Below are positions 1 through 64,000 of a DNA stretch of 64,000 nucleotides, in pieces (the first letter of the stretch is position 1; each line of letters starts with the position of its first letter). The notes below the pieces were generated by a model. The model saw nothing but the letters and a program-made list of their open reading frames with translations. It did no database searches and had not been told where the DNA came from. Position numbers and translations under genes: made by a program. The DNA lies in assembly GCA_944472155.2 (NCBI GenBank), contig OX235272.1:2836354-2900353 (forward strand), read 5' to 3'. The stretch comes from Trichobilharzia szidati (taxonomy: Eukaryota > Platyhelminthes > Trematoda > Strigeidida > Schistosomatidae).

Positions 1-230
1 TGGAATTCATGGGCCATTGGTTCGAGTCTCAGGGGTTGTATAGTCCACGAGCTCGTGTTGTAACCAGAAGGTCCTGGATTCGAACCCGAATGGGGTGGGT
101 GTGTGATTCTGAAGAGCCCCGAATTAGGACGAAACAACTGTTGAGTACTTCCTGGTGGTTTTACATTGATTCTCTAACCGATGTCACCTCATGATGAAAT
201 CCTGTAACCAATCAAATAAAAAGCATGACA
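1..230 (+). mobile_element. SINE-A copy (tRNA-derived, SM-alpha-like)
   Basis: A tRNA-like head carries a B-box-like GGATTCGAACC near 76-86. A hammerhead-like segment and a tail ending near 'cctgtaaccaatcaaa' follow. The same order recurs in more than a dozen other copies in this window, which supports a dispersed SINE. It is non-coding and would depend on a LINE for movement. The 5' part of the A box is degraded. Confidence 0.75.
103..148 (+). ncRNA. Hammerhead-ribozyme-like core in SINE-A
   Basis: CTGAAGA (109-115) fits the CUGANGA core. A short stem with CCC and GGAC sides follows, then GAAA (131-134), then ACAACTGT, which could form a short stem III ending in a GUU cleavage triplet. Schistosome SM-alpha SINEs are known to carry hammerheads. 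This is the best kept SINE-A core I found; stem I looks weak, so activity is uncertain. Confidence 0.5.
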
Positions 231-390
231 ATTACTCAGTTATATAGAACACAAGTGCATCCGATTGACCAATCATATTTAAATAGGTCAAGTAGTCAGT
301 CCATGGTAGGTGAAGGTTGAAGTCTACTGCTTTTTGTACACATATTTTGGGATGTATGTGATTAAAAGTGCAAAAGTGCTTCCATCGCCT

Positions 391-570
391 TCAATTAGAT
401 TTATGTGAAATAATTGTGAAGTAGTCATTAATATTGATTTTGTAACCTGACATTAATAAGTGCTTTGCAATGGATGATGATGATGGATTTCTATTCAGAT
501 TAATTGCATTGGGATTTTCTCTGTGTTTAAATAACCATTTTGGAATATGTTCTTTTCGACGACATTGCTG
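391..570 (-). pseudogene. PLE endonuclease C-terminal fragment, fused to RTE
   Basis: The minus-strand frame reads EHIPKWLF and then SSSSIAKHLLMSGYKI, the pattern that follows the GIY-YIG core in Penelope-like elements. Upstream in the same open frame (571 and above) the sequence switches to RTE-like protein. The catalytic YIG segment itself is absent. It is a broken fragment. Confidence 0.6.
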
Positions 571-760
571 TTGTCCAAGAATCTTCATCCCCTCTGTTTC
601 CTCTATGTTGACCTGAAGTCCTATCTTTGATGCTTTTTCTATCGCCAACTTGTTGCTTTTCACTTGCATATCTTCCAGTTTGTAGGAAATTAGACGTATG
701 TATCATCGGTGAAATCCAAATCCTCCAAGTTTTCGTGTAGGTCATAAAAAATTGTATGCA
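571..760 (-). pseudogene. RTE-like fragment (post-RT region)
   Basis: The frame contains KSNKLAIEKASKIGLQVNIE and GMKILGQQQ. These match the segment downstream of the FADD box in the better RTE copy at 31.9-33.6 kb (LQVNIDKTEVMKITNQQQ). Both ends are truncated. It joins in frame to a PLE fragment at about 570. Confidence 0.6.
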
Positions 761-1767
761 AATGCGACTGTACAGTTAGAAAAACTGGGTTCACAGAAAA
801 AAGTCTCTTCGCTAAATTGTCTTTGTTTGTCTTCATTGCCCAGTGAATTTATTTCGTCTCTTGAATTGAAAGAACTATGTCACCTGGTTGATTTTCACTA
901 CTGACAGAATTCAGGTCGCCTGTATCATGCCATTTCGGACTAGTCACCTGGATAAGTATGCATCACACTAAGAGGACAGTATTGCCAAGGAGACACGAGT
1001 TCATCATCAATTACTTCAGAAAGTGACTGTGTTATCTTATGGGGCTAGTGAACCGCGAACTCCACTTTTTGTGCAACAGCTAGTGTAACGACAGAAGGCA
1101 AGAGTCAGGCAACAGATCATTTATTAAGGAAATCAACGCATATTTATATATTTTCATGTACATTACTATGGTTATGTAAACAAACAAACACAGTCTTCCG
1201 ATTTGTTGTTTCTCACGTAAAGTCAATCTTTCATCTATTTGTGACTGTTTCTTGAATGTCAAATCCTCTATATGTTAACTGCATCCGCCTACGCAAAGTC
1301 TGCTGTGGTCGGTTTTGAATCAATCTTTGTTCACATTTTCTCACGACAAATCTTGGGAACGTAAATATTGACGTAAATTACTGTCTACCAATTTGGCTAG
1401 TAGACAGCTCTCACCACACTAGTAGTTATTGCACGTTGAAACTATCAAGTTTTCCTTTATTTGACTTTACAGAACTGAAATGTTTGGTGTCTGATGGCAT
1501 AATACTTTCTCTTGCGGATCCCTTGATGGCACCTTGAAGTTGATTTGACAGTGTTCGAATGAATCACCACTTACAACGAGATAGGACGGATACGTTTTAC
1601 TTAGAAGATTATAGACACTTGACATTCGTTTCTCTCCGGTGATCAAGAAGTATGCCCATTTCTGTCCTACATGAGGACAATCAAGGGCCTGAATATCTAT
1701 TTATTGGTAAGGTCTGTGACTACAGCACCTAGTAACGCGGGTTCAAACTTCGCGAGAGGTTGCAGAT
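761..1767. other. No recognised feature
   Basis: AT-rich sequence with only short open frames. I see no family motif, tRNA-like box or long repeat. Old element remnants are possible. Confidence 0.4.
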
Positions 1768-3570
1768 ATAATAATAATAATAATCTACTTTATTCCAAAA
1801 GCAGTACTTATAATACAGAATCGAATTCTCAGCATTTGTCACAAAATTGCATCTGATTTGCTCAAAATATGAATAAAATTAAAACAAAATTAATCAGGGG
1901 AATTTGTCCACACTTATGATATAAAGTCAAAAATATTCAAAGTACGAGCTGAGAAGATTAAATATAATAATAATAACAATAATAACAGTGAGTTTGTGTC
2001 ACACAGTATTGTCGATTCAGTGTGGAAATTTCAGCATGTTATAGATTATTGAATCTAATGTTCTGTTGATATAGTATAGTGAGGGGAAATACAAAGTTAA
2101 CAGTTATAACAGAGCTTAAATGATGTTCACACTTATGAAAGAAATAAACAAAACAAAAAATTGAGAGGATTATAAATATAAGAAGTAAAATAACAATAAA
2201 GGTTGATGTTTTAAGGATGGAGGAAATGTTGTACTCAGTAGTGCAAAGAAGGTTAGTTAGTTCATGCCTAACACTATTTTCATCACATACAGTACGTGCC
2301 GAATATGGTATAGTGGAATTTTTATACTTAGACTAACGTGCATAAAGTCTTCTGAAAAAACTTCTTGTTTTACCTGAGAAGGAGACACAAGGTTGGAGCT
2401 GCGAGTGCTGCGGTGGATGCTCATAGTCTGACAAAATCCATTTAGCAAATTTGTTGCATGAAATCAATTGCCTATCAATGACGAGGACAATGATATGGCC
2501 CAACGGGACACCACTCGCCCTACTGACAGTCTTCAGAGTTCTACCAAGTATGACAGAGTCTATTTTAAACAATCCAGGAAAGAATAAGGATAAAGTATAA
2601 AGAAGAATAGGTAAGATGCACGAGTTGACAAACTGTAAGAGGAGGGTTGGTTAAGTTATGCCTGAGTGCCTTAACTTCTTAATGTAAAAAGTCAGACGAA
2701 ATATTCTTTTAGAAATCGCTTAGATATGGGAAGACCAGGATAGGTCAGTATAAAGAATTAGTCCAAGATACTTAACTTCAGACTTGATTTCTATATCGCG
2801 ATCATCAATTTTGCAACAACAACTTCATTTAACTTTCGTTTACATTGGAAACTGAAATTAACAGTTTGACATTTGAAATGATTTAGTTTAAGACCATTAA
2901 ACGAAGACTATTTGCTAACTCCTAATAGAAAGCTGTTCATCTCAGTACAGACTAGCTGAGAGTTAACAGACATTGAAATAGTTAGATCATCGGCATACTT
3001 AACAAAGTTCATTTCGTCATCAGAGTGTGCAAGTTATGCAAGAAGAAAGAAAACAGAAAAGGAGAAAGGACAGTGCATTGAGGGACACCAGCCTCAGTAA
3101 GCAATGAAGTGGACGACTTTCCCTGACATACAGTGTATTGCTTTCTCTCTGAGAAATAAGAATGCAGCCATTTGACAACCCAACAGTCAGTTTGAGTTTC
3201 AGTAAGCTTGTTTAACAAAATGTCCCTAGGTACTGAGTCGAAAGCAGATGTGTAATCTACGAAGATGCAGCGATCAAATTTAGCCCCCTTGTCTAAACTC
3301 GAGACAATGTTATGATACAAGACTGCAGCTCCACCTAAGGTACTTCTACTACTTTTGTAGGCGAATTGTTCGGGATCGTTAAAGGCTTTAAGTGAAGGTT
3401 GAAGATTAAGTAAGAGCAACTTTTCCATAAATTTTAGAAAAGGAGAGATAATAGCAATAGGTTAAAAATTTAAAACATGTGACGGTAGATGACTTGAGTA
3501 TAGGTACAATTTTAGTGTCCATCCAAACGGCTGGCACGACATTTCTGGACACCAGTGTTGATAGGCATGA
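1768..3570 (-). mobile_element. CR1-like non-LTR retrotransposon, 5'-truncated
   Basis: Reverse-transcriptase region at 3009-3428: DPEQFAYKSSRST, motif A FVDYTSAFDSV, and motif B GVPQCTVLSP with Cys where Gly is usual. After a frameshift the catalytic box KYADDL lies near 2985. A further frame at 2333-2572 matches the C-terminal piece seen again at 14.4 kb. The 3' end probably runs to the (AAT)n tract followed by 'ctactttattcc' at 1768-1800. The copy is dead, with frameshifts and no 5' half. The SR1/CR1 clade is inferred from the motifs. Confidence 0.7.
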
Positions 3571-4329
3571 AAACTAGATTCATCCAGAACTTTCTGCCAG
3601 TCGCCTCCAAAAATCTAACATTCACTCGACATATCCATGGAGATGATGAAATCTCCTCAACTGAGGATTATACTTCAAATTTACTGATAGAATTCTGTAA
3701 GTATCAGCCCTAAGACAAGACAAATTACATCGTTTTCACCTCATCCCACCTCATTTGAATAATCAACATAAAACTGAAGGTGTTTTAAATTCGATGGTCA
3801 CTGTTTTATCGATCTGTAAAATGAAAAGGTTATGTGTATGTTATATGCTGCATTTAACCTCCGACTTGGTAGACATGTCTGAAAATTAAGATCTTCTTCC
3901 CTTCGATAAGCCGGGAGTAGTAGTAATCTGATATCTATAAATAACTGAAGATACCATCTGTCTGGTTGCACTTTTTGAAAATTTTATTACCTTTCATCAT
4001 ATGAATACCTTTCAAACAATCTGCAAGGTTATTCCTTTGGAAAAAAAATCATCTAGTGTTGAAGAGAATAATCAATAATGTGTCTGCACTACAACTGCAT
4101 ATGATATATATATATATATCGATTATTGAATGTCATCTTTGAAATGTTTACTGAAGAAAAAACTGATGTCTTGTGAAATTATTCACTTGAATTGGGTTTT
4201 TTAGTTTGACACAGAAATGATTAGATGAATAGTACTCAATGGATTGTAAATTTGTAATTGTCCTAAGTGTCAAACAAACCTTAGTATTGATTGCCTTTAT
4301 GGGTGGGAAGAAAATAATACAATAAAAAT
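3571..4329. other. No recognised feature; short (TA)n
   Basis: AT-rich sequence without a supported gene. A short TA tract lies near 4100-4120. Confidence 0.4.
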
Positions 4330-4686
4330 GAAAAAAAAAACAAAAATTACATACTCGGTGTTTAAACAGATCAGTTTAATTATAGATTTAATGACTGAAC
4401 AAACTTCTTCTTTTGTATGCAGACTTCAGGATTTAACGTATAAATTGCCATTGCTTCTGAGCTTTGAAGAAGTTTGAGTCGTACTCTTTTAACAAGATTC
4501 CCACGTATTCTGTAGATGACTTTGAAGATAGTTTGTAGGTTTGCTTGGTGTCTAGATTCGATCAGGTTTTCCAGGGTAAATCTGTGACGGAGGGGTCTTC
4601 TTTTTCCTTTATTAAACCATGAGGTTAAGTGTTCGATGATACATTCGGATAGCGAACCCTGAATACGGCCGACATACCTAGCTCCA

Positions 4687-5754
4687 TATTAGTTTGTTTA
4701 TTAGATATATCACACAGTGAAACAGTATTATTTACTGGATGACAAAGTTTCGAACAAAATTTATTGTTGTTCATAATCATATCAATTGTGATCATACGAC
4801 TTTGACACTTGAGTTTTATAGTTTTCCTTGTTCTCTCCTATTTGTCGAAAGGGTAGCAGAATTTTCCAGATATCCGACTGGACAGGTGTTGAATCATTCC
4901 TATTACATGTGTTTGCAGTTAATTCGATAAACAAAGCTTCTGTTATCAATCTCTCCCTATACCCTGTGACATTAGATTTTAAAACTGTCATCCTATCCCG
5001 TCCTATTGTATGGTTGTGTGTGACTGCATGTAGTGCTATAGCTGAACTATTCTCTAGATTTCTTATTCGGGTCAACCAATCTAGATTTTGCTAAGTTGTT
5101 ATGTTCAGCTAGTCTGACTGCCCTTGTTCTACTAGTTTGACCTATGTATTTGACCTGACAATCATTGCAGGGTATTAGATGAACTAAATTGTTTTGTTTT
5201 AAAGGCTCTACAGGATCCTTTAACCGAAAAAGCTTGTTTCTAATTGAGTTTGTGGGTTTGAATGCCGTTTTTATTCCTGTCTTGTTGAGAATTCCGCGTA
5301 AGGCTTCCGAGGTTCCTTCCTTGTATGGAATTACTACTGATGATTTAGATTCCCTATTGTTGGTGTTGTCATTAATATTATTATTATCACCATTATCATT
5401 ATCATTATTACTGTTATTATCACTATCGCCACTATCATTATTTATTTTATTTTTACATATCCTTACATATTTCCTGACTAATTTATCCGGGTAATTATTA
5501 AGTTTCAAGGCTTTTTTTATGTGTATCAGTTCCTGTTTTAGATTTTCTTTGGTACCACTTAATTTTTGTGCTCTGTCATTTAAACATTTCACCAATCTTA
5601 TTTTTACTGACATAGGATGGGATGATCGGAAGTCCAAATATCTGTTCGAAACGTCATCCAGTAAATAATACTAGTTCACTGTGTGATATACCTAATAAAC
5701 AAACTAATATGGAATTACTTACTACCACAGTACCCAAGTTTTACACATATATTA
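4687..5754 (-). mobile_element. PLE-A copy nested inside PLE-B
   Basis: An insertion of about 1.07 kb, flanked by atacctagctcca at 4674-4686 and 5755-5767. Its ends carry inverted repeats of about 70 bp (4684-4757 and 5643-5712), as expected for PLE terminal structures. It contains a connector plus GIY-YIG endonuclease frame and a frameshifted C-terminal part at 4782-5075. The reverse transcriptase is absent. It is younger than the PLE-B copy it interrupts. Confidence 0.8.
5047..5637 (-). pseudogene. PLE-A connector and GIY-YIG endonuclease, partial
   Basis: 196 residues. N-terminal connector (FRSSHPMSVKIRLVKCLNDRA), then an Asn/Asp-rich linker of about 30 residues made by microsatellite-like codons, then VVIPYKEGTSEALRGIL. 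The endonuclease lead follows with CNDCQVKYIGQTSRT and RLAEHNNLAKSR. The frame breaks here and continues in another frame to the C-terminal IWKILLPFRQ. The YIG core is kept, but the upstream reverse transcriptase is missing, so it is unlikely to act alone. Confidence 0.7.
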
Positions 5755-6329
5755 ATACCTAGCTCCACACGAGCAGGTGAATTGGTAGATGGACATTGGT
5801 GAAACAAGACAACAGTAGTAGCTTATCCGTCATGTTCATGCGAACATTAGTTTTGTCGAGAAGGTTATTCGGAGTTCAAACGCAAAGAAGTTCTTCAGTG
5901 AGAGGGATAGGAGGTTTCTTGGTACTTTTGCCGATGAGTCTCCATTGAATTGTACATTCAAGTAGGGAATTTTCTTGGGAGGAGAAAGTATGGATGGTTG
6001 TAGTGGTTTAGGCTTCATGGATTTTGTGATGAAACATCCTGGTAGCCATTTTCAAGAAGGATTCTTTTCAGAGTGTTCAGCTCCACTTTTATAGTGTCAG
6101 GGCTGAAAATATGTAAAATTATACAGGTGAAACTAAGTATAAAGAGAACAAAGTGTTATCAGCCTGATAGTCAGAATGCTTTTACTACTAAAATTCCCTC
6201 GGCTTGCGAGTGGAACACAAGGCTTCGGCACCACACTGTGATTTCACTCACTTCTTTGCAGTCTGTTTTATCTGGCTACACAACTCCCCATACAGGTCTC
6301 TGTTCACCAGCCCTAGGACAGGATGGAAA

Positions 6330-6720
6330 AGGCGGAGAGCTGGTTAGTCCATGATGTGGTGTCGTGGGATGAAGGATACTTGTGGTAGATTAGCATCGGT
6401 TGGTGCGTCACGACTCCCTGGTTGGGGTCCGAGAGATAGCTCGAATCGATGTCTCGAAACGTTATCGGATATGGCCAAGAATCGTAATCAATGGCAAACG
6501 TGTTGCAATTTCCTTCTTTCTTTCCCTCCCGATGATAGTTGGCGAATACCGTTTGAACTTGTTTTGTGTGGCTTTTTCCTTCCTGGTGAGGTTTTTATCC
6601 GTTCTCCACCCCTATATTTTTACTTTTAATCTATGTTGTTTTATTATTATTATGTGGCGCATCTTCTTGGTGCCATATTGTACCAAGATTTCCTGCGTTT
6701 AAATAAATAAATAAATCTTT
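6330..6720 (+). mobile_element. NLTR-C: 3' end of a non-LTR retrotransposon
   Basis: The frame at 6351-6629 contains RLPGWGPRDSSN, then LETLSDMAKNRNQWQTCC, which is the usual extreme C-terminus of one class of schistosome non-LTR ORF2. The element ends in an (AAAT)n tail near 6700-6720. No reverse transcriptase is present. It resembles NLTR-B (61.5 kb) but differs enough that I keep it apart. Confidence 0.6.
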
Positions 6721-7180
6721 GATTTCATCCTCACACAATCTCCTCTGTTTTACCCTCGGATCCAAACCCAGCTTGTCCACCTGAGGAAACTGTAATGTTA
6801 CTTGAATGTCTCTATTCCCCTCATCAAGATTTTGGGGTAATAGGCTGTCGGGTGATTGGTTGAATAGCTGTAGCTTCTTGTCACATACTTATCTTTTTGG
6901 TCTGCTACCACACCTTCAGTATCTAAGCAGCAAAGGTGCCTGTTGATGATAGTCTACACTAACTTGTTGGAAATGCCAATGGTGACGTGCATTTTGAGTC
7001 TCTGCAACACAAGAAGAACTGACTTGACATTAGTGTAGAAAATTCAGGTCTTCTTCCTTCTGGTTAGTGCTGTGCATGTCTTTTGAGATTTTAGAGAGAT
7101 GAATGCCTGTTGTGCTCTCCTGATCCTGGCTTTCAACAGATTTGAAGTTACAGAGATGGTTCTTTCAAGACTGTACAAAA
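6721..7180 (-). pseudogene. Degenerate non-LTR (RTE-type) remnant
   Basis: The minus strand around 6960-7150 has the same order of words as the post-RT part of the RTE copies here. It is broken by stops. The nearer part, 6721-6900, is only weakly assignable. Confidence 0.35.
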
Positions 7181-7469
7181 CATTTACTATCAATGTATAT
7201 ACATACAATTGATGTCATGATCTGTTTCTGAAGGTGTTTTAATGTCATTTAATGTGCATGTAGATTAGCCGTAGGTTTCTCCTTTTAAAGTGGTTGAAAG
7301 AAATTCCAGGCAGGCCTACTTATCATCCAGCCCAAGGGAGTAACACATGCTGAAGTGAAATCATTTTGAATGGGAGTTAGCATGTCTAAACTAAATCAGT
7401 AACAACAATTTAGGAAATCTGTTCTTTTCTAATTTGCGCAGAATGGAAAATGTAGACCTCCTGTAAATT

Positions 7470-7890
7470 ATCCTTATTATTATTGTTTCCTTTAATTCCT
7501 AGAGGAACATAGGGCTTCAGCCGTGCGTCTCCATTGCGTTCGGTTCTCCGACAACGTTTTCACCTGGCTCCAAGTCTGCCCACACGTTTTCATCTCCTCT
7601 TCACATGACCTCCTCCAAGTCACCCTTGCACTGACGACCAACTCGCCACTTCCCACTCGGGTTCCACTCGAGGGCTTGTCTAGTGATGTCACTTGCTGGT
7701 TTCCTCAGAGTGTGGCCAATCCATCTCCATTTCTTCCTGCCTATTTGTTGCACAATCGGTTCCTGCTGAGTTGGTTTGCTCCCACAGATCCCTATTGATG
7801 ATCTTGTCTGGCCATCTGATCTTGAGTATTGAGCGAAGACAGCTGTTGATGAAGGTCGGTAGTTCGTTTGAAGTGCAAATCATCCTTGTG
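7470..7890 (-). mobile_element. RTE-like 3' end, copy 1
   Basis: Starting from the (ATT)n tail at about 7473-7490, the minus strand encodes the RTE C-terminus in pieces: NELPTFINSCLRSILKIRWP, then TSLDKPSSGTRVGSGELVVS. These match 33.2-33.5 kb. It is 5'-truncated to about 400 bp and frameshifted. Confidence 0.75.
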
Positions 7891-7984
7891 GTAAGCTAGA
7901 CACTATGAGAAGGCTGTAGACTGTCTAATTTTCACTTACTAGAGAATCAAAGGCAATGACACAGTTATAGATATAGATACGCTG

Positions 7985-9225
7985 ATATTATTATTATTCC
8001 CTTGGGTTCCAAGTGGAATTCAGGGCCTCAGCAGCAAGTCTCCATGTCATCCTTTTCTCTGTAGTCCTCTTTAGTTGACTCCACAACTGAGCAAAGGCTC
8101 TCATCTCCTATTCGCATGACGTCCCTCATGTCACCGATGGACGACCAACCTGTTGTTTTCCATTCAGGTTCCACTCGAGCGATGGCCAGGCATGCGACGT
8201 CACTCAAAAGTCTTCTCAGAGTGTGTCTGATCTACCTCAATTTTCTCACACATATTTGCTGAGCAAAACGTTCTCGATTGGTTTTTCCCCGAAGTTTCTT
8301 GTTGCTAATTCTTCTTGGCCATTTGATGTACAGTATTGAGCCAGTGAAGACAGATTTTGATAAAATTCCGCAGTAGTCTGTTTGAAATGCTTTCAGTGAC
8401 GCAAAATGCAAGCTCCTGACTCATATAGAAGAACTGTCTGACTTAACTTTGGTGTCGAAAATCCGAATTTAGTCCTTTACACTGAGAGGAGAAGATTACC
8501 AAACTGATTTTAGAGTGATGAAGCTCTCTCTTGCTTTTCCAATTCTACCAGCTTTGACATACTCATCTGTGCAACTTGTAGTTGAAGTGATACTTCTTAG
8601 ATAGCTGAAGGAAGTAACCTCTTTCAAATTTCCCCACTTGATAGTGACTACTGCTTGTTGTGGTTGACCAGTGGTTATCTCCATCCCCTCCATCTTCTCT
8701 ATGTTCACTTGAAGTCCTGTCTTTTCTGTTGCTGCTTCTTCCGTCAACTTGCTGCTTTTCACCTGTAAGTCTACGAGTTTGTGTGACACTGAGCATAAAT
8801 TATCCTTTAAGTCCAGATCTTCTACAGTCTTCTTATCGGTCTAGAGTATTCGTGTCTTCTCGCCCTCACCCACGGTCTCACTTACAATCCAGTCCACTAC
8901 AATCAGGTATATCACCACTGATAGCAGGTGGCCATATCTTAATTCTGTCTCATTTCACAGGCTTAGCTGAGTCTTTCCTCGTGGCTTACTTGACAAGTAG
9001 CATTGTCATATAGCTACTGAATGAGGCTGAAAGAGATTTCAGGTACTCCGTTGTATTGACACTGTCGAAGGTCTTTCCAAAGTAGATGAATTTCAAGTAG
9101 GGATTTGACTGTCACTCTATGTTCTGTTCGATAATGATATGTAGAGTGGCAACTTGATCTGTATACGATTTCGCTTTTCTGATTTCAGATTGTTCCAGGC
9201 TGATAGATACACTGGTATCTTTCTT
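7985..9225 (-). mobile_element. RTE-like copy 2, 5'-truncated
   Basis: The minus strand reads, from high to low coordinates: a decayed RT motif A region near 9080-9200, the post-FADD segment (8496-8789, SKLTEEAATEKTGLQVNIE and LKEVTSFSYLRSI), and the C-terminus and 3' UTR down to an (ATA)n tail at 7985. There are several frameshifts and stops. It is inactive. Confidence 0.75.
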
Positions 9226-9229
9226 TAGT

Positions 9230-9780
9230 TTATATATATGTATATATAGTTTACTTTAATTCCTAAAGGAACATAGAGATTCAGCCAAACGTCTCCATTG
9301 CGTTCGGTTCTCTGCCGACGTTTTCACCTGGCTCCACACCTGACCATATACTGTCATCTCCTCTTCACATGACCTCCTCCATGTCACCCTCGAACTGACG
9401 ACCAACTCGCCGCTTCCCATTCGGGTTCCATTCGAGCGATGGCCTGGCGTGTGAAGTCACACACTTGATGGTTTGTTTTCTCTAAGTTTAACCACCTCTA
9501 TTTCTTCTTGTATATTTGTTACACAATTGGTTCCTGCTGGTTTGGGTTGATTCGTTCATTGCCAGAGTTCCCTTCCTGTTGCTGATCAGTTCTGGTCGGC
9601 CATCTGATCTTGACCGGAGTACTGAGAGAAGACAGCTGTTGATGAAGGTGTGTAGTTTGTTTGAAGTAGCCTCCGTGACTCCTTGGCCAAGTCTTTGATC
9701 CATATAGTGGCACTGAATTTACATTAGAGTTGAAAATCCGGATCTTATTTTTCATTCTGAGTGCTGAGTGTTGACCTCCG
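9230..9780 (-). mobile_element. RTE-like 3' end, copy 3
   Basis: A (TATA)n tail at 9228-9250 abuts copy 2. The minus-strand frames carry NKIRIFNSNVNSVPLYGSKT and SNKLHTFINSCLLSVLRSR, as in the 33 kb copy. It is about 540 bp and 5'-truncated. With copies 1 and 2 this makes three RTE ends in a row in the same orientation. Confidence 0.75.
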
Positions 9781-10639
9781 CACAGACTTTAATAATAGCT
9801 ATACCAAATTTTCTCACTTGCTTCATTTTCTCTACTTTCGGTGTCCAGTCTTTTTTTCGTAGTTCTCCTCAGCGTCATTTTCATAAAACATTCAGCTTGC
9901 CCTACGTTAATTACCACTTTTTTTCTTAATGCGCTGATTTCAAGGGTAGAAGCTTGAACTATTACGTCTTATCTGTTTGTTCGAGTAATATCAGAATAAC
10001 ACTGTTGAGTGATTTTGAAATTCTAGGCATAGATTTGCACCTTATTACCAAGATTCCGAAAAATAATTAATATAGTCAAGTTGACCACAATCTATACGTT
10101 AAATTATGTAAGCAAAATGAATTCTCAATTAAAAGGAGTTTGTGTGTGTTGTAATAGCAAAGAATTCCAGGGTCCATCTCGTGCTTATTGGTCATTTTCA
10201 ATACGCATTAAACTAAAATTAGATAATAACTTTCATCGATTAGTTCAGAGGAACTCGCGTGAACACGTGATGATGGATATTCATGTTGCGATCAGGAGAT
10301 TGGCAGTAATCGTAGAGGTGAGTTTGAGTCTTATTGGGTATACAACCACTCATTTGGGATGCAAGTAAATCCAGCCAACGAGTCCTAAAACATTACGAGA
10401 CGTACGTCATAGGATTAAAATACCCAACAACACTAACCGATTAATTTCATGTTCATCTTAAAGCACCGTTGAAATCTCACAACTAGGAGCCAACATGTCA
10501 ACAGAGATCGAGCACTTCCGCCCAATACATTCAGTCAACTAGAAATTCCAAATAACTTCAACAGATATCAGAAAGAGTATGACTGATTCATTTAATGGTA
10601 GGCTAAAAATACACCGTGATTTGTTGGCATTAGATGGTT
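9781..10639 (+). other. Mostly unassigned; possible degraded SINE-D at 10360-10560
   Basis: I see no gene. Around 10375-10420, 'ccaacgagtcctaaaac' followed by a GAGAC segment resembles the hammerhead-like part of SINE-D at 23.16 kb. The stretch 'acatgtcaacagag' onward resembles the sequence after SINE-D at 23.28 kb. The match is loose. Confidence 0.3.
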
Positions 10640-10965
10640 GGCGATAGTCGGCAGGAAGCCTTCGCTACACCTAGGTTTCATGCTAGTTGACACTCACCAA
10701 TCAATCGGCAAGGCGTATCTGCAACTACCTTGAAGGAACAACTCATGTCCCTACTGAGATTCGAACCCGCGTCACCTAGTGAGAGATTCAGTCACAGACG
10801 TTGATACTACTAAGTTATTCGGGCTCGCGATTGACCTACTGTAGGACTCTACTGGATACTATGATTGTACTCTAGTCAGTGATTAGTGTGTAATGTGTTT
10901 AGTGCTATCTTTGGTGCAGATTGAATTTTATCAGTCAAGTTTGTCTCTAACCATCTAATATCTAT
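10640..10965 (-). mobile_element. SINE-C head with foldback arm
   Basis: The minus strand shows a tRNA-like start 'gcccgaataacttag' with a B box GGTTCGAATCTC and the family body down to 10640. On its 5' side (higher coordinates) lies the same arm found in the foldback units (SINE-C 3'-type sequence with 'gaattttatcagtcaag'). The same arm-linker-head order recurs at 29.3-29.6 kb. Confidence 0.65.
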
Positions 10966-11149
10966 TTATCTATCTGCATAAGGAGTTAAACTGTTGCAAT
11001 ATGTACAAATGCAGAAAATTCCAATCTGCATAATTATTATTGTTGTTTGGAATAAAGTGACTACATTATTAATATTAATATTAGTATATCACTTTGAGGG
11101 CTGTTAAATTTTGAAGGTTTAGTTTGCATGAATTTACATAGTTTCAAGT

Positions 11150-11290
11150 TACATCATCAAGTGACACCAGTTAGAAAGCTAATGAAAACCAAGAAGTACT
11201 GGGAAGCAGTTTTGTAATAGTGTTGGACAGCGGAGTGAACTGTGGGCCTTGGAATTACAGGGTTAGCTCGTCGACCCTATCCTTATCCTG
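11150..11290 (-). mobile_element. Degenerate SINE-A copy
   Basis: The reverse complement of 'caccagttagaaagc...aaaaccaagaagtactgg' matches the SINE-A tail, and 'gttagctcgtcgaccc' matches the head. The hammerhead core is lost. A CR1-like tail-like (ATT)n with 'ggaataaagtgac' lies just upstream at 11030-11080. Confidence 0.5.
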
Positions 11291-11394
11291 ATCTACAAAC
11301 AAATCTTCTCTATTACATATGAACCTGATTAATTCAACTTTTGTGGAATAAAACTGCTGAAACGTTGCCTGAATCTCGTCACCTGATGTATCTG

Positions 11395-11630
11395 TATTTT
11401 TGATTGGACAGTAGTCAGTAAATAGTGTAATGTGTTTAGTCCTATATTCGGTGCAGACTGCATTCTATCAGTCTCCGACCATCTAGCACCAACAGTTCAC
11501 AGTGCACTGTGATGGTAAGCCACCTAGTGGCATCGTGGCCACATTGCAAACTTGACTAATAGAATTCAGTCTGCACCAAGGAGAGGACTAGATACATTAA
11601 ACTAATAACTAACTAGTGTCCAATCAAAAC
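11395..11630. repeat. Foldback unit (SINE-C arm palindrome)
   Basis: Two imperfect inverted arms of about 85 bp. One runs from 'ttgattggacag', the other ends 'gtgtccaatcaaaa', with 'ggtgcagactg' and 'cagtctgcacc' in register. The arms match the 29.0-29.4 kb and 60.9 kb units. It has no coding capacity. It could be a MITE-like element or a foldback of SINE-C 3' ends. Confidence 0.7.
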
Positions 11631-11774
11631 AAATTATAGTAAAAATAATCAAACCACAAAAAGTAAAAGTTAGTGATCACACACATACTTGTTATACACA
11701 GTTTTATAGAATGCAAGAAGACAAGAATAATTACAATACAGGTCAGACTGTGTAAAGTTTAAGGTCGCACATAA

Positions 11775-12620
11775 TCGGTGATGAGTAACGACTGCCTGTC
11801 ATTTTTAGATGTACTCATAATCCGCCAAGAAGATGGGTCAGTAAAACGTTATGTCTGCAGAAAGTCCACATGGACGGGACAGTATTTAAATTATCATAGC
11901 TTCTGTCCACTACAGTGTGAAACAGCGTTGGCTAAGTGTTTGTTCAAACGCATTCACCGTAAATGAGCTACCGATACAATTGAAGAAGAAAGACAACACC
12001 TCACTGAAATATTGTTAGATAACAATTAGCCGCTTAGATTTATTAGGCGTTACGGAAGTGTCAACCATAGAGCTCTACCGATCCAATCAGCTCCTAAAAA
12101 GGGTGTTTACATGTCTTTGCCGTTTAGAGGTGATCAACAAAGTCTAGTCACTAGACAAAGACTCAAGGCGGCAATTAATAGAACTTATTAGGCAGCTAAA
12201 CTTATCTTCATAGAGAAAACGAGAACTACACTGTCCTGTAAACATTATCCGAACGATAGTGACACATCTCATTGTGTTTACCAATTTACATGTATATGTA
12301 GACACACGTACATAGGGAGGACCCATCGGTCTCTGCAGGTTAGGGCTACAGAACAAATTCCAAAGTGGCTGCAACAACAAATAAAATCGCCAGACACAAC
12401 TGCTCCCGGAAATAGACATCCAACCATATCTTTAGCGAAACACATTATAGAGACGGGTCATAAGGTTGATTTCAACAATGCCTTTAAGCCCATATTTAAA
12501 ACAAGGTTGGGTCATATACTTAAATTCGTTGAAGCCTTGGCTATTGAAACGACTTAAACCTGCCTGTCTTATGTGTCCAAAAGTTATTTGTTATTACTTT
12601 AAACCTGCCTTGATAATCCA
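11775..12620 (+). pseudogene. PLE-C group: RT end, connector and endonuclease, broken
   Basis: Starts with CLSFLDVLIIRQEDGS and GQYLNYHSFCP, the end of the PLE reverse transcriptase. A degraded connector follows, then the endonuclease lead HCVYQFTCICRHTYIGRTHR, EQIPKWLQQQ, SLAKHIIETGHKVDF and a decayed C-terminus. The YIG motif is present. Frame changes and stops separate the parts, so no single open frame survives. Confidence 0.7.
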
Positions 12621-13019
12621 ATTTAGAACCAAGGATCAATTCACTTCATAATATTTTCAACACTTACTTTGCTTTGTTTTGTTACTCACACCTTTGCGTC
12701 ATCTCACTACCCATTATCTGTGACCTTGACCTGTACACAATCTGACGTGTACTGTAATGATTTATGCCTTCTGTAAAACTGTGTATGACAAGTACGTGTG
12801 TAATCAGAATGTCCGAAATGTGTTGCGCAAATACAATTCACGTTTCAGATAAACTACGTCTTGTCGAAAGTTAGCGAAACATAATGAATAATTACTAAGT
12901 AATGTATTTAATAATAATTCTTGTCGTAATTTTCTGTTTATTTACTAATATAAAAAGTTTATCAATTCTTTCCTGATATTTGTGTGTTCACGTAAAACTC
13001 GTGTTAAATATGGCACATT
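12621..13019. other. Probable PLE 3' UTR, otherwise nothing
   Basis: AT-rich sequence directly after a PLE C-terminus on the plus strand. It is likely 3' UTR of that copy. No gene or tRNA-like box is seen. Confidence 0.35.
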
Positions 13020-13560
13020 GGATACGTATATGATTGAGTAGCAATCCATTCCAACCATCCAGCATGGTTGCGAAAAGGCAATAGTGGTGGTATGCGGAGT
13101 ACGACAGTTGAACACATGGTTAACACTGATCATTCCATCTCCATAAACGCCTCCCGCTTCAAAGTAATCTACAGAGTCAAGAATAACTTACCAAAGGCAA
13201 TACGGTTTCGTCTTCTTTCTATTGTTGGAGCTCTGGTCATTCACATAGAGAAGCCGGAGCTGTATTTGCAAAAGAGAATTACTCAACCACTTCTATTGTT
13301 ATGGTAACAATTTTGTTGATTTTTGATGAATTTATTTTGCTTGTTTATTTAATTGCTTACAATTCTTGTATTCATTTATAACTCTTACGTAATTTCGTAT
13401 TGTCTACTTTGTTTCAATGTGCATCTTGAGTACAACTCATTCATAAGACTATTCATATTATTACGTAACTCCTTTTTAACAACTGTTTGGGACAACTCAT
13501 CACCTTTGTTATTACTACTTTAGTTTCACTAACACCCAATTTTCTTGACCGTTTTTGTAT
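13020..13560 (+). pseudogene. PLE-C group C-terminus and 3' UTR
   Basis: The frame 13068-13307 reads VNTDHSISINASRFKVIYRV and ends LQKRITQPLLLLW, the typical end of the PLE endonuclease ORF in this window. AT-rich 3' UTR follows and resembles the one after 36.53 kb. The GIY-YIG core is missing. Confidence 0.7.
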
Positions 13561-14250
13561 TACGTAACTCCACGCAAAACTTACCAATTCTCATCTGTTT
13601 AGTTATGATCGAGAAGATTCGTGGCTCAGCACAAAATCATCCATCTGAGCTACAACTCTTTTCCATCATATCTAAATCTTACGAGCGAAACACGCTTCTC
13701 TCTGTTCGAAAGTTGAAAGATTTTGCCAAAAGGCAAGGATCCACCAGAAAACAATTATTCTTTCTCCACGAGTGCCTTCGGTCATCAAATCCTACCGACC
13801 AGTGTCAGATACAAACCACAACCGCCCAATGGGATGGAAATTGGCCGAACAATGTAGAAGGCGAATGGTCAAATTAATGATTACAGACGCACATTATCGG
13901 ATCAATAAATATCAAGAAATAATAGATGTCTGAAAAGAATAATTAGAGGAAACCCTCAACCAGGAAGACTTGTCAACGCTGATCGCCACAATTACATTGT
14001 CAAGTGGAAAACACAGAGAACACAGTCGAAGAGTCCTCTAAACCAAGCTAGCCAAGATTAGAAAACAACAACCAGACAATACACCTATTGAGACTGCGTA
14101 GTCAACCTATCAAAACAACCACTATCAAAAATGGAACAACAACTACTACAAAAAGGATTAAACTACAACACCGGAGATGCTTTGAAAACTGATTTCTTCG
14201 ATGCCCTTGAATCATTACTCAAATCATCAAACATCTCATCTGTTTAGTTA
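13560..14250 (+). pseudogene. PLE N-terminal region remnant
   Basis: After a broken segment (13620-13880, GSAQNHPSELQLFSIISKS) the plus strand near 14110-14250 encodes LSKMEQQLLQKGLNY and DFFDALESLLKSS, then a stop. The pattern L-x-x-x-E-x-x-L-L-x-K-G-L is the conserved start of PLE reverse transcriptases. This is one of the few 5' portions in the window. Confidence 0.55.
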
Positions 14251-14324
14251 AAATAACCATAACAAATTGTTTTGACAAACTTAATGTACACATACATACA
14301 AAATAACCCATATATATTTGCGAC

Positions 14325-14365
14325 CGTACAGCTAAGAAAATGAATTCGTCGAAAAAAGAGAAATA
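14325..14365 (+). ncRNA. Hammerhead-like terminal motif (PLE-B type), degenerate
   Basis: 'gtacagctaag' followed by 'aatgaattcgtcgaaaa' resembles a hammerhead with a very short GAATTC stem before CGAAA. Similar strings occur at 40.88 and 42.82 kb. The core CUGAUGA is not intact. Confidence 0.3.
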
Positions 14366-14389
14366 ACAGGTTTAGTATAATGAAGAGGC

Positions 14390-15000
14390 TAAATTGTGAA
14401 TGGTTCACTGGAGATCATGTCATTACGAATCTCATAATAATTAGTGTCATCCTCCGAAGAGATACAAGAAAAAAGTTTCGAACAAATAGGAGGATGTTCA
14501 GTATCAGACACGATGACTTTAGTTAACTGCTGGCAAGAATCCATACGCCTGTCCAGAGTAATGTCAGTTATTTGAGTCAGAGGCACACACCACTAACCCT
14601 ACTCACAGCCTTCAGTGTTCTACTTAATATGATATAGTCTTTTTTGAGAATCCCAAAAAAGAATAGAGCAGAACAATAAATAAGAATGATTAGGATACAT
14701 GAATTAATAAATTGTAAACGATGATGTGGTTGAGTTAGGTCAGAATGCCTCGACTTCTTTAGATAATAAGTTAAGAGAAAGATTTACTTAGAAGTCAACA
14801 AGGTATGAGATGATTAACAGAGACTGGAGGAGAAACTGATGCCAAGAGAAGGGATATCCAATTGACTCCCTATCACAGTGCCGTCAGTATTACAGGAATC
14901 ATGGGACTGGTTCAGCAAGCCCACGCAAGTTTTGATCTTATCTGAAACTAAAATCAACAGTATGGCATTTAGAGGGATTTAGTTTAAGACCATTTGAGTG
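14390..15000 (-). pseudogene. CR1-like C-terminal fragment
   Basis: The frame 14389-14586 (RRMDSCQQLTKVIVSDTEHP) aligns by eye with the C-terminal frame at 2333-2572. Upstream to 15000 lie scattered in-phase matches to the post-RT region, with stops. It is an old copy. Confidence 0.6.
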
Positions 15001-15009
15001 GAACATTTA

Positions 15010-15440
15010 GTTTTCACGAGTTTGACCACGGATCGATATCAGTTAGAGAAGCATTGAAAACCAGGGAGTACTGGTTTGGGGAATTATAGGCAGCATGTAC
15101 CCACTGGGGTTTGAACCCAGGACCTTCCGGTTAGAAGACAAGCTCGTATAACATTCAGCCACCAGGACGCGATTTAATGGCCAATGAATTCTAACTTCGC
15201 GTTAAATGACGAATGGGTAGAAGTTAGAATAGATGAGCCATTGAATCGGGTCCCAGTGGCTGAATGGTATACGAGCCAGCTTGTCTTGTAACTGGAAGGT
15301 CCTGGATTCGAACCTTAGCGGTGGGTGCGTACTGTTGATGATTCCGAAACTAGGATGAAACAGCTGCCCAGTACTCCAGTGCTGGTTTTCAATGCTTCTC
15401 TAACTGATATCAATCTGTGGTCATACTCGTAAAAGCAAAT
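15010..15440. mobile_element. Head-to-head pair of SINE-A copies
   Basis: A minus copy (about 15010-15205) and a plus copy (about 15206-15440) meet at their 5' ends. Both keep the B-box-like sequence (reverse 'ggtttgaacccagg' near 15110; forward GGATTCGAACC near 15303). The plus copy has a hammerhead remnant CTGTTGATGATTCC then GGATGAAAC (15328-15362). Confidence 0.75.
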
Positions 15441-15599
15441 GTAAACCTTACAAATCAACTCTTGAAAACATTTAGTTAACCTCAGGTGGCAATTCATGAC
15501 TAAACCCACCCCTCTAACTTTATTGTATGTCCACAAGAATAACCAAAATCTTCATACAATTCTTTCCATCCATAAATTTGATTAAAGCAAGAACGACAA

Positions 15600-16135
15600 A
15601 TATACAACGATAATCTGAGCTCATTTTTTTTTATTTCGTGGATTCTTCTCAACTGGGTACAACCTGAACAATACCAAAATTATAAATTAAATTAAAGATC
15701 TGAACATACTTTGTTTTACAAGGATAAGGAGTAATTGATTGGAACTAAGAGTGACATTGGTGAGGAATGATGTAATTTGTTAAATAATTAACAATGAAAA
15801 GGATCGACTATTCATAGGAGAATCTCATGACTAAGCTTCGAAACAAAAGGATAAAGTTCAACATGTGTTTTGTGGGTAGAATCAAAGTTTAACTAGAAAG
15901 AAGATAAAAGGTTACGTAACCATAGGTCCCAAAACGGGGTGTCAGATGAGTCATGTTCAGACGAAAAAATTAAGGCTTCTAAACAGGAGACAAGATGACG
16001 TAGTGAAATTTGTATGCTTTGTTATCACAAAGGCAGTGCAAGGCACACCACTGTCTCTTTCTGAGTAAATAGATTTAGTTTTAGCCTTTTGATGGCGATT
16101 GCCGCAGCAAAACGAAGCAAACTAGGTTTCTTTTT
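15600..16135 (-). mobile_element. PLE-C group C-terminus, 3' UTR and hammerhead-like end
   Basis: The minus strand at 16040-16130 encodes LLRFAAAIAIKRLK and LFTQKETVV, the usual PLE ORF end, followed by a stop. About 370 bp of 3' UTR runs to a motif at 15630-15675 in which TTGAGAAGAATCC precedes CGAAA. This is a 5'-truncated copy. Confidence 0.65.
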
Positions 16136-16860
16136 CAATATAGAAAATATCCCCATTTAGACATTTGGAAAACAGAAAGATTGAGCGAACAAATATTTTG
16201 CTTTTCAATTAGATCCTCATCTCTGGCTCTACTCTAACATATATAGCATTTTTGTTACAATACACAACAGTTTACCAAACAAGTGGTGATATGTTTGTTA
16301 ACAATAATTAAAGTGTCAAAATGTCAATGGGTTGATAATTAACGAAGAAAATCAATCCATAGCTACACCATCAATTTGCCTGTAATATTCCTTATTGAAT
16401 AAGAAATGAACTTTCATTGTACATCTTAAAATAAGTTCCTTCAAGGTGGATATAGAAATCCCGATGTCTATGTTTCGTGTAGTAATCTCCTCACATATAA
16501 AATCCTCTGTCTCCATTAACGGTGCATTGGTGAACAAGGAGGATACATCAAAAGATATCATAAACTTGTCCCTCACATTAAGATCTCTTATTTTGTCAAC
16601 AAATTCAAAACTGCCATTTACACTATGTTTTACCAATTCATTATGCAGAGGCTTTAGCAGCTTCACTAGCCATTTTGCTGTTGCGTGATATGGGGAATTA
16701 CACATGTCCAACACTGGTCGAAGCGGCAAACCGATTTTGTGCACTTTTGGTAGTCCATATAATCTTGGGTGTAACCGTGCCAGTAGGCTTTAAAGATTCA
16801 TATAAACCGTCTATGATACTACTTTGTTGTTTAAGTCTTTTTAGTGACTCAATTAGTTAT
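16136..16860 (-). pseudogene. PLE reverse transcriptase fragment joined to 3' UTR
   Basis: RT N-terminal half: YGLPKVHKIGLPLRPVLDMC, then AKWLVKLLKPLHNEL, FEFVDKIRDL, motif A MISFDVSSLFTNAPL, ending at IDGVAMD just before the expected SPLGP. A frameshift lies within TPR/LYGLPK. At 16352 the coding sequence jumps to a 3' UTR-like segment matching 22.27-22.48 kb, so the RT palm with YVDD, the connector and the endonuclease are deleted. This is the clearest PLE RT in the window. Confidence 0.75.
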
Positions 16861-17425
16861 TTCTTTTGCTTGTTGATTATTTTGAATGACTTCAAGTTGT
16901 CTACATTATGACCAGTGTCTAGTAAAAGGCGTGAAATCGCACTGTTTAGTGCTTGTGGGCCCTTTAGTCTCAGGTTCTTTAGTATGTGTTCAGAGATGCA
17001 TACAATAATTCTTCTCTCTCTTCTTCCAGTGTATATGCTTTGGCACGTACATTTAAATTGGTAGACGCAGTCGAAAGTGACATGAGGTGGGAGTTTTTCC
17101 ACTTTTGACTGTCTTCAATAACAGGTCCTTTGATAAACACATACAAGCTTCGCAGCTGGATATGATCTTTTCAGGGCAGCGTTCAGTCTGCATCTTATTC
17201 TACTTTCAGTATCGTCACCTTTGAAGGTAAGCTGTAGAAGGATGGATTTTTTTCTCTACTGTGCTGTACTCCACCTTCTCAAGACTACGTTTTCCATGTT
17301 TGTCGATGAACATCTGTGGGTAACCATTATCACGCAGACATTTTTCAACAGTGCGTACTTCTTCCTCCACTTTTTCTTCAGAACAAAGCTTCCTTACACC
17401 ATCAAACAGTGTTCTCACCAATCCT
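16860..17425 (-). pseudogene. PLE connector and GIY-YIG endonuclease, broken
   Basis: Connector 17215-17421 (VEKCLRDNGYPQMFIDKHG, VEKKIHP), then a frame change. The endonuclease lead and core are CVYQFKCTCQSIYTGRR, with YTG instead of YIG, EHILKNLRLKG and LLLDTGHNVD. The frame ends at KIINKQKK where it abuts the RT fragment. Because the endonuclease precedes RT on this strand, two partial copies are joined, not one element. Confidence 0.75.
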
Positions 17426-17459
17426 TTTTTGTAAGTTATAGGGCAGAAACCTTCATGAC

Positions 17460-17610
17460 CTGGCCATTAAATTGGGTCCCAGTGGCTGAATGGTCCACGA
17501 GCTCACCTTGTAACCCAAAGGTCCGGGTTTCGAATCCTGGTGGTGGGTGTGCGCTGTTGAAGAGTCCCAAATTAGGACAAAACATCCGGCCAATCCTGTA
17601 AAAAGTGGAT
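17460..17610 (+). mobile_element. SINE-A copy, 3'-truncated
   Basis: A box TGGCTGAATGG, B box GGTTTCGAATCC and a hammerhead remnant CTGTTGAAGAGTCCC, then GGACAAAAC, where the GAAA core has become AAAA. It stops soon after. Confidence 0.75.
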
Positions 17611-18029
17611 ACACTTGGGTGCAATCTGTTTTAGGTAAAAAAGGTGAACAAACTTACAAAATCTATCACAATAAAGCTGTTTTGAACTATTTTTTTTTCA
17701 ATTTTCATTTGAACCAATGCATGTTTATGCTCACTGACCTGGTTTTGCTCTGTGCGTGTGTGTGAGAAAGATATCAGTTGGATTGAGTTTATCCATATTC
17801 TACACAGTTATTATTATTTTTTTCACATAGTCAGTCATATCTTTGTGTGCGTGACGTGAAACTGTATCACTATGGGTGTTTTCAACACACACACACACCC
17901 ATGAGAATATCACTAATATCATTCATGGTGGTAATGCTGAGATAATTTATGTGTATTTTTCTAGAAATTTATGTTGTGAAAATATGAAGTCGTGTTTATT
18001 AAATAGACAGGTGAACTTGTCTACTGTTC

Positions 18030-18335
18030 AGTAGTTACACTCCATCATTCTTTGTGGTTGTGAAACGTGGTCGTTGAATGTGGAAGATAATAAAGAGACT
18101 AGGTGGTTTTGACCATAGGTGTTTCAGTTCTGTCTCTCCTGTCAGGTGACGTAATATAGTGAATGAATAGTATTGCGGTTAGACGTAAAGTGTTACATGA
18201 GTAGGGAAAGTTAATTGATTGAGATGGTTAGGGCACGTACTGCGAATTCCATCTGGTGGTCTGTTTCGTCGAGCAACGTCAGCTGACATAAGATTAGGTT
18301 AGTGAAAGTTAGGGACTATCAAATAATAATCGCGT
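18030..18335 (+). pseudogene. Non-LTR ORF2 C-terminal remnant
   Basis: Interrupted frames carry the pattern C-E-T-W, then a HRLRWLGHV-like stretch (here 'ttgattgagatggttagggcacgtac'), common to C-termini of several non-LTR elements including NLTR-B at 62.07 kb. There are many stops. Confidence 0.5.
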
Positions 18336-18575
18336 TGGTGGCATAGTGGTTAGGACGCTCGCCAATCATGCACATCGTCCGGGGTTCGATCCCCGGCCAC
18401 TGACGCACTCCTTTACCTCGCTAAGCCAGAAATAATGCTGATGAAGAGGAAAGGTTGGGCATGAGGCCAGCAACCCCATCCTGTAAAAATAAACACCACT
18501 GCTACAGAAACTTCAAGCCACTAGCTTGAAGTCCTGTGTTCCACTGGGGAACGTGAAGGATTGAAAAAAGAAATC
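18336..18575 (+). mobile_element. SINE-B2 copy (tRNA head, RTE-like tail)
   Basis: tRNA-like head with A box TGGCATAGTGG and B box GGGTTCGATCC. Body 'aaggttgggcatgagg'. Tail 'cttgaagtcctgtgttccac' then 'tggggaacgtgaagga', closely similar to the RTE 3' end at 33.53 kb. It has a short A-rich end. Confidence 0.8.
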
Positions 18576-18614
18576 ACATAATAATGTAAGTGTAGAATTT
18601 GGGTATTGTGGTAG

Positions 18615-19260
18615 AATGTAATTCCATATTAGATAAGTTTATTTCGAATAACACAAAGTTATAATACAGTAGTAATAATTGGATGACAAGGTTTCGAGCA
18701 CAATCCCTTGCTACTCCCAATCATATCAGTTTAGTCACACGGCTTCACAGTTTGTCGTATATTTTCTGTCTTTCTGTTTCTCTAACTTCCCTTTGTTGTA
18801 TGTTGCCATTTCCCATATCTTCAGTATAGGCGTTGTGTCATTCTGTCTCTCCACCCAACTATATTACTCTCTAATACTCTCACCCTCTCCATCCCACCCC
18901 ACTGTATGCTTGTATGCAAGTAAATGCAATGCAGTGACTGGGATTTTTCTAGGTTAGCCAACTTATTAGGATCAATTATTCTAGGTCTAGCTAAATTTTT
19001 ATGTTCCAATAATCTAGTTGGCCAGGATCTATTAGTTTGACTGACCTATGTAACTGGCCTCACTAATAGTCATTACATGGTATTTGGTATATTATATTAT
19101 TTTTCTTAATTGGATCTATCGGGCAGGTCTTTAAACCGACAAAGTTTATATCTGTGTGAGTTGACTGGTTGATTTATGTGCCACCTTAATTCCAGCCTCC
19201 TTAAGAATCCTCTGTAACGCCTCTGACATTTCTTCTTTATACGGCAGTATTACATCAATG
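18615..19260 (-). pseudogene. PLE-A copy, decayed
   Basis: The minus strand near 19170-19250 gives the connector with YKEEMSEALQRILKEAGIK-like content, then the endonuclease with YIGQ near 19040 and RLLEHKNLARPRI, then frame 18821-19009 to the C-terminus. The 3' terminal repeat 'gatgacaaggtttcgagc' lies at 18681-18698. Several stops are present. Confidence 0.65.
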
Positions 19261-19324
19261 CATCAATCCTATAACTGTCGGTGTGCTCCACTTAAAGGAG
19301 GGTGGGCACTGTTTGGGTGTATTT

Positions 19325-19475
19325 CCCCGAGATTAATTCTTCCTTCCGAAAATTTCTGCTCATTACAGATCCTTTGCCTTCCTTTTTTCTCTTTTCCTGC
19401 CTTCGTGTGTGCTTTATGAAGTGTAGCAACTTGAACTGCAGCACTTCCACGTAAAGTTCTACATTGAAACTTCCC
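19325..19475 (+). mobile_element. NLTR-B 3'-end fragment
   Basis: 'tgtgtgctttatgaagtgt' followed by 'gcaacttgaactgc' and 'aaagttctacattgaaac' matches the 3' ends at 61.93 and 62.52 kb. About 150 bp is kept. Confidence 0.6.
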
Positions 19476-19619
19476 TTCAATTTACTTCCATGTGATTATA
19501 AGGCTAAAAGTCACACTGAGAACCAGGTAGACTACGTTGAACAGGACACCAGTGGTACTTTTCGGAAAATTCAAGTCCGGAAGAAATGAAAGTCTTAGAG
19601 TTTGTATCTGGTTATGTGT

Positions 19620-19860
19620 TTTTTTATTCCTTTATGTTCCCGTTGGAAAATAGGGCTTCAAGCTAGAGCTTTGAATTTTCTGTAGCACCAGTAGTATCTA
19701 TTTTTACGGGATGGGGTTGACAACCTCATACTAAACCTTCCCTTTTTAACAGTCTTATTACTAGCTTAATTATGTAAAGGAGAGCGTCGGCCGGGGATCG
19801 AACCCCAAACCATATGCGTGGTCAACGTGCATTCTACCGTTGTGTCACTGACGCTGTGTG
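19620..19860 (-). mobile_element. SINE-B2 copy
   Basis: Reverse orientation. The RTE-like tail lies at 19625-19665, the body 'acgggatggggttgacaacc' in the middle, and the tRNA-like head with B box (reverse 'ggatcgaacccc') at 19795-19857. Confidence 0.75.
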
Positions 19861-20459
19861 CCTACTTCGATAATATCCAAAAAACTCACAGCAGAAGCAC
19901 CCCGCAGAAGGTAGTGGGGTTTATACTGGTAGGAATGAGGTCTTAGGTCAGAATTTCATCCGAACCCTACTTCCACGAACTAACCCTACCAAAACGAGTG
20001 TGATATATGCATACTACTTCGTAACTCATACACTTACGGAGTCTAACAAGGTTAAATTGCTTGTTATCTTTATCAATCCATTTACTCGATAACGTAAAAT
20101 TAGGTCACAGGAAAGGATATTGATCAAGTTATCTTATATAAGCTGAGATTATGCTAATTTGATGTACACCTGATCTGATTCCGATGGAGTACATATAAAT
20201 CCTAACAGTTGTTTCCTTTTCTCAATGAACCAAAATGATGTAATTTACCAGTATACACAACGTGAAATTAAAAGGCACTGGTGATTTTTAGGAAACGTTT
20301 GTATTCGAAAACAGTCAATTCAAACAAACAATGGTAGAACTACACGTAACCGTTGAGTCCATATTAAGACAAAATAAAGATTCACTGATAGAGTGAGAGT
20401 TAATCAAAACATACAATATCATGGCCAACCTTTGAATTTTTATTCATCTAATCCATACC
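19861..20459. other. No recognised feature
   Basis: AT-rich sequence without a supported gene or repeat. Confidence 0.4.
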
Positions 20460-20760
20460 TAAAATATGGAGAGACTGATAAAAGAAGGTTTGTTTATCGA
20501 ATCAACTGCAAACATGTGTAATAGGAATGATTCAACACCTGTCCAATCAGATATCTGGAAAATTATGCTACCCCAACGACGACAAATAGAAGAGAACAAA
20601 GGAAACTATAAAATTCAAGTTTCGAATTTGTGTGGTAATAATTGATATGATTATGAACAATAATAAATTGTGTTCGAAACTCTGTCATCCAGTAAACAAG
20701 ACTGTTTCACTCACTGTGTGATATATCTAATAAACAAACTAATATGGAAGCACATACAGG
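20460..20760 (+). mobile_element. PLE-A 3' end
   Basis: C-terminal endonuclease words (CNRNDSTP-like, IWK, LPQRRQ) on the plus strand lead into the terminal hairpin and CGAAAC at 20655-20680 and the terminal repeat ending 'aaactaatatgg' at 20749. It is 5'-truncated. Confidence 0.7.
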
Positions 20761-21289
20761 CAGTCAGACAAGCGAGGTCATCTTTTACACAAACGAAGAA
20801 TGACATCCCGTTGATAAAAATCCATCTCCTAAATATTGAAAAGTAACACAGAAGAGGGGATAAGAAACTTTCGCAATAATCAAAAACAAAATATCATTTA
20901 GAAGAATATTAGCACACAGATTACCTAACTAAAAATTCACAACATTCTTTGCATTTTCTACTATTTGTAATAAGTTAAATCTAAGGTCAATTTCCTAAAA
21001 TTATATACCTATTGAAACTGAAACTGAAAGTCAAATGACCTTGATTTATGTTAGTTTAAACAAAAAGTACACAGAAAGGAATATGAAATCAATCCGTAAA
21101 TAGAAGGCGTACAAAAGAAACCTGTTCAACTAATTGTCTTTTTATACTGATCAGTTATATGAAGATTTAGGTGTTACTATGATAATGTGAAAAAATTCAA
21201 AATCCCGGTGATTTAATACTCAGTATTAATCAATAAAATAAATTTGAATAAGGCAATAAGAGCAGCATTCGCAAGATAAAATCAGCTGA
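20761..21289. other. No recognised feature
   Basis: AT-rich sequence; I see no gene. It could include an old PLE 3' UTR in reverse orientation, since a reverse hammerhead-like motif follows at 21295. Confidence 0.3.
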
Positions 21290-21294
21290 TGTTT

Positions 21295-21338
21295 TTGTTT
21301 CATAGGGTATTCATCAGCTGCATAGAACCTGAATAATA
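21295..21338 (-). ncRNA. Hammerhead-like motif, PLE-C group
   Basis: The minus strand reads GCAGCTGATGAATACCC, then TATGAAAC. CUGAUGA and GAAA are both intact but only eight bases lie between them, so stem II is minimal. It lies on the opposite strand to the PLE coding frame that begins at 21360, as expected if the PLE carries an inverted copy of its 3' end at its 5' side. Confidence 0.45.
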
Positions 21339-21359
21339 AACTATATATAAGCAACGAAT

Positions 21360-21941
21360 GTGAAACAATTTAAACATACTCTACCTAGGAGAGTCAGTAT
21401 GGCTACAGTTCCGAAAAAACCACTGTTCATAAAACTGCAGTTTCTCGGTGACAACATCAGCGAAATAATAACACAGCGCCTGAAGAATGCAGTTAAAACA
21501 GCTTACTATGCAGCAGAGGTACGTTGTCTCTTCACATCCAACCCTATTCTATGTTCGAGAAATAAGGATAAACTACCGAAATTCGCCTCCTCTCTGTGTA
21601 TCTACCAGTTTGACTGCAATTGCGGAGCCAGCTACATCGGGCGTACAATTAGGCAGGTTTATCATCTCATTTCCGAAAATCACCCAGCATGCTTAAACGA
21701 GGGACAAACAAGATCTATTCGTAGCTCTATTTTAGCACACCTTGTAGATAGTGAGCATAAGGTTGACGTTAATACAGCATTTAAAATTATTTATCGCATT
21801 CCTACTAACCTTAATTTTGCTTTACGAGTTCGTCTTCTACATACAGCTGAAGCAATAGGAATCCACCTGAAGAAGCCAAACCTGTGTGTTCAGAAGAAAT
21901 TTGTACAGCCACTTTCCTTACCTTGGCCATCGTTACATTAA
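21360..21941 (+). CDS. PLE connector plus GIY-YIG endonuclease, partial
   Basis: 193 codons. VPKKPLFIKLQFLGDN starts the connector end at about residue 18. The endonuclease lead is SLCIYQFDCNCGASYIGRTI (about 80-100), then ENHPACLNEG, SSILAHLVDSEHKVDV and FKIIYRIPTN, with the C-terminus VQPLSLPWPSLH. The GIY-YIG core and the Cys and His pattern of the domain are present. The frame is open but lacks the reverse transcriptase, and its first Met is not a real start. It would cut DNA if it were part of a whole element; here it is a relic. Confidence 0.7.
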   Translation: MKQFKHTLPRRVSMATVPKKPLFIKLQFLGDNISEIITQRLKNAVKTAYYAAEVRCLFTSNPILCSRNKDKLPKFASSLCIYQFDCNCGASYIGRTIRQVYHLISENHPACLNEGQTRSIRSSILAHLVDSEHKVDVNTAFKIIYRIPTNLNFALRVRLLHTAEAIGIHLKKPNLCVQKKFVQPLSLPWPSLH

Positions 21942-22480
21942 TGTATAAACCGGACTACTTCGCCCCCCTCCCCCTAAACCTTTAAAAATTATAAAAATTA
22001 TAATTGTCCAAATTATTTTATTATTTTTCTGACTACTTCATCTTGAATTACATGTTATCCTTGTAAAATTATTTTATTCTTATGACCACTTCATCCTTAA
22101 TTACGAGTTATCATTGTCCAAATCGTTTTATTTTCTTCACCAATCTGTTACACAATCAACCTGTGCACACGCTTATTCCTTAATTACTACCCCTCATTTT
22201 CCCAAAATTATGCATTATGCAATCCATGTGTTGTAACCATTTCTACCTTTTAATTGTGTGTATTAATTTTCTTCGTTAATTATCACCTCCGCTTGACATG
22301 TTGATACTGATTAACAAACACATCAGTGCCACTTGAATGGTAAACTGTTGTGTATTGTATCAAAAATTCTATAGTTGCATATTAGAGTAGAACCAGAGAT
22401 GAGGATCTAATTGAAAAGAGTAAATATTTCTTCGCTCAATCCTTCCGTTTCCTAAATGTTTAAATGGGGATTTTTTTATA
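21360..22480 (+). mobile_element. PLE-C group element, 5'-truncated with 3' UTR
   Basis: The coding part at 21360-21941 is followed by a 3' UTR with a C-rich run at 21961-21976 and a segment (22270-22480) that recurs after the RT fragment at 16.35 kb. A relative with the same C-terminus lies at 57.1-57.8 kb on the minus strand. Confidence 0.7.
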
Positions 22481-22630
22481 TCATAACCTAACTATAAGTT
22501 CATTATAAATAAAATTATTATAAATAAAATTCTGTTTTGATTTTCTTAAACACTATGGGATTAATTTACATAATTTATAATGAATCAATCTGACTCGGAA
22601 GTTCGTAACACCTACGGTTTGAAAAGTTGT

Positions 22631-22812
22631 GCGTCGGTGGCACAGCGGTTAGGACTCTCGCCGACTATGCACATGGTCCGAAGTTCGATCTCTCGCAGAC
22701 GCACACCTGATATCTATGGTCGGCCTGCTAAATTTGGGCTACCGATATCACATGCTGAAAATTTCACACTTGTACCAAAATACTGTGTGGAATCAAGCTA
22801 TAATAAAATTTA
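22631..22812 (+). mobile_element. SINE-B1 copy
   Basis: Head GCGTCGGTGGCACAGCGG, B-box-like AGTTCGATCTC, then the B1 body 'ggtcggcctgctaaatttgg' and tail 'tgtggaatcaagctataat' with an A-rich end. Confidence 0.8.
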
Positions 22813-22814
22813 AA

Positions 22815-22880
22815 ATTTTTACGAGTTGATCACGGACTGATATCAGTTAGAGAACCATTGAAAACCAGGGAGTTAATTAA
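22815..22880 (-). mobile_element. SINE-A tail fragment
   Basis: The reverse complement of the SINE-A 3' part ('gttgatcacggactgatatc', 'accattgaaaaccaggg') only. Confidence 0.65.
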
Positions 22881-22919
22881 ATTTTAATTTAAGTAAGTTG
22901 GCTGATGGTGAGTAGTAGT

Positions 22920-23215
22920 AGAATCTGTGATGCACATTTCGTCCTATTTGGGATTTGTGAACTAGTGAATGTACCTGGATTTCTCGGTGAGTCCAAAGTG
23001 AATTAAATAGTTACTAATACCCATTGCAAAAGAGGTGCTGGCTCTCGTGACCCGAGTGGTCTAGTGGATAACGCCTTGGCGTTTGAAGCCATGATTCCTG
23101 GGTTCGCGCCCCAGTGGGGACACCATCACCCATTCACTGGGGAAAGCAGGTGCACTCGGTTGACGAGTTACAAATAGGACGAAATGTACATTGTCCTGGA
23201 TTCGACTACCACTAG
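22920..23215 (+). mobile_element. SINE-D: tRNA-like head plus hammerhead-like core
   Basis: The tRNA-like head at 23049-23121 leads into 'ggttgacgag', 'ttacaaataggac' and GAAAT at 23158-23195, which fits a hammerhead with C to T at the first core base. A mirror of the same core, reverse 'atttcgtcctatttggg', lies at 22938-22954, so two half-elements face each other. Confidence 0.6.
23049..23121 (+). tRNA. tRNA-like SINE-D head (Gln-like), probably not a functional tRNA
   Basis: 73 nt. T arm CTGGG/CCCAG with TTCGCGC loop is intact, and the D arm region has TGGTCTAGTGGATAAC. The anticodon loop GTTTGAA would read UUG. The acceptor stem has about five of seven pairs. It joins straight to the SINE-D body, so it is most likely a SINE head. 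Confidence 0.45.
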
Positions 23216-23349
23216 TCAACATCCACCAATTTACTTGAAGTTAAATAATCAGACGTCATCGAAGCGTCTGCACAAGGAGTCGACATGTCCACCTGAGGCA
23301 GAACACTTCCCACCCAACCAATCAAAGTGAAATTGCAAATTGAATTAAA

Positions 23350-23600
23350 TGCTTTAACTGTATCTTTTATTCCTTTTTGAGTCTTGAATGGTAAAAATGG
23401 CTTCAAGCTTTGGACTTTTAATCTTCAGTACAAGTAGTGTCATTTCTTTTACAACATGAGGTTGTTAGACTCACGCCCAACATTCACTCTTTACCGGGCT
23501 TACTGCCCGCCTAAGCGAAGTTAAGGAGTGTGCCGTCTGGTTGTGGAACCCCGGACCACTTTCATTCTCCCACTGAACCCCCGACTAACAACTTTAACTG
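23350..23600 (-). mobile_element. SINE-B2-like copy, divergent
   Basis: The reverse RTE-like tail ('cttttattcctttttgag', 'ggcttcaagctttggac') and body ('acatgaggttgttagactca') are clear. The head region 23500-23590 is altered. Confidence 0.55.
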
Positions 23601-23669
23601 CATAGCCAACTGATTTTTTAAGAGTAACAAAATAAGTAATATAAGTTTATATATAATTTCATACAATAA

Positions 23670-24055
23670 CTGGTTTCAGGATTTCACCATGTGCCGACAT
23701 GAGTTCGAGAACCATTGGGAGATCAGCTAGGAGTACCGGAGAGCTATTTCCTCCTAGGGTGGGACTCTCCAGAAGTGTGCCTCCACCAACGGGGTTCAAA
23801 CCCAGCGCCCTCTGGTTACAAAGTAAGCTCGTCGACTATTCAGCCACTGGGACCTCATCTAGTGGCAAGACCATGAATTCGAACTTCTGCCAATTCACGA
23901 TATAGCGCGACCACTGTCCACTGTCACCCATGGTGAGTATCCGTTATCACACCTGACCTGCTGTACCCCACTGGTCACAGCTTCTCACTAGAACCCAGGT
24001 AACTAAATGCCTAAACAGGGCCAGTCGCTAGTGAGCCATTGGATCGGTTCCGACT
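23670..24055 (-). mobile_element. Long SINE-A copy with extra 5' segment
   Basis: Tail at 23670-23720, hammerhead remnant near 23735-23780, B box reverse 'gggttcaaaccc' near 23800, A box near 23840. About 180 bp of further family sequence continues to 24055, also found in the copies at 43.2, 58.8 and 61.2 kb. Confidence 0.65.
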
Positions 24056-24059
24056 GGCT

Positions 24060-24254
24060 TAATTTTTATTTTTATATTTTTATTTTTGATTACAACTTAA
24101 TACCACACCGTACAAGTATGGAATTTTCAGTATGGATATCGGTGGCCCAATTTTTGCAGACCGACCATTGATGTCGGGTGTGTGTCGGCAGGGGATCGAA
24201 CCTCGGACCATGTGCATGGTAGGTGAGAGTTCTAGCCACTGTGCCACCGACGCG
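24060..24254 (-). mobile_element. SINE-B1 copy
   Basis: Reverse tail ('gattacaacttaatacc') to head (reverse 'gccactgtgccaccgacgc' at 24236-24254). The B box reads 'ggatcgaacct'. It sits inside the SINE-A pair. Confidence 0.8.
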
Positions 24255-24255
24255 G

Positions 24256-24425
24256 GCAATAAGGTCACCGTATAACCTGAAGGTCCTGGATTCGAACCTC
24301 ATTGAGTGCGCACACCAGTAGTCCCAAACTGGGACGATGGAAACAACTGTCCAGGACTCCGATGGTGTACTAACTGATGTCAGCTGATGATGAAATGATG
24401 AAATCAATCAAATCCCTGCAAACCG
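24256..24425 (+). mobile_element. SINE-A copy, decayed
   Basis: B box GGATTCGAACCTC near 24290. A hammerhead remnant around 24312-24345 has the stem halves AGTCCC and GGGAC but a broken core. The tail 'tgatgtcagctgatgatgaa' is present. Confidence 0.65.
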
Positions 24426-24579
24426 GCATATGAATGAGAATAATTGGTAAATAAAAAATTAATCTTATCTCCAGGAAGCTTTTATCAATAACAGACTGTA
24501 AGGATCAGAAATTTGTACCTCAAATCTAATTACTAGTGAACAATAGGTCGTTATTCATTTTCAGGAGGTCTCAGAAATT

Positions 24580-24630
24580 TTAGCTAGTTTCAGGTGAAGC
24601 CTCATCATCAGGCGGCAAATTCTAGCCTCT
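24580..24630 (-). ncRNA. Hammerhead-like motif of unknown element
   Basis: The minus strand has CTGATGA (24611-24605), an AGG/CCT hairpin, then GAAAC (24591-24587). GCTAG upstream and CTAGC downstream could close a stem III of five pairs. The base expected to be U16.1 is A, so cleavage is doubtful. Confidence 0.35.
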
Positions 24631-24640
24631 TGGCTGAAAA

Positions 24641-25299
24641 TTCACGTTCCCTTCATGAAAGATTACAGTCTACGATTCCATTCTTGTGATAGGTTATAGA
24701 TGTACAGTGTGGTTATCGTAGGTTATTTGGCCTTTAAAACAAGCAATAAAGATAAATAAAGCAGGATTTAATGAATTCATCAAATTTCGGTAGAACTCGT
24801 CGGCTGAATACTCTACATACACGGATATAGATATACTTTTGAAATTACATTGGGAGATATAGGACTGATAAGTAAACAAACTACATTGAATTAGTCATGC
24901 AGAAAGACAGGTGCGAATGTTTTTCCAGGTCGTGTTCAATTAGATAAGGGGAGAGAGAGTATGGGAGATCAAAATTAAGATATTTATTTCCCGACACGAA
25001 TTTAAAACAATTTAAAACCTTTACTGCTTGTTTTAAAATTAAGATAAATTGCATTACGCTTCAATTACATCACTTAGATAAACAATTAGACATTAGAGAA
25101 TTTAACAAGAATTGCGACCAGAGGGATGTCAATAGTAATAGTTATAACAACAATAATAATAATAGTGTTGAAGTGAGTTAAGATAATGCCACTGATAAAG
25201 GATAGTTTTAAATGAATCAAGAATAATAATAATAATGAGAATAATAATAATAAAAATAATAATCATAATAAGAGGTAGAATTATAAGCAAAACGTATTA
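24641..25299. other. AT-rich stretch with microsatellite
   Basis: No gene seen. AAT-type simple repeats cover about 25140-25275. Confidence 0.5.
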
Positions 25300-25600
25300 C
25301 CATGGTAGATTCAGAGTCACGACCATCTCCTTTTGTACACAGAGACCTGGTTTGTAAACTCGAATTGCACAAGCCTCTGCAATTGCAAGCATCTTCTTGT
25401 TTCTATGTCTGCTGACAATAGTGAATGACTTGGCCGCGTCGATATCATGTCCGCAATCCACAAGATGCTTTGTTATTGAGGATTTTGGCACTTTGCACTC
25501 GGCTGTTTTCAACCATTTTGGCAAATGCAAATGGCAACCATTTGGCCTTTAGCAGTTCCTAGAATAATATTTCGATGGTGAAATTATCTGTTTCTAAATT
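25300..25600 (-). pseudogene. PLE-C group endonuclease C-terminus
   Basis: Frame 25297-25530: MHLPKWLKTAEC, SSITKHLVDCGHDID, FTIVSRHRNKK, AIAEACAIRVYKPGLCVQK and VVTLNLPW. The GIY-YIG core is lost. Confidence 0.7.
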
Positions 25601-25689
25601 ATTCACACATCTAATATGTATGTAGAAATAATGGAGAATATGAATCGATCTCATCTGATATCCTCGAAATAGAATTGATTATGACATAG

Positions 25690-25925
25690 CGGTATATAGC
25701 GGTATAGCGGTAAGGACGCTCGCCGACCATGCACATGGTCCGGGGTTCGATCCCCGGCCGACGCACTCCTTTACCTCGTTGAGCCAGAAATAATAGTGGT
25801 GAAGAGGAAAGGTTGGGCATGAGGCTAGCAACCCCATCCTGTAAAATAAACACTGCTACAGAAACTTCAAGCCATTAGCTTGAAGCCCTATGTTCCACTG
25901 GGGAACGTGAAGGAAAAAAAAAAAA
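25690..25925 (+). mobile_element. SINE-B2 copy
   Basis: Head with B box GGGTTCGATCC near 25742, body 'aaggttgggcatgagg', tail 'cttgaagccctatgttccac' and a poly-A run at 25914-25925. Confidence 0.85.
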
Positions 25926-26264
25926 TGACATAAAAATGACTTCAACTGACATTGACAAGCACATTTTCAGCAAATAATCCGTATCTCGGATCACAAAAAC
26001 ACATAAATATAAATATTTACAAGCGGAAAATTACAATTCCTATAAAGGGCAGTAAAGACTGGAGTTCAGGGGGAAAATATGAAAACAGGAGTGACGTAGA
26101 TACCCAAACAACAACAAAAAATAATCATCCGGACGTTAATGAAAACAAAAACACGCAATTCAACGAAGAGTCATTTTCCGTTGAATTCACTTACTTACCT
26201 GTACAATCGCAATGAGGTATACTGATTTATGTATGTTAGTGTACATTAAAGTTTCGAAGACAAG
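25926..26264 (+). other. Unassigned; hydrophilic open frame at 25952-26215
   Basis: An 87-codon frame rich in Asn, Thr, Lys and Ser, with no motif I recognise. A possible splice acceptor (attttcag) precedes it at about 25972. It could be an exon or chance; support is weak. Confidence 0.2.
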
Positions 26265-26436
26265 AATAAAAATTAGTTAGGATTATTGTTGTCAAGATAT
26301 TTCAAAAATGCTATGAGTAATCAAACTGTAACTGGATGGGGTGGGTAAAGATTGGTTACGGGGTAGTGGTGATGTGTTGTCAAAAACACAACGATAAAGA
26401 AAGGAAGACGAAATTTGCAGTATGAAATTATTTCTT

Positions 26437-26627
26437 TTAAATTTTTATTTTTGATCACAGCTTGATTCCACACCGTATTTTCAGTACAAGTATGGAATTT
26501 TCAGCATGGATATCGGTAGCCCAAATTATGCAGGCCGACCATAGATATCGAGTGTACGTCGGCAGGGAATCAAACCCCGGACCATGTGCATAGTCGGCGA
26601 GAGTCCTAACCACTGCGCCACCGACGC
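26437..26627 (-). mobile_element. SINE-B1 copy inside a PLE 3' end
   Basis: A full-length reverse copy: tail 'gatcacagcttgattccac', head reverse 'cactgcgccaccgacgc'. It sits directly beside the hammerhead-like motif of the PLE. Confidence 0.85.
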
Positions 26628-26670
26628 ATTTCACAGGCTCTCATCAGCTGCAAACTACCTCAAATTACAA
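26627..26670 (-). ncRNA. Hammerhead-like motif, PLE-C group
   Basis: The minus strand reads GCAGCTGATGAGAGCC, TGT, then GAAAT. CUGAUGA and GAAA are present with an eight-base spacer. It occupies the same place in the 3' UTR as the motifs at 37.56 and 43.66 kb. Confidence 0.45.
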
Positions 26671-27099
26671 TGGTTATATAGATGATAATAACATACTTTA
26701 ATGTTTAAGTGGTAGTCGAGAAGAAATACTATAAAATTGATGCATCCAAACTGTAAATATCACAATTTTTAGTTTAAGTTTTCATCATCATTTCATGCGC
26801 TTTCAAAGTAGAAAAGAGTGGGGAGGGGTAAGACCTAAGACACAAAAAAAACTAACAGACAGTATTAGCTTGTAGGTTCACACAGCAACTCAAAAAACAA
26901 AAGCGGTTACAGCTTATAAGATTGAGATTTGTTCAGTGAGTTGAGATCACTGAATTAGATGACAATTTAATGTAATCAAAATCAAAATTCAGTTTCCAAA
27001 GGAGTGAGAGGTTAATCACACTCTCTTTCTGTATGTATAAGTTTGGTTTGAATAATTTGACTCCGATCGCTTCGGCAAATCGTAGTAAATTTGCTGTCC

Positions 27100-27430
27100 T
27101 TCACATGACCTCCTCCAAGTCATTCTTGGACGATCAACTCGCCGCTTCCCTTTCGGAGTCTGATGAGATAATATTTGCTAATCTCTTGCATCAGTCAGTG
27201 CGTTTATCTACATAAGTATTCATGAGTTTGCTTAACAACATCCCACTTGCCTAACTGTGTGCTTTTAGTGACCTTAGCATTCTTAAGTAATCCAGGAAAG
27301 ATTAAGTGGGAGCAATGGAGAAGGATAGGTGGAGTACAAGAACTAAGAGTGAGCGATGCCGGATTGTCTTAACTTTCTTAAATAGAAAATTAAACGAAAT
27401 ATCATTGTAGAAACTAACATGATGTTGGAG
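27100..27430 (-). pseudogene. Short RTE piece joined to CR1-like tail
   Basis: 27100-27160 in reverse encodes the RTE C-terminal words HDLLQV and RRFPFG. 27160-27430 resembles the CR1-like post-RT region (compare 62.8-63.0 kb: 'gagtctgat' with 'aagataatatttgctaat'). Confidence 0.45.
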
Positions 27431-27439
27431 GACCAGGAA

Positions 27440-27700
27440 GGATTAGAAGTATTTCACAATCGATTTTGTTACAAATTCTCCGCCATATATTGTTGAAATA
27501 TACAGACATAATTTAGATGTGATGGAGAAGATTTGTAGCTCAGGTGGATGATTTTGCTGTGGCTGTCTTCTCTGAGCTGGATAGTTTATTTGCGAAGCTT
27601 TCATTACCCTACCAGGCAAGATCTTCAATGCATACTTCAATTCGTTGAAGTGAGCTTTAAGATTTCTCCATGAGTTTATTAGTCATCTCTCCAGGTGAGA
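27440..27700 (-). mobile_element. PLE terminal segment with hammerhead-like motif
   Basis: The minus strand at 27635-27590 has TTGAAGATCTTGCC, a short loop, GGTAATGAAAGC. This gives a five-pair stem II and a GAAA box. Downstream 'ccagctcagagaagac' and 'aatcatcc' also occur at 13.62 kb, linking it to a PLE 5' region. Confidence 0.5.
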
Positions 27701-28019
27701 TCAAAAAAAGACATGATTTCCTACATATCATTTTACATGTTTGTTTGTACTTCCCTCAACTTACTTATTGATTTGTGACCTACTTATGACCTTGTTGTTG
27801 TTGGTTGTTCACTGTCTAAAATCATCACTGACATTAGGGCTTCTGAAGGTCATTTTAAGTATATGTATATACGCAAGCTCTATCAACATTTTTTAATTAT
27901 TGTTTTCAGACAGTAAAGCTCTTTCATCAACGTTCAGGCTTTTCTTCTGCCTTTGTGGCCCGGCTGTATTACTGTCTTTTTTGACGCATTCACTCATAGT
28001 CTAGTATACTAGGTCACAC
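27701..28019. other. No recognised feature
   Basis: AT-rich sequence without gene or repeat support. Confidence 0.4.
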
Positions 28020-28650
28020 TTCAGGGCATAACAATGATACAAGAATCGTGGGAATGAAAAATCTCATTTAAGTCGCGCTGATGTCTGAAAGTGAAACTAA
28101 CAATATGACATTTCGAGGGATTTAGCTTAAGACCATTCAGCAAGGACCACTGACTAATTTCTAATAAAAAGTTTTTTATTTTAAAACAATGTAACTGAGA
28201 GGTAACAGTCAAATCATACGTATGCTTGACAAAATTGGTTTCATCCGAATAAGGGAAGTAAGTCATGTAAGAAGAAAGAAAACAGAAAAGGTGAATAAAC
28301 AGCAAGTACTTTGAGTGACACCGGCTAGAGTAAGTGAAGAAGACAGTGGAGGATTTCCCACTGTAAACAGTGTACTGCTTTCTATCAGAAAAGTAAGAAT
28401 GCAAACATTTATTACTCCAACACCTTGCTTGTGTCGCAGCAATCTTTTTTTCACCAAAAGACGCCTAGGTACAGAGTCAAAGTTAGATATGTAATTAAGA
28501 AAGGCAAACCGAACATATTTAACACCTCTGCTTAACCAGAGACAATATTATCATGTAAAGCAACAGTGGCATCTAAAGCAAGTTGTTTAGGGTCATGAAA
28601 AGCCTTCAGTAAAGATTCGAGGTCAATTAAGAACAGCTTTTCTACCATTT
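28020..28650 (-). pseudogene. CR1-like RT fragment, broken
   Basis: Frames show HSYFSDRKQYTVYSGKSST, then SDETNFVKHTYDLTVTSQL, where the YADDL box has decayed to TYDL, then LLNGLKLNPSKCH. Same family and order as 2.2-3.4 kb. It is frameshifted throughout. Confidence 0.65.
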
Positions 28651-28689
28651 AAAAAAATGGTGGGGTTTAATGGCAACCTCAAACCACTC

Positions 28690-28885
28690 AAATGCTTCAG
28701 GGATCGACCCCTGGCCACAGATGCACTCATAAGCCTCTCTAAGCCATCAATAAGACTGGTAAAGAGGAAAAGTTGGTTATGAAGCTAGCAATCCCATCCC
28801 GTAAAAATAAGCACCACTTCCATTGGAACTTCAAAGTTCTAGCTTGAAGCCCTATGTTCCAGTGGGAATGCAAAGGAATAAAAAA
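28690..28885 (+). mobile_element. SINE-B2 copy, head degraded
   Basis: B box remnant GGGATCGACCCC near 28700, body 'aaaagttggttatgaagc', RTE-like tail 'cttgaagccctatgttccag', A-rich end. Confidence 0.7.
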
Positions 28886-29019
28886 ATAGCAATAGGTTTA
28901 ATCTTAACACTTGACGTTATTTGCTGGGTAGGTAAACGTCACATGTCTTCACTATCAATAGCCTTAACCTTAGTGGCCATGAAATAAAATGAAATTTATA
29001 ACACACAGTATATATACTT

Positions 29020-29406
29020 TGATTGGACACTAGTAACTAGTGTGATGCGTGTAGTCCTTTCTTTGGTGCAGACTGAATTCTATCAATCAGGTTTGCAAAG
29101 TGACCACCATTCTAGGTAGCTCGCCATCACGGTGCACATTGCTTTGATGATATTAGGTAGTTGGAGGCAATCCACAGGAATCCTTGACTGCACCTAGGTT
29201 TCGTGCTAGTTGGCAATCGTCAAGGTTCAAGGCTTCCTGCTGACTGCCTCCAATCATCTAATATCATCAAATCAATGTTTACCGTGATGGCGAGCTACCT
29301 AAAATGGTGGCCACAATGCAAACCTAACTGATAGAATTCAGTTTGCACCAGAGAAAGGAATAGACACAGCACACTAGTTGCTAACTAGTGTCCAGTCAAA
29401 GTATCC
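29020..29406. repeat. Foldback unit, arms about 175 bp
   Basis: Inverted arms 29025-29210 and 29230-29405. One begins 'cactagtaactagtgtgatg', the other ends 'ctagttgctaactagtgtcc'. Both contain the 'gatagaattcagt' word and the 'accgtgatggcgagct' word in mirrored order. No coding frame. Arms equal the 3'-type part of SINE-C. Confidence 0.8.
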
Positions 29407-29439
29407 ACTATAGTCCTACAGGAGGTCAATCGAGAGCCA

Positions 29440-29640
29440 GCCCGAATAGCTCAGTGGTAACGTCTCTGACTGCAGCTCTCAGTGGGTCACGTGGGTTAGA
29501 ATCTCAGAAGGGACATGAGTTCCTTCAAGACAGTTGCAGACACGCCTTGCTGACTGACTGGTGAGTGACAACTAGCACGAAATCTAGGTGCAGCCAAGAC
29601 TTCCTGACGATTATCTCCAACCATTTAATATCACAGAGCA
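29440..29640 (+). mobile_element. SINE-C copy (tRNA-derived)
   Basis: tRNA-like start GCCCGAATAGCTCAGTGGT, B-box-like GGTTAGAATCTC, then 'ttccttcaagacagttgcag', 'actagcacgaaatctaggtg' and 'ctccaaccatttaatatc'. A foldback arm with the linker 'tagtcctacaggaggtcaat' precedes it. Confidence 0.75.
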
Positions 29641-30884
29641 TGTGTATATATATACGTGTATAGAACCATTGAAAACATTGAATTTTCACTTACATATTCA
29701 TTTATGACCTTGTTATAAAGGCTTGTTTTTGTTTATTCACTTTACTAATAGGTAAATAAACAATTAAATAAATAAATAATTATTCCTTTCCGGTTAAAAT
29801 TAGCCATATTATTTTTTGTTGTCGACTCTCTTATATTTCACAGTTTTCAAATGTAAATTATTAAAAGCTCTAAAGATTCATCTTAATTATATCTACATAT
29901 AGTGAATCATATCCGCTGCATCAGTCTGAATGAACTTCAAAGGCATTGAAACAGTGTGACTAACTGTTGCCCCAGATTTGACCAGTCATGTGATGGAGAT
30001 ACACAGCTTGAATGTCACTGAATAACTAAACCAGACATAAAATCTGTTGTAAATCTCCTCAAAAAGCTATGCGGTGCATAAAGGACGAAAAGCACACAAA
30101 TTGGTATAGTCAATAGAAACAGTCTACGCCTAAGGTTAAAATAGTCCTAATGTAGGGTGACAATATAAGCCATTTCAAGGTGTTTTCAAGCATAGTATGA
30201 TGAACGATGAAACAGATTTTCCAGTTGTGCAAAAAATACTGATAAAACAACTTTAAAACAGTTAAATGCAATATTTGAAATGACTGGTGTATTCCGCGCA
30301 GAATCACACTAACAGTATTTAAATTTACCTCCAAAATTTAATAACATAAATTTAAACAAAATCACCTCAGCAATTACAAATATTTATTTGAGGGGCTAAC
30401 ATTTATTCATTTTTTTTATTCGACTACCAGTTGACCTTATATATACTGTCAGAGGGAATCCACTGAAATTAAAAATTTCATTTTTCAGCGGCATACTTAA
30501 AACTTCGGCTACTGAAAACCTCCATCAATATTTTGCATATACTTTCTCTTATTCAGTTTGTTTAAATCTAGTAAAATATGACTTCTAATAATATTGTTTA
30601 CTCTGGTGAGTATTTAAAACATTCAAAACCCGCTGATTTGTAAGTTTCTACTATTAAACTTGAGAGGAAAAGCATTATCCTCAGTGGCAGCTTACCCAGT
30701 ACATAAGATAACTGTTCCTAAGTGGTGTCCTTGGTTGACCAAAATATACTTCTGAACTTCCTACAATTGGAATCCAGCCAAATGTAGTGTATTTCTCAAG
30801 GGAGAAAAAGAACAGATATCACAATAGATTGCTTTGTGTTCCAGGTTAGATAGAACTGCATCACACGATCTACTATCAATTAAT
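29641..30884. other. No recognised feature
   Basis: AT-rich sequence with small TA tracts. No gene, SINE or PLE motif recognised. Confidence 0.4.
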
Positions 30885-31500
30885 ATTTTATTTGAAGATC
30901 CTGAATGAAAAGAAAATATCGTGCAATAAAATTACAAAAGTCCCAAGTAATAATAATAATGACGAAGGGCATGACAAATACGTACAGAATGATGACAACA
31001 TCAACAATAAGGAATTTAAATCATCAGTATTATAACGATAAAAAGAAGAAACCTCAGAAAGCTTACGTAGAATTCCCAGCAATGCCGGAATAAAAGCCAA
31101 TAAAACAAAACAATTTAGTTTATCTAATACCCTGCTTGCAATGATTGTCAGGTCAAATACATAGGTCAGAGTAGTAGAACAGGGGTAGTCAGACTAGCCG
31201 AGCATAAAAACCTAGCAAAATCTAGATTAGTTGACCCGAATATGATAAGAAGTCTGGGGAGTGTTCAGCAGTTGCACACAACCATACAATGGGCTGGATA
31301 GGATAAGAAGACAGATTCAAAATCTAATATAACAGAGTGAAGCGAGAGATTAATGTCAGCGGAAGCTTTGTTTGTCGAATCAACTGCAAACACGTGCAAT
31401 GGGAATGATTCAATACCTGTCCATTCAGATATCTGGAGAATTCTACTACCCCGATGACGACAAACAGGAGAGAGCATAATCATTTTAGCAGTGACCCTTA
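30885..31500 (+). pseudogene. PLE-A copy, decayed
   Basis: A microsatellite-like linker (30948-31040) precedes 'cccagcaatgccggaataaaag', then 'tgcaatgattgtcaggtcaa' with 'tacataggtcagag', the remains of the YIGQ segment. The C-terminus 'gatatctggagaattctact' ends it. There are many stops. Confidence 0.65.
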
Positions 31501-31940
31501 TAATCGACAACGTGTAATTCCTTCATTTCTTTTTATAACAGCCAAGTCCCACTGATACTGATGGGTAACCGGAGATCACTCTTGTGGGAAAGAAAACTAG
31601 TAACACTAGCCTCCTGTATTCTTACTGAAATTTTCGTCAGCAACCAGTCAGTGCATTAAGACTGATACAATTCTTCAAATAAGAATAGTGATTAAAAAAT
31701 TATTTGTTAAGTTAATTAGTATTCCTGTTGAATCAAAATTCCGCTCGGTTTCGGCAGTCATGTCTTCTCACAGTATGGATGCTTCACAGTATTTAAGGAT
31801 TACTTTGATATTTTTGGTTGATGGTGTCTAGCTGACAAATTCCAAAGAGGCCGTAATGTGCATTCTATATTCCACTGCTAGTCATTATCAGCCATATAGT
31901 GTTGAAGTAATAACAGTCTCCGAAATGACTTACACTTAAA
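31501..31940. other. No recognised feature
   Basis: Unassigned sequence before the RTE copy; its 3' portion could be the decayed 5' part of that element. Confidence 0.3.
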
Positions 31941-33570
31941 TTTGAATCTCCTATATGTAATCAAACCAACAACAGCACGCACACAACTGCAAGTTGACAC
32001 CAATCCTCCAACGAAAACCGAAGTAATGAATGCAATCAAGCTTCTGAAAGCTGGAAAAGCAGCTGGACCAGATGGAATTCCCCCGGAAGCACTGAAAGCG
32101 GACCCAAAAACGACAGCAGATATGCTGACTCCATTATTGCAAAAGATCTGGAAGGAGGGAAAGGTGCCTACTGACTGGAGGAAAGGTTACCTAGTGAAAC
32201 TACCAAAGAAGGGCGACTGAGGACTCTGCAAGAACTGGCGAGGAATCATGCTCCTGTCGACGCCAAGTAAAATTCTGAGTCGCATCATCCTGGAGAGAAT
32301 CAAGGACGCGCTGGATACAGAACTCCGACCAGAACAAGCTGGATTCAGGAAAGGCAAATCATGTTCTGACCAAATTGCAACTCTACGCATTATCATCGAA
32401 CAAAGCATGGAATGGCAATCAAATCTCTACCTCAACTTCATAGACTTTGAGAAGGCCTTCAACAGCGTTGACCGCGAAGTAATTTGGAAACTACTCGAGT
32501 ACTACGGCGTACCCCAAATATTCATCAACCTTATTCAACAGCTGTACGACAATGGCACATGTCAAGTGATCCACAACGGAAAACTCAGCGAAGCGTTTGG
32601 AGTGAACACAGGAGTCAGACAAGGGTGCTTATTATCACCAATGATATTCCTAATTGTGGTGGACTGGATTATGCGTCAGACAGTGGGAAACGAGAAGACA
32701 GGGATATCCTGGACCGACGTGAAGAACCTAGAAGACCTGGATTTCGCAGATGATTTATGTTTGATGTCACACAAAATCGAAGACTTACAAGCAAAAACCG
32801 ACAAACTGGTCGGAGAAGCAGCTGGAGAAGACAGGACTCCAGGTGAACATAGACAAGACGGAGGTCATGAAAATAACCAACCAACAACAGCAACAGCAAC
32901 ATCCAGTGCCAATCACCATCAACGGGAGGGATTTGAAAGAGGTTACTTCATTCACTTATCTAGGGAGCATTGTCTCAACCACAGGAGGAACGGACGAGGA
33001 TGTCAAATCGAGAATCGGGAAAGCGAGAAACACATTCATCAACCTGAAACCAATCTGGAAATCTTCGTCACTCAGCATCAACAACAAAATTCGGATTTTC
33101 AATACAAACGTCAAGTCAGTCAGTTCTTCTATACGGATCAGAAACTTGGCGGGTCACAAAGAATATTTCCAACAGCCTGTTGCAGATCTTTATCAACAAC
33201 TGTCTTCGCTCTATACTCAAGATCAGATGGCCGGAAAGAATCAACAACAAGAAACTATGGGAACAAACAAAACAAGAAGCAATCGCTCAACAAATATGCA
33301 GGAGAAAGTGGAGATGGATTGGACACTCCCTGAGCTTAGGAGGCCGCAGGGTGACATCGCGCCTCAGGCCAGTGCTCGAGTGGAACCCGAAAGGGAAGCG
33401 GCGAGTGGGACGTCAGTGCAAGTGTGACATGGAGGAGATCGTGTGAAGAGGAATTGAAACAGTATGGACTAACATGGATGCAGGTGAAGAGTACAGCAGA
33501 AGAGAGAAGCAAGTAGAGGCGTGCAGTTGAAGCCCTATGTTCCACTAGGAACCCAAGGGAACAATAATAA
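31941..33570 (+). mobile_element. RTE-like (SR2-type) retrotransposon, best copy
   Basis: A 5'-truncated element holding most of the RT and the whole C-terminus, a short 3' UTR and an (ATA)n tail at 33562-33580. Damage is light: one in-frame stop at 32218-32220 and two frameshifts, near 32835 and 33120. The second matches a 4-bp duplication (gtcagtca). The 5' endonuclease is absent. The C-terminus reads RWIGHSLSLGG, LEWNPKGKRRVGRQ. The short trinucleotide tail is typical of RTE elements. Confidence 0.85.
32248..33333 (+). pseudogene. RTE reverse transcriptase, frame with frameshift
   Basis: 361-codon frame in phase with 31942-32220 across a TGA stop. RT motifs by residue: EQAGFRKGKSCSDQIATL (29-46), motif A FIDFEKAFNSV (64-74), motif B GVRQGCLLSP (122-131), motif C LDFADDL (154-160) with both catalytic Asp residues. 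After about residue 195 the frame runs out of register; the true C-terminal part continues at 32843-33110 and 33180-33446 in other frames. The stretch 31942-32220 supplies the RT finger words KAAGPDGIPPEALK. It would prime reverse transcription on DNA if whole. Confidence 0.8.
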
Positions 33571-33754
33571 TATAATAATAATATGTAATCAGCTGTAAAT
33601 GGGCAGTGATCGTCAAGTCCTTTTGTCAGAAGACCATACTGAAGTGTTCACAAAAGATTTTGCGGCCTGAATGATTTCTTTCCCACAATGAAAGAGGACA
33701 CAGATTTATGAAGTTGGATAAACGATTTGAAGACTATAATTTAAAGCAAGTTTT

Positions 33755-33875
33755 AGAAGAAAGAACTCCGGACTCCTCGGAGGTGCTCACTAACAACCAT
33801 CCCACTAGGGGTTGAATCTGGGACCTTCAGGTTTCTTGACCAACCACCTTGACTATTCGACCATTTAGGTTACTT
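33755..33875 (-). mobile_element. SINE-A fragment
   Basis: Reverse 'ggttgaatctgggaccttc' and 'gaccatttaggttac' match the B box to A box part. Hammerhead and tail are gone. Confidence 0.55.
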
Positions 33876-34164
33876 GGTGTTTATAAACAAAAAAGACAAA
33901 GTACTGAAAACTACATCAAATTTAACTTATCCCACAACCGAGCTGATTTCTCTATTCTGAATTCAACTTACTTTTTAGTGACATTCTCTTTTCATCTTTG
34001 AGAATTGAAAGAGAATTACATGTCACACACACATACACACATTTTGAAAACACGTCAGAAAGGCAGATTTCACTTCAACATAACAGTCAGCTGACCTGCT
34101 GAATTCCACATGTGATTTAAACACTTAGCAACCATTTAAGGCGATCTATAATCCAAAAAACAAA

Positions 34165-34580
34165 GTGAAATACTTGATCGGACACTAGTAACTAGTTTGA
34201 TGCGCCTAGTCCTTTCTTCGGTACAGACTGAATTCTATCAATCAGGTTTGCAAAGTGACCACCATTCTAGGCAGCTTGCCATCACGGTGCACACATTGAT
34301 TTGATGATATTAGATGGTTGGAGGCAATCAGCCACAGGAAGCCTTGACTGCACCTAGGTTTCGTGCTAGTTGGCACTCACCAATCAATCGGCAAGGCGTA
34401 TCTGCAACCTTGAAGGAATTCATGTCCCTTCTAAGATTCTAACCCGCATCACCCGTTGAGAGACATGAATTCCTTCAAGACAGTTGCACATGCGTCTTGC
34501 TGACTAGCACGAAACCTGGGTGCAGCCAAGGCTTCCTGTAGCCAATTGCCTCCAACCATCTAATATCATCAAAGTGAAAT
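34165..34580. mobile_element. SINE-C foldback composite
   Basis: A foldback arm (34165-34300) leads to the reverse SINE-C body (34300-34450), then a forward body (34455-34575), so the element folds on itself around 34450. Mirrored words: 'ttgaaggaattcatgtccc' and 'gacatgaattccttcaagac'. Confidence 0.7.
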
Positions 34581-35639
34581 CTTCTTAAACTTTTTAAGAT
34601 CATAAAACTACTATCATATTCTACGTGTCAGTCTCTGCCTGACTGACCCAATTTCTTAATTCCCACTTCTATTCCTTCGTTAACATGATCATTTCCTACA
34701 TGCGTGCGTCTATACGAGAAAAATGTCTGATTTTCATCTCTTAAGTAAGACTGATTCATTATGTCAGGACATAATTCTTTCTATTAAAAAAAATTTGTCA
34801 AGTGATTTCCTCTTTTGTTTTTCTTGGTTAATCACAATTGAGAAAAACATAAACTTCTAATTTCTAAGAAATAAAAAACAACAACATGATTTCTCTTTTC
34901 TCCAAATGCAAACTTTAACTAATCCATCAACACTGAATATTTCCATGAATTTTTGGGGAATTCATTCAACCTCTACCTTTACAATTTGTTTGTTTACTCT
35001 TGCATTTAATCGATTGTACTCTATAATTAATTGCTCCCCCCCGCGCCCTCTAAGTCTTTTCTGGCTTATGTCATATTGTGAAGAGAAGGAATATTAAAGG
35101 TTATCAGTAGGGCAAGTAGTGTGCCGGTATTGAGCCAGCTAGCTCATTACTACTGTCGTCGACAGACATCTGAACTCATATAAATCAGTATTGTCTGACT
35201 GTCAACGCCGTCTCTATTTCTCAGTATTCCACCTCACCCTCGTATCTCGTCAGATAGGAGCAGAACTCAGTATAAAAGATTATGCGCTTGTACAACCAAG
35301 TACAGAAACTCAACGATACCACAACTGGTCTGCTGGTGTCCCAGACCCCAACCACACGCCAAATGATTCTAAGCTGATATAAATACCCTTCATCCCACGA
35401 TGCCAAGTCATAGTCTCACCAACTGCCAGCTTTTCCATCTAGTCCCAGGTGTAGCGAACACAGCCCAGTGCAAAAGTCTCTGGGATGACATTTGTAAGAC
35501 ACGTGTAAGTCACCTATATAGGTGTTTCCAGATGTTGACACTCAGTGAATGGCTACCTCTACTGTATCCAAACGCGCTCTGCCAAACCTCAGAATTACTC
35601 ATGATCCCATGGGAAACAAGCAATTCTGTGATATGCACA
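34581..35639. other. No recognised feature
   Basis: AT-rich to 35090, then a more GC-balanced part with short frames only. I recognise no domain or repeat head. Confidence 0.35.
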
Positions 35640-35870
35640 AGGATATAGAGGTTATTTGGACGTGATCGGAGCGCCATCAGAAGGCGAGCCCTCGAGTGGA
35701 ACCCCAATGCAAAGAGAGGGGTTGGGTTTGGGTCCGATGGAGACATGAAGGAAATCGTATGAGAAGGAAATAAAAGTTTATGGGAAGCGGTGGACAGCAG
35801 AGATGTGAGTGCAGTGGAGATTTGTTGCTGAAGCTCCAAGTTCCACTGAGAAGCCAAGGGACAAGTTTAA
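35640..35870 (+). mobile_element. RTE-like 3'-end fragment
   Basis: 'gaaggcgagccctcgagtgg' then 'gacatgaaggaaatcgtatg' and 'ctccaagttccactgagaag' match the C-terminus and 3' UTR of the 33 kb copy. About 230 bp remain. Confidence 0.7.
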
Positions 35871-35991
35871 ATATTAATGGTCGGTTGTCACCTCCCTTAA
35901 ACACCCCTATTAAGTGAAGCAAGGAAGAATTAGAAATCCTTGAAACAACCGAGATCTGTAGCTCAGGTGTGTAAGCTAGATGGTTTTTATT

Positions 35992-36340
35992 TTTTTTTTA
36001 TTTTTGATTACAGCTTGATGCCACACCGTATTTTTGGTACAAGTATGGAATTTTCAGCATGGATACCGGTAGCCCGAATTTTGCAGGCTAACCATTGATA
36101 TCAGGTGTGCGTCGGCAGGGGATCGAGCTCCGGACCATGTGCATGATCGGCGAGAGTCCTAACCGCTGTTATTTTTATTAGGTTTGTCAGACAAGAATGA
36201 AAATTAGTTAGTCATCGTTATTGTCAACTTCATCAAAGTATTCCACAAAAAATGTGATAAATAGTCAAATTGTACTTAGGGGGGGGAGTGACGATGAAGA
36301 TTAGTAAGAAGGTAGTGGTGATGAGTTGTCGAAAAAGAAC
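35992..36340. repeat. Left arm of long inverted repeat
   Basis: Pairs in reverse with 40127-40470. The arm contains a SINE-B1 copy truncated at the same base on both sides (head starts at aacagcgg), plus about 155 bp of PLE terminal sequence. Shared private changes such as GAGCTC in the B-box region show duplication after SINE insertion. Confidence 0.8.
35995..36178 (-). mobile_element. SINE-B1 copy, head truncated
   Basis: Reverse tail 'gattacagcttgatgccac' to 'gagagtcctaaccgctgtt'. The first dozen bases of the head are replaced by 'atttttatta', as in its mirror at 40.30 kb. Confidence 0.8.
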
Positions 36341-36760
36341 ATAGTTGTAAATGTTAATCTGTCAACACTGGCCATTTCATCTCAAAAAACGCCTCTTCCT
36401 TCAAAGTGATCTACAAACTAAATAATAATAACCTCCCAAAGGCATTACGCTGTCGTCTCCTTTGTTTTCCTAAAGCCTTTGCTAATCATCTGGGAAAACC
36501 ATGGTTACGCATACAACCACTTCTATTATAATGGCAACAACTGTGTTGATTTCTACTGACTTGATGTTTGTATATCTGCTTCTCTAACTCCCAATAACTC
36601 TTGTATTTCTTTGCAAGTCTTACGTAATTGCAAATTTTCCTTTGTTTCTATTTATAGCCTAATCAAAAGTCGCTCATTAAATTATTCATCTGGTTGCGTA
36701 ACTATAATACACTTAATCAACTTCCATTATGTATTGTCTAACATTATTAAGATTCAGTGA
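36341..36760 (+). pseudogene. PLE-C group C-terminus and 3' UTR
   Basis: 36360-36535 aligns with 13110-13310 word for word ('aacgcctcttccttcaaagt', 'acaaccacttctattataat') and ends the ORF. AT-rich 3' UTR follows. Confidence 0.6.
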
Positions 36761-37515
36761 CAAAAACGTGAAAGAAAAGTCTCCATCGCCAAAAATCACA
36801 GTTATTCCTAAGAAAGCTCTCTCCATGAACCTGGAATCCAAAGGGGATATCGAAGCAGTTATTCTTAGAAAACGACTTTCTACATGTCTAAAGAAGACAT
36901 TTCAGGCAGCCACCTCACGTACGACATTCTCCAGCGGACAGTTAATCCAGTCTAACGTTAAGAATAAGACACCGCTTTCGGCCACCTCAATGGTGTGTAT
37001 TTATCAGTTTACTTGCTCATGTAGAACAAAGTATGTCGGCCGTACGCAGCGCCAAGTCCATAAACGTATTCTGGAACACTGTCCAGCTTGGTTAGCCAGA
37101 GGAGAAAAAAAGGGATACTAGCAGCTCCATCCTCAAACACCTTTTCAACTCAGGATATCGAACACCCCAGCATGCATGCTTCACAGCGCTACACAGAGTC
37201 CCTCAACATCGTACGAAAGGACTGAAAAGACGCCACATGTAAATAGCTAAAATCGCTGGTTATTCGGGATCTGAAACCGGACCTCTGCATTTAAAAGCAC
37301 CACAAACATTCCCACTCCCTGTGGTGGCCAAAGTAACCTTCTCACTATAATTTTGCTTCCTTTTGCTATGTAAGTTTATTATTATTATTATTATTCTCAT
37401 CACTCTTATTTTATTGTCACTCTACTGCTGTTTATTAGTAGCATTGCGTTTTCATACAGATTTTATAAAAACACTTAATTGTTTCATACATTTGGTTCCC
37501 TTGATAAATTTCGAT
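36729..37515 (+). pseudogene. PLE-C group connector and GIY-YIG endonuclease, broken
   Basis: Frame 36729-37121: connector end VIPKKALSMNLESKGD, then MVCIYQFTCSCRTKYVGRTQ, RILEHCPAWLARGEKKG, then a stop. Beyond it the C-terminal half to 37340 is in shifted frames (LPVVAKVTF-like end). The core is YVG. 3' UTR with ATT repeats at 37376-37395 follows and abuts the tail of a minus-strand PLE. Confidence 0.7.
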
Positions 37516-37555
37516 AGAGAAAGAAAGACCAGATATGCAGTATAAAATGATATCA

Positions 37556-37600
37556 TTCTATTTCACAGGTTCTCATCAGCTGCAAACTACCTGAAATTAC
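37556..37600 (-). ncRNA. Hammerhead-like motif, PLE-C group
   Basis: The minus strand reads GCAGCTGATGAGAACC, TGT, then GAAATAG. Core boxes CUGAUGA and GAAA are intact with an eight-base spacer. It sits near the 3' end of the host PLE. Confidence 0.45.
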
Positions 37601-38001
37601 AATGGTTATAATTAATAACATTTCATACTTCATTGTTTGAAAGGTAATACAGAAAGCATTATAAGATAAACTCATCCGGAATATAAGGATTAAAATTTTG
37701 TAGTTTAAGTTACCATCAATTTATATACTATCAAACTATGAAAAAAGGAAGAAAAAGGGGGGAGTGAGAGAAGACAGAAAACAGAAAAATCTAATAAACA
37801 GCGTCAACATGGCAACTCAACAAGGTCAAAGTTCATCAATTTGAAAACTTGCTTCGTGAGTTGAACTCATTAGTGTCTATGAGTAATCAGTGTAATGGAA
37901 GTGATATGGTTACCAAGGGAGTGAGAGATTGACTACACTCTCTTTCTGTGTGCATAAGTTTGGTCTGAGACGTTTTATTGCAATTGCTTCAGCAAATCGT
38001 A

Positions 38002-39666
38002 GTAGAATAACAGATTAGTTATGGGGTGTCAAAATAAATAGTCGTATTTGTGTGACAAACGTGCTAGGCTGAATTCGATTACAAAATAATGTAAAACGGG
38101 AGACAATGGTGATTAATCATAATAGATTTGTAGAGTGGGGTGTAGGAAAATTGACAAGTCAGTTCAAGGTTATAAAAGGAGTCAGGTGAGTGGCTAGTAC
38201 AAAGTGGTCTGTGTTAAACAGGAGATAGTAAGACTGCAATGGGAGGTTCATAATGAGATAACGAATATGTGAAATGAAACAGGTGGAAGCATATATTGAG
38301 AAAAGAGATAATATCACTAATAATAAGTCCGGATAGTATAAACGAAAAAAAATTCTATAGTATTGAGAGAATGTTTGCATGAAGGGCATAAATTATGACG
38401 AATAATAATAATAATTGTAATAATAAGCAAAGGAAAAAAAAGTCCAAGAGGGTTAAGGGGAAGGAGCACTCTTGGTGAGAAGAAGAATCATCAATCCAAG
38501 TTTGGCCACGGTAGGAACAGCGTCTGGACGTGTTCTTTTTGGATACAAAGTTCCGGTTTAGTCGATCTTATTGCAACAGCTTCAGCTATGTGTAGAAGAC
38601 GTAAGCGGACTGTACGTGATAACGACTTCGGAATTCGGTATATAACCCTGAAAGCTGTGTTGACATCGATATGATGTCCCGTATCGACCAAGTGTGACAG
38701 GATCGAGCTTTTTATGCACTTAATTTCCCCTCTGCTGAACCAAGCTGGTAAATGTTCTCGAACCCGTAGACGAACCTGCCTAATCGTGCGCCCTATATAA
38801 CTTGAACCACAGGAACAGTTGAAATGGTATATGCATGAAGAAGAGCTAAGATTAGGTAAAACATCTTTGAGTTGCTGGGTGAACATTGGACGGCTACTGA
38901 AAGATAGACACAGACGTGCAGAGTAGAAAGTTTTCTTGATCGCCCTGGTTAAACGTTGCGATAGAATCTCCGCAGGAGTATCTCCCTTGAATTGGAGACG
39001 TAAAAACAGAGGCTTTTTCTCCACCGTTGTCAGTTCATGTTTACGGCTATTGTAACCTATGTTTGCTTTAATGAACTTCTCTGGATATCCGTTCTCACTT
39101 AGAATGTCTCGGATGACCTGGAGTTGATGATGGATTGGATTGATGATTCTTCTTCTCACCAAGAGTGCTCCTTCCCCTTAACCCTCTTGGACTTTTTTTT
39201 TCCTTTGCTTATTATTACAATTATTATTATTATTGTTATTATTATTATTAATATTATTATTATTCGTCATAATTTATGCCCTTCATGCAAACATTCTCTC
39301 AATACTATAGAATTTTTTTTCGTTTATACTATCCGGACTTATTATTAGTGATATTATCTCTTTTCTCAATATATGCTTCCACCTGTTTCATTTCACATAT
39401 TCGTTATCTCATTATGAACCTCCCATTGCAGTCTTACTATCTCCTGTTTAACACAGACCACTTTGTACTAGCCACTCACCTGACTCCTTTTATAACCTTG
39501 AACTGACTTGTCAATTTTCCTACACCCCACTCTACAAATCTATTATGATTAATCACCATTGTCTCCCGTTTTACATTATTTTGTAATCGAATTCAGCCTA
39601 GCACGTTTGTCACACAAATACGACTATTTATTTTGACACGCCATAACTACTAATCTGTTATTCTAC
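38002..39666. repeat. Inverted arms 38002-38499 and 39135-39666
   Basis: Arms of 498 and 532 bp mirror each other almost base for base; even a 76-codon open frame is the same on both sides. The main difference is the length of an ATT microsatellite (39220-39265 compared with 38400-38426). This means a recent event. Confidence 0.9.
38491..39162 (-). CDS. PLE connector plus GIY-YIG endonuclease, open frame
   Basis: 223 codons. The connector (1-105) has LSENGYPEKFIKAN and VEKKPLFLRLQFKGDTPAEI. The endonuclease begins C110-IYHF, with C116 and C118, then SYIGRTIRQ at 121-129, REH at 135-137, SHLVDTGHHID at 156-166, and ends LFLPWPNLD. The GIY-YIG core residues Tyr and Gly and the Cys/His pattern are kept, and there is no stop. 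The first Met lies within the inverted arm, so the frame is a 5'-truncated one that happens to begin there. It lacks the RT domain and so cannot mobilise itself. Confidence 0.75.
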   Translation of the reverse strand: MVRRRIINPIHHQLQVIRDILSENGYPEKFIKANIGYNSRKHELTTVEKKPLFLRLQFKGDTPAEILSQRLTRAIKKTFYSARLCLSFSSRPMFTQQLKDVLPNLSSSSCIYHFNCSCGSSYIGRTIRQVRLRVREHLPAWFSRGEIKCIKSSILSHLVDTGHHIDVNTAFRVIYRIPKSLSRTVRLRLLHIAEAVAIRSTKPELCIQKEHVQTLFLPWPNLD

Positions 39667-39741
39667 GTTAAAAAATGTATCTGCCGCATAACTGGCCTTA
39701 TTGTAACGACAACAAATATTATATTTTATAATTGTAAGAAC

Positions 39742-39755
39742 CTGAAGAGGCGAAA
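39742..39755 (+). ncRNA. Hammerhead-like remnant in the inverted segment
   Basis: CTGAAGA (39742-39748) and GAAA (39752-39755) separated by GGC only. Both core boxes exist but no stem II is possible. It lies in the longer, inverted 3' copy of the nested PLE. Confidence 0.3.
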
Positions 39756-40126
39756 TAATTGAAAAGAATATTCTTCGTTCAGATTGACTTTTAATTCATA
39801 ATATGGGAATTTTCCACACTATCAAATCGTAGTAGATTCGCTGTCCTTTGTATGTTTAATATTTCGAAGGATTTGGAAATCTCAACAAAATGGCCCGTAT
39901 CCACAAGGTGTCTGGTAATTGCACTTTGTAAATATTTGCTTCCTTTTAAGCATAAGTTTCTCAGAATATGCTCTGCTTTTATAGTGCAAATTTGGTCTTT
40001 CTCTATCGAGACACTTAATTGTCTTTCCACTAGTTCTTGTTCACTCTACACAACTGCATTGATTAGTCATTTTCTCATACTTATTAAGTCATATCAACTT
40101 CTAACGCTTTTCTAACTTCCAGTCAT

Positions 40127-40470
40127 GCTATTTTTCGACATCTCGTCACCACTACCTTCTTACTAATCTCCACCCTCACCCCCGCACCTAGTTACAATTT
40201 GACTATTCATCACATTTTTTGTGAAATACTTTGATGAAGTTGACAATAACGATGACTAACTAATTTTCATTCTTGTCTGACAAACTTAATAAAAATAACA
40301 GCGGTTAGAACTCTCGCCGATCATGCACATGGTCCGGAGCTCGATCCCCTGCCGACGCACACCTGATATCAATGGTTAGCCTGCAAAATTTGTGCTACCG
40401 ATATCGCATGCTGAAAATTCCATGCTTGTACCAAAAATATGGTGTGGTTTCAAGCTATAATCAAAAAAAT
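40127..40470. repeat. Right arm of long inverted repeat
   Basis: Mirror of 35992-36340: PLE terminal sequence (40127-40290) then a head-truncated SINE-B1. About 3.8 kb separates the arms. Confidence 0.8.
40299..40470 (+). mobile_element. SINE-B1 copy, head truncated
   Basis: Begins AACAGCGGTTAG, B-box-like GAGCTCGATCC, body 'tcaatggttagcctgcaaaa', tail 'ggtttcaagctataatcaa' and A-rich end. Confidence 0.8.
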
Positions 40471-41459
40471 AAATAAATTAAAAAAATTAAAAAATATTCA
40501 GCACAATAAGTTCCCACAATATTCACAATTCTCAGTGTAGTTCATCGGATAATATTTTCTCTCCACCCAAGAGTTTTAAGTGAGACAGTCATCTCCAGTA
40601 CCTCATGTGACAGAGTGATGTTAGATGTGAATAATGAAATAAGCAGCATTTATGGGACTTTTGTTTGGTCCACCAGAATTGAGCAAAAGTAGATTTCACA
40701 CCAATTAAAAGTGTTTATGAGTAGATATGGCTAACCAGAGATATAAGTGAATGATTACGAAAACAAGAATTGGAGAAAATAAGATGCAATGACTGGGATG
40801 GAAATTGAGGTCACCGAGGGATTCAAGCAGGCCCTTAAATGTACACACTTGCATACATGCAAATTAGTTATATATAATTGCGAATATACAGCTAAGTGAG
40901 TGAATTCACCGAAAATATACTCCTCGTTGAGCTGCGTGTTTTGCTTACAAATAAATTTTGATCACATAAACTCATGTTTTAGCCTTTTATAGATAAGCTT
41001 TCAAAACATTTAACTATACAACGCAGACCTGTTTTTAGATATGGGTTTGAAGGCACTACTGAAATCAACTCGCTGCCTCATGTCTATTATATGCTTTGCA
41101 ACAGGTGAGGTAGGACATGTATTTCCGTGTTTAATTGAATCAGGCGATCTTATTTGATGTTACAGATACTTAGGAATATGTTATGTAGCCCTGACCTGCA
41201 GAAATTGATAAGCTCCTCCGCCACCCTATGTACGTGTGACCACGCCTACTAGTAAATTGGCAAACATACTGTAGGATGTGACGCTATCGTTCGGATACCA
41301 TGGGGGTTTATAGAAAACAACAGAAATCTTGTTCTCCCCATGAAAATGAGTTTAGCTATGTAGTAATTCCTACTGAGTACTGCTAATGGAGCCCCGTTGC
41401 CTCTAGATTTTTTCATGTCAAGACCAGGCAACACATACCTAGAGAAAAGTAACTGACAG
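40471..41459. other. No recognised gene; possible PLE end motif at 40880
   Basis: Unassigned AT-rich sequence. 'atacagctaagtgagtgaat' followed by 'tcaccgaaaat' at 40888-40918 resembles the PLE-B terminal motif. Confidence 0.35.
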
Positions 41460-41614
41460 ATCCCGGTTTTACAAGAGATACGTGAACGATACTTTCATTA
41501 TCTTCAATAATAAAGAGAATTTGGAGGACATTCTGGCCTTTTTCAACAGCTGCCATTCAGCAATTCAGTTCACATTAAGGAAGGACAAAAAATAACTAAA
41601 TGAAGTAAACGGTT

Positions 41615-41770
41615 GTGTCAGTGACTTGATATGATTATGAGCAATAGTTTGTGCTCGAAACATCATCAGTTAATATTACTGCACGACACTGTGTGATTTA
41701 TCAAAATAAAATCTTATCTATAATGGAGTTATACACTACCACAGTGCCCAAGTTTTATACTTATATCAAT
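41615..41770 (+). mobile_element. PLE-A 3'-end fragment
   Basis: 'gacttgatatgattatgagc', then a GAGC/GCTC hairpin before CGAAAC (41655-41660), the terminal repeat and 'ctaccacagtgcccaagttt', the same string that bounds PLE-A at 5720-5745. Confidence 0.7.
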
Positions 41771-42267
41771 AGGACGTGAACAAAATTGAATATGAACAGA
41801 TCCATCTACAGAAAGCCGACATGGAACAGACAACTCACTAACTTTCATAGCCAGGTGCCACCATATACCAAAACGAAATGCGATCCATTAACTGAGCCTC
41901 AGAATCGACAGCATTTGCTGCTCTGACAGTTTGGAAGAGGAGAGGCTAAACAACCTGGAAAGAATACTCCTTGAAAATGGCTACCAGAATTTTTCATCAC
42001 AAAATCCATGAAGCCTAAACCACTACAACCAGCCATACTTTCTCCTCTCAAGAAACTTCCCTACTTGCATCTAAAATTCATTGAAGACTCATAAGTAGAA
42101 ATACTGAGGAACCTAATGTCCCACTTACCGAAGAAAACCTTCACGGTTGAACTTCGACTAGCTTTCTCTACAAAACTAATGATTCGCATGAACATGAAGG
42201 ATGTGCTACCACTGTTGTCTGGCTTCATCAGTGTGCATCTACCAATTCACCTGCTCTTACCCGGCGT

Positions 42268-42495
42268 TTGCTGTCCAAACGTATCATTGAACACTTACCC
42301 TCATGGTTTTATAAAGGAGAAACAAGATCCCTCCGCCACATATGTACTCTCGAACACCTGATCGAATCTGGACACCAAGCAAACCCACAAACTATCTTCA
42401 AAGTCGTCTACAAAATTACAGAAGCAGTGACAATTCATATGTTAAGTGCTGAACTCTGCATACAAAATAAGTTTGTTGAGTCATTAAATCTATAG
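42268..42495 (+). pseudogene. PLE-B endonuclease C-terminal frame
   Basis: 75 codons: IIEHLPSWFYKGETRSLRH, TLEHLIESGHQANP, FKVVYKITEAVTIHML, LCIQNKFVESLNL and stop. The preceding frame (42116-42361) holds the connector end. The YVG core is damaged. Confidence 0.65.
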
Positions 42496-42860
42496 TTAAA
42501 CTTATCTGTCTTAACACCGAGTATGTAATTTTTGTTTTCGGTTTTTGATTGTATTATTTTCTTCCCCCAACCCAGTATTAAATTTCTACCCCTTATTACC
42601 ACTGGTGTTAACTTGACTCTCCTCCCAATTTAAGATGGATTCTACTCAAACCCTCCAATTTACTTATTTGATTTTATTTCAATTTCTACCTGATTAATAC
42701 CTTCTACACTGCGTAGTTGGTTATCTAAAATTTACAATTATAATGAGACATCTTTGGAGATATTCCCTCAGTTGCTACGATAAAGTACTATATATATACA
42801 TATATATATATATACGATTGTATAGCTTGAGAATGATGTCGCCGAAAAGAGTAACCCTTC

Positions 42861-43009
42861 TTAACGGGTCTTTGTATAGTAATCAGACTTTAGTGATATA
42901 TCTCTAAGATAAACGCTACTTTGGGGAGTTGATGAGATTAGTAAAGAAGCCCTTTGTTTGATATTTCTATATTGTTTAGCGAATTTCAGAGGAACTATTT
43001 TTTTAAAAC
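42861..43009. other. Unassigned spacer
   Basis: Nothing recognised. Confidence 0.4.
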
Positions 43010-43187
43010 ATTAATCATAGCTTGATTCCACACAATATTTCGGTACAGCTGTGGTATTTTCAGCATGTGATATCGGTAACCCAAATTTAGTAGGCCGATC
43101 ATTGATATCAGGTGTGCGTCGACCGGGGATCGAACCCCAGACCATGTGCATGATTGGCGAGCGTCCTAACCCCCTGTGCCACCGACA
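43010..43187 (-). mobile_element. SINE-B1 copy
   Basis: Reverse tail 'catagcttgattccacacaa' to the head end 'gtgccaccgac'. The B box region reads 'ggggatcgaacccc'. Confidence 0.8.
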
Positions 43188-43194
43188 AAAGTTA

Positions 43195-43600
43195 GTTTCT
43201 CGAGTTTCACCACAGATTGATATCAGTTAGAGAACCATTGAAAACCACCAGCTGGGAGTACTGAATGGCTGTTTCATACTAGTTAGGGACTCTTTACCAG
43301 TACATACCCACCACCAGGGCTCCAACCCAACACCTTCCGTTTACATGGCAAGCTCGTCTACCAGTTAGCTACTGGAACCCGATTCAATGGCCAGCCCATG
43401 CATGCATTCTAACTTCTACCAATTCGTCATGCATTTAGCGTGACCACCAACCAATGCAATCAGCGGGAGCTCCATTCTCACTCCTGACTGGATGGGCCTC
43501 ACTGGTCACAATTCCTCACTAGAACTCCAGGAAACTCCTTGCCTATAGCTAGTCACTAGCGTGCATCCTTACAAATCAACTCATAAACAATTAGTTTATT
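43195..43600 (-). mobile_element. Long SINE-A copy
   Basis: Tail at 43200-43250, hammerhead region 43260-43310 (decayed), B box reverse 'ggctccaacccaa' near 43318, A box near 43365. The extra 5' segment runs to about 43575, as at 23.9 and 58.9 kb. Confidence 0.7.
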
Positions 43601-43654
43601 GAATTTACTTTAAACAAAGAGAGAAGAAACATTGGCGCAGAATAATCTGGATCC

Positions 43655-43700
43655 ATTTCATTTCGTTGGTTCTCATCAGCTGCGTACAACCTGAATTTTT
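43655..43700 (-). ncRNA. Hammerhead-like motif, left arm
   Basis: The minus strand reads GCAGCTGATGAGAACC, AAC, then GAAATG. Boxes intact; a G-C pair could close a minimal stem II. In sense with the PLE ORF. Confidence 0.5.
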
Positions 43701-44619
43701 GTTATTCAAAATAAATAGTGTACAATTTCTTATCAAACCTTTGCCCATTGGCAAGCATAGTGTCAGAGCGTCATAGTAAAATAAGGCATTGAGATTCACA
43801 GGGTGTCTAAAGTGTCACGACATGTATATATGTATATATATCTTGGTAGAGAGAAGTTTCTTGAAAAAAAATTAGTTAACAGTTGTGTTGTTAGTGTGGT
43901 AACAAAAGACAATTAGCAATAGTTGTGTAATTAGATAAGAGAAGATCGAAATTTTTAAAATTACGGTGCACATGAGGTCAGATGAGAAGTTGATGATGTA
44001 ATACAGTGAGCAGAACTCAGAAGATCAAGAAAAATTATCTCTTAAGAGAGTCAAACGAAACATAAAGGGGAGGGGTGGAGTGAAAAAATAAGTTAACAAA
44101 ATTAGAAAACAAAGAGTTACTGAGAAGTCAGTTACCAGGATAATTGAAGTCCAACGACGAATTCTTTGTGGACACATGAGTCAGGCTTAAATCGTTTTAT
44201 TGCTATAGCTTCAGCAAACTTGAGAAGACTTGAGGTACTCCCCTTTATGTTTCGTTTGACTCTCTTAAGAGATAATTTTTCTTGATCTTCTGAGTTCTGC
44301 TCACTGTATTACATCATCAGCTTCTCATCTGACCTCATGTGCACCGTAATTTTAAAAATTTTGATCTTCTCTTATCTAATTACGTAACTATTGCTAATTG
44401 TCTTTTGTTACCACACTAACAACACAACTGTTAACTAATTTTTTTTTCAAGAAACTTCTCTCTACCAAGATATATATACATATATACATGTCGTGACACT
44501 TTAGACACCCTGTGAATCTCAATGCCTTATTTTACTATGACGCTCTGACACTATGCTTGCCAATGAACAAAGGTTTGATAAAAAATTGTACACTATTTAT
44601 TTTGAATAACAAAAATTCA

Positions 44620-44660
44620 GGTTGTACGCAGCTGATGAGAACCAACGAAATGAAATGGAT
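44620..44660 (+). ncRNA. Hammerhead-like motif, right arm
   Basis: CTGATGA at 44632-44638 and GAAA at 44647-44650. It mirrors the left-arm motif and lies on the other strand. Confidence 0.5.
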
Positions 44661-44818
44661 CCAGATTATTCTGCGCCAATGTTTCTTCTCTCTTTGTTCA
44701 AATTCATAAAAGTGAATCATTGTATGAATTTACTTTAAATGGATAATTTGAGTAAATCAGTGTGTTGAATACAGTGGTCAATATTCTGAGGGTAGTAGTA
44801 ATGGTATTATTATTATGT

Positions 44819-45005
44819 GCGTCGGTGGCACAGTGGTTAGGACTCTCGCCGACCATGCACATGGTCCGGGGTTCGATCCCCTGCCGGCGCACACCCGATA
44901 TCTACGGTCGGCCTGAATTTGGGCTACCGATATCCATGCTGAAAATTCCACACTTGTACTGAAAATACGGTGTGGAATCAAGCTGTAAATCAAAATAAAT
45001 CAAAA
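44819..45005 (+). mobile_element. SINE-B1 copy, near full length
   Basis: Head GCGTCGGTGGCACAGTGG, B box GGGTTCGATCC, body 'ggtcggcctgaatttggg', tail 'tgtggaatcaagctgtaaat' and A-rich end. One of the best kept copies. Confidence 0.85.
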
Positions 45006-45504
45006 TAAAATAAAATTATTACCATTATTATTATTATTAGCATCACCACTGTCAGTCGTATAACTATAAGAAAAAGGGTAGAAAAAAGGAACGAACTATT
45101 CAATGAGTGTACACCCAGTGTGAACAGAATACATCAAACACTAATCAATTAGGAATATACACGCAGACGGGAACACACAAGAGTTACACAAAAGGTCAAA
45201 GCAAAATAAATCAAGATTTAAAGATAATTATTATTAAACATGCATAAACATGTTTTTTACATGTAGAAAGCTTTGAAATGAAAGTATGGATCAATAAGAT
45301 TCCCTGACTTTATCAGGCTGATCTACTTATACTGATTATTGAATGTGGCTCAGAAACTTGAGTGGACATAGATTAGCAGACTGATACGATTGATTGTTCC
45401 AGTCACCTGGTTGATAAAATAATCCAAAGAAGGTGAATTTATTTTTAATTCTGTTGTCATGTAAGGGAAGAGCTCATCACCAGTCTACGTGCTACTCCAG
45501 TGAC
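45006..45504. other. No recognised feature
   Basis: AT-rich sequence without a supported gene. Confidence 0.4.
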
Positions 45505-45600
45505 AGCAAGTATTACTATTATTAGTATTATTATCGTTATTCCCTTGGATTCTGAGTAGAACATGAGGCTTCAACAACACATTTCCATATCTCTTACTGA
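45505..45600 (-). mobile_element. RTE-like 3' terminus fragment
   Basis: An (ATT)n tail then reverse 'attcccttggattctgag' and 'acatgaggcttcaacaacac'. About 95 bp only. Confidence 0.6.
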
Positions 45601-45679
45601 GTTGAACTCACTATTAAGTTTCCAAATCTATAAAAATTAAATTATTTTATAGTTAGTTGGTTTGTAAGAATTAGTTTTG

Positions 45680-46135
45680 TTATGACGAGTTGATCACGGA
45701 TTGATATCAGTTAGAGAAGCATTGAAAACCAGCACTGGAGTATTGGACAGCTGTTTCATCCTAGTTTTGGGAATCATCGGCAGTACGCACACACTGGGGT
45801 TCGAACTCAGGACCTTCTAGTTACAAGGCAAGACCAGTGAGGTCTATCCAGTCAGGTGTGAGGATGGATATCCCACCGATGACACTGGTTGATGGTCGCG
45901 CTAAATTCATCATGAATTGGTAGAAGTTAGAATTCATGCACTGGCCATTGAATCGGTCCCCGATGACTGAATGGTATACGAGCTTGCCTTGTAACCGGAA
46001 GGTCCTGGGTTTGAACCTTAGCGGTGGGTGCGTACTGCCAATGATTCCCAAACTAGGACGAAACAGCTATCCAGTACTTCCTGATGGTTTTCAATGCTTC
46101 TCTAACTGATATCAATCCGTGATCAACTCGTAAAT
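45680..46135. mobile_element. Head-to-head pair of SINE-A copies
   Basis: Minus copy about 45680-45890, plus copy about 45895-46135. Both have the B box (reverse 'gggttcgaactc'; forward GGGTTTGAACC) and a hammerhead remnant ending GGACGAAACAG or its reverse. The joint resembles that at 15.2 kb ('ggtagaagttagaat' in both). Confidence 0.75.
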
Positions 46136-46509
46136 TATTTTATCTATTTTATAATTTCACTTCAGCATTTACCCTCACTCTCCACCGTAATAATTTCACT
46201 CTGTTTATCTATCTTGTAATTTGTCTCTAGTCCATCCTTGTTTCCAAGCGAAGTCTGAACTCTACCCCTGCTTACTTGTCTAATTACTACATAAAAAGTT
46301 ATTCATTTAACGCTAAATAATTGTCTACTTACATCATCTTTGAAATTATGTTGCATGTACTCTCTATCTATAACTAAAAATCATTGTAAAAAAATATGTT
46401 CAGACAACATTTTGTAACATATAATTGGTTTATTTAGGATGTAGTCAGTTGAAGAGAATTCACAAAAGAAAACGAGGTCGTATTATCCCGCAAATATGTT
46501 AATTCCTCC
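46136..46509 (+). other. Possible PLE 3' UTR with degenerate end motif
   Basis: 'gtagtcagttgaagagaat' at 46441-46460 resembles the motif at 55.28 kb. The rest is unassigned. Confidence 0.3.
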
Positions 46510-47035
46510 TTTATTCAGATAAACGCATTTTGTTTAGTCCTCTTTTACTGGCTTCACGACTGCCCATATGCTCTCATACCCTCCTTACACGATCTCCTCC
46601 GTGTCACCCTCAGACCTACACCCAACTTTTCGTGTCCCGTTTGCGTTCCACTCAACGGCCTGGCGTGATTTGTCACTCGACCGCCTCCTCAGCTTGAGTC
46701 CCGTCCATCTTTATTTCCCTCGGCATATTCACTGGGAAATAGGTCACCGGTTAGTTCGTTCCAAGAGTTCCTTGTGGCAAATACTTGCCGGTGGTATTCA
46801 GTAAAAAGGAAAGGCAACGGTTGATAAAAGTCTGCAATAGCCTGTTGGAAATGCTCTTCATGACACCGGAGCCAAATCTCTGAACTACACAGAAGCGCTG
46901 ATTGTCTTCACATTAGTGTCGAAAATCTGAATCTTTTTCCTGATGCTTAGTACAGTAGATTCCCAAACTGATTTCAGAGGAATGAAAGTCTCTATTACCT
47001 TTCCGATCCCAACTTGGAACCGTGTGGCTAAATAG
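46510..47035 (-). mobile_element. RTE-like 3' end fragment
   Basis: The minus strand carries the C-terminal words of RTE (reverse of 'cgatctcctccgtgtcaccc', 'ttgcgttccactcaacggcc') and the upstream KIQIFDTNVKT-like part near 46900-46950. Frame is broken. Confidence 0.65.
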
Positions 47036-47349
47036 AAGGAGAAGTGAAGATTTCCAACAGTTCAATATTAATTAGTTAGATTATCTGGCCCAAAACAGGT
47101 GATGAAGCCAGCATTGGAGAATCTTTATCTGTCATCTATCCAGTACCAAATAAATTGACAAGAATTTCTAGATACTGAATATTCCAAACAGTAGAAGCCA
47201 TTTTGTGTACAGTGGAATCAAGTCAAACCTGTCTCTTACACTACTCTAGCCGCCTCCTGTGGAATTTATTAATCCATAAATTCTGTATTATTATCCTTAA
47301 TTTATCTTATATTCAGTTTAATGTTACGTTTATACCCACTAACATATGC
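47036..47349. other. No recognised feature
   Basis: Nothing supported. Confidence 0.4.
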
Positions 47350-47575
47350 ACAGTGTGTCAATGGCACAGCGGAAGAATGATCCCCAACCACGCATGTGGT
47401 CCGGGATTCGACCAGGCACTCCTTTACTTCGCTAAGCCATTAATAAGACTGATAAAAATGGAAGGCTGGGCTTGAGGTTACCAACCCCATGCCGCAAAAA
47501 TCAATACCACTGTTACGGAAACTTCAAAGCTCTAGTCTGAAGCCTTATGTTCCACTTGGAACGTACAGGAATAAA
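47350..47575 (+). mobile_element. SINE-B2 copy
   Basis: 'gtgtcaatggcacagcgg' head, B box remnant GGGATTCGACC, body 'gaaggctgggcttgagg', RTE-like tail 'ctgaagccttatgttccact'. Confidence 0.7.
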
Positions 47576-47799
47576 AATTGCTCTCTTTCCATTACGTAGT
47601 AAGAGGAAGAATTAATTACCCGGGAGTGTACATTAATAATAACGTCAATAAGATTATAAATGTAAAATTAAAATCATAAATCAATAGAAATGGTGATAAC
47701 TATATATTAATGATAAGAAGAATAAAATTAGCCGTTTATTTGATGTTTCTCGGCAGCTGGGTATTTCCATGTCTGTTACTTTTCCCATCATTGGGACTA

Positions 47800-48195
47800 A
47801 ATGTTTAGAGGCAATCCACAGGAAGCCTTGGACCTAGGTATCGTGTTGGTTGGCACTCATCAGCAAGGCGTATCTGCAATCTTGAAGGAACTCATGTCCC
47901 TTCTGGACTTTCGAACCCACGTCACCCAGTACCGCTTGCAGTCAGAGACGTTACAACTACTGAGCTATTTGGGCTCACGTTTCACCTCCTGTAGGACTAT
48001 CTTGGCCGCAGACATGCCTTGCTGACAAGTGCCAACTAAGCTAGGTCCAAGGCTTCCTGCCAACTGCCTCCAAATCTCTAACACCAACAACTAACAGTGA
48101 ACCGTGATGGCGAGCCACCTGGCATGGTGGCTACATTCCAAACTTGACTGATAGAATTCAGTCTGCACCGAAGATAGGACTAGATATAGGACTAG
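47800..48195 (-). mobile_element. SINE-C composite with foldback arm
   Basis: A reverse SINE-C copy (47800-47985, B box reverse 'gactttcgaaccca', A box 'tactgagctattt') is followed by 'acctcctgtaggactat', a forward body (48005-48075) and an arm (48090-48190) with 'gatagaattcagtctgcacc'. Confidence 0.65.
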
Positions 48196-48284
48196 AGTCC
48201 TATATATATATACTTTTCCCACCACACAACAAGCGTTACAAATAAGGTATCATTGAGTCTTTACATTTAGTTGCGAAAGCTTAA

Positions 48285-48365
48285 AGACTCATGTAATCGG
48301 TTGAGGATTGAACCCCAGACCATATAAGTGGTCGGCGAGTATTCTAACGTTGTGCCACCGACGAA
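48285..48365 (-). mobile_element. SINE-B head fragment
   Basis: Only the tRNA-like head, reverse: 'gaggattgaaccccagacc' to 'gttgtgccaccgacg'. Confidence 0.65.
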
Positions 48366-48369
48366 CTAA

Positions 48370-48612
48370 GAGAGCACTATATACTGTATTTTGTACTACA
48401 CTGCTGACAATTCCAGTGTATCGAATGTACTTTAAGTATTCAGACCGTAGATGTTACAAATTTCATGTGATACTTTGAGCGTTGATTCAGATTGAATCAT
48501 TGTAAATTATTTAAAGTAATTAGCATTAAATAGCGAAACGTCAGTAAAAAACAATATCGTCTTGTTTTTCATTCATTGGGAAATACAAAAACCTTTATTA
48601 TATTAATCCCAG
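48370..48612 (+). mobile_element. PLE-D 3' end
   Basis: 'attaaatagcgaaacgtcag' then 'cattcattgggaaatacaaa' and 'cctttattat' matches 54.69-54.77 kb. The end has a CGAAAC box as in hammerheads, but upstream core bases are not clear. Confidence 0.55.
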
Positions 48613-48717
48613 AGTGTTTAAGAAATAATTAAGAAATCAGCTTTCGTTAAACACTTTAAACAGTGTGTACTTTTGCATCAGAATTTTGTGATTCCTTTCA
48701 ACTAAAGTTCATGTTTT

Positions 48718-48880
48718 ACGAGTTGATCACGGACTGATATCAGTTAGGTAACCATTGAAAACCAGGGAGTACTGGACAGCTGCTGTTTCATCCTAGTTTG
48801 GGAATCATCGGCAGTACGCACCCACTGGGATTCAAACCCAGGACCTTCCGGTTACAAGGCAAGCTTGCATACCATTCATG
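48718..48880 (-). mobile_element. SINE-A copy
   Basis: Reverse tail 'cgagttgatcacggactgat', hammerhead remnant (reverse of 'gtttcatcctagtttgggaa'), B box reverse 'gggattcaaaccca'. Head truncated near 48880. Confidence 0.75.
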
Positions 48881-49039
48881 GTCGTAGATAACTGAATATG
48901 AAAAATATACATGTATGTGCGGTATACAATTGTGTGCGTGCATGTGGCAACATTTGTAAATCATTTGTTAACCTCCCCATAGGAGGATACAGACAATCGG
49001 GAATTTAGATCAAGTATGATAACTTAGTGATACATATCC

Positions 49040-49680
49040 ATTTTTTTATTTATTAATCAGGACTTGCTATGCATCAGCTAACATCACACCTTCATGTCTG
49101 TTCAAGCTATTGGGATTCACCTATCTATGTAGAGCTTCTGCAGTCAGTCTTTCTTCACATGAAACAAAACCTTTCTGTAGAACCTTGGTTCCATCATCAA
49201 AGTCGATCTTGTGTTCCGCTTCTAGCGAGTGTAGTGTAATCGCCGATCTGTTTTCACCACAATTTATTCTGGCACATGCAACTTTGTTGGTTGTCTTATT
49301 CTGTTTTATCCTTAACCTTCACTAGTGATGAGTGTAGAGTGTTCATTGCACGAAAATAGACTCCTATGCTGTGAGCGTTAAAAATTCGCTTTATTTCATG
49401 CGATATTTATTTCACCACTGTACTGACCCAGGTCTGAGTAGCAGGTTTTGATTCATCCCTATTTTCACTTTTTAAATATCTTTTTCTAAAGGTTTTGGGG
49501 TAATTATTTGATTCAAGAGTAGACCAGACCAATTTTAATTTCCTATTGGTATCTTCTTCCTCAGTAACTAAGCGTTTGACTGTGCTATTCAGACTCTTGG
49601 CCATAGGTACTTTGGGGGTAAGTGTGCGTGCTGAATTGTAATCTAGGTATTTGTCCCAATGTATCCGTTTTCGGAAGAGG
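49040..49680 (-). pseudogene. PLE-D connector and C-terminal remnants
   Basis: The connector at 49407-49604 reads VKRLVTEEEDTNRKL, WSTLESNNYPKTFRKRYL. The C-terminal part at 49050-49290 reads ENRSAITLHSLEAEHKIDFD and ERLTAEALHR, ending at a string shared with 53.28-53.35 kb. The YIG core is lost between them. Confidence 0.6.
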
Positions 49681-49689
49681 TTTATCTTA

Positions 49690-49845
49690 ATTGACTATTC
49701 CTTTACGTTCCTAGTGGAACAAAGGGGTCTTCTAGCTACAGCCTTGAAGTTTCGGTAGCAGTGGTATCAATTTTTACGGGATGAGGTTGCTAGCTTCATG
49801 CCCAACCTTCTTTCATTAACTATCGTATTTCTGGCTTACAGAGGT
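49690..49845 (-). mobile_element. SINE-B2 tail and body fragment
   Basis: Reverse RTE-like tail ('attcctttacgttcctagtg') and body ('acgggatgaggttgctagc'). The head is missing. Confidence 0.65.
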
Positions 49846-49997
49846 AATAATAACAACATCTTTATTCTGGACAGTATTTATAAAATGTACTGAATTTTCA
49901 GAGGAGTTTATTGGATGCTATTTCCCTCTTCGTACAATATCTTCAAGTAAAATATTAATTCATTGACAGTATATCCTTCCTGTGATACACTGGTCTC

Positions 49998-50199
49998 TCA
50001 TCTGAAGCACAAGCCATTCCACGATGATATATCTGCTTTGTCTCCTTCAAGAAATCCACGATATTGATCTAGTTGAAAGCCAACTGTAAGACGTTCAGAA
50101 GTACATTTTGAGACCCAAGGACATAAATAACTGAAGAACACATTGCCAACCACAATCAGGCCATTCCTCAACTTTATTAGGATTTCGATAATCAGAAGC
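49998..50199 (-). other. Open frame behind a possible splice acceptor
   Basis: The minus strand has tttacag at 50206-50200 followed by a 66-codon open frame without Met (middle part VSKCTSERLTVGFQLDQY), stop at 50000-49998. No domain recognised. An overlapping frame also stays open for 34 codons, which weakens the case. It may be a chance frame or a decayed element. Confidence 0.15.
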
Positions 50200-50789
50200 C
50201 TGTAAACATTTTAAATACACATGCGAGTAGATAATACCATTAAAAATCATATAATTTGATCGATTAAGACAATTCGAACGAGAGAAATTATATATACAAT
50301 AGAGAGATGATAGTTTGTGGTAGCCCACGTTTTAGGCAGGCAGCCAGTCAGTTATCTTTTGACCAAACAGTCCAGGACTATGAACTTTAGTTGAATGTAA
50401 TCACTAAAAGTTTGATACACAAGTATACACTGTTTACAGTGTTTAACAAAAGTGGACTAATAATAGTAGGACTGTGATCGAATCCTGATCATACTTCACA
50501 TAAATGATTAGTTGTGAAAAACTTTTGGTGACATGAAATTACTAATCAATTGTTTCGTGATAGATAAAATACTGTTCATGAAAAACAGAATGAATCATGT
50601 GATGCTCATTCATTAATCAGTGTTTCTGAGTAGTTCTCAAGTGTACGGAATTAATACAAGCGAAAAAACAAACAAACAATGAAATCATACGTTTACACGG
50701 GATATACTACTGATTCACTGATATAAGTAGTTGGACCCCGCTTACGTCAAACAGTAGTAGTGTTTGCTAGGCGAACGGATGAACTGACC
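50200..50789. other. No recognised feature
   Basis: AT-rich sequence; nothing supported. Confidence 0.4.
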
Positions 50790-51475
50790 GACTGACTGGT
50801 TTCAACGTAGAACTTCGCACAGATTTGCGGCAGTTCGAGTTGCCACACTCCCTCCATGTATCACACAAGGCAAGAGAAGAGAGTAAGGAGAGATTAAAGA
50901 GAGATGATAAACAGAATTGTGATTGAGGAAAAAATATTACTTATATGGAGGAAGATTACAATTTTATTGGATATTATAAATCACAAGGAGTAAATGCAAT
51001 TGTGCCATCACTGAGAACGACTTTGTGCCAAATCATCAATTACCTCCAGCCCACACTGGTTTTTACCATCCCGAGGACCCCAACCGGCCTGACACTCTAC
51101 ACTTCCCTACATGGCTGGCTTAAACTAACTGTTGTGGATTTCATTGACTGATCAAGCCATGCTTTTGTTTGACCGCCAATGGCTAGCTCTTTTCCAACCT
51201 GATCCATCCTATGTCAGCTGACATTAACCGTTGAGGAAAGCGACGGATTGCGAGGCATGCGTAACACATAATGTCCCAACCATCTCAATCGATGTTACTA
51301 CTTCACAACCTCGTCGATTGATTTTCCCTCCTTATCTAGCACTCGACCGATGCCTCACCTCAATATTACTCACCCTATTATACCACCTAACACGGGAGAT
51401 AGAACGCAGACACTTGTGATCAAAGACAGTTAGCAGGCCTTTACATGTCTTCAACTTTCAATGGCCAGGAACGGA
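50790..51475 (-). mobile_element. NLTR-B 3' end
   Basis: The minus strand reads from a C-terminus with HRLRWLGHV-like remnants (51240-51320), through 'gatttcattgactgatc', to a GPRD segment near 51060-51080 and the 3' UTR whose end 'aacgtagaacttcgcacag' is at 50804. Same order as 61.5-62.6 kb in reverse. Many stops. Confidence 0.65.
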
Positions 51476-51479
51476 TGAC

Positions 51480-52090
51480 CGGTTTACTCGGTCGGAGCGA
51501 AGCGACCATGAAGGATGTAATGACCTGACATCTGCAGTACAGTCACTCGTTCTTCCAAACCACTTGACATAAGCTTAGTAGAGTTTAGTAGAGGTCGGTA
51601 GCCTTCTGTAAATGCTTTTCGTGGCGCGTCGACCAAGTCTCTGAACTATATAAAGGTACGAGATCGAGATTAGCGTTGGAAATCCGGGTCTTGTTCATTA
51701 TGCAGAGTGCAGTAGATTTCACACAGAATTCAACGTAATGAAAATATCTCATTTTTAAAATTTCAACTCTGGTTTCAACATCCTCATCCGTGCTGCTTGT
51801 AGTTGCTGCCTTAGCAAGTAAAAAAAGAGGTAACCTCCTTTAGATATCCTTTAGGTATCTTCATCACGTCTGTCTTCTCCATGTTCACCTAAAATCTGTA
51901 ATGTTTTCGCTACCTTTTCCCCTAAATTGTTGAATTTCGCCTGTTGATCTTCAAGTTTATACGACACTGAACATAAATCACAAGAAAAGTCAAGATCTTC
52001 CAGTCTTTTTATCGGTCCAACGCATGCTCGTCTTCTCGTTCTCTATCGTTGTGTGTAACTACACGCGTAGTGGTATAGCTCAGTTTCTGT
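51480..52090 (-). mobile_element. RTE-like fragment
   Basis: Minus-strand words match the RTE C-terminal half: reverse of 'cgtggcgcgtcgaccaagtc', 'cttcatcacgtctgtcttct' and 'tttatacgacactgaacata'. The joint to NLTR-B is at about 51478. Confidence 0.65.
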
Positions 52091-52249
52091 CCTACATTTC
52101 GCATTTTTTAAATTAAGGTCTACCATTCTAAAATTCTCAGTTTTTGTGTTTCCTTCACCAAAATCGACTCCAGCATACCACACTATTACCTACGTATATT
52201 CAACCTAACAACCATTGCAAAGTATTAGATACACTAAATTATCTGAATT

Positions 52250-52430
52250 GCATCGGTGGCACAAAGGTAGAATGCACGCCAACCACGCGTGTGGCCCGGG
52301 GTTCGATCCCCAGCCAACGCACTGCTTTACCTCGTTAGGCCAGTAATAAGACTGGGAAAGAAGAAAGGTTGATCATGAGGCTAGCGACCCCATCCCGTAA
52401 AAATAAACACCACAACCACCGAAAAATTAT
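52250..52430 (+). mobile_element. SINE-B2 copy, tail shortened
   Basis: Head 'gcatcggtggcacaaagg', B box GGGTTCGATCC, body 'gaaaggttgatcatgagg'. It stops at 'aataaacaccac', before the RTE-like tail. Confidence 0.75.
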
Positions 52431-52444
52431 CTGAAACAAAGCGG

Positions 52445-53040
52445 AAAAAAATGTTCGTACAGAATAATATTTGAGACTATCATTTATTTCATCATCAGAT
52501 TCTCTTCAAATGCTTACAACCTAAAATGTTGATTGTATAAATGTACATAAAAATTTGTCATCCTTGCAAAGATCAAACATGATTTTTCTTAACAGAGACA
52601 CAAGTTAATAGACAATGTTCAGATGTTCCACCTATTACATAACTTATGAAGGAAGAGGTCAAGATTCAAACAAAATACGAAAACTGAGTTGACCAGTCAA
52701 AGCAACAAATAGGAGAGAAGTTGATGATGATGAGTAATAGACAGTGTGGTGAGTTCCACTAAAATCATAGAGACAGACAAAAAAGACCTGAATAACACTA
52801 AAGCAAAAAAAAATGGGTAAAAGCAGAAGTTTATGTGATCAGTTGAGGCAAACAGTTTAAACTTTGGGTTACCAAGGTAACGAAAGACTAATAAGTGAAT
52901 CTTTCTGAACACGTAAGTCAGATTTTAAACGTTTCATAACGATTACTTTGGCAAATTTGAGGTGTCTACTCATGACCCGTATCAATAAGATGTCTGGCAA
53001 TAGCACTGTACAGGGTGTTTGGTGACCCAGCATCTAGTCA
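52445..53040 (-). mobile_element. PLE-C group C-terminus and 3' UTR
   Basis: The minus strand at 53020-52900 holds remnants of a HLIDTGHE- and FKNVY-like end. The 3' UTR runs to a hammerhead-like motif at 52480-52530 (TTGAAGAGAATC then GAAATAA). The region matches 55.10-55.35 kb in the opposite orientation. Confidence 0.55.
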
Positions 53041-53274
53041 CTTCGTCTTAACCGATTACGTAATCCTTCGATTAAACCCCTCCCCAACCTTTTTTGCTTT
53101 AGTTTCACTCAGTACTATGTAATTGGTACAATCATCATGTCGAGTCACCTGACAACTCCAGTAGGTCGAATAAAGTAGCTCAACCTTCAGAAGGAAGACA
53201 GAGCAATAATTCTGACAGGGTGCTTCTACTAAACTCTAATCCTAAACACCATAATTTTGAAAATACGTCTAATC

Positions 53275-53350
53275 ATAAAATTCTAGATACTAACAGTTTG
53301 AACGGACATGAAGGCGTGATGTTAGCTGATGCATAGGAAATCCTTATTAA
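53275..53350 (+). mobile_element. PLE-D ORF-end fragment
   Basis: 'ggacatgaaggcgtgatgtt' and 'agctgatgcatagg' match the reverse of 49060-49110. Confidence 0.5.
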
Positions 53351-53391
53351 TAAATAAATAAAAATGGATATGTATCACTAATTATTAATAT

Positions 53392-54339
53392 TTGGTCAAA
53401 ATTCTCGACTGTCCATATCTTCTTATGGAGATGTTAAGAAATGTTTTACAACTGTTTACCCACACACACATACACACTGTATCTCCCAGAATCCAGTTCA
53501 CTTCGGAAGCAGAATCAGACATCGGTGAACTACCATTTCTAGATTGCCTAGTTAAGAGAAAGGAAAACAGACATTTTAGTATATCCATATTCAGGAAGAA
53601 AACCCACTCAAATAAATATTTAGACTTGAAGTCATCACACCCCATCAGCGCAAAGATTTCAGTTGTTTCAAGTCTTCTTAGACGAGCACACTCTCTGATA
53701 ACCGACGAGAAAGAAAAAGAAATATCAAACATTACTGAAACTCTCAAGCAAAACAACTACCCATGGAACTTCATCAACAAAATCAACACAGACATTAAGT
53801 ATGGCCGAAAACGCATTCCGAAAACATGGACATCCAAAGTCGTCATTCCATATAGAGCAGAGACGTCAGACGATATCAGAAGAGTACTCAATCAGCTCGA
53901 TATTAGAGTTTTCTTCAAAACATCAGATACACTTCAAAGCAACCTTGTCCACATAAAAGACCAAATCCCTATAGATTCTCTATCTAATTGTGTCTATAAA
54001 ATAAAATGCTTGGAATATGATGCGATATACATCGGACAAACATTATGAGAAATCAAAATCAGAAGAAATGAACACCATATAGCATCTCTTCGACCACCGA
54101 GAAATCCCGTTGAACTACAAAAACTTGAAAAATCATCAACCATAGGGCGTCTACAGAGTATAGAATCAGGCGACGAAATTGATTTTGACAATATTGAAAT
54201 AATCCAGAAAAAATTCAGAAATCACAAAGAACGTCTAATATCAGAAGCACTTCATATCAAGTGGAATCCAAATTGCCTGAATAGGAATGATGGACTAAAA
54301 CAGAATCTGACCTGGTTACAACACCTCTCTCCCCCATGA
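53392..54339 (+). pseudogene. PLE-D RT end, connector and GIY-YIG endonuclease, one stop
   Basis: 316 codons in one frame with a single stop (54046-54048). The real element sequence starts at about 53500 with GELPFLDCLVKRKENRHFS, the end of the RT. Connector: SLITDEKEKEISNITETL, NNYPWNFINK, SKVVIPYRAETSDDI. Endonuclease: NCVYKIKCLEYDAIYIGQT then the stop, then IKIRRNEHHIASL, SGDEIDFDNIEI and FRNHKERLISEAL, with LQHLSPP at the end. This is the longest PLE coding stretch in the window, and 3' UTR follows. It resembles PLE-A in the QT after YIG and in its C-terminus. Confidence 0.75.
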
Positions 54340-54775
54340 AGTGACAAAATCAACACGAATGTGATATGCAAGATCACACACTGCCTTTATAATTTCACAA
54401 ACTGATCAAATCCAACAATCTACACTTGGTTTTGTTATCTTTACCAATTGACCAACTTGACAACGAAAAATGACCCCAGAGAGACGAACGATGATCAAGT
54501 TAGTAAACTTTATTTTGATATATCATAACAGACGTACTATTATTTGGTTTAGTGATCTTCATTGTTATTTTGACTTTCATTATGTCCTTTTAACTTGACC
54601 TCAGTGTATTTTCTCACCTTTTAGCTCTTTGTTATATATATGCTGAGATTTTGTAAATTCCGGTTTAATAATACTTTGATAAAGCTATTAGCAGCATTAA
54701 ATAGCGAGACGTCAGTAAAAACAATATCGTTTTGCTTTTCATTCATTGGGAAATACAAAAACCTTTATTATAATG
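54340..54775 (+). mobile_element. PLE-D 3' UTR and end
   Basis: 3' UTR following the ORF. A stem GCTATT (54684-54689) pairs with AATAGC (54700-54705), followed by GAGAC. This looks like a hammerhead stem II with a mutated GAAAC box and TTGATAA upstream. The element ends near 'acctttattat'. Confidence 0.6.
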
Positions 54776-54974
54776 AACATACACATTCTGTTTAAAGTGT
54801 TTAACAAAGGTAGACCAATATTTGTAAGTCCGAGGTCAAATTTTGATCACAGTTCATATGATTTTGTTTATCATACTTGTTGATACTTGTTTTATGACTC
54901 ATGATTGGACAAAGTTTTTAAAAACAAAAGATGTGCCTTTTATATATAAGCCTCTGTTATGTTAATTTTGATTA

Positions 54975-55022
54975 ATTTCCCTGAAGAAGTTCGGACCAGA
55001 TTGCCGAACAAAGCGTTGGAAT
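54975..55022 (+). ncRNA. Hammerhead-like motif with full stem II
   Basis: CTGAAGA (54981-54987), then a perfect six-pair stem GTTCGG (54989-54994) / CCGAAC (55004-55009), then AAAG where GAAA is expected. PLE hammerheads have this layout. The base change in the second core box probably kills cleavage. Confidence 0.5.
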
Positions 55023-55104
55023 TAATCATTTCAATCTCGCTGAGATTTTACAAATGTTCTTTCGGCTTATCTTCAATATACAATTGAGTTTTCAATGCAT
55101 CCGA

Positions 55105-55350
55105 CATGTTCGTATTTCGTTTGAATCTTAACCTCTCCCTTCATACGTTATTTAATAGGTGGAACTTCTGAACATTATCTATCAATTTGTGTCTCTGTGA
55201 ACAAAAATCATGTTCGACTTTTGCAAGTACGACAGAATTCTATGTACATTTATACAATCAACATTTTAGGTAGTAAGCAACTGAAGAGAATCCGACGAGG
55301 AAATAAATGATGGCCTCATTTATTGTTCTGCACGAACATTTGTTGTTTTT
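55105..55350 (+). mobile_element. PLE-C group 3' end with hammerhead-like motif
   Basis: Matches 52.45-52.69 kb in reverse with many substitutions. CTGAAGA at 55281-55287 and GAAA at 55300-55303, with a 12-base spacer that barely pairs. Confidence 0.55.
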
Positions 55351-55479
55351 GGCTTTGTTTAAATCCATAAACGGGAATAAATGCATAAAGAAACTAAATT
55401 GGTTTGCTCTGTGTGTTTAACAGAATTAGAAGTGAAAAACACCTATAATTCTTCGATCTGATCATCACTGCTCGAATAG

Positions 55480-56840
55480 GATTTCGCACAGATGTGCGGC
55501 AGTTCAAGTTACCACACTCTCTCCGTTTAGCATACATGGCAAGAGAATAGAGAGATTTAACAAGTGAGCGAGATAACAAACAGAAATATGAGGGAAAAAG
55601 AATAGTAATACGCAAGAACGACAAAGCCTTATTGAATACGACAAATCACAGAGAATGAATGTATCTGCGCCAGCCAATGAGAACGATTTTGAGTATTGGT
55701 TTCTAGGGATTTCGTTGATTGGTTACAGGATTTCATCATGATCTGACATTGGTTCTTATAATCCTGAGAACTCCAACCAAGCCAGGAAGTCTACACCTCC
55801 CTCCATGGCTGGCTTAAACTAAATGTTGTGGATTTCATTGACTGATCAAGCCATGTTTTCGTTTGACCACCACTGGCTAGCTCTTTTCCAATCTGATCCA
55901 TCCTATGTCAGCTAACATTGACCGTTGAAGAAGGCGATGGATTGTGAGGCATGCGTAACACATAATTTCCTAACCATCTCAATTAATACAGCTGCTTCGC
56001 CACCTCGTCGATTGATTTTCCCTCCTTAACTAGACCTCGACGTCTAACTTCAATATTGCTCACCCTATTATACCACTTCACTCGGGAGATAGAACGCAGG
56101 CACCTACGATCAAAGACAGCTACCGGTCTTTACATTCATGTCTTCCACTTTCGATGACCATGTCTCACTCACAGCCATAAAGAAGGACGGAACGAACTGT
56201 TCCTGTGCAGTACACAGGCCCTTTGATAGATAGTCAGTCGGATATCAAGTCTGATAAGCCAGAGATAGAGTAAGTTGGTTGGTAAATGCCAAACAAGTCT
56301 TCTGTGTCCGTGCTGTGATTTCGTCAGCCATCAACCCACTAGGGCTGATGCATCTTCCCAAATAAGTCAATTGGGTGATTAACACGCTCTACCACTTCAC
56401 TTTCTTCTTATCTTTAAGCTAGGAATCGATGTAGTTCAATCCAGTCCTATAGCATCATCTTGCATCCAATAGGAGCGAATCGCATGTCAAATATTCGAAA
56501 GTTTGTGCTCCTCTCAAGGTGTTCAGAAGACTTTGTTCTACTTTGTCAGCGTCTTCATCTAGAAGCAGGAATATATCATCTGCGTCGGTGGCAAAGTGGT
56601 TAGGACTCTCGCCGACCATGCACATCGTCCGGGGTTCGATCCCCTGCCGGCGCACACCCGATATCTATGGTCGGCCTGAATTTGGGCTACCGATATCCAT
56701 GCTGAAAATTCCACACTTTACTGAAAATACGGTGTGGAATCAAGCTGTGAATCAAAAAAAATCTGTATATTCTAAGTCAGCGAGGCTATTGTCCCCTGGT
56801 AACAAGTCAATCCCTGAGTCGCTGAAGTCAGCAGTTAGGG
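55480..56840 (-). mobile_element. NLTR-B copy with RT end, split by SINE-B1
   Basis: The minus strand reads LLPGDNSLADLEYTD, then the SINE, then ADDIFLLLDEDADKVEQSLL. A stop-rich thumb follows with LTYLGRCISPSGLMADEITA and QKTCLAFTNQL, then the C-terminus and 3' UTR to 55480. The YADD box straddles the SINE. RT palm upstream of 56840 is absent. Confidence 0.7.
56582..56760 (+). mobile_element. SINE-B1 copy inside the NLTR-B YADD box
   Basis: Full-length: head GCGTCGGTGGCAAAGTGG, B box GGGTTCGATCC, tail 'tgtggaatcaagctgtgaat' and poly-A. Flanked by atct at 56578-56581 and 56761-56764, a minimal target duplication. Confidence 0.85.
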
Positions 56841-57060
56841 TTATAAAACACAAAATAATCGAGCAAAGAATATTCTTTTCGATAAATTCCTGTTTATATA
56901 CATAGAATATTCTAAATTAGTAGTCAATAACAATATTAGCGTTTTTTAAATAACATCGATTTGTAAAGTATGGTCAATGCTATTACAGTTCATTAAAGAT
57001 GCTTAAATTATAATAATAATAAAGATATAACAGTGAATAGAAAATCAACTAAAATTAGGG
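56841..57060 (-). other. PLE 3' UTR, AT-rich
   Basis: Downstream of the minus-strand PLE that ends at 57,085. Nothing else seen. Confidence 0.4.
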
Positions 57061-57810
57061 AAATTTCACAAAAATTCTGGATTATTCAAACCTGGATGGC
57101 CTAGGTAATGATAATGACTGAACTAACTTCTTTTGGGTGCATAAATTAGGCTTATTAATATGGATTCCCACAGCCTCAGCAATATTTAGAAGTCGAACTC
57201 TTAAAGCGAAATTGAGATTCGTAGGTATGCGGTAAACTACTCTGAAAGCATGGTTAACGTCAATCTTGTGTTCTGTATCCACAAGATGAGACAGAATAGC
57301 GCTGCGAATAGATTTTGTTTGACCTTTGCTTAACCAGGCAGGGTGATGTTAGGAAATTCGACGCGAAACACGCCTAATTGTACGGCCTATGTAACTAACT
57401 GGCTCCACAGGAGCAGTTAAATTGGTAGATACACATGGAAGAGGCGAAATTAGGCAGTTTGTCTTTTATTCCCGAACGCAGAAGAGGAGTGGTTTTGAAG
57501 ATACAGCGTAATTGAGCAGCAGGGAATGCTCTTTTTACCGCATTTCTAAGGCGATGTATTAGTATCTCACTTGTGTTGTCTCCTAGGAACTGCATCTGTA
57601 AGAACAAGGCCTTTTTTGGAACTGTTGGTAACTTCGGCTGTTTTGGTTTCAGATTCAGATTTTTATCAATAAACTTTTCGGGATAACCATTCTCACTGAG
57701 CAACCGTTTAATATTGTTAAGCTCCTCGTCAAAACATTCATCCGAGCAAATCTCTCTTGCTCTGTGGACCAAGCACTTTATTAGATTGCGTTTGCATTTC
57801 AAGGTCCATT
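57061..57810 (-). pseudogene. PLE-C group connector plus GIY-YIG endonuclease
   Basis: Frame 57395-57802: KCLVHRAREICSDECFDEEL, LSENGYPEKFIDKNL, VPKKALFLQMQFLGDNTSEI, then SSMCIYQFNCSCGAS, where a small indel shifts the frame at the YIG. Frame 57082-57282 continues with DTEHKIDVNHAF and VVYRIPTNLNFAL to LSLPRPSRFE. It is the closest relative of the 21.4 kb copy. Confidence 0.75.
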
Positions 57811-58094
57811 AGTACATCTACGATGAAATTAAACAGAAATTGGAACGGAGAGTGGACATCCCTAATGAACACCACTGGTTGTCATCACTTCAGGTAACAA
57901 CTCTCTGTAAGCTCTTACCTGGCTGCATGAGTTGAGTTCGAGTAGACTGATCTGATCACTTGATTCAATCATACATCTACCTACACTACATTGACAAAAA
58001 GAAGCCACCGTGACAGTTAAATTACGACTATTTTTTTATTAAATAGTTGTGGTACATGCACATGAACACTCATCATATCACAACAAGAAATTTG
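57811..58094. other. Unassigned spacer before the host 3' UTR
   Basis: No repeat head or frame recognised. A second AATAAA-like signal on the minus strand lies at 58035-58040. Confidence 0.35.
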
Positions 58095-58434
58095 AGAAGT
58101 ACAACTGAAAATTTATTATGCAATCTTGTCTGTAACATTATTCTTGGAGAAGCTAGAAGAAAGCACCCCGAAGTAAAGGACTTCGAATAGAGGTCATAAA
58201 GGAATACGACAGATAAACATATGCACATATAGTTCAAAACATTCATTCAAACTAACTAACTACTAACTGTACAATAAGTCATACAATAATAAATTGACAG
58301 ATGCACAGCAACCCAAATTGTTGATGAATAGTGCTGAGCACAGCTGGATTGAGTTGAATTGAGCAAATGCCAAAAAGGGAGGGGAGGAAACATTGAGGCA
58401 ACGAAGTCAAGCGGGAAGGGAATTTTTACATCGA
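58095..58434 (-). other. Probable 3' UTR of the host gene
   Basis: Follows the stop codon at 58435. An AATAAA on the minus strand (58117-58112) lies about 320 nt downstream and is the likely poly-A signal. No repeat recognised. Confidence 0.4.
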
Positions 58435-58524
58435 TCACTTCAACTGGACAGATTTCTTTTTAAGCATTGCACGGATAGCACGAGCTCGCATTTCCAATTC
58501 AGTAATTTCTTGATGAACTAAATC
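58435..58524 (-). CDS. Last exon of a host gene, product unknown
   Basis: The minus strand has a pyrimidine-rich run and 'caatactgtag' ending at 58525, a good splice acceptor. It is followed by an open frame of 29 codons in phase 0 and a TGA at 58437-58435. The peptide begins DLVHQEITELEMRARAIRAM and ends in KKKSVQLK: a charged amphipathic helix, coiled-coil-like. Codon use and the lack of any repeat match set it apart from everything else here. The E-L-E-M-R-A-R-A-I-[RK]-A pattern reminds me of the C-terminus of CAAP1-like proteins, but this is unproven. Upstream exons must lie beyond 58530; the intron holds SINE-A copies. Confidence 0.55.
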   Translation of the reverse strand, partial: DLVHQEITELEMRARAIRAMLKKKSVQLK

Positions 58525-58619
58525 CTACAGTATTGTTTAAAAGATAAATAATATACGGAGACGAAAATTAAACGCGTGTAAATAAAATAATCGAAAGCAC
58601 ATAAATACTCACAAATATT

Positions 58620-58970
58620 GGTTAGAGGATTTCATCATAAGCTGACATCAATTAGAGAACCATTGGAAAACCACCGTGGAGTAGTTAAAATCTGTTTTGT
58701 CAGCCTAGTTTGGAACTCTTCATCAGTAAGCACCCACCACAGGGGGTCCGAACCCAGGACCTTCTGGGTTACAAGGAGAGCTAGTTGGTAGACCATTAAG
58801 CAGCCACTAGGACCCGATCCTACGGAATTCTAACTTTTGTCAATTCATGAAATAGCGTGACCACTAACCAATGTCTTCTTCAATGACTTACTGCCTCACC
58901 TTCAACCTGCTGTATCACGACTTTCCACTAGAACCCCAGGTAACTGTCTGAATAGGGTCAGTCACTAGTG
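58620..58970 (-). mobile_element. Long SINE-A copy in the putative intron
   Basis: Tail 58620-58690, hammerhead remnant (minus strand CTGATGAAGAG at 58726-58716, then CTGACAAAAC), B box reverse 'gggtccgaacccagg', A box near 58790. The extra 5' segment continues to about 58970. Confidence 0.7.
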
Positions 58971-59014
58971 AGCATCAGATCAATTTTCAAGCATCAGTTT
59001 TATTTGATTGCTTG

Positions 59015-59285
59015 GGGGATTTCATTATAAACTGGTATCACTTAGAGAACCATTGGAAAACCTGCAGGGACTACTGGACAGCTGTTTCATCCTAGACTGG
59101 GACTCTTCAGAAGTGCACATCCACCGGGGCTCGAACCCAGGACCTTCTGGTTACAAGGCGAACTAGCTCTTAGACCATTAAGCCACTGGGACCGGATTTA
59201 ATAGCCAGTCCATGAATTTCAACTTCAGCCAATCCACGACATAGTGCAACCACTAGCCAATGTCTTCCGCGAGTATTTGTCCTGA
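59015..59285 (-). mobile_element. SINE-A copy
   Basis: Tail 'tcattataaactggtatcac', hammerhead remnant around 59080-59115, B box reverse 'ggctcgaacccagg' near 59128, A box near 59175, then part of the extra 5' segment. Confidence 0.7.
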
Positions 59286-59455
59286 CGCCTTGTAACCAGA
59301 AGGTTCCAACCCCGGCGGTGAATGCGTACTTCTGAAGAGTCCCGAACTAGGCTGACGAAACAGCTTTCCAATACTCCTAGCTGGTTTTCCAATGGTTCTC
59401 TAACCGATGTCAGCTCATGATGAAATCCTGTAACTAATAAATCAAATCCCTACAA
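59286..59455 (+). mobile_element. SINE-A copy
   Basis: 'gccttgtaaccagaaggttc', then CTGAAGAGTCCC, 'gaactaggctgac', GAAACAG, and the tail 'ctcatgatgaaatcctgtaa'. The CUGANGA and GAAA boxes are intact; the cleavage triplet is altered (TTC). Confidence 0.7.
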
Positions 59456-60054
59456 ATCAATACTTGAATTTATTTATTCATTTGTTTTTTATGAAGTTTC
59501 CTTGTATCATTATCGTATCTAGATGTTTATAATTGTATTTATCCTAAAGCAATAACTCCATGCTTATATGATTAACATGCACTTTGATAAACAACATTCT
59601 TTTCCTAATGACGTTAATAGATTACTAATCATCGCTTATAGATGCATATATTTCTTGGAACTGATGCTTATTTGTTATCACAATACTCATGTCAATGGAC
59701 GTGAACATTGAACGTTTGTTTATTGGAACTGGCAGCCATTGGTGGGCAACTCGAAGGCGCGAATGGTTCGATCGTGTGCAAGTTTGACAAAGGCGGAAAG
59801 AACACGAATAAAAGTACTTTATAACTTCATTTGTACTAAACATTTGTTTGTAGACTTTGTATTTTGTCTCGCTTTAATTGCCAAACAATAAAAATTTCGT
59901 TCAAGGAATACTGGTGTTTTGGATTTAAAGTTGAAACAAATACTCAGTCATTATCGGTTCAAATCGCCGTTACAATAGGAACTTAGGGCTAAGTTCCTTG
60001 ACAACTCATGTATTTGTATGTATTTTAGCCTTGAAACAAAATTTTCATGGGATA
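59456..60054. other. No gene recognised; weak LTR-like hints
   Basis: Contains 'caaacaataaaaatttcg' near 59882 and ends with 'cgccgttaca'. A solo LTR was considered but no partner, PBS or target duplication is seen. Confidence 0.25.
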
Positions 60055-60250
60055 CTGAGTTAGTTCTCAGTGGTTGAATGGTCTACAAGCTTTCCTTGTA
60101 ACCAGAAAATCCTACGTTCAAACCCTGCTAGTAGGTGCGTACTGTTGAAGGGTCGTAAACTCGACGAAACAGTTGTCCAGTACACTTTGGTGATTTTCAG
60201 TGGTTCCTTAACTGATATCAATCAATCTACGGCCAAACTCGAAATTCATA
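60055..60250 (+). mobile_element. SINE-A copy
   Basis: A box TGGTTGAATGG, B-box-like CGTTCAAACC. Hammerhead remnant CTGTTGAAGGGTCG, 'taaact', CGACGAAACAG, where stem II is rebuilt as GTCG/CGAC but the core CUGAUGA reads CTGTTGA. The triplet TGTC is kept. Confidence 0.75.
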
Positions 60251-60909
60251 CAAATAACAATGTTCACAGAGTATTCAGTTGATGAGTGCTCCCACTGAAA
60301 TTCATTAAATGGTGCTTTTTTCACAGTTGTAGATTGTTTTAAATGACAGAGGGGACAAAGTGAGGTGCAGTAGAGAGAGTTAACCAGAAAGAAATCCTAA
60401 CCAGGAACAAATAGGCATAAAGGCAAGCATTTTACAAAATTATTTTTTTTAAAGGTAGAGAGTGTAAGATTGCAATGAATACCAAAGCAAACTGAAAGGT
60501 TCAGCGCACTGACTCACCTTTGTCTAGAAAAATAAAGCAGACAGACAGACAGACTGTGTGTTGAATGATTGATTACTCAGATATAAGTCAATATAGCATG
60601 TTTTGTAAATTAACATGAAGAATTGAACACATTTAAATATTTGCAATATACTATCAGCTACAACGGAGTAAACTGGAAATGGTGTCTAGATTGACATACG
60701 AACGTCAGTAGTTAAGGAAAACACAAGTTTACACAGTAGGAAAAACAATTGTCAAAACAGAAAGGCAGATGCCATTTAAATCATTATTTTTTGTATTCTC
60801 ATGCCACTATTCTGGTAACTTTTCTGAACATGTAACACACATCATGCATGTTTATTAGAAGACATAATGGCGGCCTGCTTAAAATTCGGGTTACCAAAAA
60901 CGTTCATCT
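60251..60909. other. No recognised feature
   Basis: AT-rich sequence with a (ACAG)n stretch near 60537-60553. Confidence 0.4.
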
Positions 60910-61125
60910 CTATTTTTGATTGGACACTAGTGAGTAACTAATGCAATGTGTCTAATCCTATCTTCGGTGCAGACTGAATTCTATCAGTCAAGCTTGCAAT
61001 GTGACCACCATGCCACTAGATGGCTCGCCATCACGGTGCACTGCACTGCGAATTGTTGGTATTAGATGGTTGGAGGCAATCAGCCACAGGAAGCCTCGGA
61101 CCTAGGTTTCGTGCCAGTTGGCACT
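60910..61125. mobile_element. SINE-C foldback arm and body fragment
   Basis: 'ttgattggacactagtgagt' begins an arm like that at 29.0 kb. It runs through 'cgccatcacggtgcactgca' into the reverse SINE-C body ('ggttggaggcaatcagccac'). Confidence 0.7.
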
Positions 61126-61375
61126 CTTCAACAGTAGTCACCCGTGACTCAAAAAGGCGTTGAATCCAGAACTTCCAAGTTACAAGACGAGCTTGTTGAC
61201 TATCCAACCACTGGGATGGAACCCAATGAATCCCATGAATTCTAACTTCTGTCAACTAGCAATTTTTTAGCGCGACTACCAACTAATGCTAACGGTGAGT
61301 ATTTGTCATCACACTCAATACATCAAATCTTAAGGAGCTAACCCTTAAAAATTAATCCAGTGCTCACTAGCGACT
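61126..61375 (-). mobile_element. SINE-A copy, tail missing
   Basis: B box reverse 'ggcgttgaatccagaac', A box near 61205, and the extra 5' segment to about 61375. Confidence 0.6.
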
Positions 61376-61544
61376 GATCAATAATAATAATAGGTGATTT
61401 AGGTACAAATATGGAACTTTCAGCATGTAATTTCCTTATTACACGGGTAATAATTAAAACAGGCCATTTACATTCATAAGACTGTTTAATATGAACATGA
61501 ATATAGGACTAAATTAAATGAAAATATTAACAACAGCATAATAA

Positions 61545-62590
61545 TGACGTGATATCCGGCTGGCTGTCTATCAAAGGACGTGCGTACTACCCAGCAGTTC
61601 TCTCTGTCCTCCTTTATGGCTGTGAGTGAGACAAAGTCATTGAAAGTGGAAGACATGAATGCAAAGGCCGGCTAGCTGTCCTTTCATCAAAGGTGTCTGC
61701 GTTCTATCTCCCATATTATGGTTGGGGTCCTCGGGACGGTAAAAACCAATGGTTGGAAACAATTGGTGACATGGCTCAAAATCGTTCTCACTGGCGCAGA
61801 TGCATCCACTCCTTGTGACTCATGATTTCCAATGAAACTGTTTTGTTCTTCGTTATTACTATTCCTTTGTCTCACACCTCTGTTTACTGACTATATTATG
61901 CATTTTTTCTACTTTCTTCTCTTGCTTTGTGTGCTACATGGAGTGTGGCGACTTGAACTGCCGCACATCAGTGCAAAGTTCTATGTCGAAAACCGACCGA
62001 CCGACCGACCCATATTATGTAGTACTATAGGGTAATTAATGTCAAGTTGAGGGGAACTCAGCCAACGAGGTTGTGAAGTTGCATCGATTGAGATAGTTAG
62101 GACATGTGTTGTTACGCATGACTAGACATCACCTTCTTCGACGAGTAATGTAAGCTGATGTAGGGTCAGATTGGAAAAGAGCTAGTAGTGGTCAAACCAA
62201 AAAAATGCCTTTATCATTCAATGAAATCGATAACTGTTAGTTTGAGCCAGCCATGTAAGGGGGGGTGTGTGCAGACTGCCTGAATGGCTTAGTTGGGATC
62301 CTCGGAATGGTAAGAAATAATGAAAACTGGAGACAATTGGTAGTGATATGGCTCAAAATCGTTCTCAGTGATGGTGCAGACTCATTCACTGTTTGTGATT
62401 TATCAAATCCAGTAAAATTCTATTGTTCCTCTATGTTAACATTCTTTTTCCCTCACCCACAATTCTGTTTATTATCTCTATTTTGATGAATCTTTCCTTA
62501 CTCTCTTCTCTTGTTTTGTGTGCTAAATGGAGGGAGTGTGGCAACTCAAACTGTTGCACATCTGTGCAAAGTTCTACGTTGAAACCAGTC
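61545..62590 (+). mobile_element. NLTR-B C-termini and 3' ends, two in tandem
   Basis: The first (61545-62000) has YPAVLSVLLYGCE, then GWGPRDGKNQWLETIGDMAQ and NRSHWRRCIHSL, stop, and a 3' UTR. The second (62035-62590) has KLHRLR-like remnants, the LADVGSDWKRAS-like stretch with stops and a similar 3' UTR ending near 'aaagttctacgttgaaacc'. Both are 5'-truncated. Clade is uncertain. Confidence 0.65.
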
Positions 62591-62639
62591 AATCAATGAA
62601 AATAAGAAGAGAGAGGGTCATTTACTTAGTATCTCGCAG

Positions 62640-63080
62640 TAAGTTAGTATAGTCATGCCTTACACTTTACTTATCACATCAAATACGTGCCAAATAAGGA
62701 ATTGTAGAGTGTTTAAACTTGATCCTCTGAGCGTATAGTCTTCTATAGTTGCTTCTGTTTTCCCTACCTCATGAGATGCAAGGAGAGAGTTCTGTATAGA
62801 CAGGCTGCTCAGAGTCTGATAAGATAATATTTGCTAATTTGCTGCACGAGTCCATATATATCTATCTACAACACTAATAGCGAGTTAGTTTAGCAACACC
62901 CCACTGACCCTACTGACGGCTTCTAGTGCCCTTCGCAATATAACAAAGTCTTTATAAAGTAACCCAGAAAAGATTAAGATGGAGGAGTAGTAGTAAAGAA
63001 GGTTAGCTAGAATGTTGCAAGAATTAACAAACTTAGAAAGTAGAGACTGAGTGATACCGGGATGAACGAATTTGCTAGGA
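62640..63080 (-). pseudogene. CR1-like C-terminal fragment
   Basis: Matches the post-RT region at 2.3-2.65 kb ('ccactgaccctactgacggc', 'cttcta.agtgccc'), in the same reverse orientation. Stops throughout. Confidence 0.55.
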
Positions 63081-63179
63081 GGTCTAATGAGAAGTGGTGA
63101 CCAGTGGGATCTACACCAAGTCAGTGAGTGTAAGAACGAATAATCGCTGATGACATTGTTTGGCGGTCACGCTACATGT

Positions 63180-63390
63180 CGGAAATTGGCAGAAATTAGA
63201 ATTCGTCGCAGTGGCTGAATAGTCAACGATCTCGCCTGGTAAACTGAAGGCCCTGTGGAGTCATAGATGCGTACTGATGAAGACTCCCAAGCATGGACGA
63301 AACAGTTTTCCAGTACTTCCTGACGATTTTCAATGGTTCTCTAACTGATATTAATCCGTGATCATATTTGAAACTAATATTACTGTGAGA
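63180..63390 (+). mobile_element. SINE-A copy
   Basis: A box 'gtggctgaatagtcaacg'. Hammerhead remnant CTGATGAAGACTCCC, 'aagca', TGGACGAAACAG: both core boxes are intact, but the triplet is TTC. The tail 'ttctctaactgatattaatc' is present. Confidence 0.75.
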
Positions 63391-63429
63391 TGGCATTATT
63401 TCATAGTTCTCGTCCTATCACATAACAAC

Positions 63430-63622
63430 CAAGTAGGCTGGTGGCTCAGCAGTTAGGATGCTCGCCCACCATGCACACGGTCCGGGGTTTGACCCCTGGC
63501 CGACGCACACCTGACTGATATCAATGGTCGGCCTGCTAAATTTGGACTACCAATATCACATGCTGAAAATTCCATACTTGTATCAAAAATACTCTGTGGA
63601 GTCAAGCTATAATAAAAGAAAA
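63430..63622 (+). mobile_element. SINE-B1 copy
   Basis: Head 'gctggtggctcagcagttag', B-box-like GGGTTTGACCC, body 'ggtcggcctgctaaatttgg', tail 'gagtcaagctataataaaag'. Confidence 0.8.
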
Positions 63623-63624
63623 AT

Positions 63625-63885
63625 TAAAATTCAGCCACTGGGACCCGATTCAATGGCTCATGAATTCGAACTTCTACCGATTCGTGATTTGGCGCGACCC
63701 TAACCATTGTATGGCATACGAGCTTGCCTTGTAAACGGAAGGTCCTGGGTTCGAATCCCAGTGGGTGTGTACTGCCGATTGCTCCCAAACTAGGATGAAA
63801 CAGCAGCTATCCAGTGCTCCCCGGTTTCCAATGGTTCTCTAACTGATATCAATCCGTGATCAACTCGTAAAAAAGACATAACTAA
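63625..63885. mobile_element. SINE-A head fragment (minus) joined to a plus copy
   Basis: The minus head part at 63630-63705 is followed by a plus copy with B box GGGTTCGAATCC near 63748, a hammerhead remnant (CTGCCGATTGCTCCC then GGATGAAACAG) and a tail to 63880. Confidence 0.7.
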
Positions 63886-63974
63886 CCCTTACAAACCAAA
63901 CTATAGAAAAATTAAAAACCAAATAAAGGTCTGACAGCTAACCAGTTCTTTGAGAAATAAAAGTGCATATGTTA

Positions 63975-64000
63975 ATAACTAATTATATATATATATATAC
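63975..64000. repeat. (TA)n tract at the window end
   Basis: Simple TA repeat running into the window edge. Confidence 0.8.

Follow-up and report, generated by a model that had tools for sequence, protein, structure and literature searches.

The locus raises the question of how a single insertion can carry, on its 5' side, an inverted copy of its own 3' region that is longer than the 3' region it mirrors. The window (the whole stretch of DNA analysed, 64,000 nucleotides of contig OX235272.1 in the Trichobilharzia szidati assembly GCA_944472155.2) contains a young Penelope-like element (PLE) at 38007-39822, inserted within the endonuclease frame of a second PLE. The sense strand of the insert is the minus strand. 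Read from its 5' side, the insert consists of an inverted tail and 3' UTR (39822-39135), a filler, a truncated endonuclease (39125-38491) and a direct 3' UTR (38490-38007). Its parts and the two other elements that enter the argument are as follows.

37483-40010, minus strand: host PLE of a second family; its endonuclease frame is interrupted by the insert and rejoins as LLRF-AEAI
37993-38006, plus strand: left copy of the target-site duplication, CAAATCGTAGTAGA, 14 bp; where the direct arm starts, the element RNA pairs with the final 5 nt of this copy
38007-38490, minus strand: direct arm (3' UTR); it ends at unit position 3138, short of both A (3268) and B (3301), the usual sites, which lie further downstream
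38491-39125, minus strand: 5'-truncated, C-terminal endonuclease part of the PLE ORF; the same stretch lies within the longer frame of family copy L014
39126-39134, no strand: short filler where the two arms meet head to head, its limits approximate and set by eye against the same L014 stretch
39135-39667, plus strand: inverted 3' UTR copy, which reads as 3' UTR on this strand
39668-39822, plus strand: 155 bp past the mirrored part, the normal family tail, running to the canonical initiation site B within the first ORF codons
39823-39836, plus strand: right copy of the target-site duplication, CAAATCGTAGTAGA, 14 bp; its first 6 nt, CAAATC, continue the element tail
43615-44724, minus strand: two-armed PLE of a third family, with 15-bp duplications at 43600-43614 and 44725-44739

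An earlier note on this DNA had described one PLE inserted in another as a single event, and the structure bears it out. The 14-bp duplication is where the note had placed it, and between its copies lie the truncated endonuclease ORF (frame 39177-38491, minus strand), its 3' UTR and an inverted, nearly identical copy of that UTR (about 490 bp, with few differences). The arms match as two inverted pairs, 37998-38441/39224-39667 (444 nt, 96%) and 38429-38499/39135-39205 (71 nt, 97%); the former is the longest of the 33 inverted pairs in the window that are at least 60 nt long with copies at most 8 kb apart (the 25 longest were listed). A gapped alignment over about 490 bp leaves one substitution, a 3-nt indel, a 1-nt indel in a T run and a 30-nt microsatellite indel. 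When the flanks are joined with one copy of the duplication, the reconstructed empty site restores the host frame at the LLRF-AEAI junction that the note had predicted, reading in frame as ...TANLLRFAEAIAIKRLRPNLCTQKESVVNLSLPW to a stop (the joined flanks are also given as ...ANLLRFAEAIAIKRLRPNLCTQKESVVNLSLPW to a stop).

Palindromes are hard to assemble, and two related loci (L016 and L046) contain N gaps, so an assembly error has to be weighed together with two adjacent but separate insertions and with later rearrangement. An artefact at the palindrome is unlikely because the arms differ from one another, a target duplication is present at the junctions and the same assembly contains 29 further two-armed elements. 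The single 14-bp duplication and the clean host frame speak equally against separate insertions, and we regard this whole group of explanations as very improbable indeed.

The greater length of the inverted copy, given in the note as about 155 bp, measures 155 bp at the outer end. Other copies of the family carry these 155 bp as a normal tail that extends beyond the start codon and into the ORF, which makes the inverted arm the complete one. The note's framing, in which the inverted part is longer than the 3' UTR, is therefore reversed: the direct arm of the window copy is short because its start lay farther upstream than the usual sites, at a 5-nt match to the target and 157 nt upstream from where its partner started (unit 3138 versus 3295). 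This bears directly on the snap-back during target-primed reverse transcription that the note had offered, with a template switch as the alternative. A first cDNA that folded back and copied itself into an inverted arm would give arms of one source, nearly identical as they are in the window copy, and self-priming of this kind has been suggested for rotifer PLEs (PMC3846280). A copy cannot, however, be 155 bp longer than its template, and the first strand lacks those bases; nor is the endonuclease part mirrored in the inverted arm. We retain from the note the idea that the inverted 3' region arises during target-primed reverse transcription and reject the snap-back, which has very little probability left once the microhomology found at both outer ends (below) is added.

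The element belongs to a family in which an 813-aa frame, that of L014, matches RVT_1 (E 8.4e-11). Among the best 120 of 608 listed matches, the protein closest to it is P0001 from Schistosoma spindalis (807 aa; 55% identity over 100%), and the other named relatives are mostly flatworm. A YIGRT motif, which we take to be that of a GIY-YIG endonuclease, is visible by eye; neither L014 nor the window fragment had a Pfam endonuclease match that reached 1e-3. The pLTR is direct in L014 and inverted in many copies, with ends about 33 nt apart, a spacing that matches the PLE tail of about 30-40 bp. A string in the insert, CTGAAGAG...GAAA, may be a hammerhead remnant, seen by eye only; the hammerhead-like remnant that the note had reported in the inverted copy was not confirmed, with no Rfam family at E<=1 in 37900-39900, and the tails of the second and third families (37300-37800 and 43500-44800) likewise gave no Rfam match at E<=0.5. 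The label PLE rests on the descriptions in PMC4465651 and PMC3846280 and not on a profile-model match; PLE sequences from T. szidati were reported earlier in the former. Two copies, L014 and L025, are very long two-armed elements with arms of 2.3-3 kb.

To see the window copy among its relatives, we searched the assembly (1.11 Gb, 907 contigs), which gave 3648 first-look candidates, 40 of which were scored. The near-complete matches among those 40 represent 36 loci, counting once the pair L029/L030, where the same insertion and flanks occur twice, 28 kb apart, apparently through local duplication. They hold 37 family elements: 20 two-armed with both ends readable, 12 one-armed (a call that inverted pieces shorter than 20-30 bp would escape) and 5 unclassed, so that 20 of the 32 classed elements are two-armed. 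Five further loci (L050-L054), all two-armed and all with a B end, were hand-chosen from the 40 scored places of a tail search, and L049 was added for its two tail-search matches at one place; these six are not a random sample since they were found by their B end (L049 by two). From the second and third families, four two-armed elements were followed to both ends in fetched DNA and in the window. Weaker tail matches of these families were left out (window 15.6, 21.3, 26.4-26.7, 50.4 and 55.3 kb; L018, L024, L025, L026 and L028), as were, from the count of ends, L016 and C497 (N gap), L034, L037/L048 and L044 (ambiguous), L029 (the same as L030) and the one-armed L012, L013, L018, L019, L021, L028, L032, L036, L040/L047, L041, L042 and L043.

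When the ends are aligned, the tail ends of the fetched copies cluster mainly at two sites 33 nt apart: site A, ...GACTTTTAAT (unit 3268), and site B, ...CACTATCAAATC (unit 3301). Thirty two-armed elements had both ends read, 26 from the family of the window insert and four from the two others (three from the second and one from the third, with A and B assigned by eye). In 29 of the 30, B accounts for exactly one of the two ends and the other lies upstream; these comprise 24 elements with tabulated duplications, L038 (whose duplication, containing two mismatches, was read by eye; the top match by script at that locus was the element's own palindrome) and the four of the other families. The remaining element, L049, has B at both ends and lies in an (AT)n target where the duplication is not clear-cut. 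Without L049-L054 the rule holds in 24 of 24. If each end chose its site independently, exactly one B would be expected with a probability of at most one half in each element, and at least 29 of 30 would occur by chance about 3 times in 10^8, treating the insertions as independent. That the outer ends differ in 29 of 30 elements counts against the snap-back in its turn.

In the 24 tabulated elements the B ends lie at 3290-3309. Their upstream ends comprise 17 at 3259-3269, four at 3251-3255 and one each at 3237, 3197 and 3138 (the window copy), and this spread indicates that site A is less fixed than B. How often the inverted arm is the longer one, a count that the note had suggested, can be answered from the sample: in the insert's family B lies on the inverted arm in 11 of 25 heterotypic elements and on the direct arm in 14, with B on both arms in the 26th copy, which means that neither site is tied to one of the overhangs. 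We also considered, and rejected, a special RNA structure around the two sites, as the folding energy was no better than that of shuffled sequences (z 0.30; 114 of 200 shuffles as good). A short pLTR target, TAATCTGTTATT (unit 3128-3139), received two independent insertions from different families (L022:7590-7848 and L039:567-1200). We considered a connection between that spot and the end of the window arm at 3138 and set it aside; no mechanism was found, and the agreement may be a coincidence.

The target duplications can be read directly in the DNA: they measure 10-16 bp in the 24 tabulated heterotypic elements and 12 bp in 13 of them (with one mismatch in L031 and L035, and within AT repeats in L024 and L051). 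The outer ends share microhomology with the target. It averages 2.73 nt between target and element RNA over 48 ends, compared with 0.62 when targets are swapped between elements, and none of 20000 permutations reached the observed mean. Because a duplication is always taken at its longest, we also ran a stricter null that permits chance extension both ways, and over the first 38 ends the observed mean was 2.79 versus a null of 1.06, whose maximum was 2.0 in 5000. The window copy shows an overlap of 6 nt at B (CAAATC) and one of 5 nt at the upstream start (TCTAC; UCUAC in the RNA). At the inner junctions the mean overlap is 1.65 nt in 23 elements (the set omits the window copy and L014, and includes four with filler or a mismatch and no overlap) versus a null of 0.70, whose maximum in 3000 was 1.57. 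Self-priming with an antisense transcript as template, a possibility considered for the PLEs of Adineta vaga in 2013, would account for the head-to-head arrangement (PMC3846280); it predicts neither paired internal starts nor target microhomology at both outer ends, and since both are seen we judge it highly unlikely. A first reading in which one-armed copies were without duplications was dropped because L042, L043 and L040/L047 have 10-11 bp (by eye), L021 has 14 and L036 has 7 (by script). Script matches of 4-7 bp in the one-armed L012, L013, L018, L019, L028 and L032 were taken as chance, and no duplication was found by eye in L041.

The two arms of an element also share a history. Private variants, defined as those in no other aligned element (the microsatellite tract and 6 nt at the arm ends being excluded), are common to both arms of one element at 2.60 per kb (26 in 9996 bp, in 12 of 24 pairs). 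The same sharing between different elements is 0.045 per kb (51 in 1.12 Mb, in 39 of 1669 pairs), a density 57 times lower. The 12 arm pairs that share no private variant mostly have short arms. The arms of the window copy share two private variants in 420 bp. In a tree of the longer arms, the arms are sisters in five of six elements, the exception being the window copy (node support 0.458). Nine arm differences were not simple private changes, and one of these (L025, 1382) is at a commonly variable site. As judged from these alignments, the sharing shows that the two arms of one element stem from one source locus, which fits one RNA molecule or two alike. Private changes over the 24 pairs number 38 in inverted and 10 in direct arms. 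We make no claim that the inverted arm is the more error-prone, since 18 of these changes come from L025 alone (18 substitutions in one arm and none in the other), the direct arms of near-complete matches were picked by similarity to the query, and the six tail-search elements have 4 inverted versus 2 direct.

Our findings are likely to be explained by a mechanism in which a staggered cut leaves two 3' overhangs, each of these primes reverse transcription on element RNA, and the cDNA ends are then joined. Cleavage of the two target strands by the PLE ribonucleoprotein would produce 3' overhangs of about 12 nt (14 at the window copy), and each overhang would anneal by a few bases to the element RNA and prime reverse transcription. 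Site B, the distal internal one, would serve as the start for one overhang; the other overhang would start farther upstream, in most cases at A, 33 nt from B. For the window copy, the 5-nt match UCUAC would have set this upstream start 157 nt from its partner. Both cDNAs would be antisense and attached to opposite ends of the break, and their 3' ends would be joined by microhomology or a short filler, in a putative repair step, and then filled in. The product would be flanked by a target duplication, and its arms would meet head to head with both tails pointing outward. Priming from two overhangs followed by cDNA joining, in this presumed order, would account for the duplications and the microhomologies found at three joints, for arms set head to head with a tail on one side, and for the common source of the arms. 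Arms that overlap and form an inverted repeat would follow from both primers starting near the RNA tail, as in the 20 of 32 classed elements at near-complete-match loci. The points against it are the B/B ends of L049, the spread of the upstream starts, the 12 one-armed elements among 37, the duplications of L024 and L051 in AT repeats, the window arms that are not sisters in the tree and the 12 of 24 pairs that share no private variant.

The RNA used by both primers has one source and is probably one molecule. Dual priming on two RNAs of the same source locus, each with its own overhang and with the halves of a protein dimer set at A and B, is a possible but doubtful alternative. A dimer has been predicted for the lizard PLE protein (PMC11167929), dual priming has been proposed for L1 (PMC2837659), a common arm source is also expected from two transcripts of one locus, and the B/B ends of L049 would be in keeping with it. 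Unless the dimer were asymmetric, however, A/A or B/B elements should be frequent, and 1 in 30 was seen; starts far from A (3138, 3197 and 3237) are also a better fit to a second primer searching one tethered RNA.

The mirror-image end is an ordinary, known feature of PLEs: inverted pLTRs, with an optional tail at one of them, have already been described (PMC3846280, PMC8969392). As in Adineta vaga (Pen2a and others; PMC3846280), the inverted pLTR is at the 5' side and the element is 5' truncated; duplications there were 8-10 bp in the cases seen, and a 31-bp tail was present at one inverted pLTR. The direct end of the window copy departs from that pattern in being non-canonical, and our work goes beyond it in counting the pairing of tail and no tail over 30 elements and in tying it to target microhomology and a common source. 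The origin of the inverted pLTRs was left open in 2013, with self-priming favoured and a sense or antisense template undecided (PMC3846280). The purified PLE protein PAc of the lizard Anolis shows no difference between the strands: it cuts and extends both, from two adjacent internal start sites (PMC11167929), and this supports the proposed mechanism. Our elements resemble that system in having two adjacent internal starts that bound the tail just inside the ORF and in the proposed cutting and extension of both target strands. The PAc work, in contrast, was in vitro, its main text does not connect the pair of sites with the two ends of a single insertion, and it describes the steps after initiation as still to be validated (PMC11167929).

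Twin priming and dual priming have been described or proposed for L1 (PMC2837659). The likeness lies in the proposed priming of a second overhang on the element RNA, in two inverted fragments between target duplications and in overhang microhomology. L1 twin priming, however, is a variant with an internal deletion (PMC2837659); here there is no such deletion and the arms overlap as inverted repeats. In the literature searched, which covered few subscription papers, we did not find a pairing rule or two-ended priming stated for PLEs, nor any paper that combined 'Penelope-like elements' with 'twin priming'.

The paired-end rule connects the inverted-pLTR structures with the in vitro biochemistry of two strands and two sites, and counts of ends in any PLE-bearing genome can put the model to the test. 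It may be, and we hold the chances to be even, that PLE integration is obligately two-ended, with one RNA and two start sites about 33 nt apart, one for each overhang. The 'optional tail' and the 'inverted pLTR' would then together mark a mechanism other than one-sided target-primed reverse transcription, and copies with a single arm would represent its failures. Two-ended priming predicts inverted products, and this gives it relevance to the use of PLE enzymes as sequence-insertion tools.

The neighbours of the insert add to its setting. The host PLE is itself two-armed: it has a short inverted tail at its 5' side (right) that corresponds to site A, its 3' side (left) is at site B, and its 12-bp duplication, ACACTTAATTGT, lies at 37471-37482 and 40011-40022. 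The arms of the third-family PLE at 43615-44724 are 98% alike over about 470 bp, with one end about 30 nt longer. For another inverted pair in the window, 52446-55344, the search for a target duplication gave none. Around the host PLE there are inverted short repeats that look tRNA-like by eye (36062-36342/40125-40405; also 22630-22749 and 26509-26628), and no target duplication joining the two members of the outer pair, 36062-36342/40125-40405, was found. Away from the insert, at 60139-60183 on the plus strand, the window contains a match to Rfam Hammerhead_1 above the gathering score (35.2 bits).
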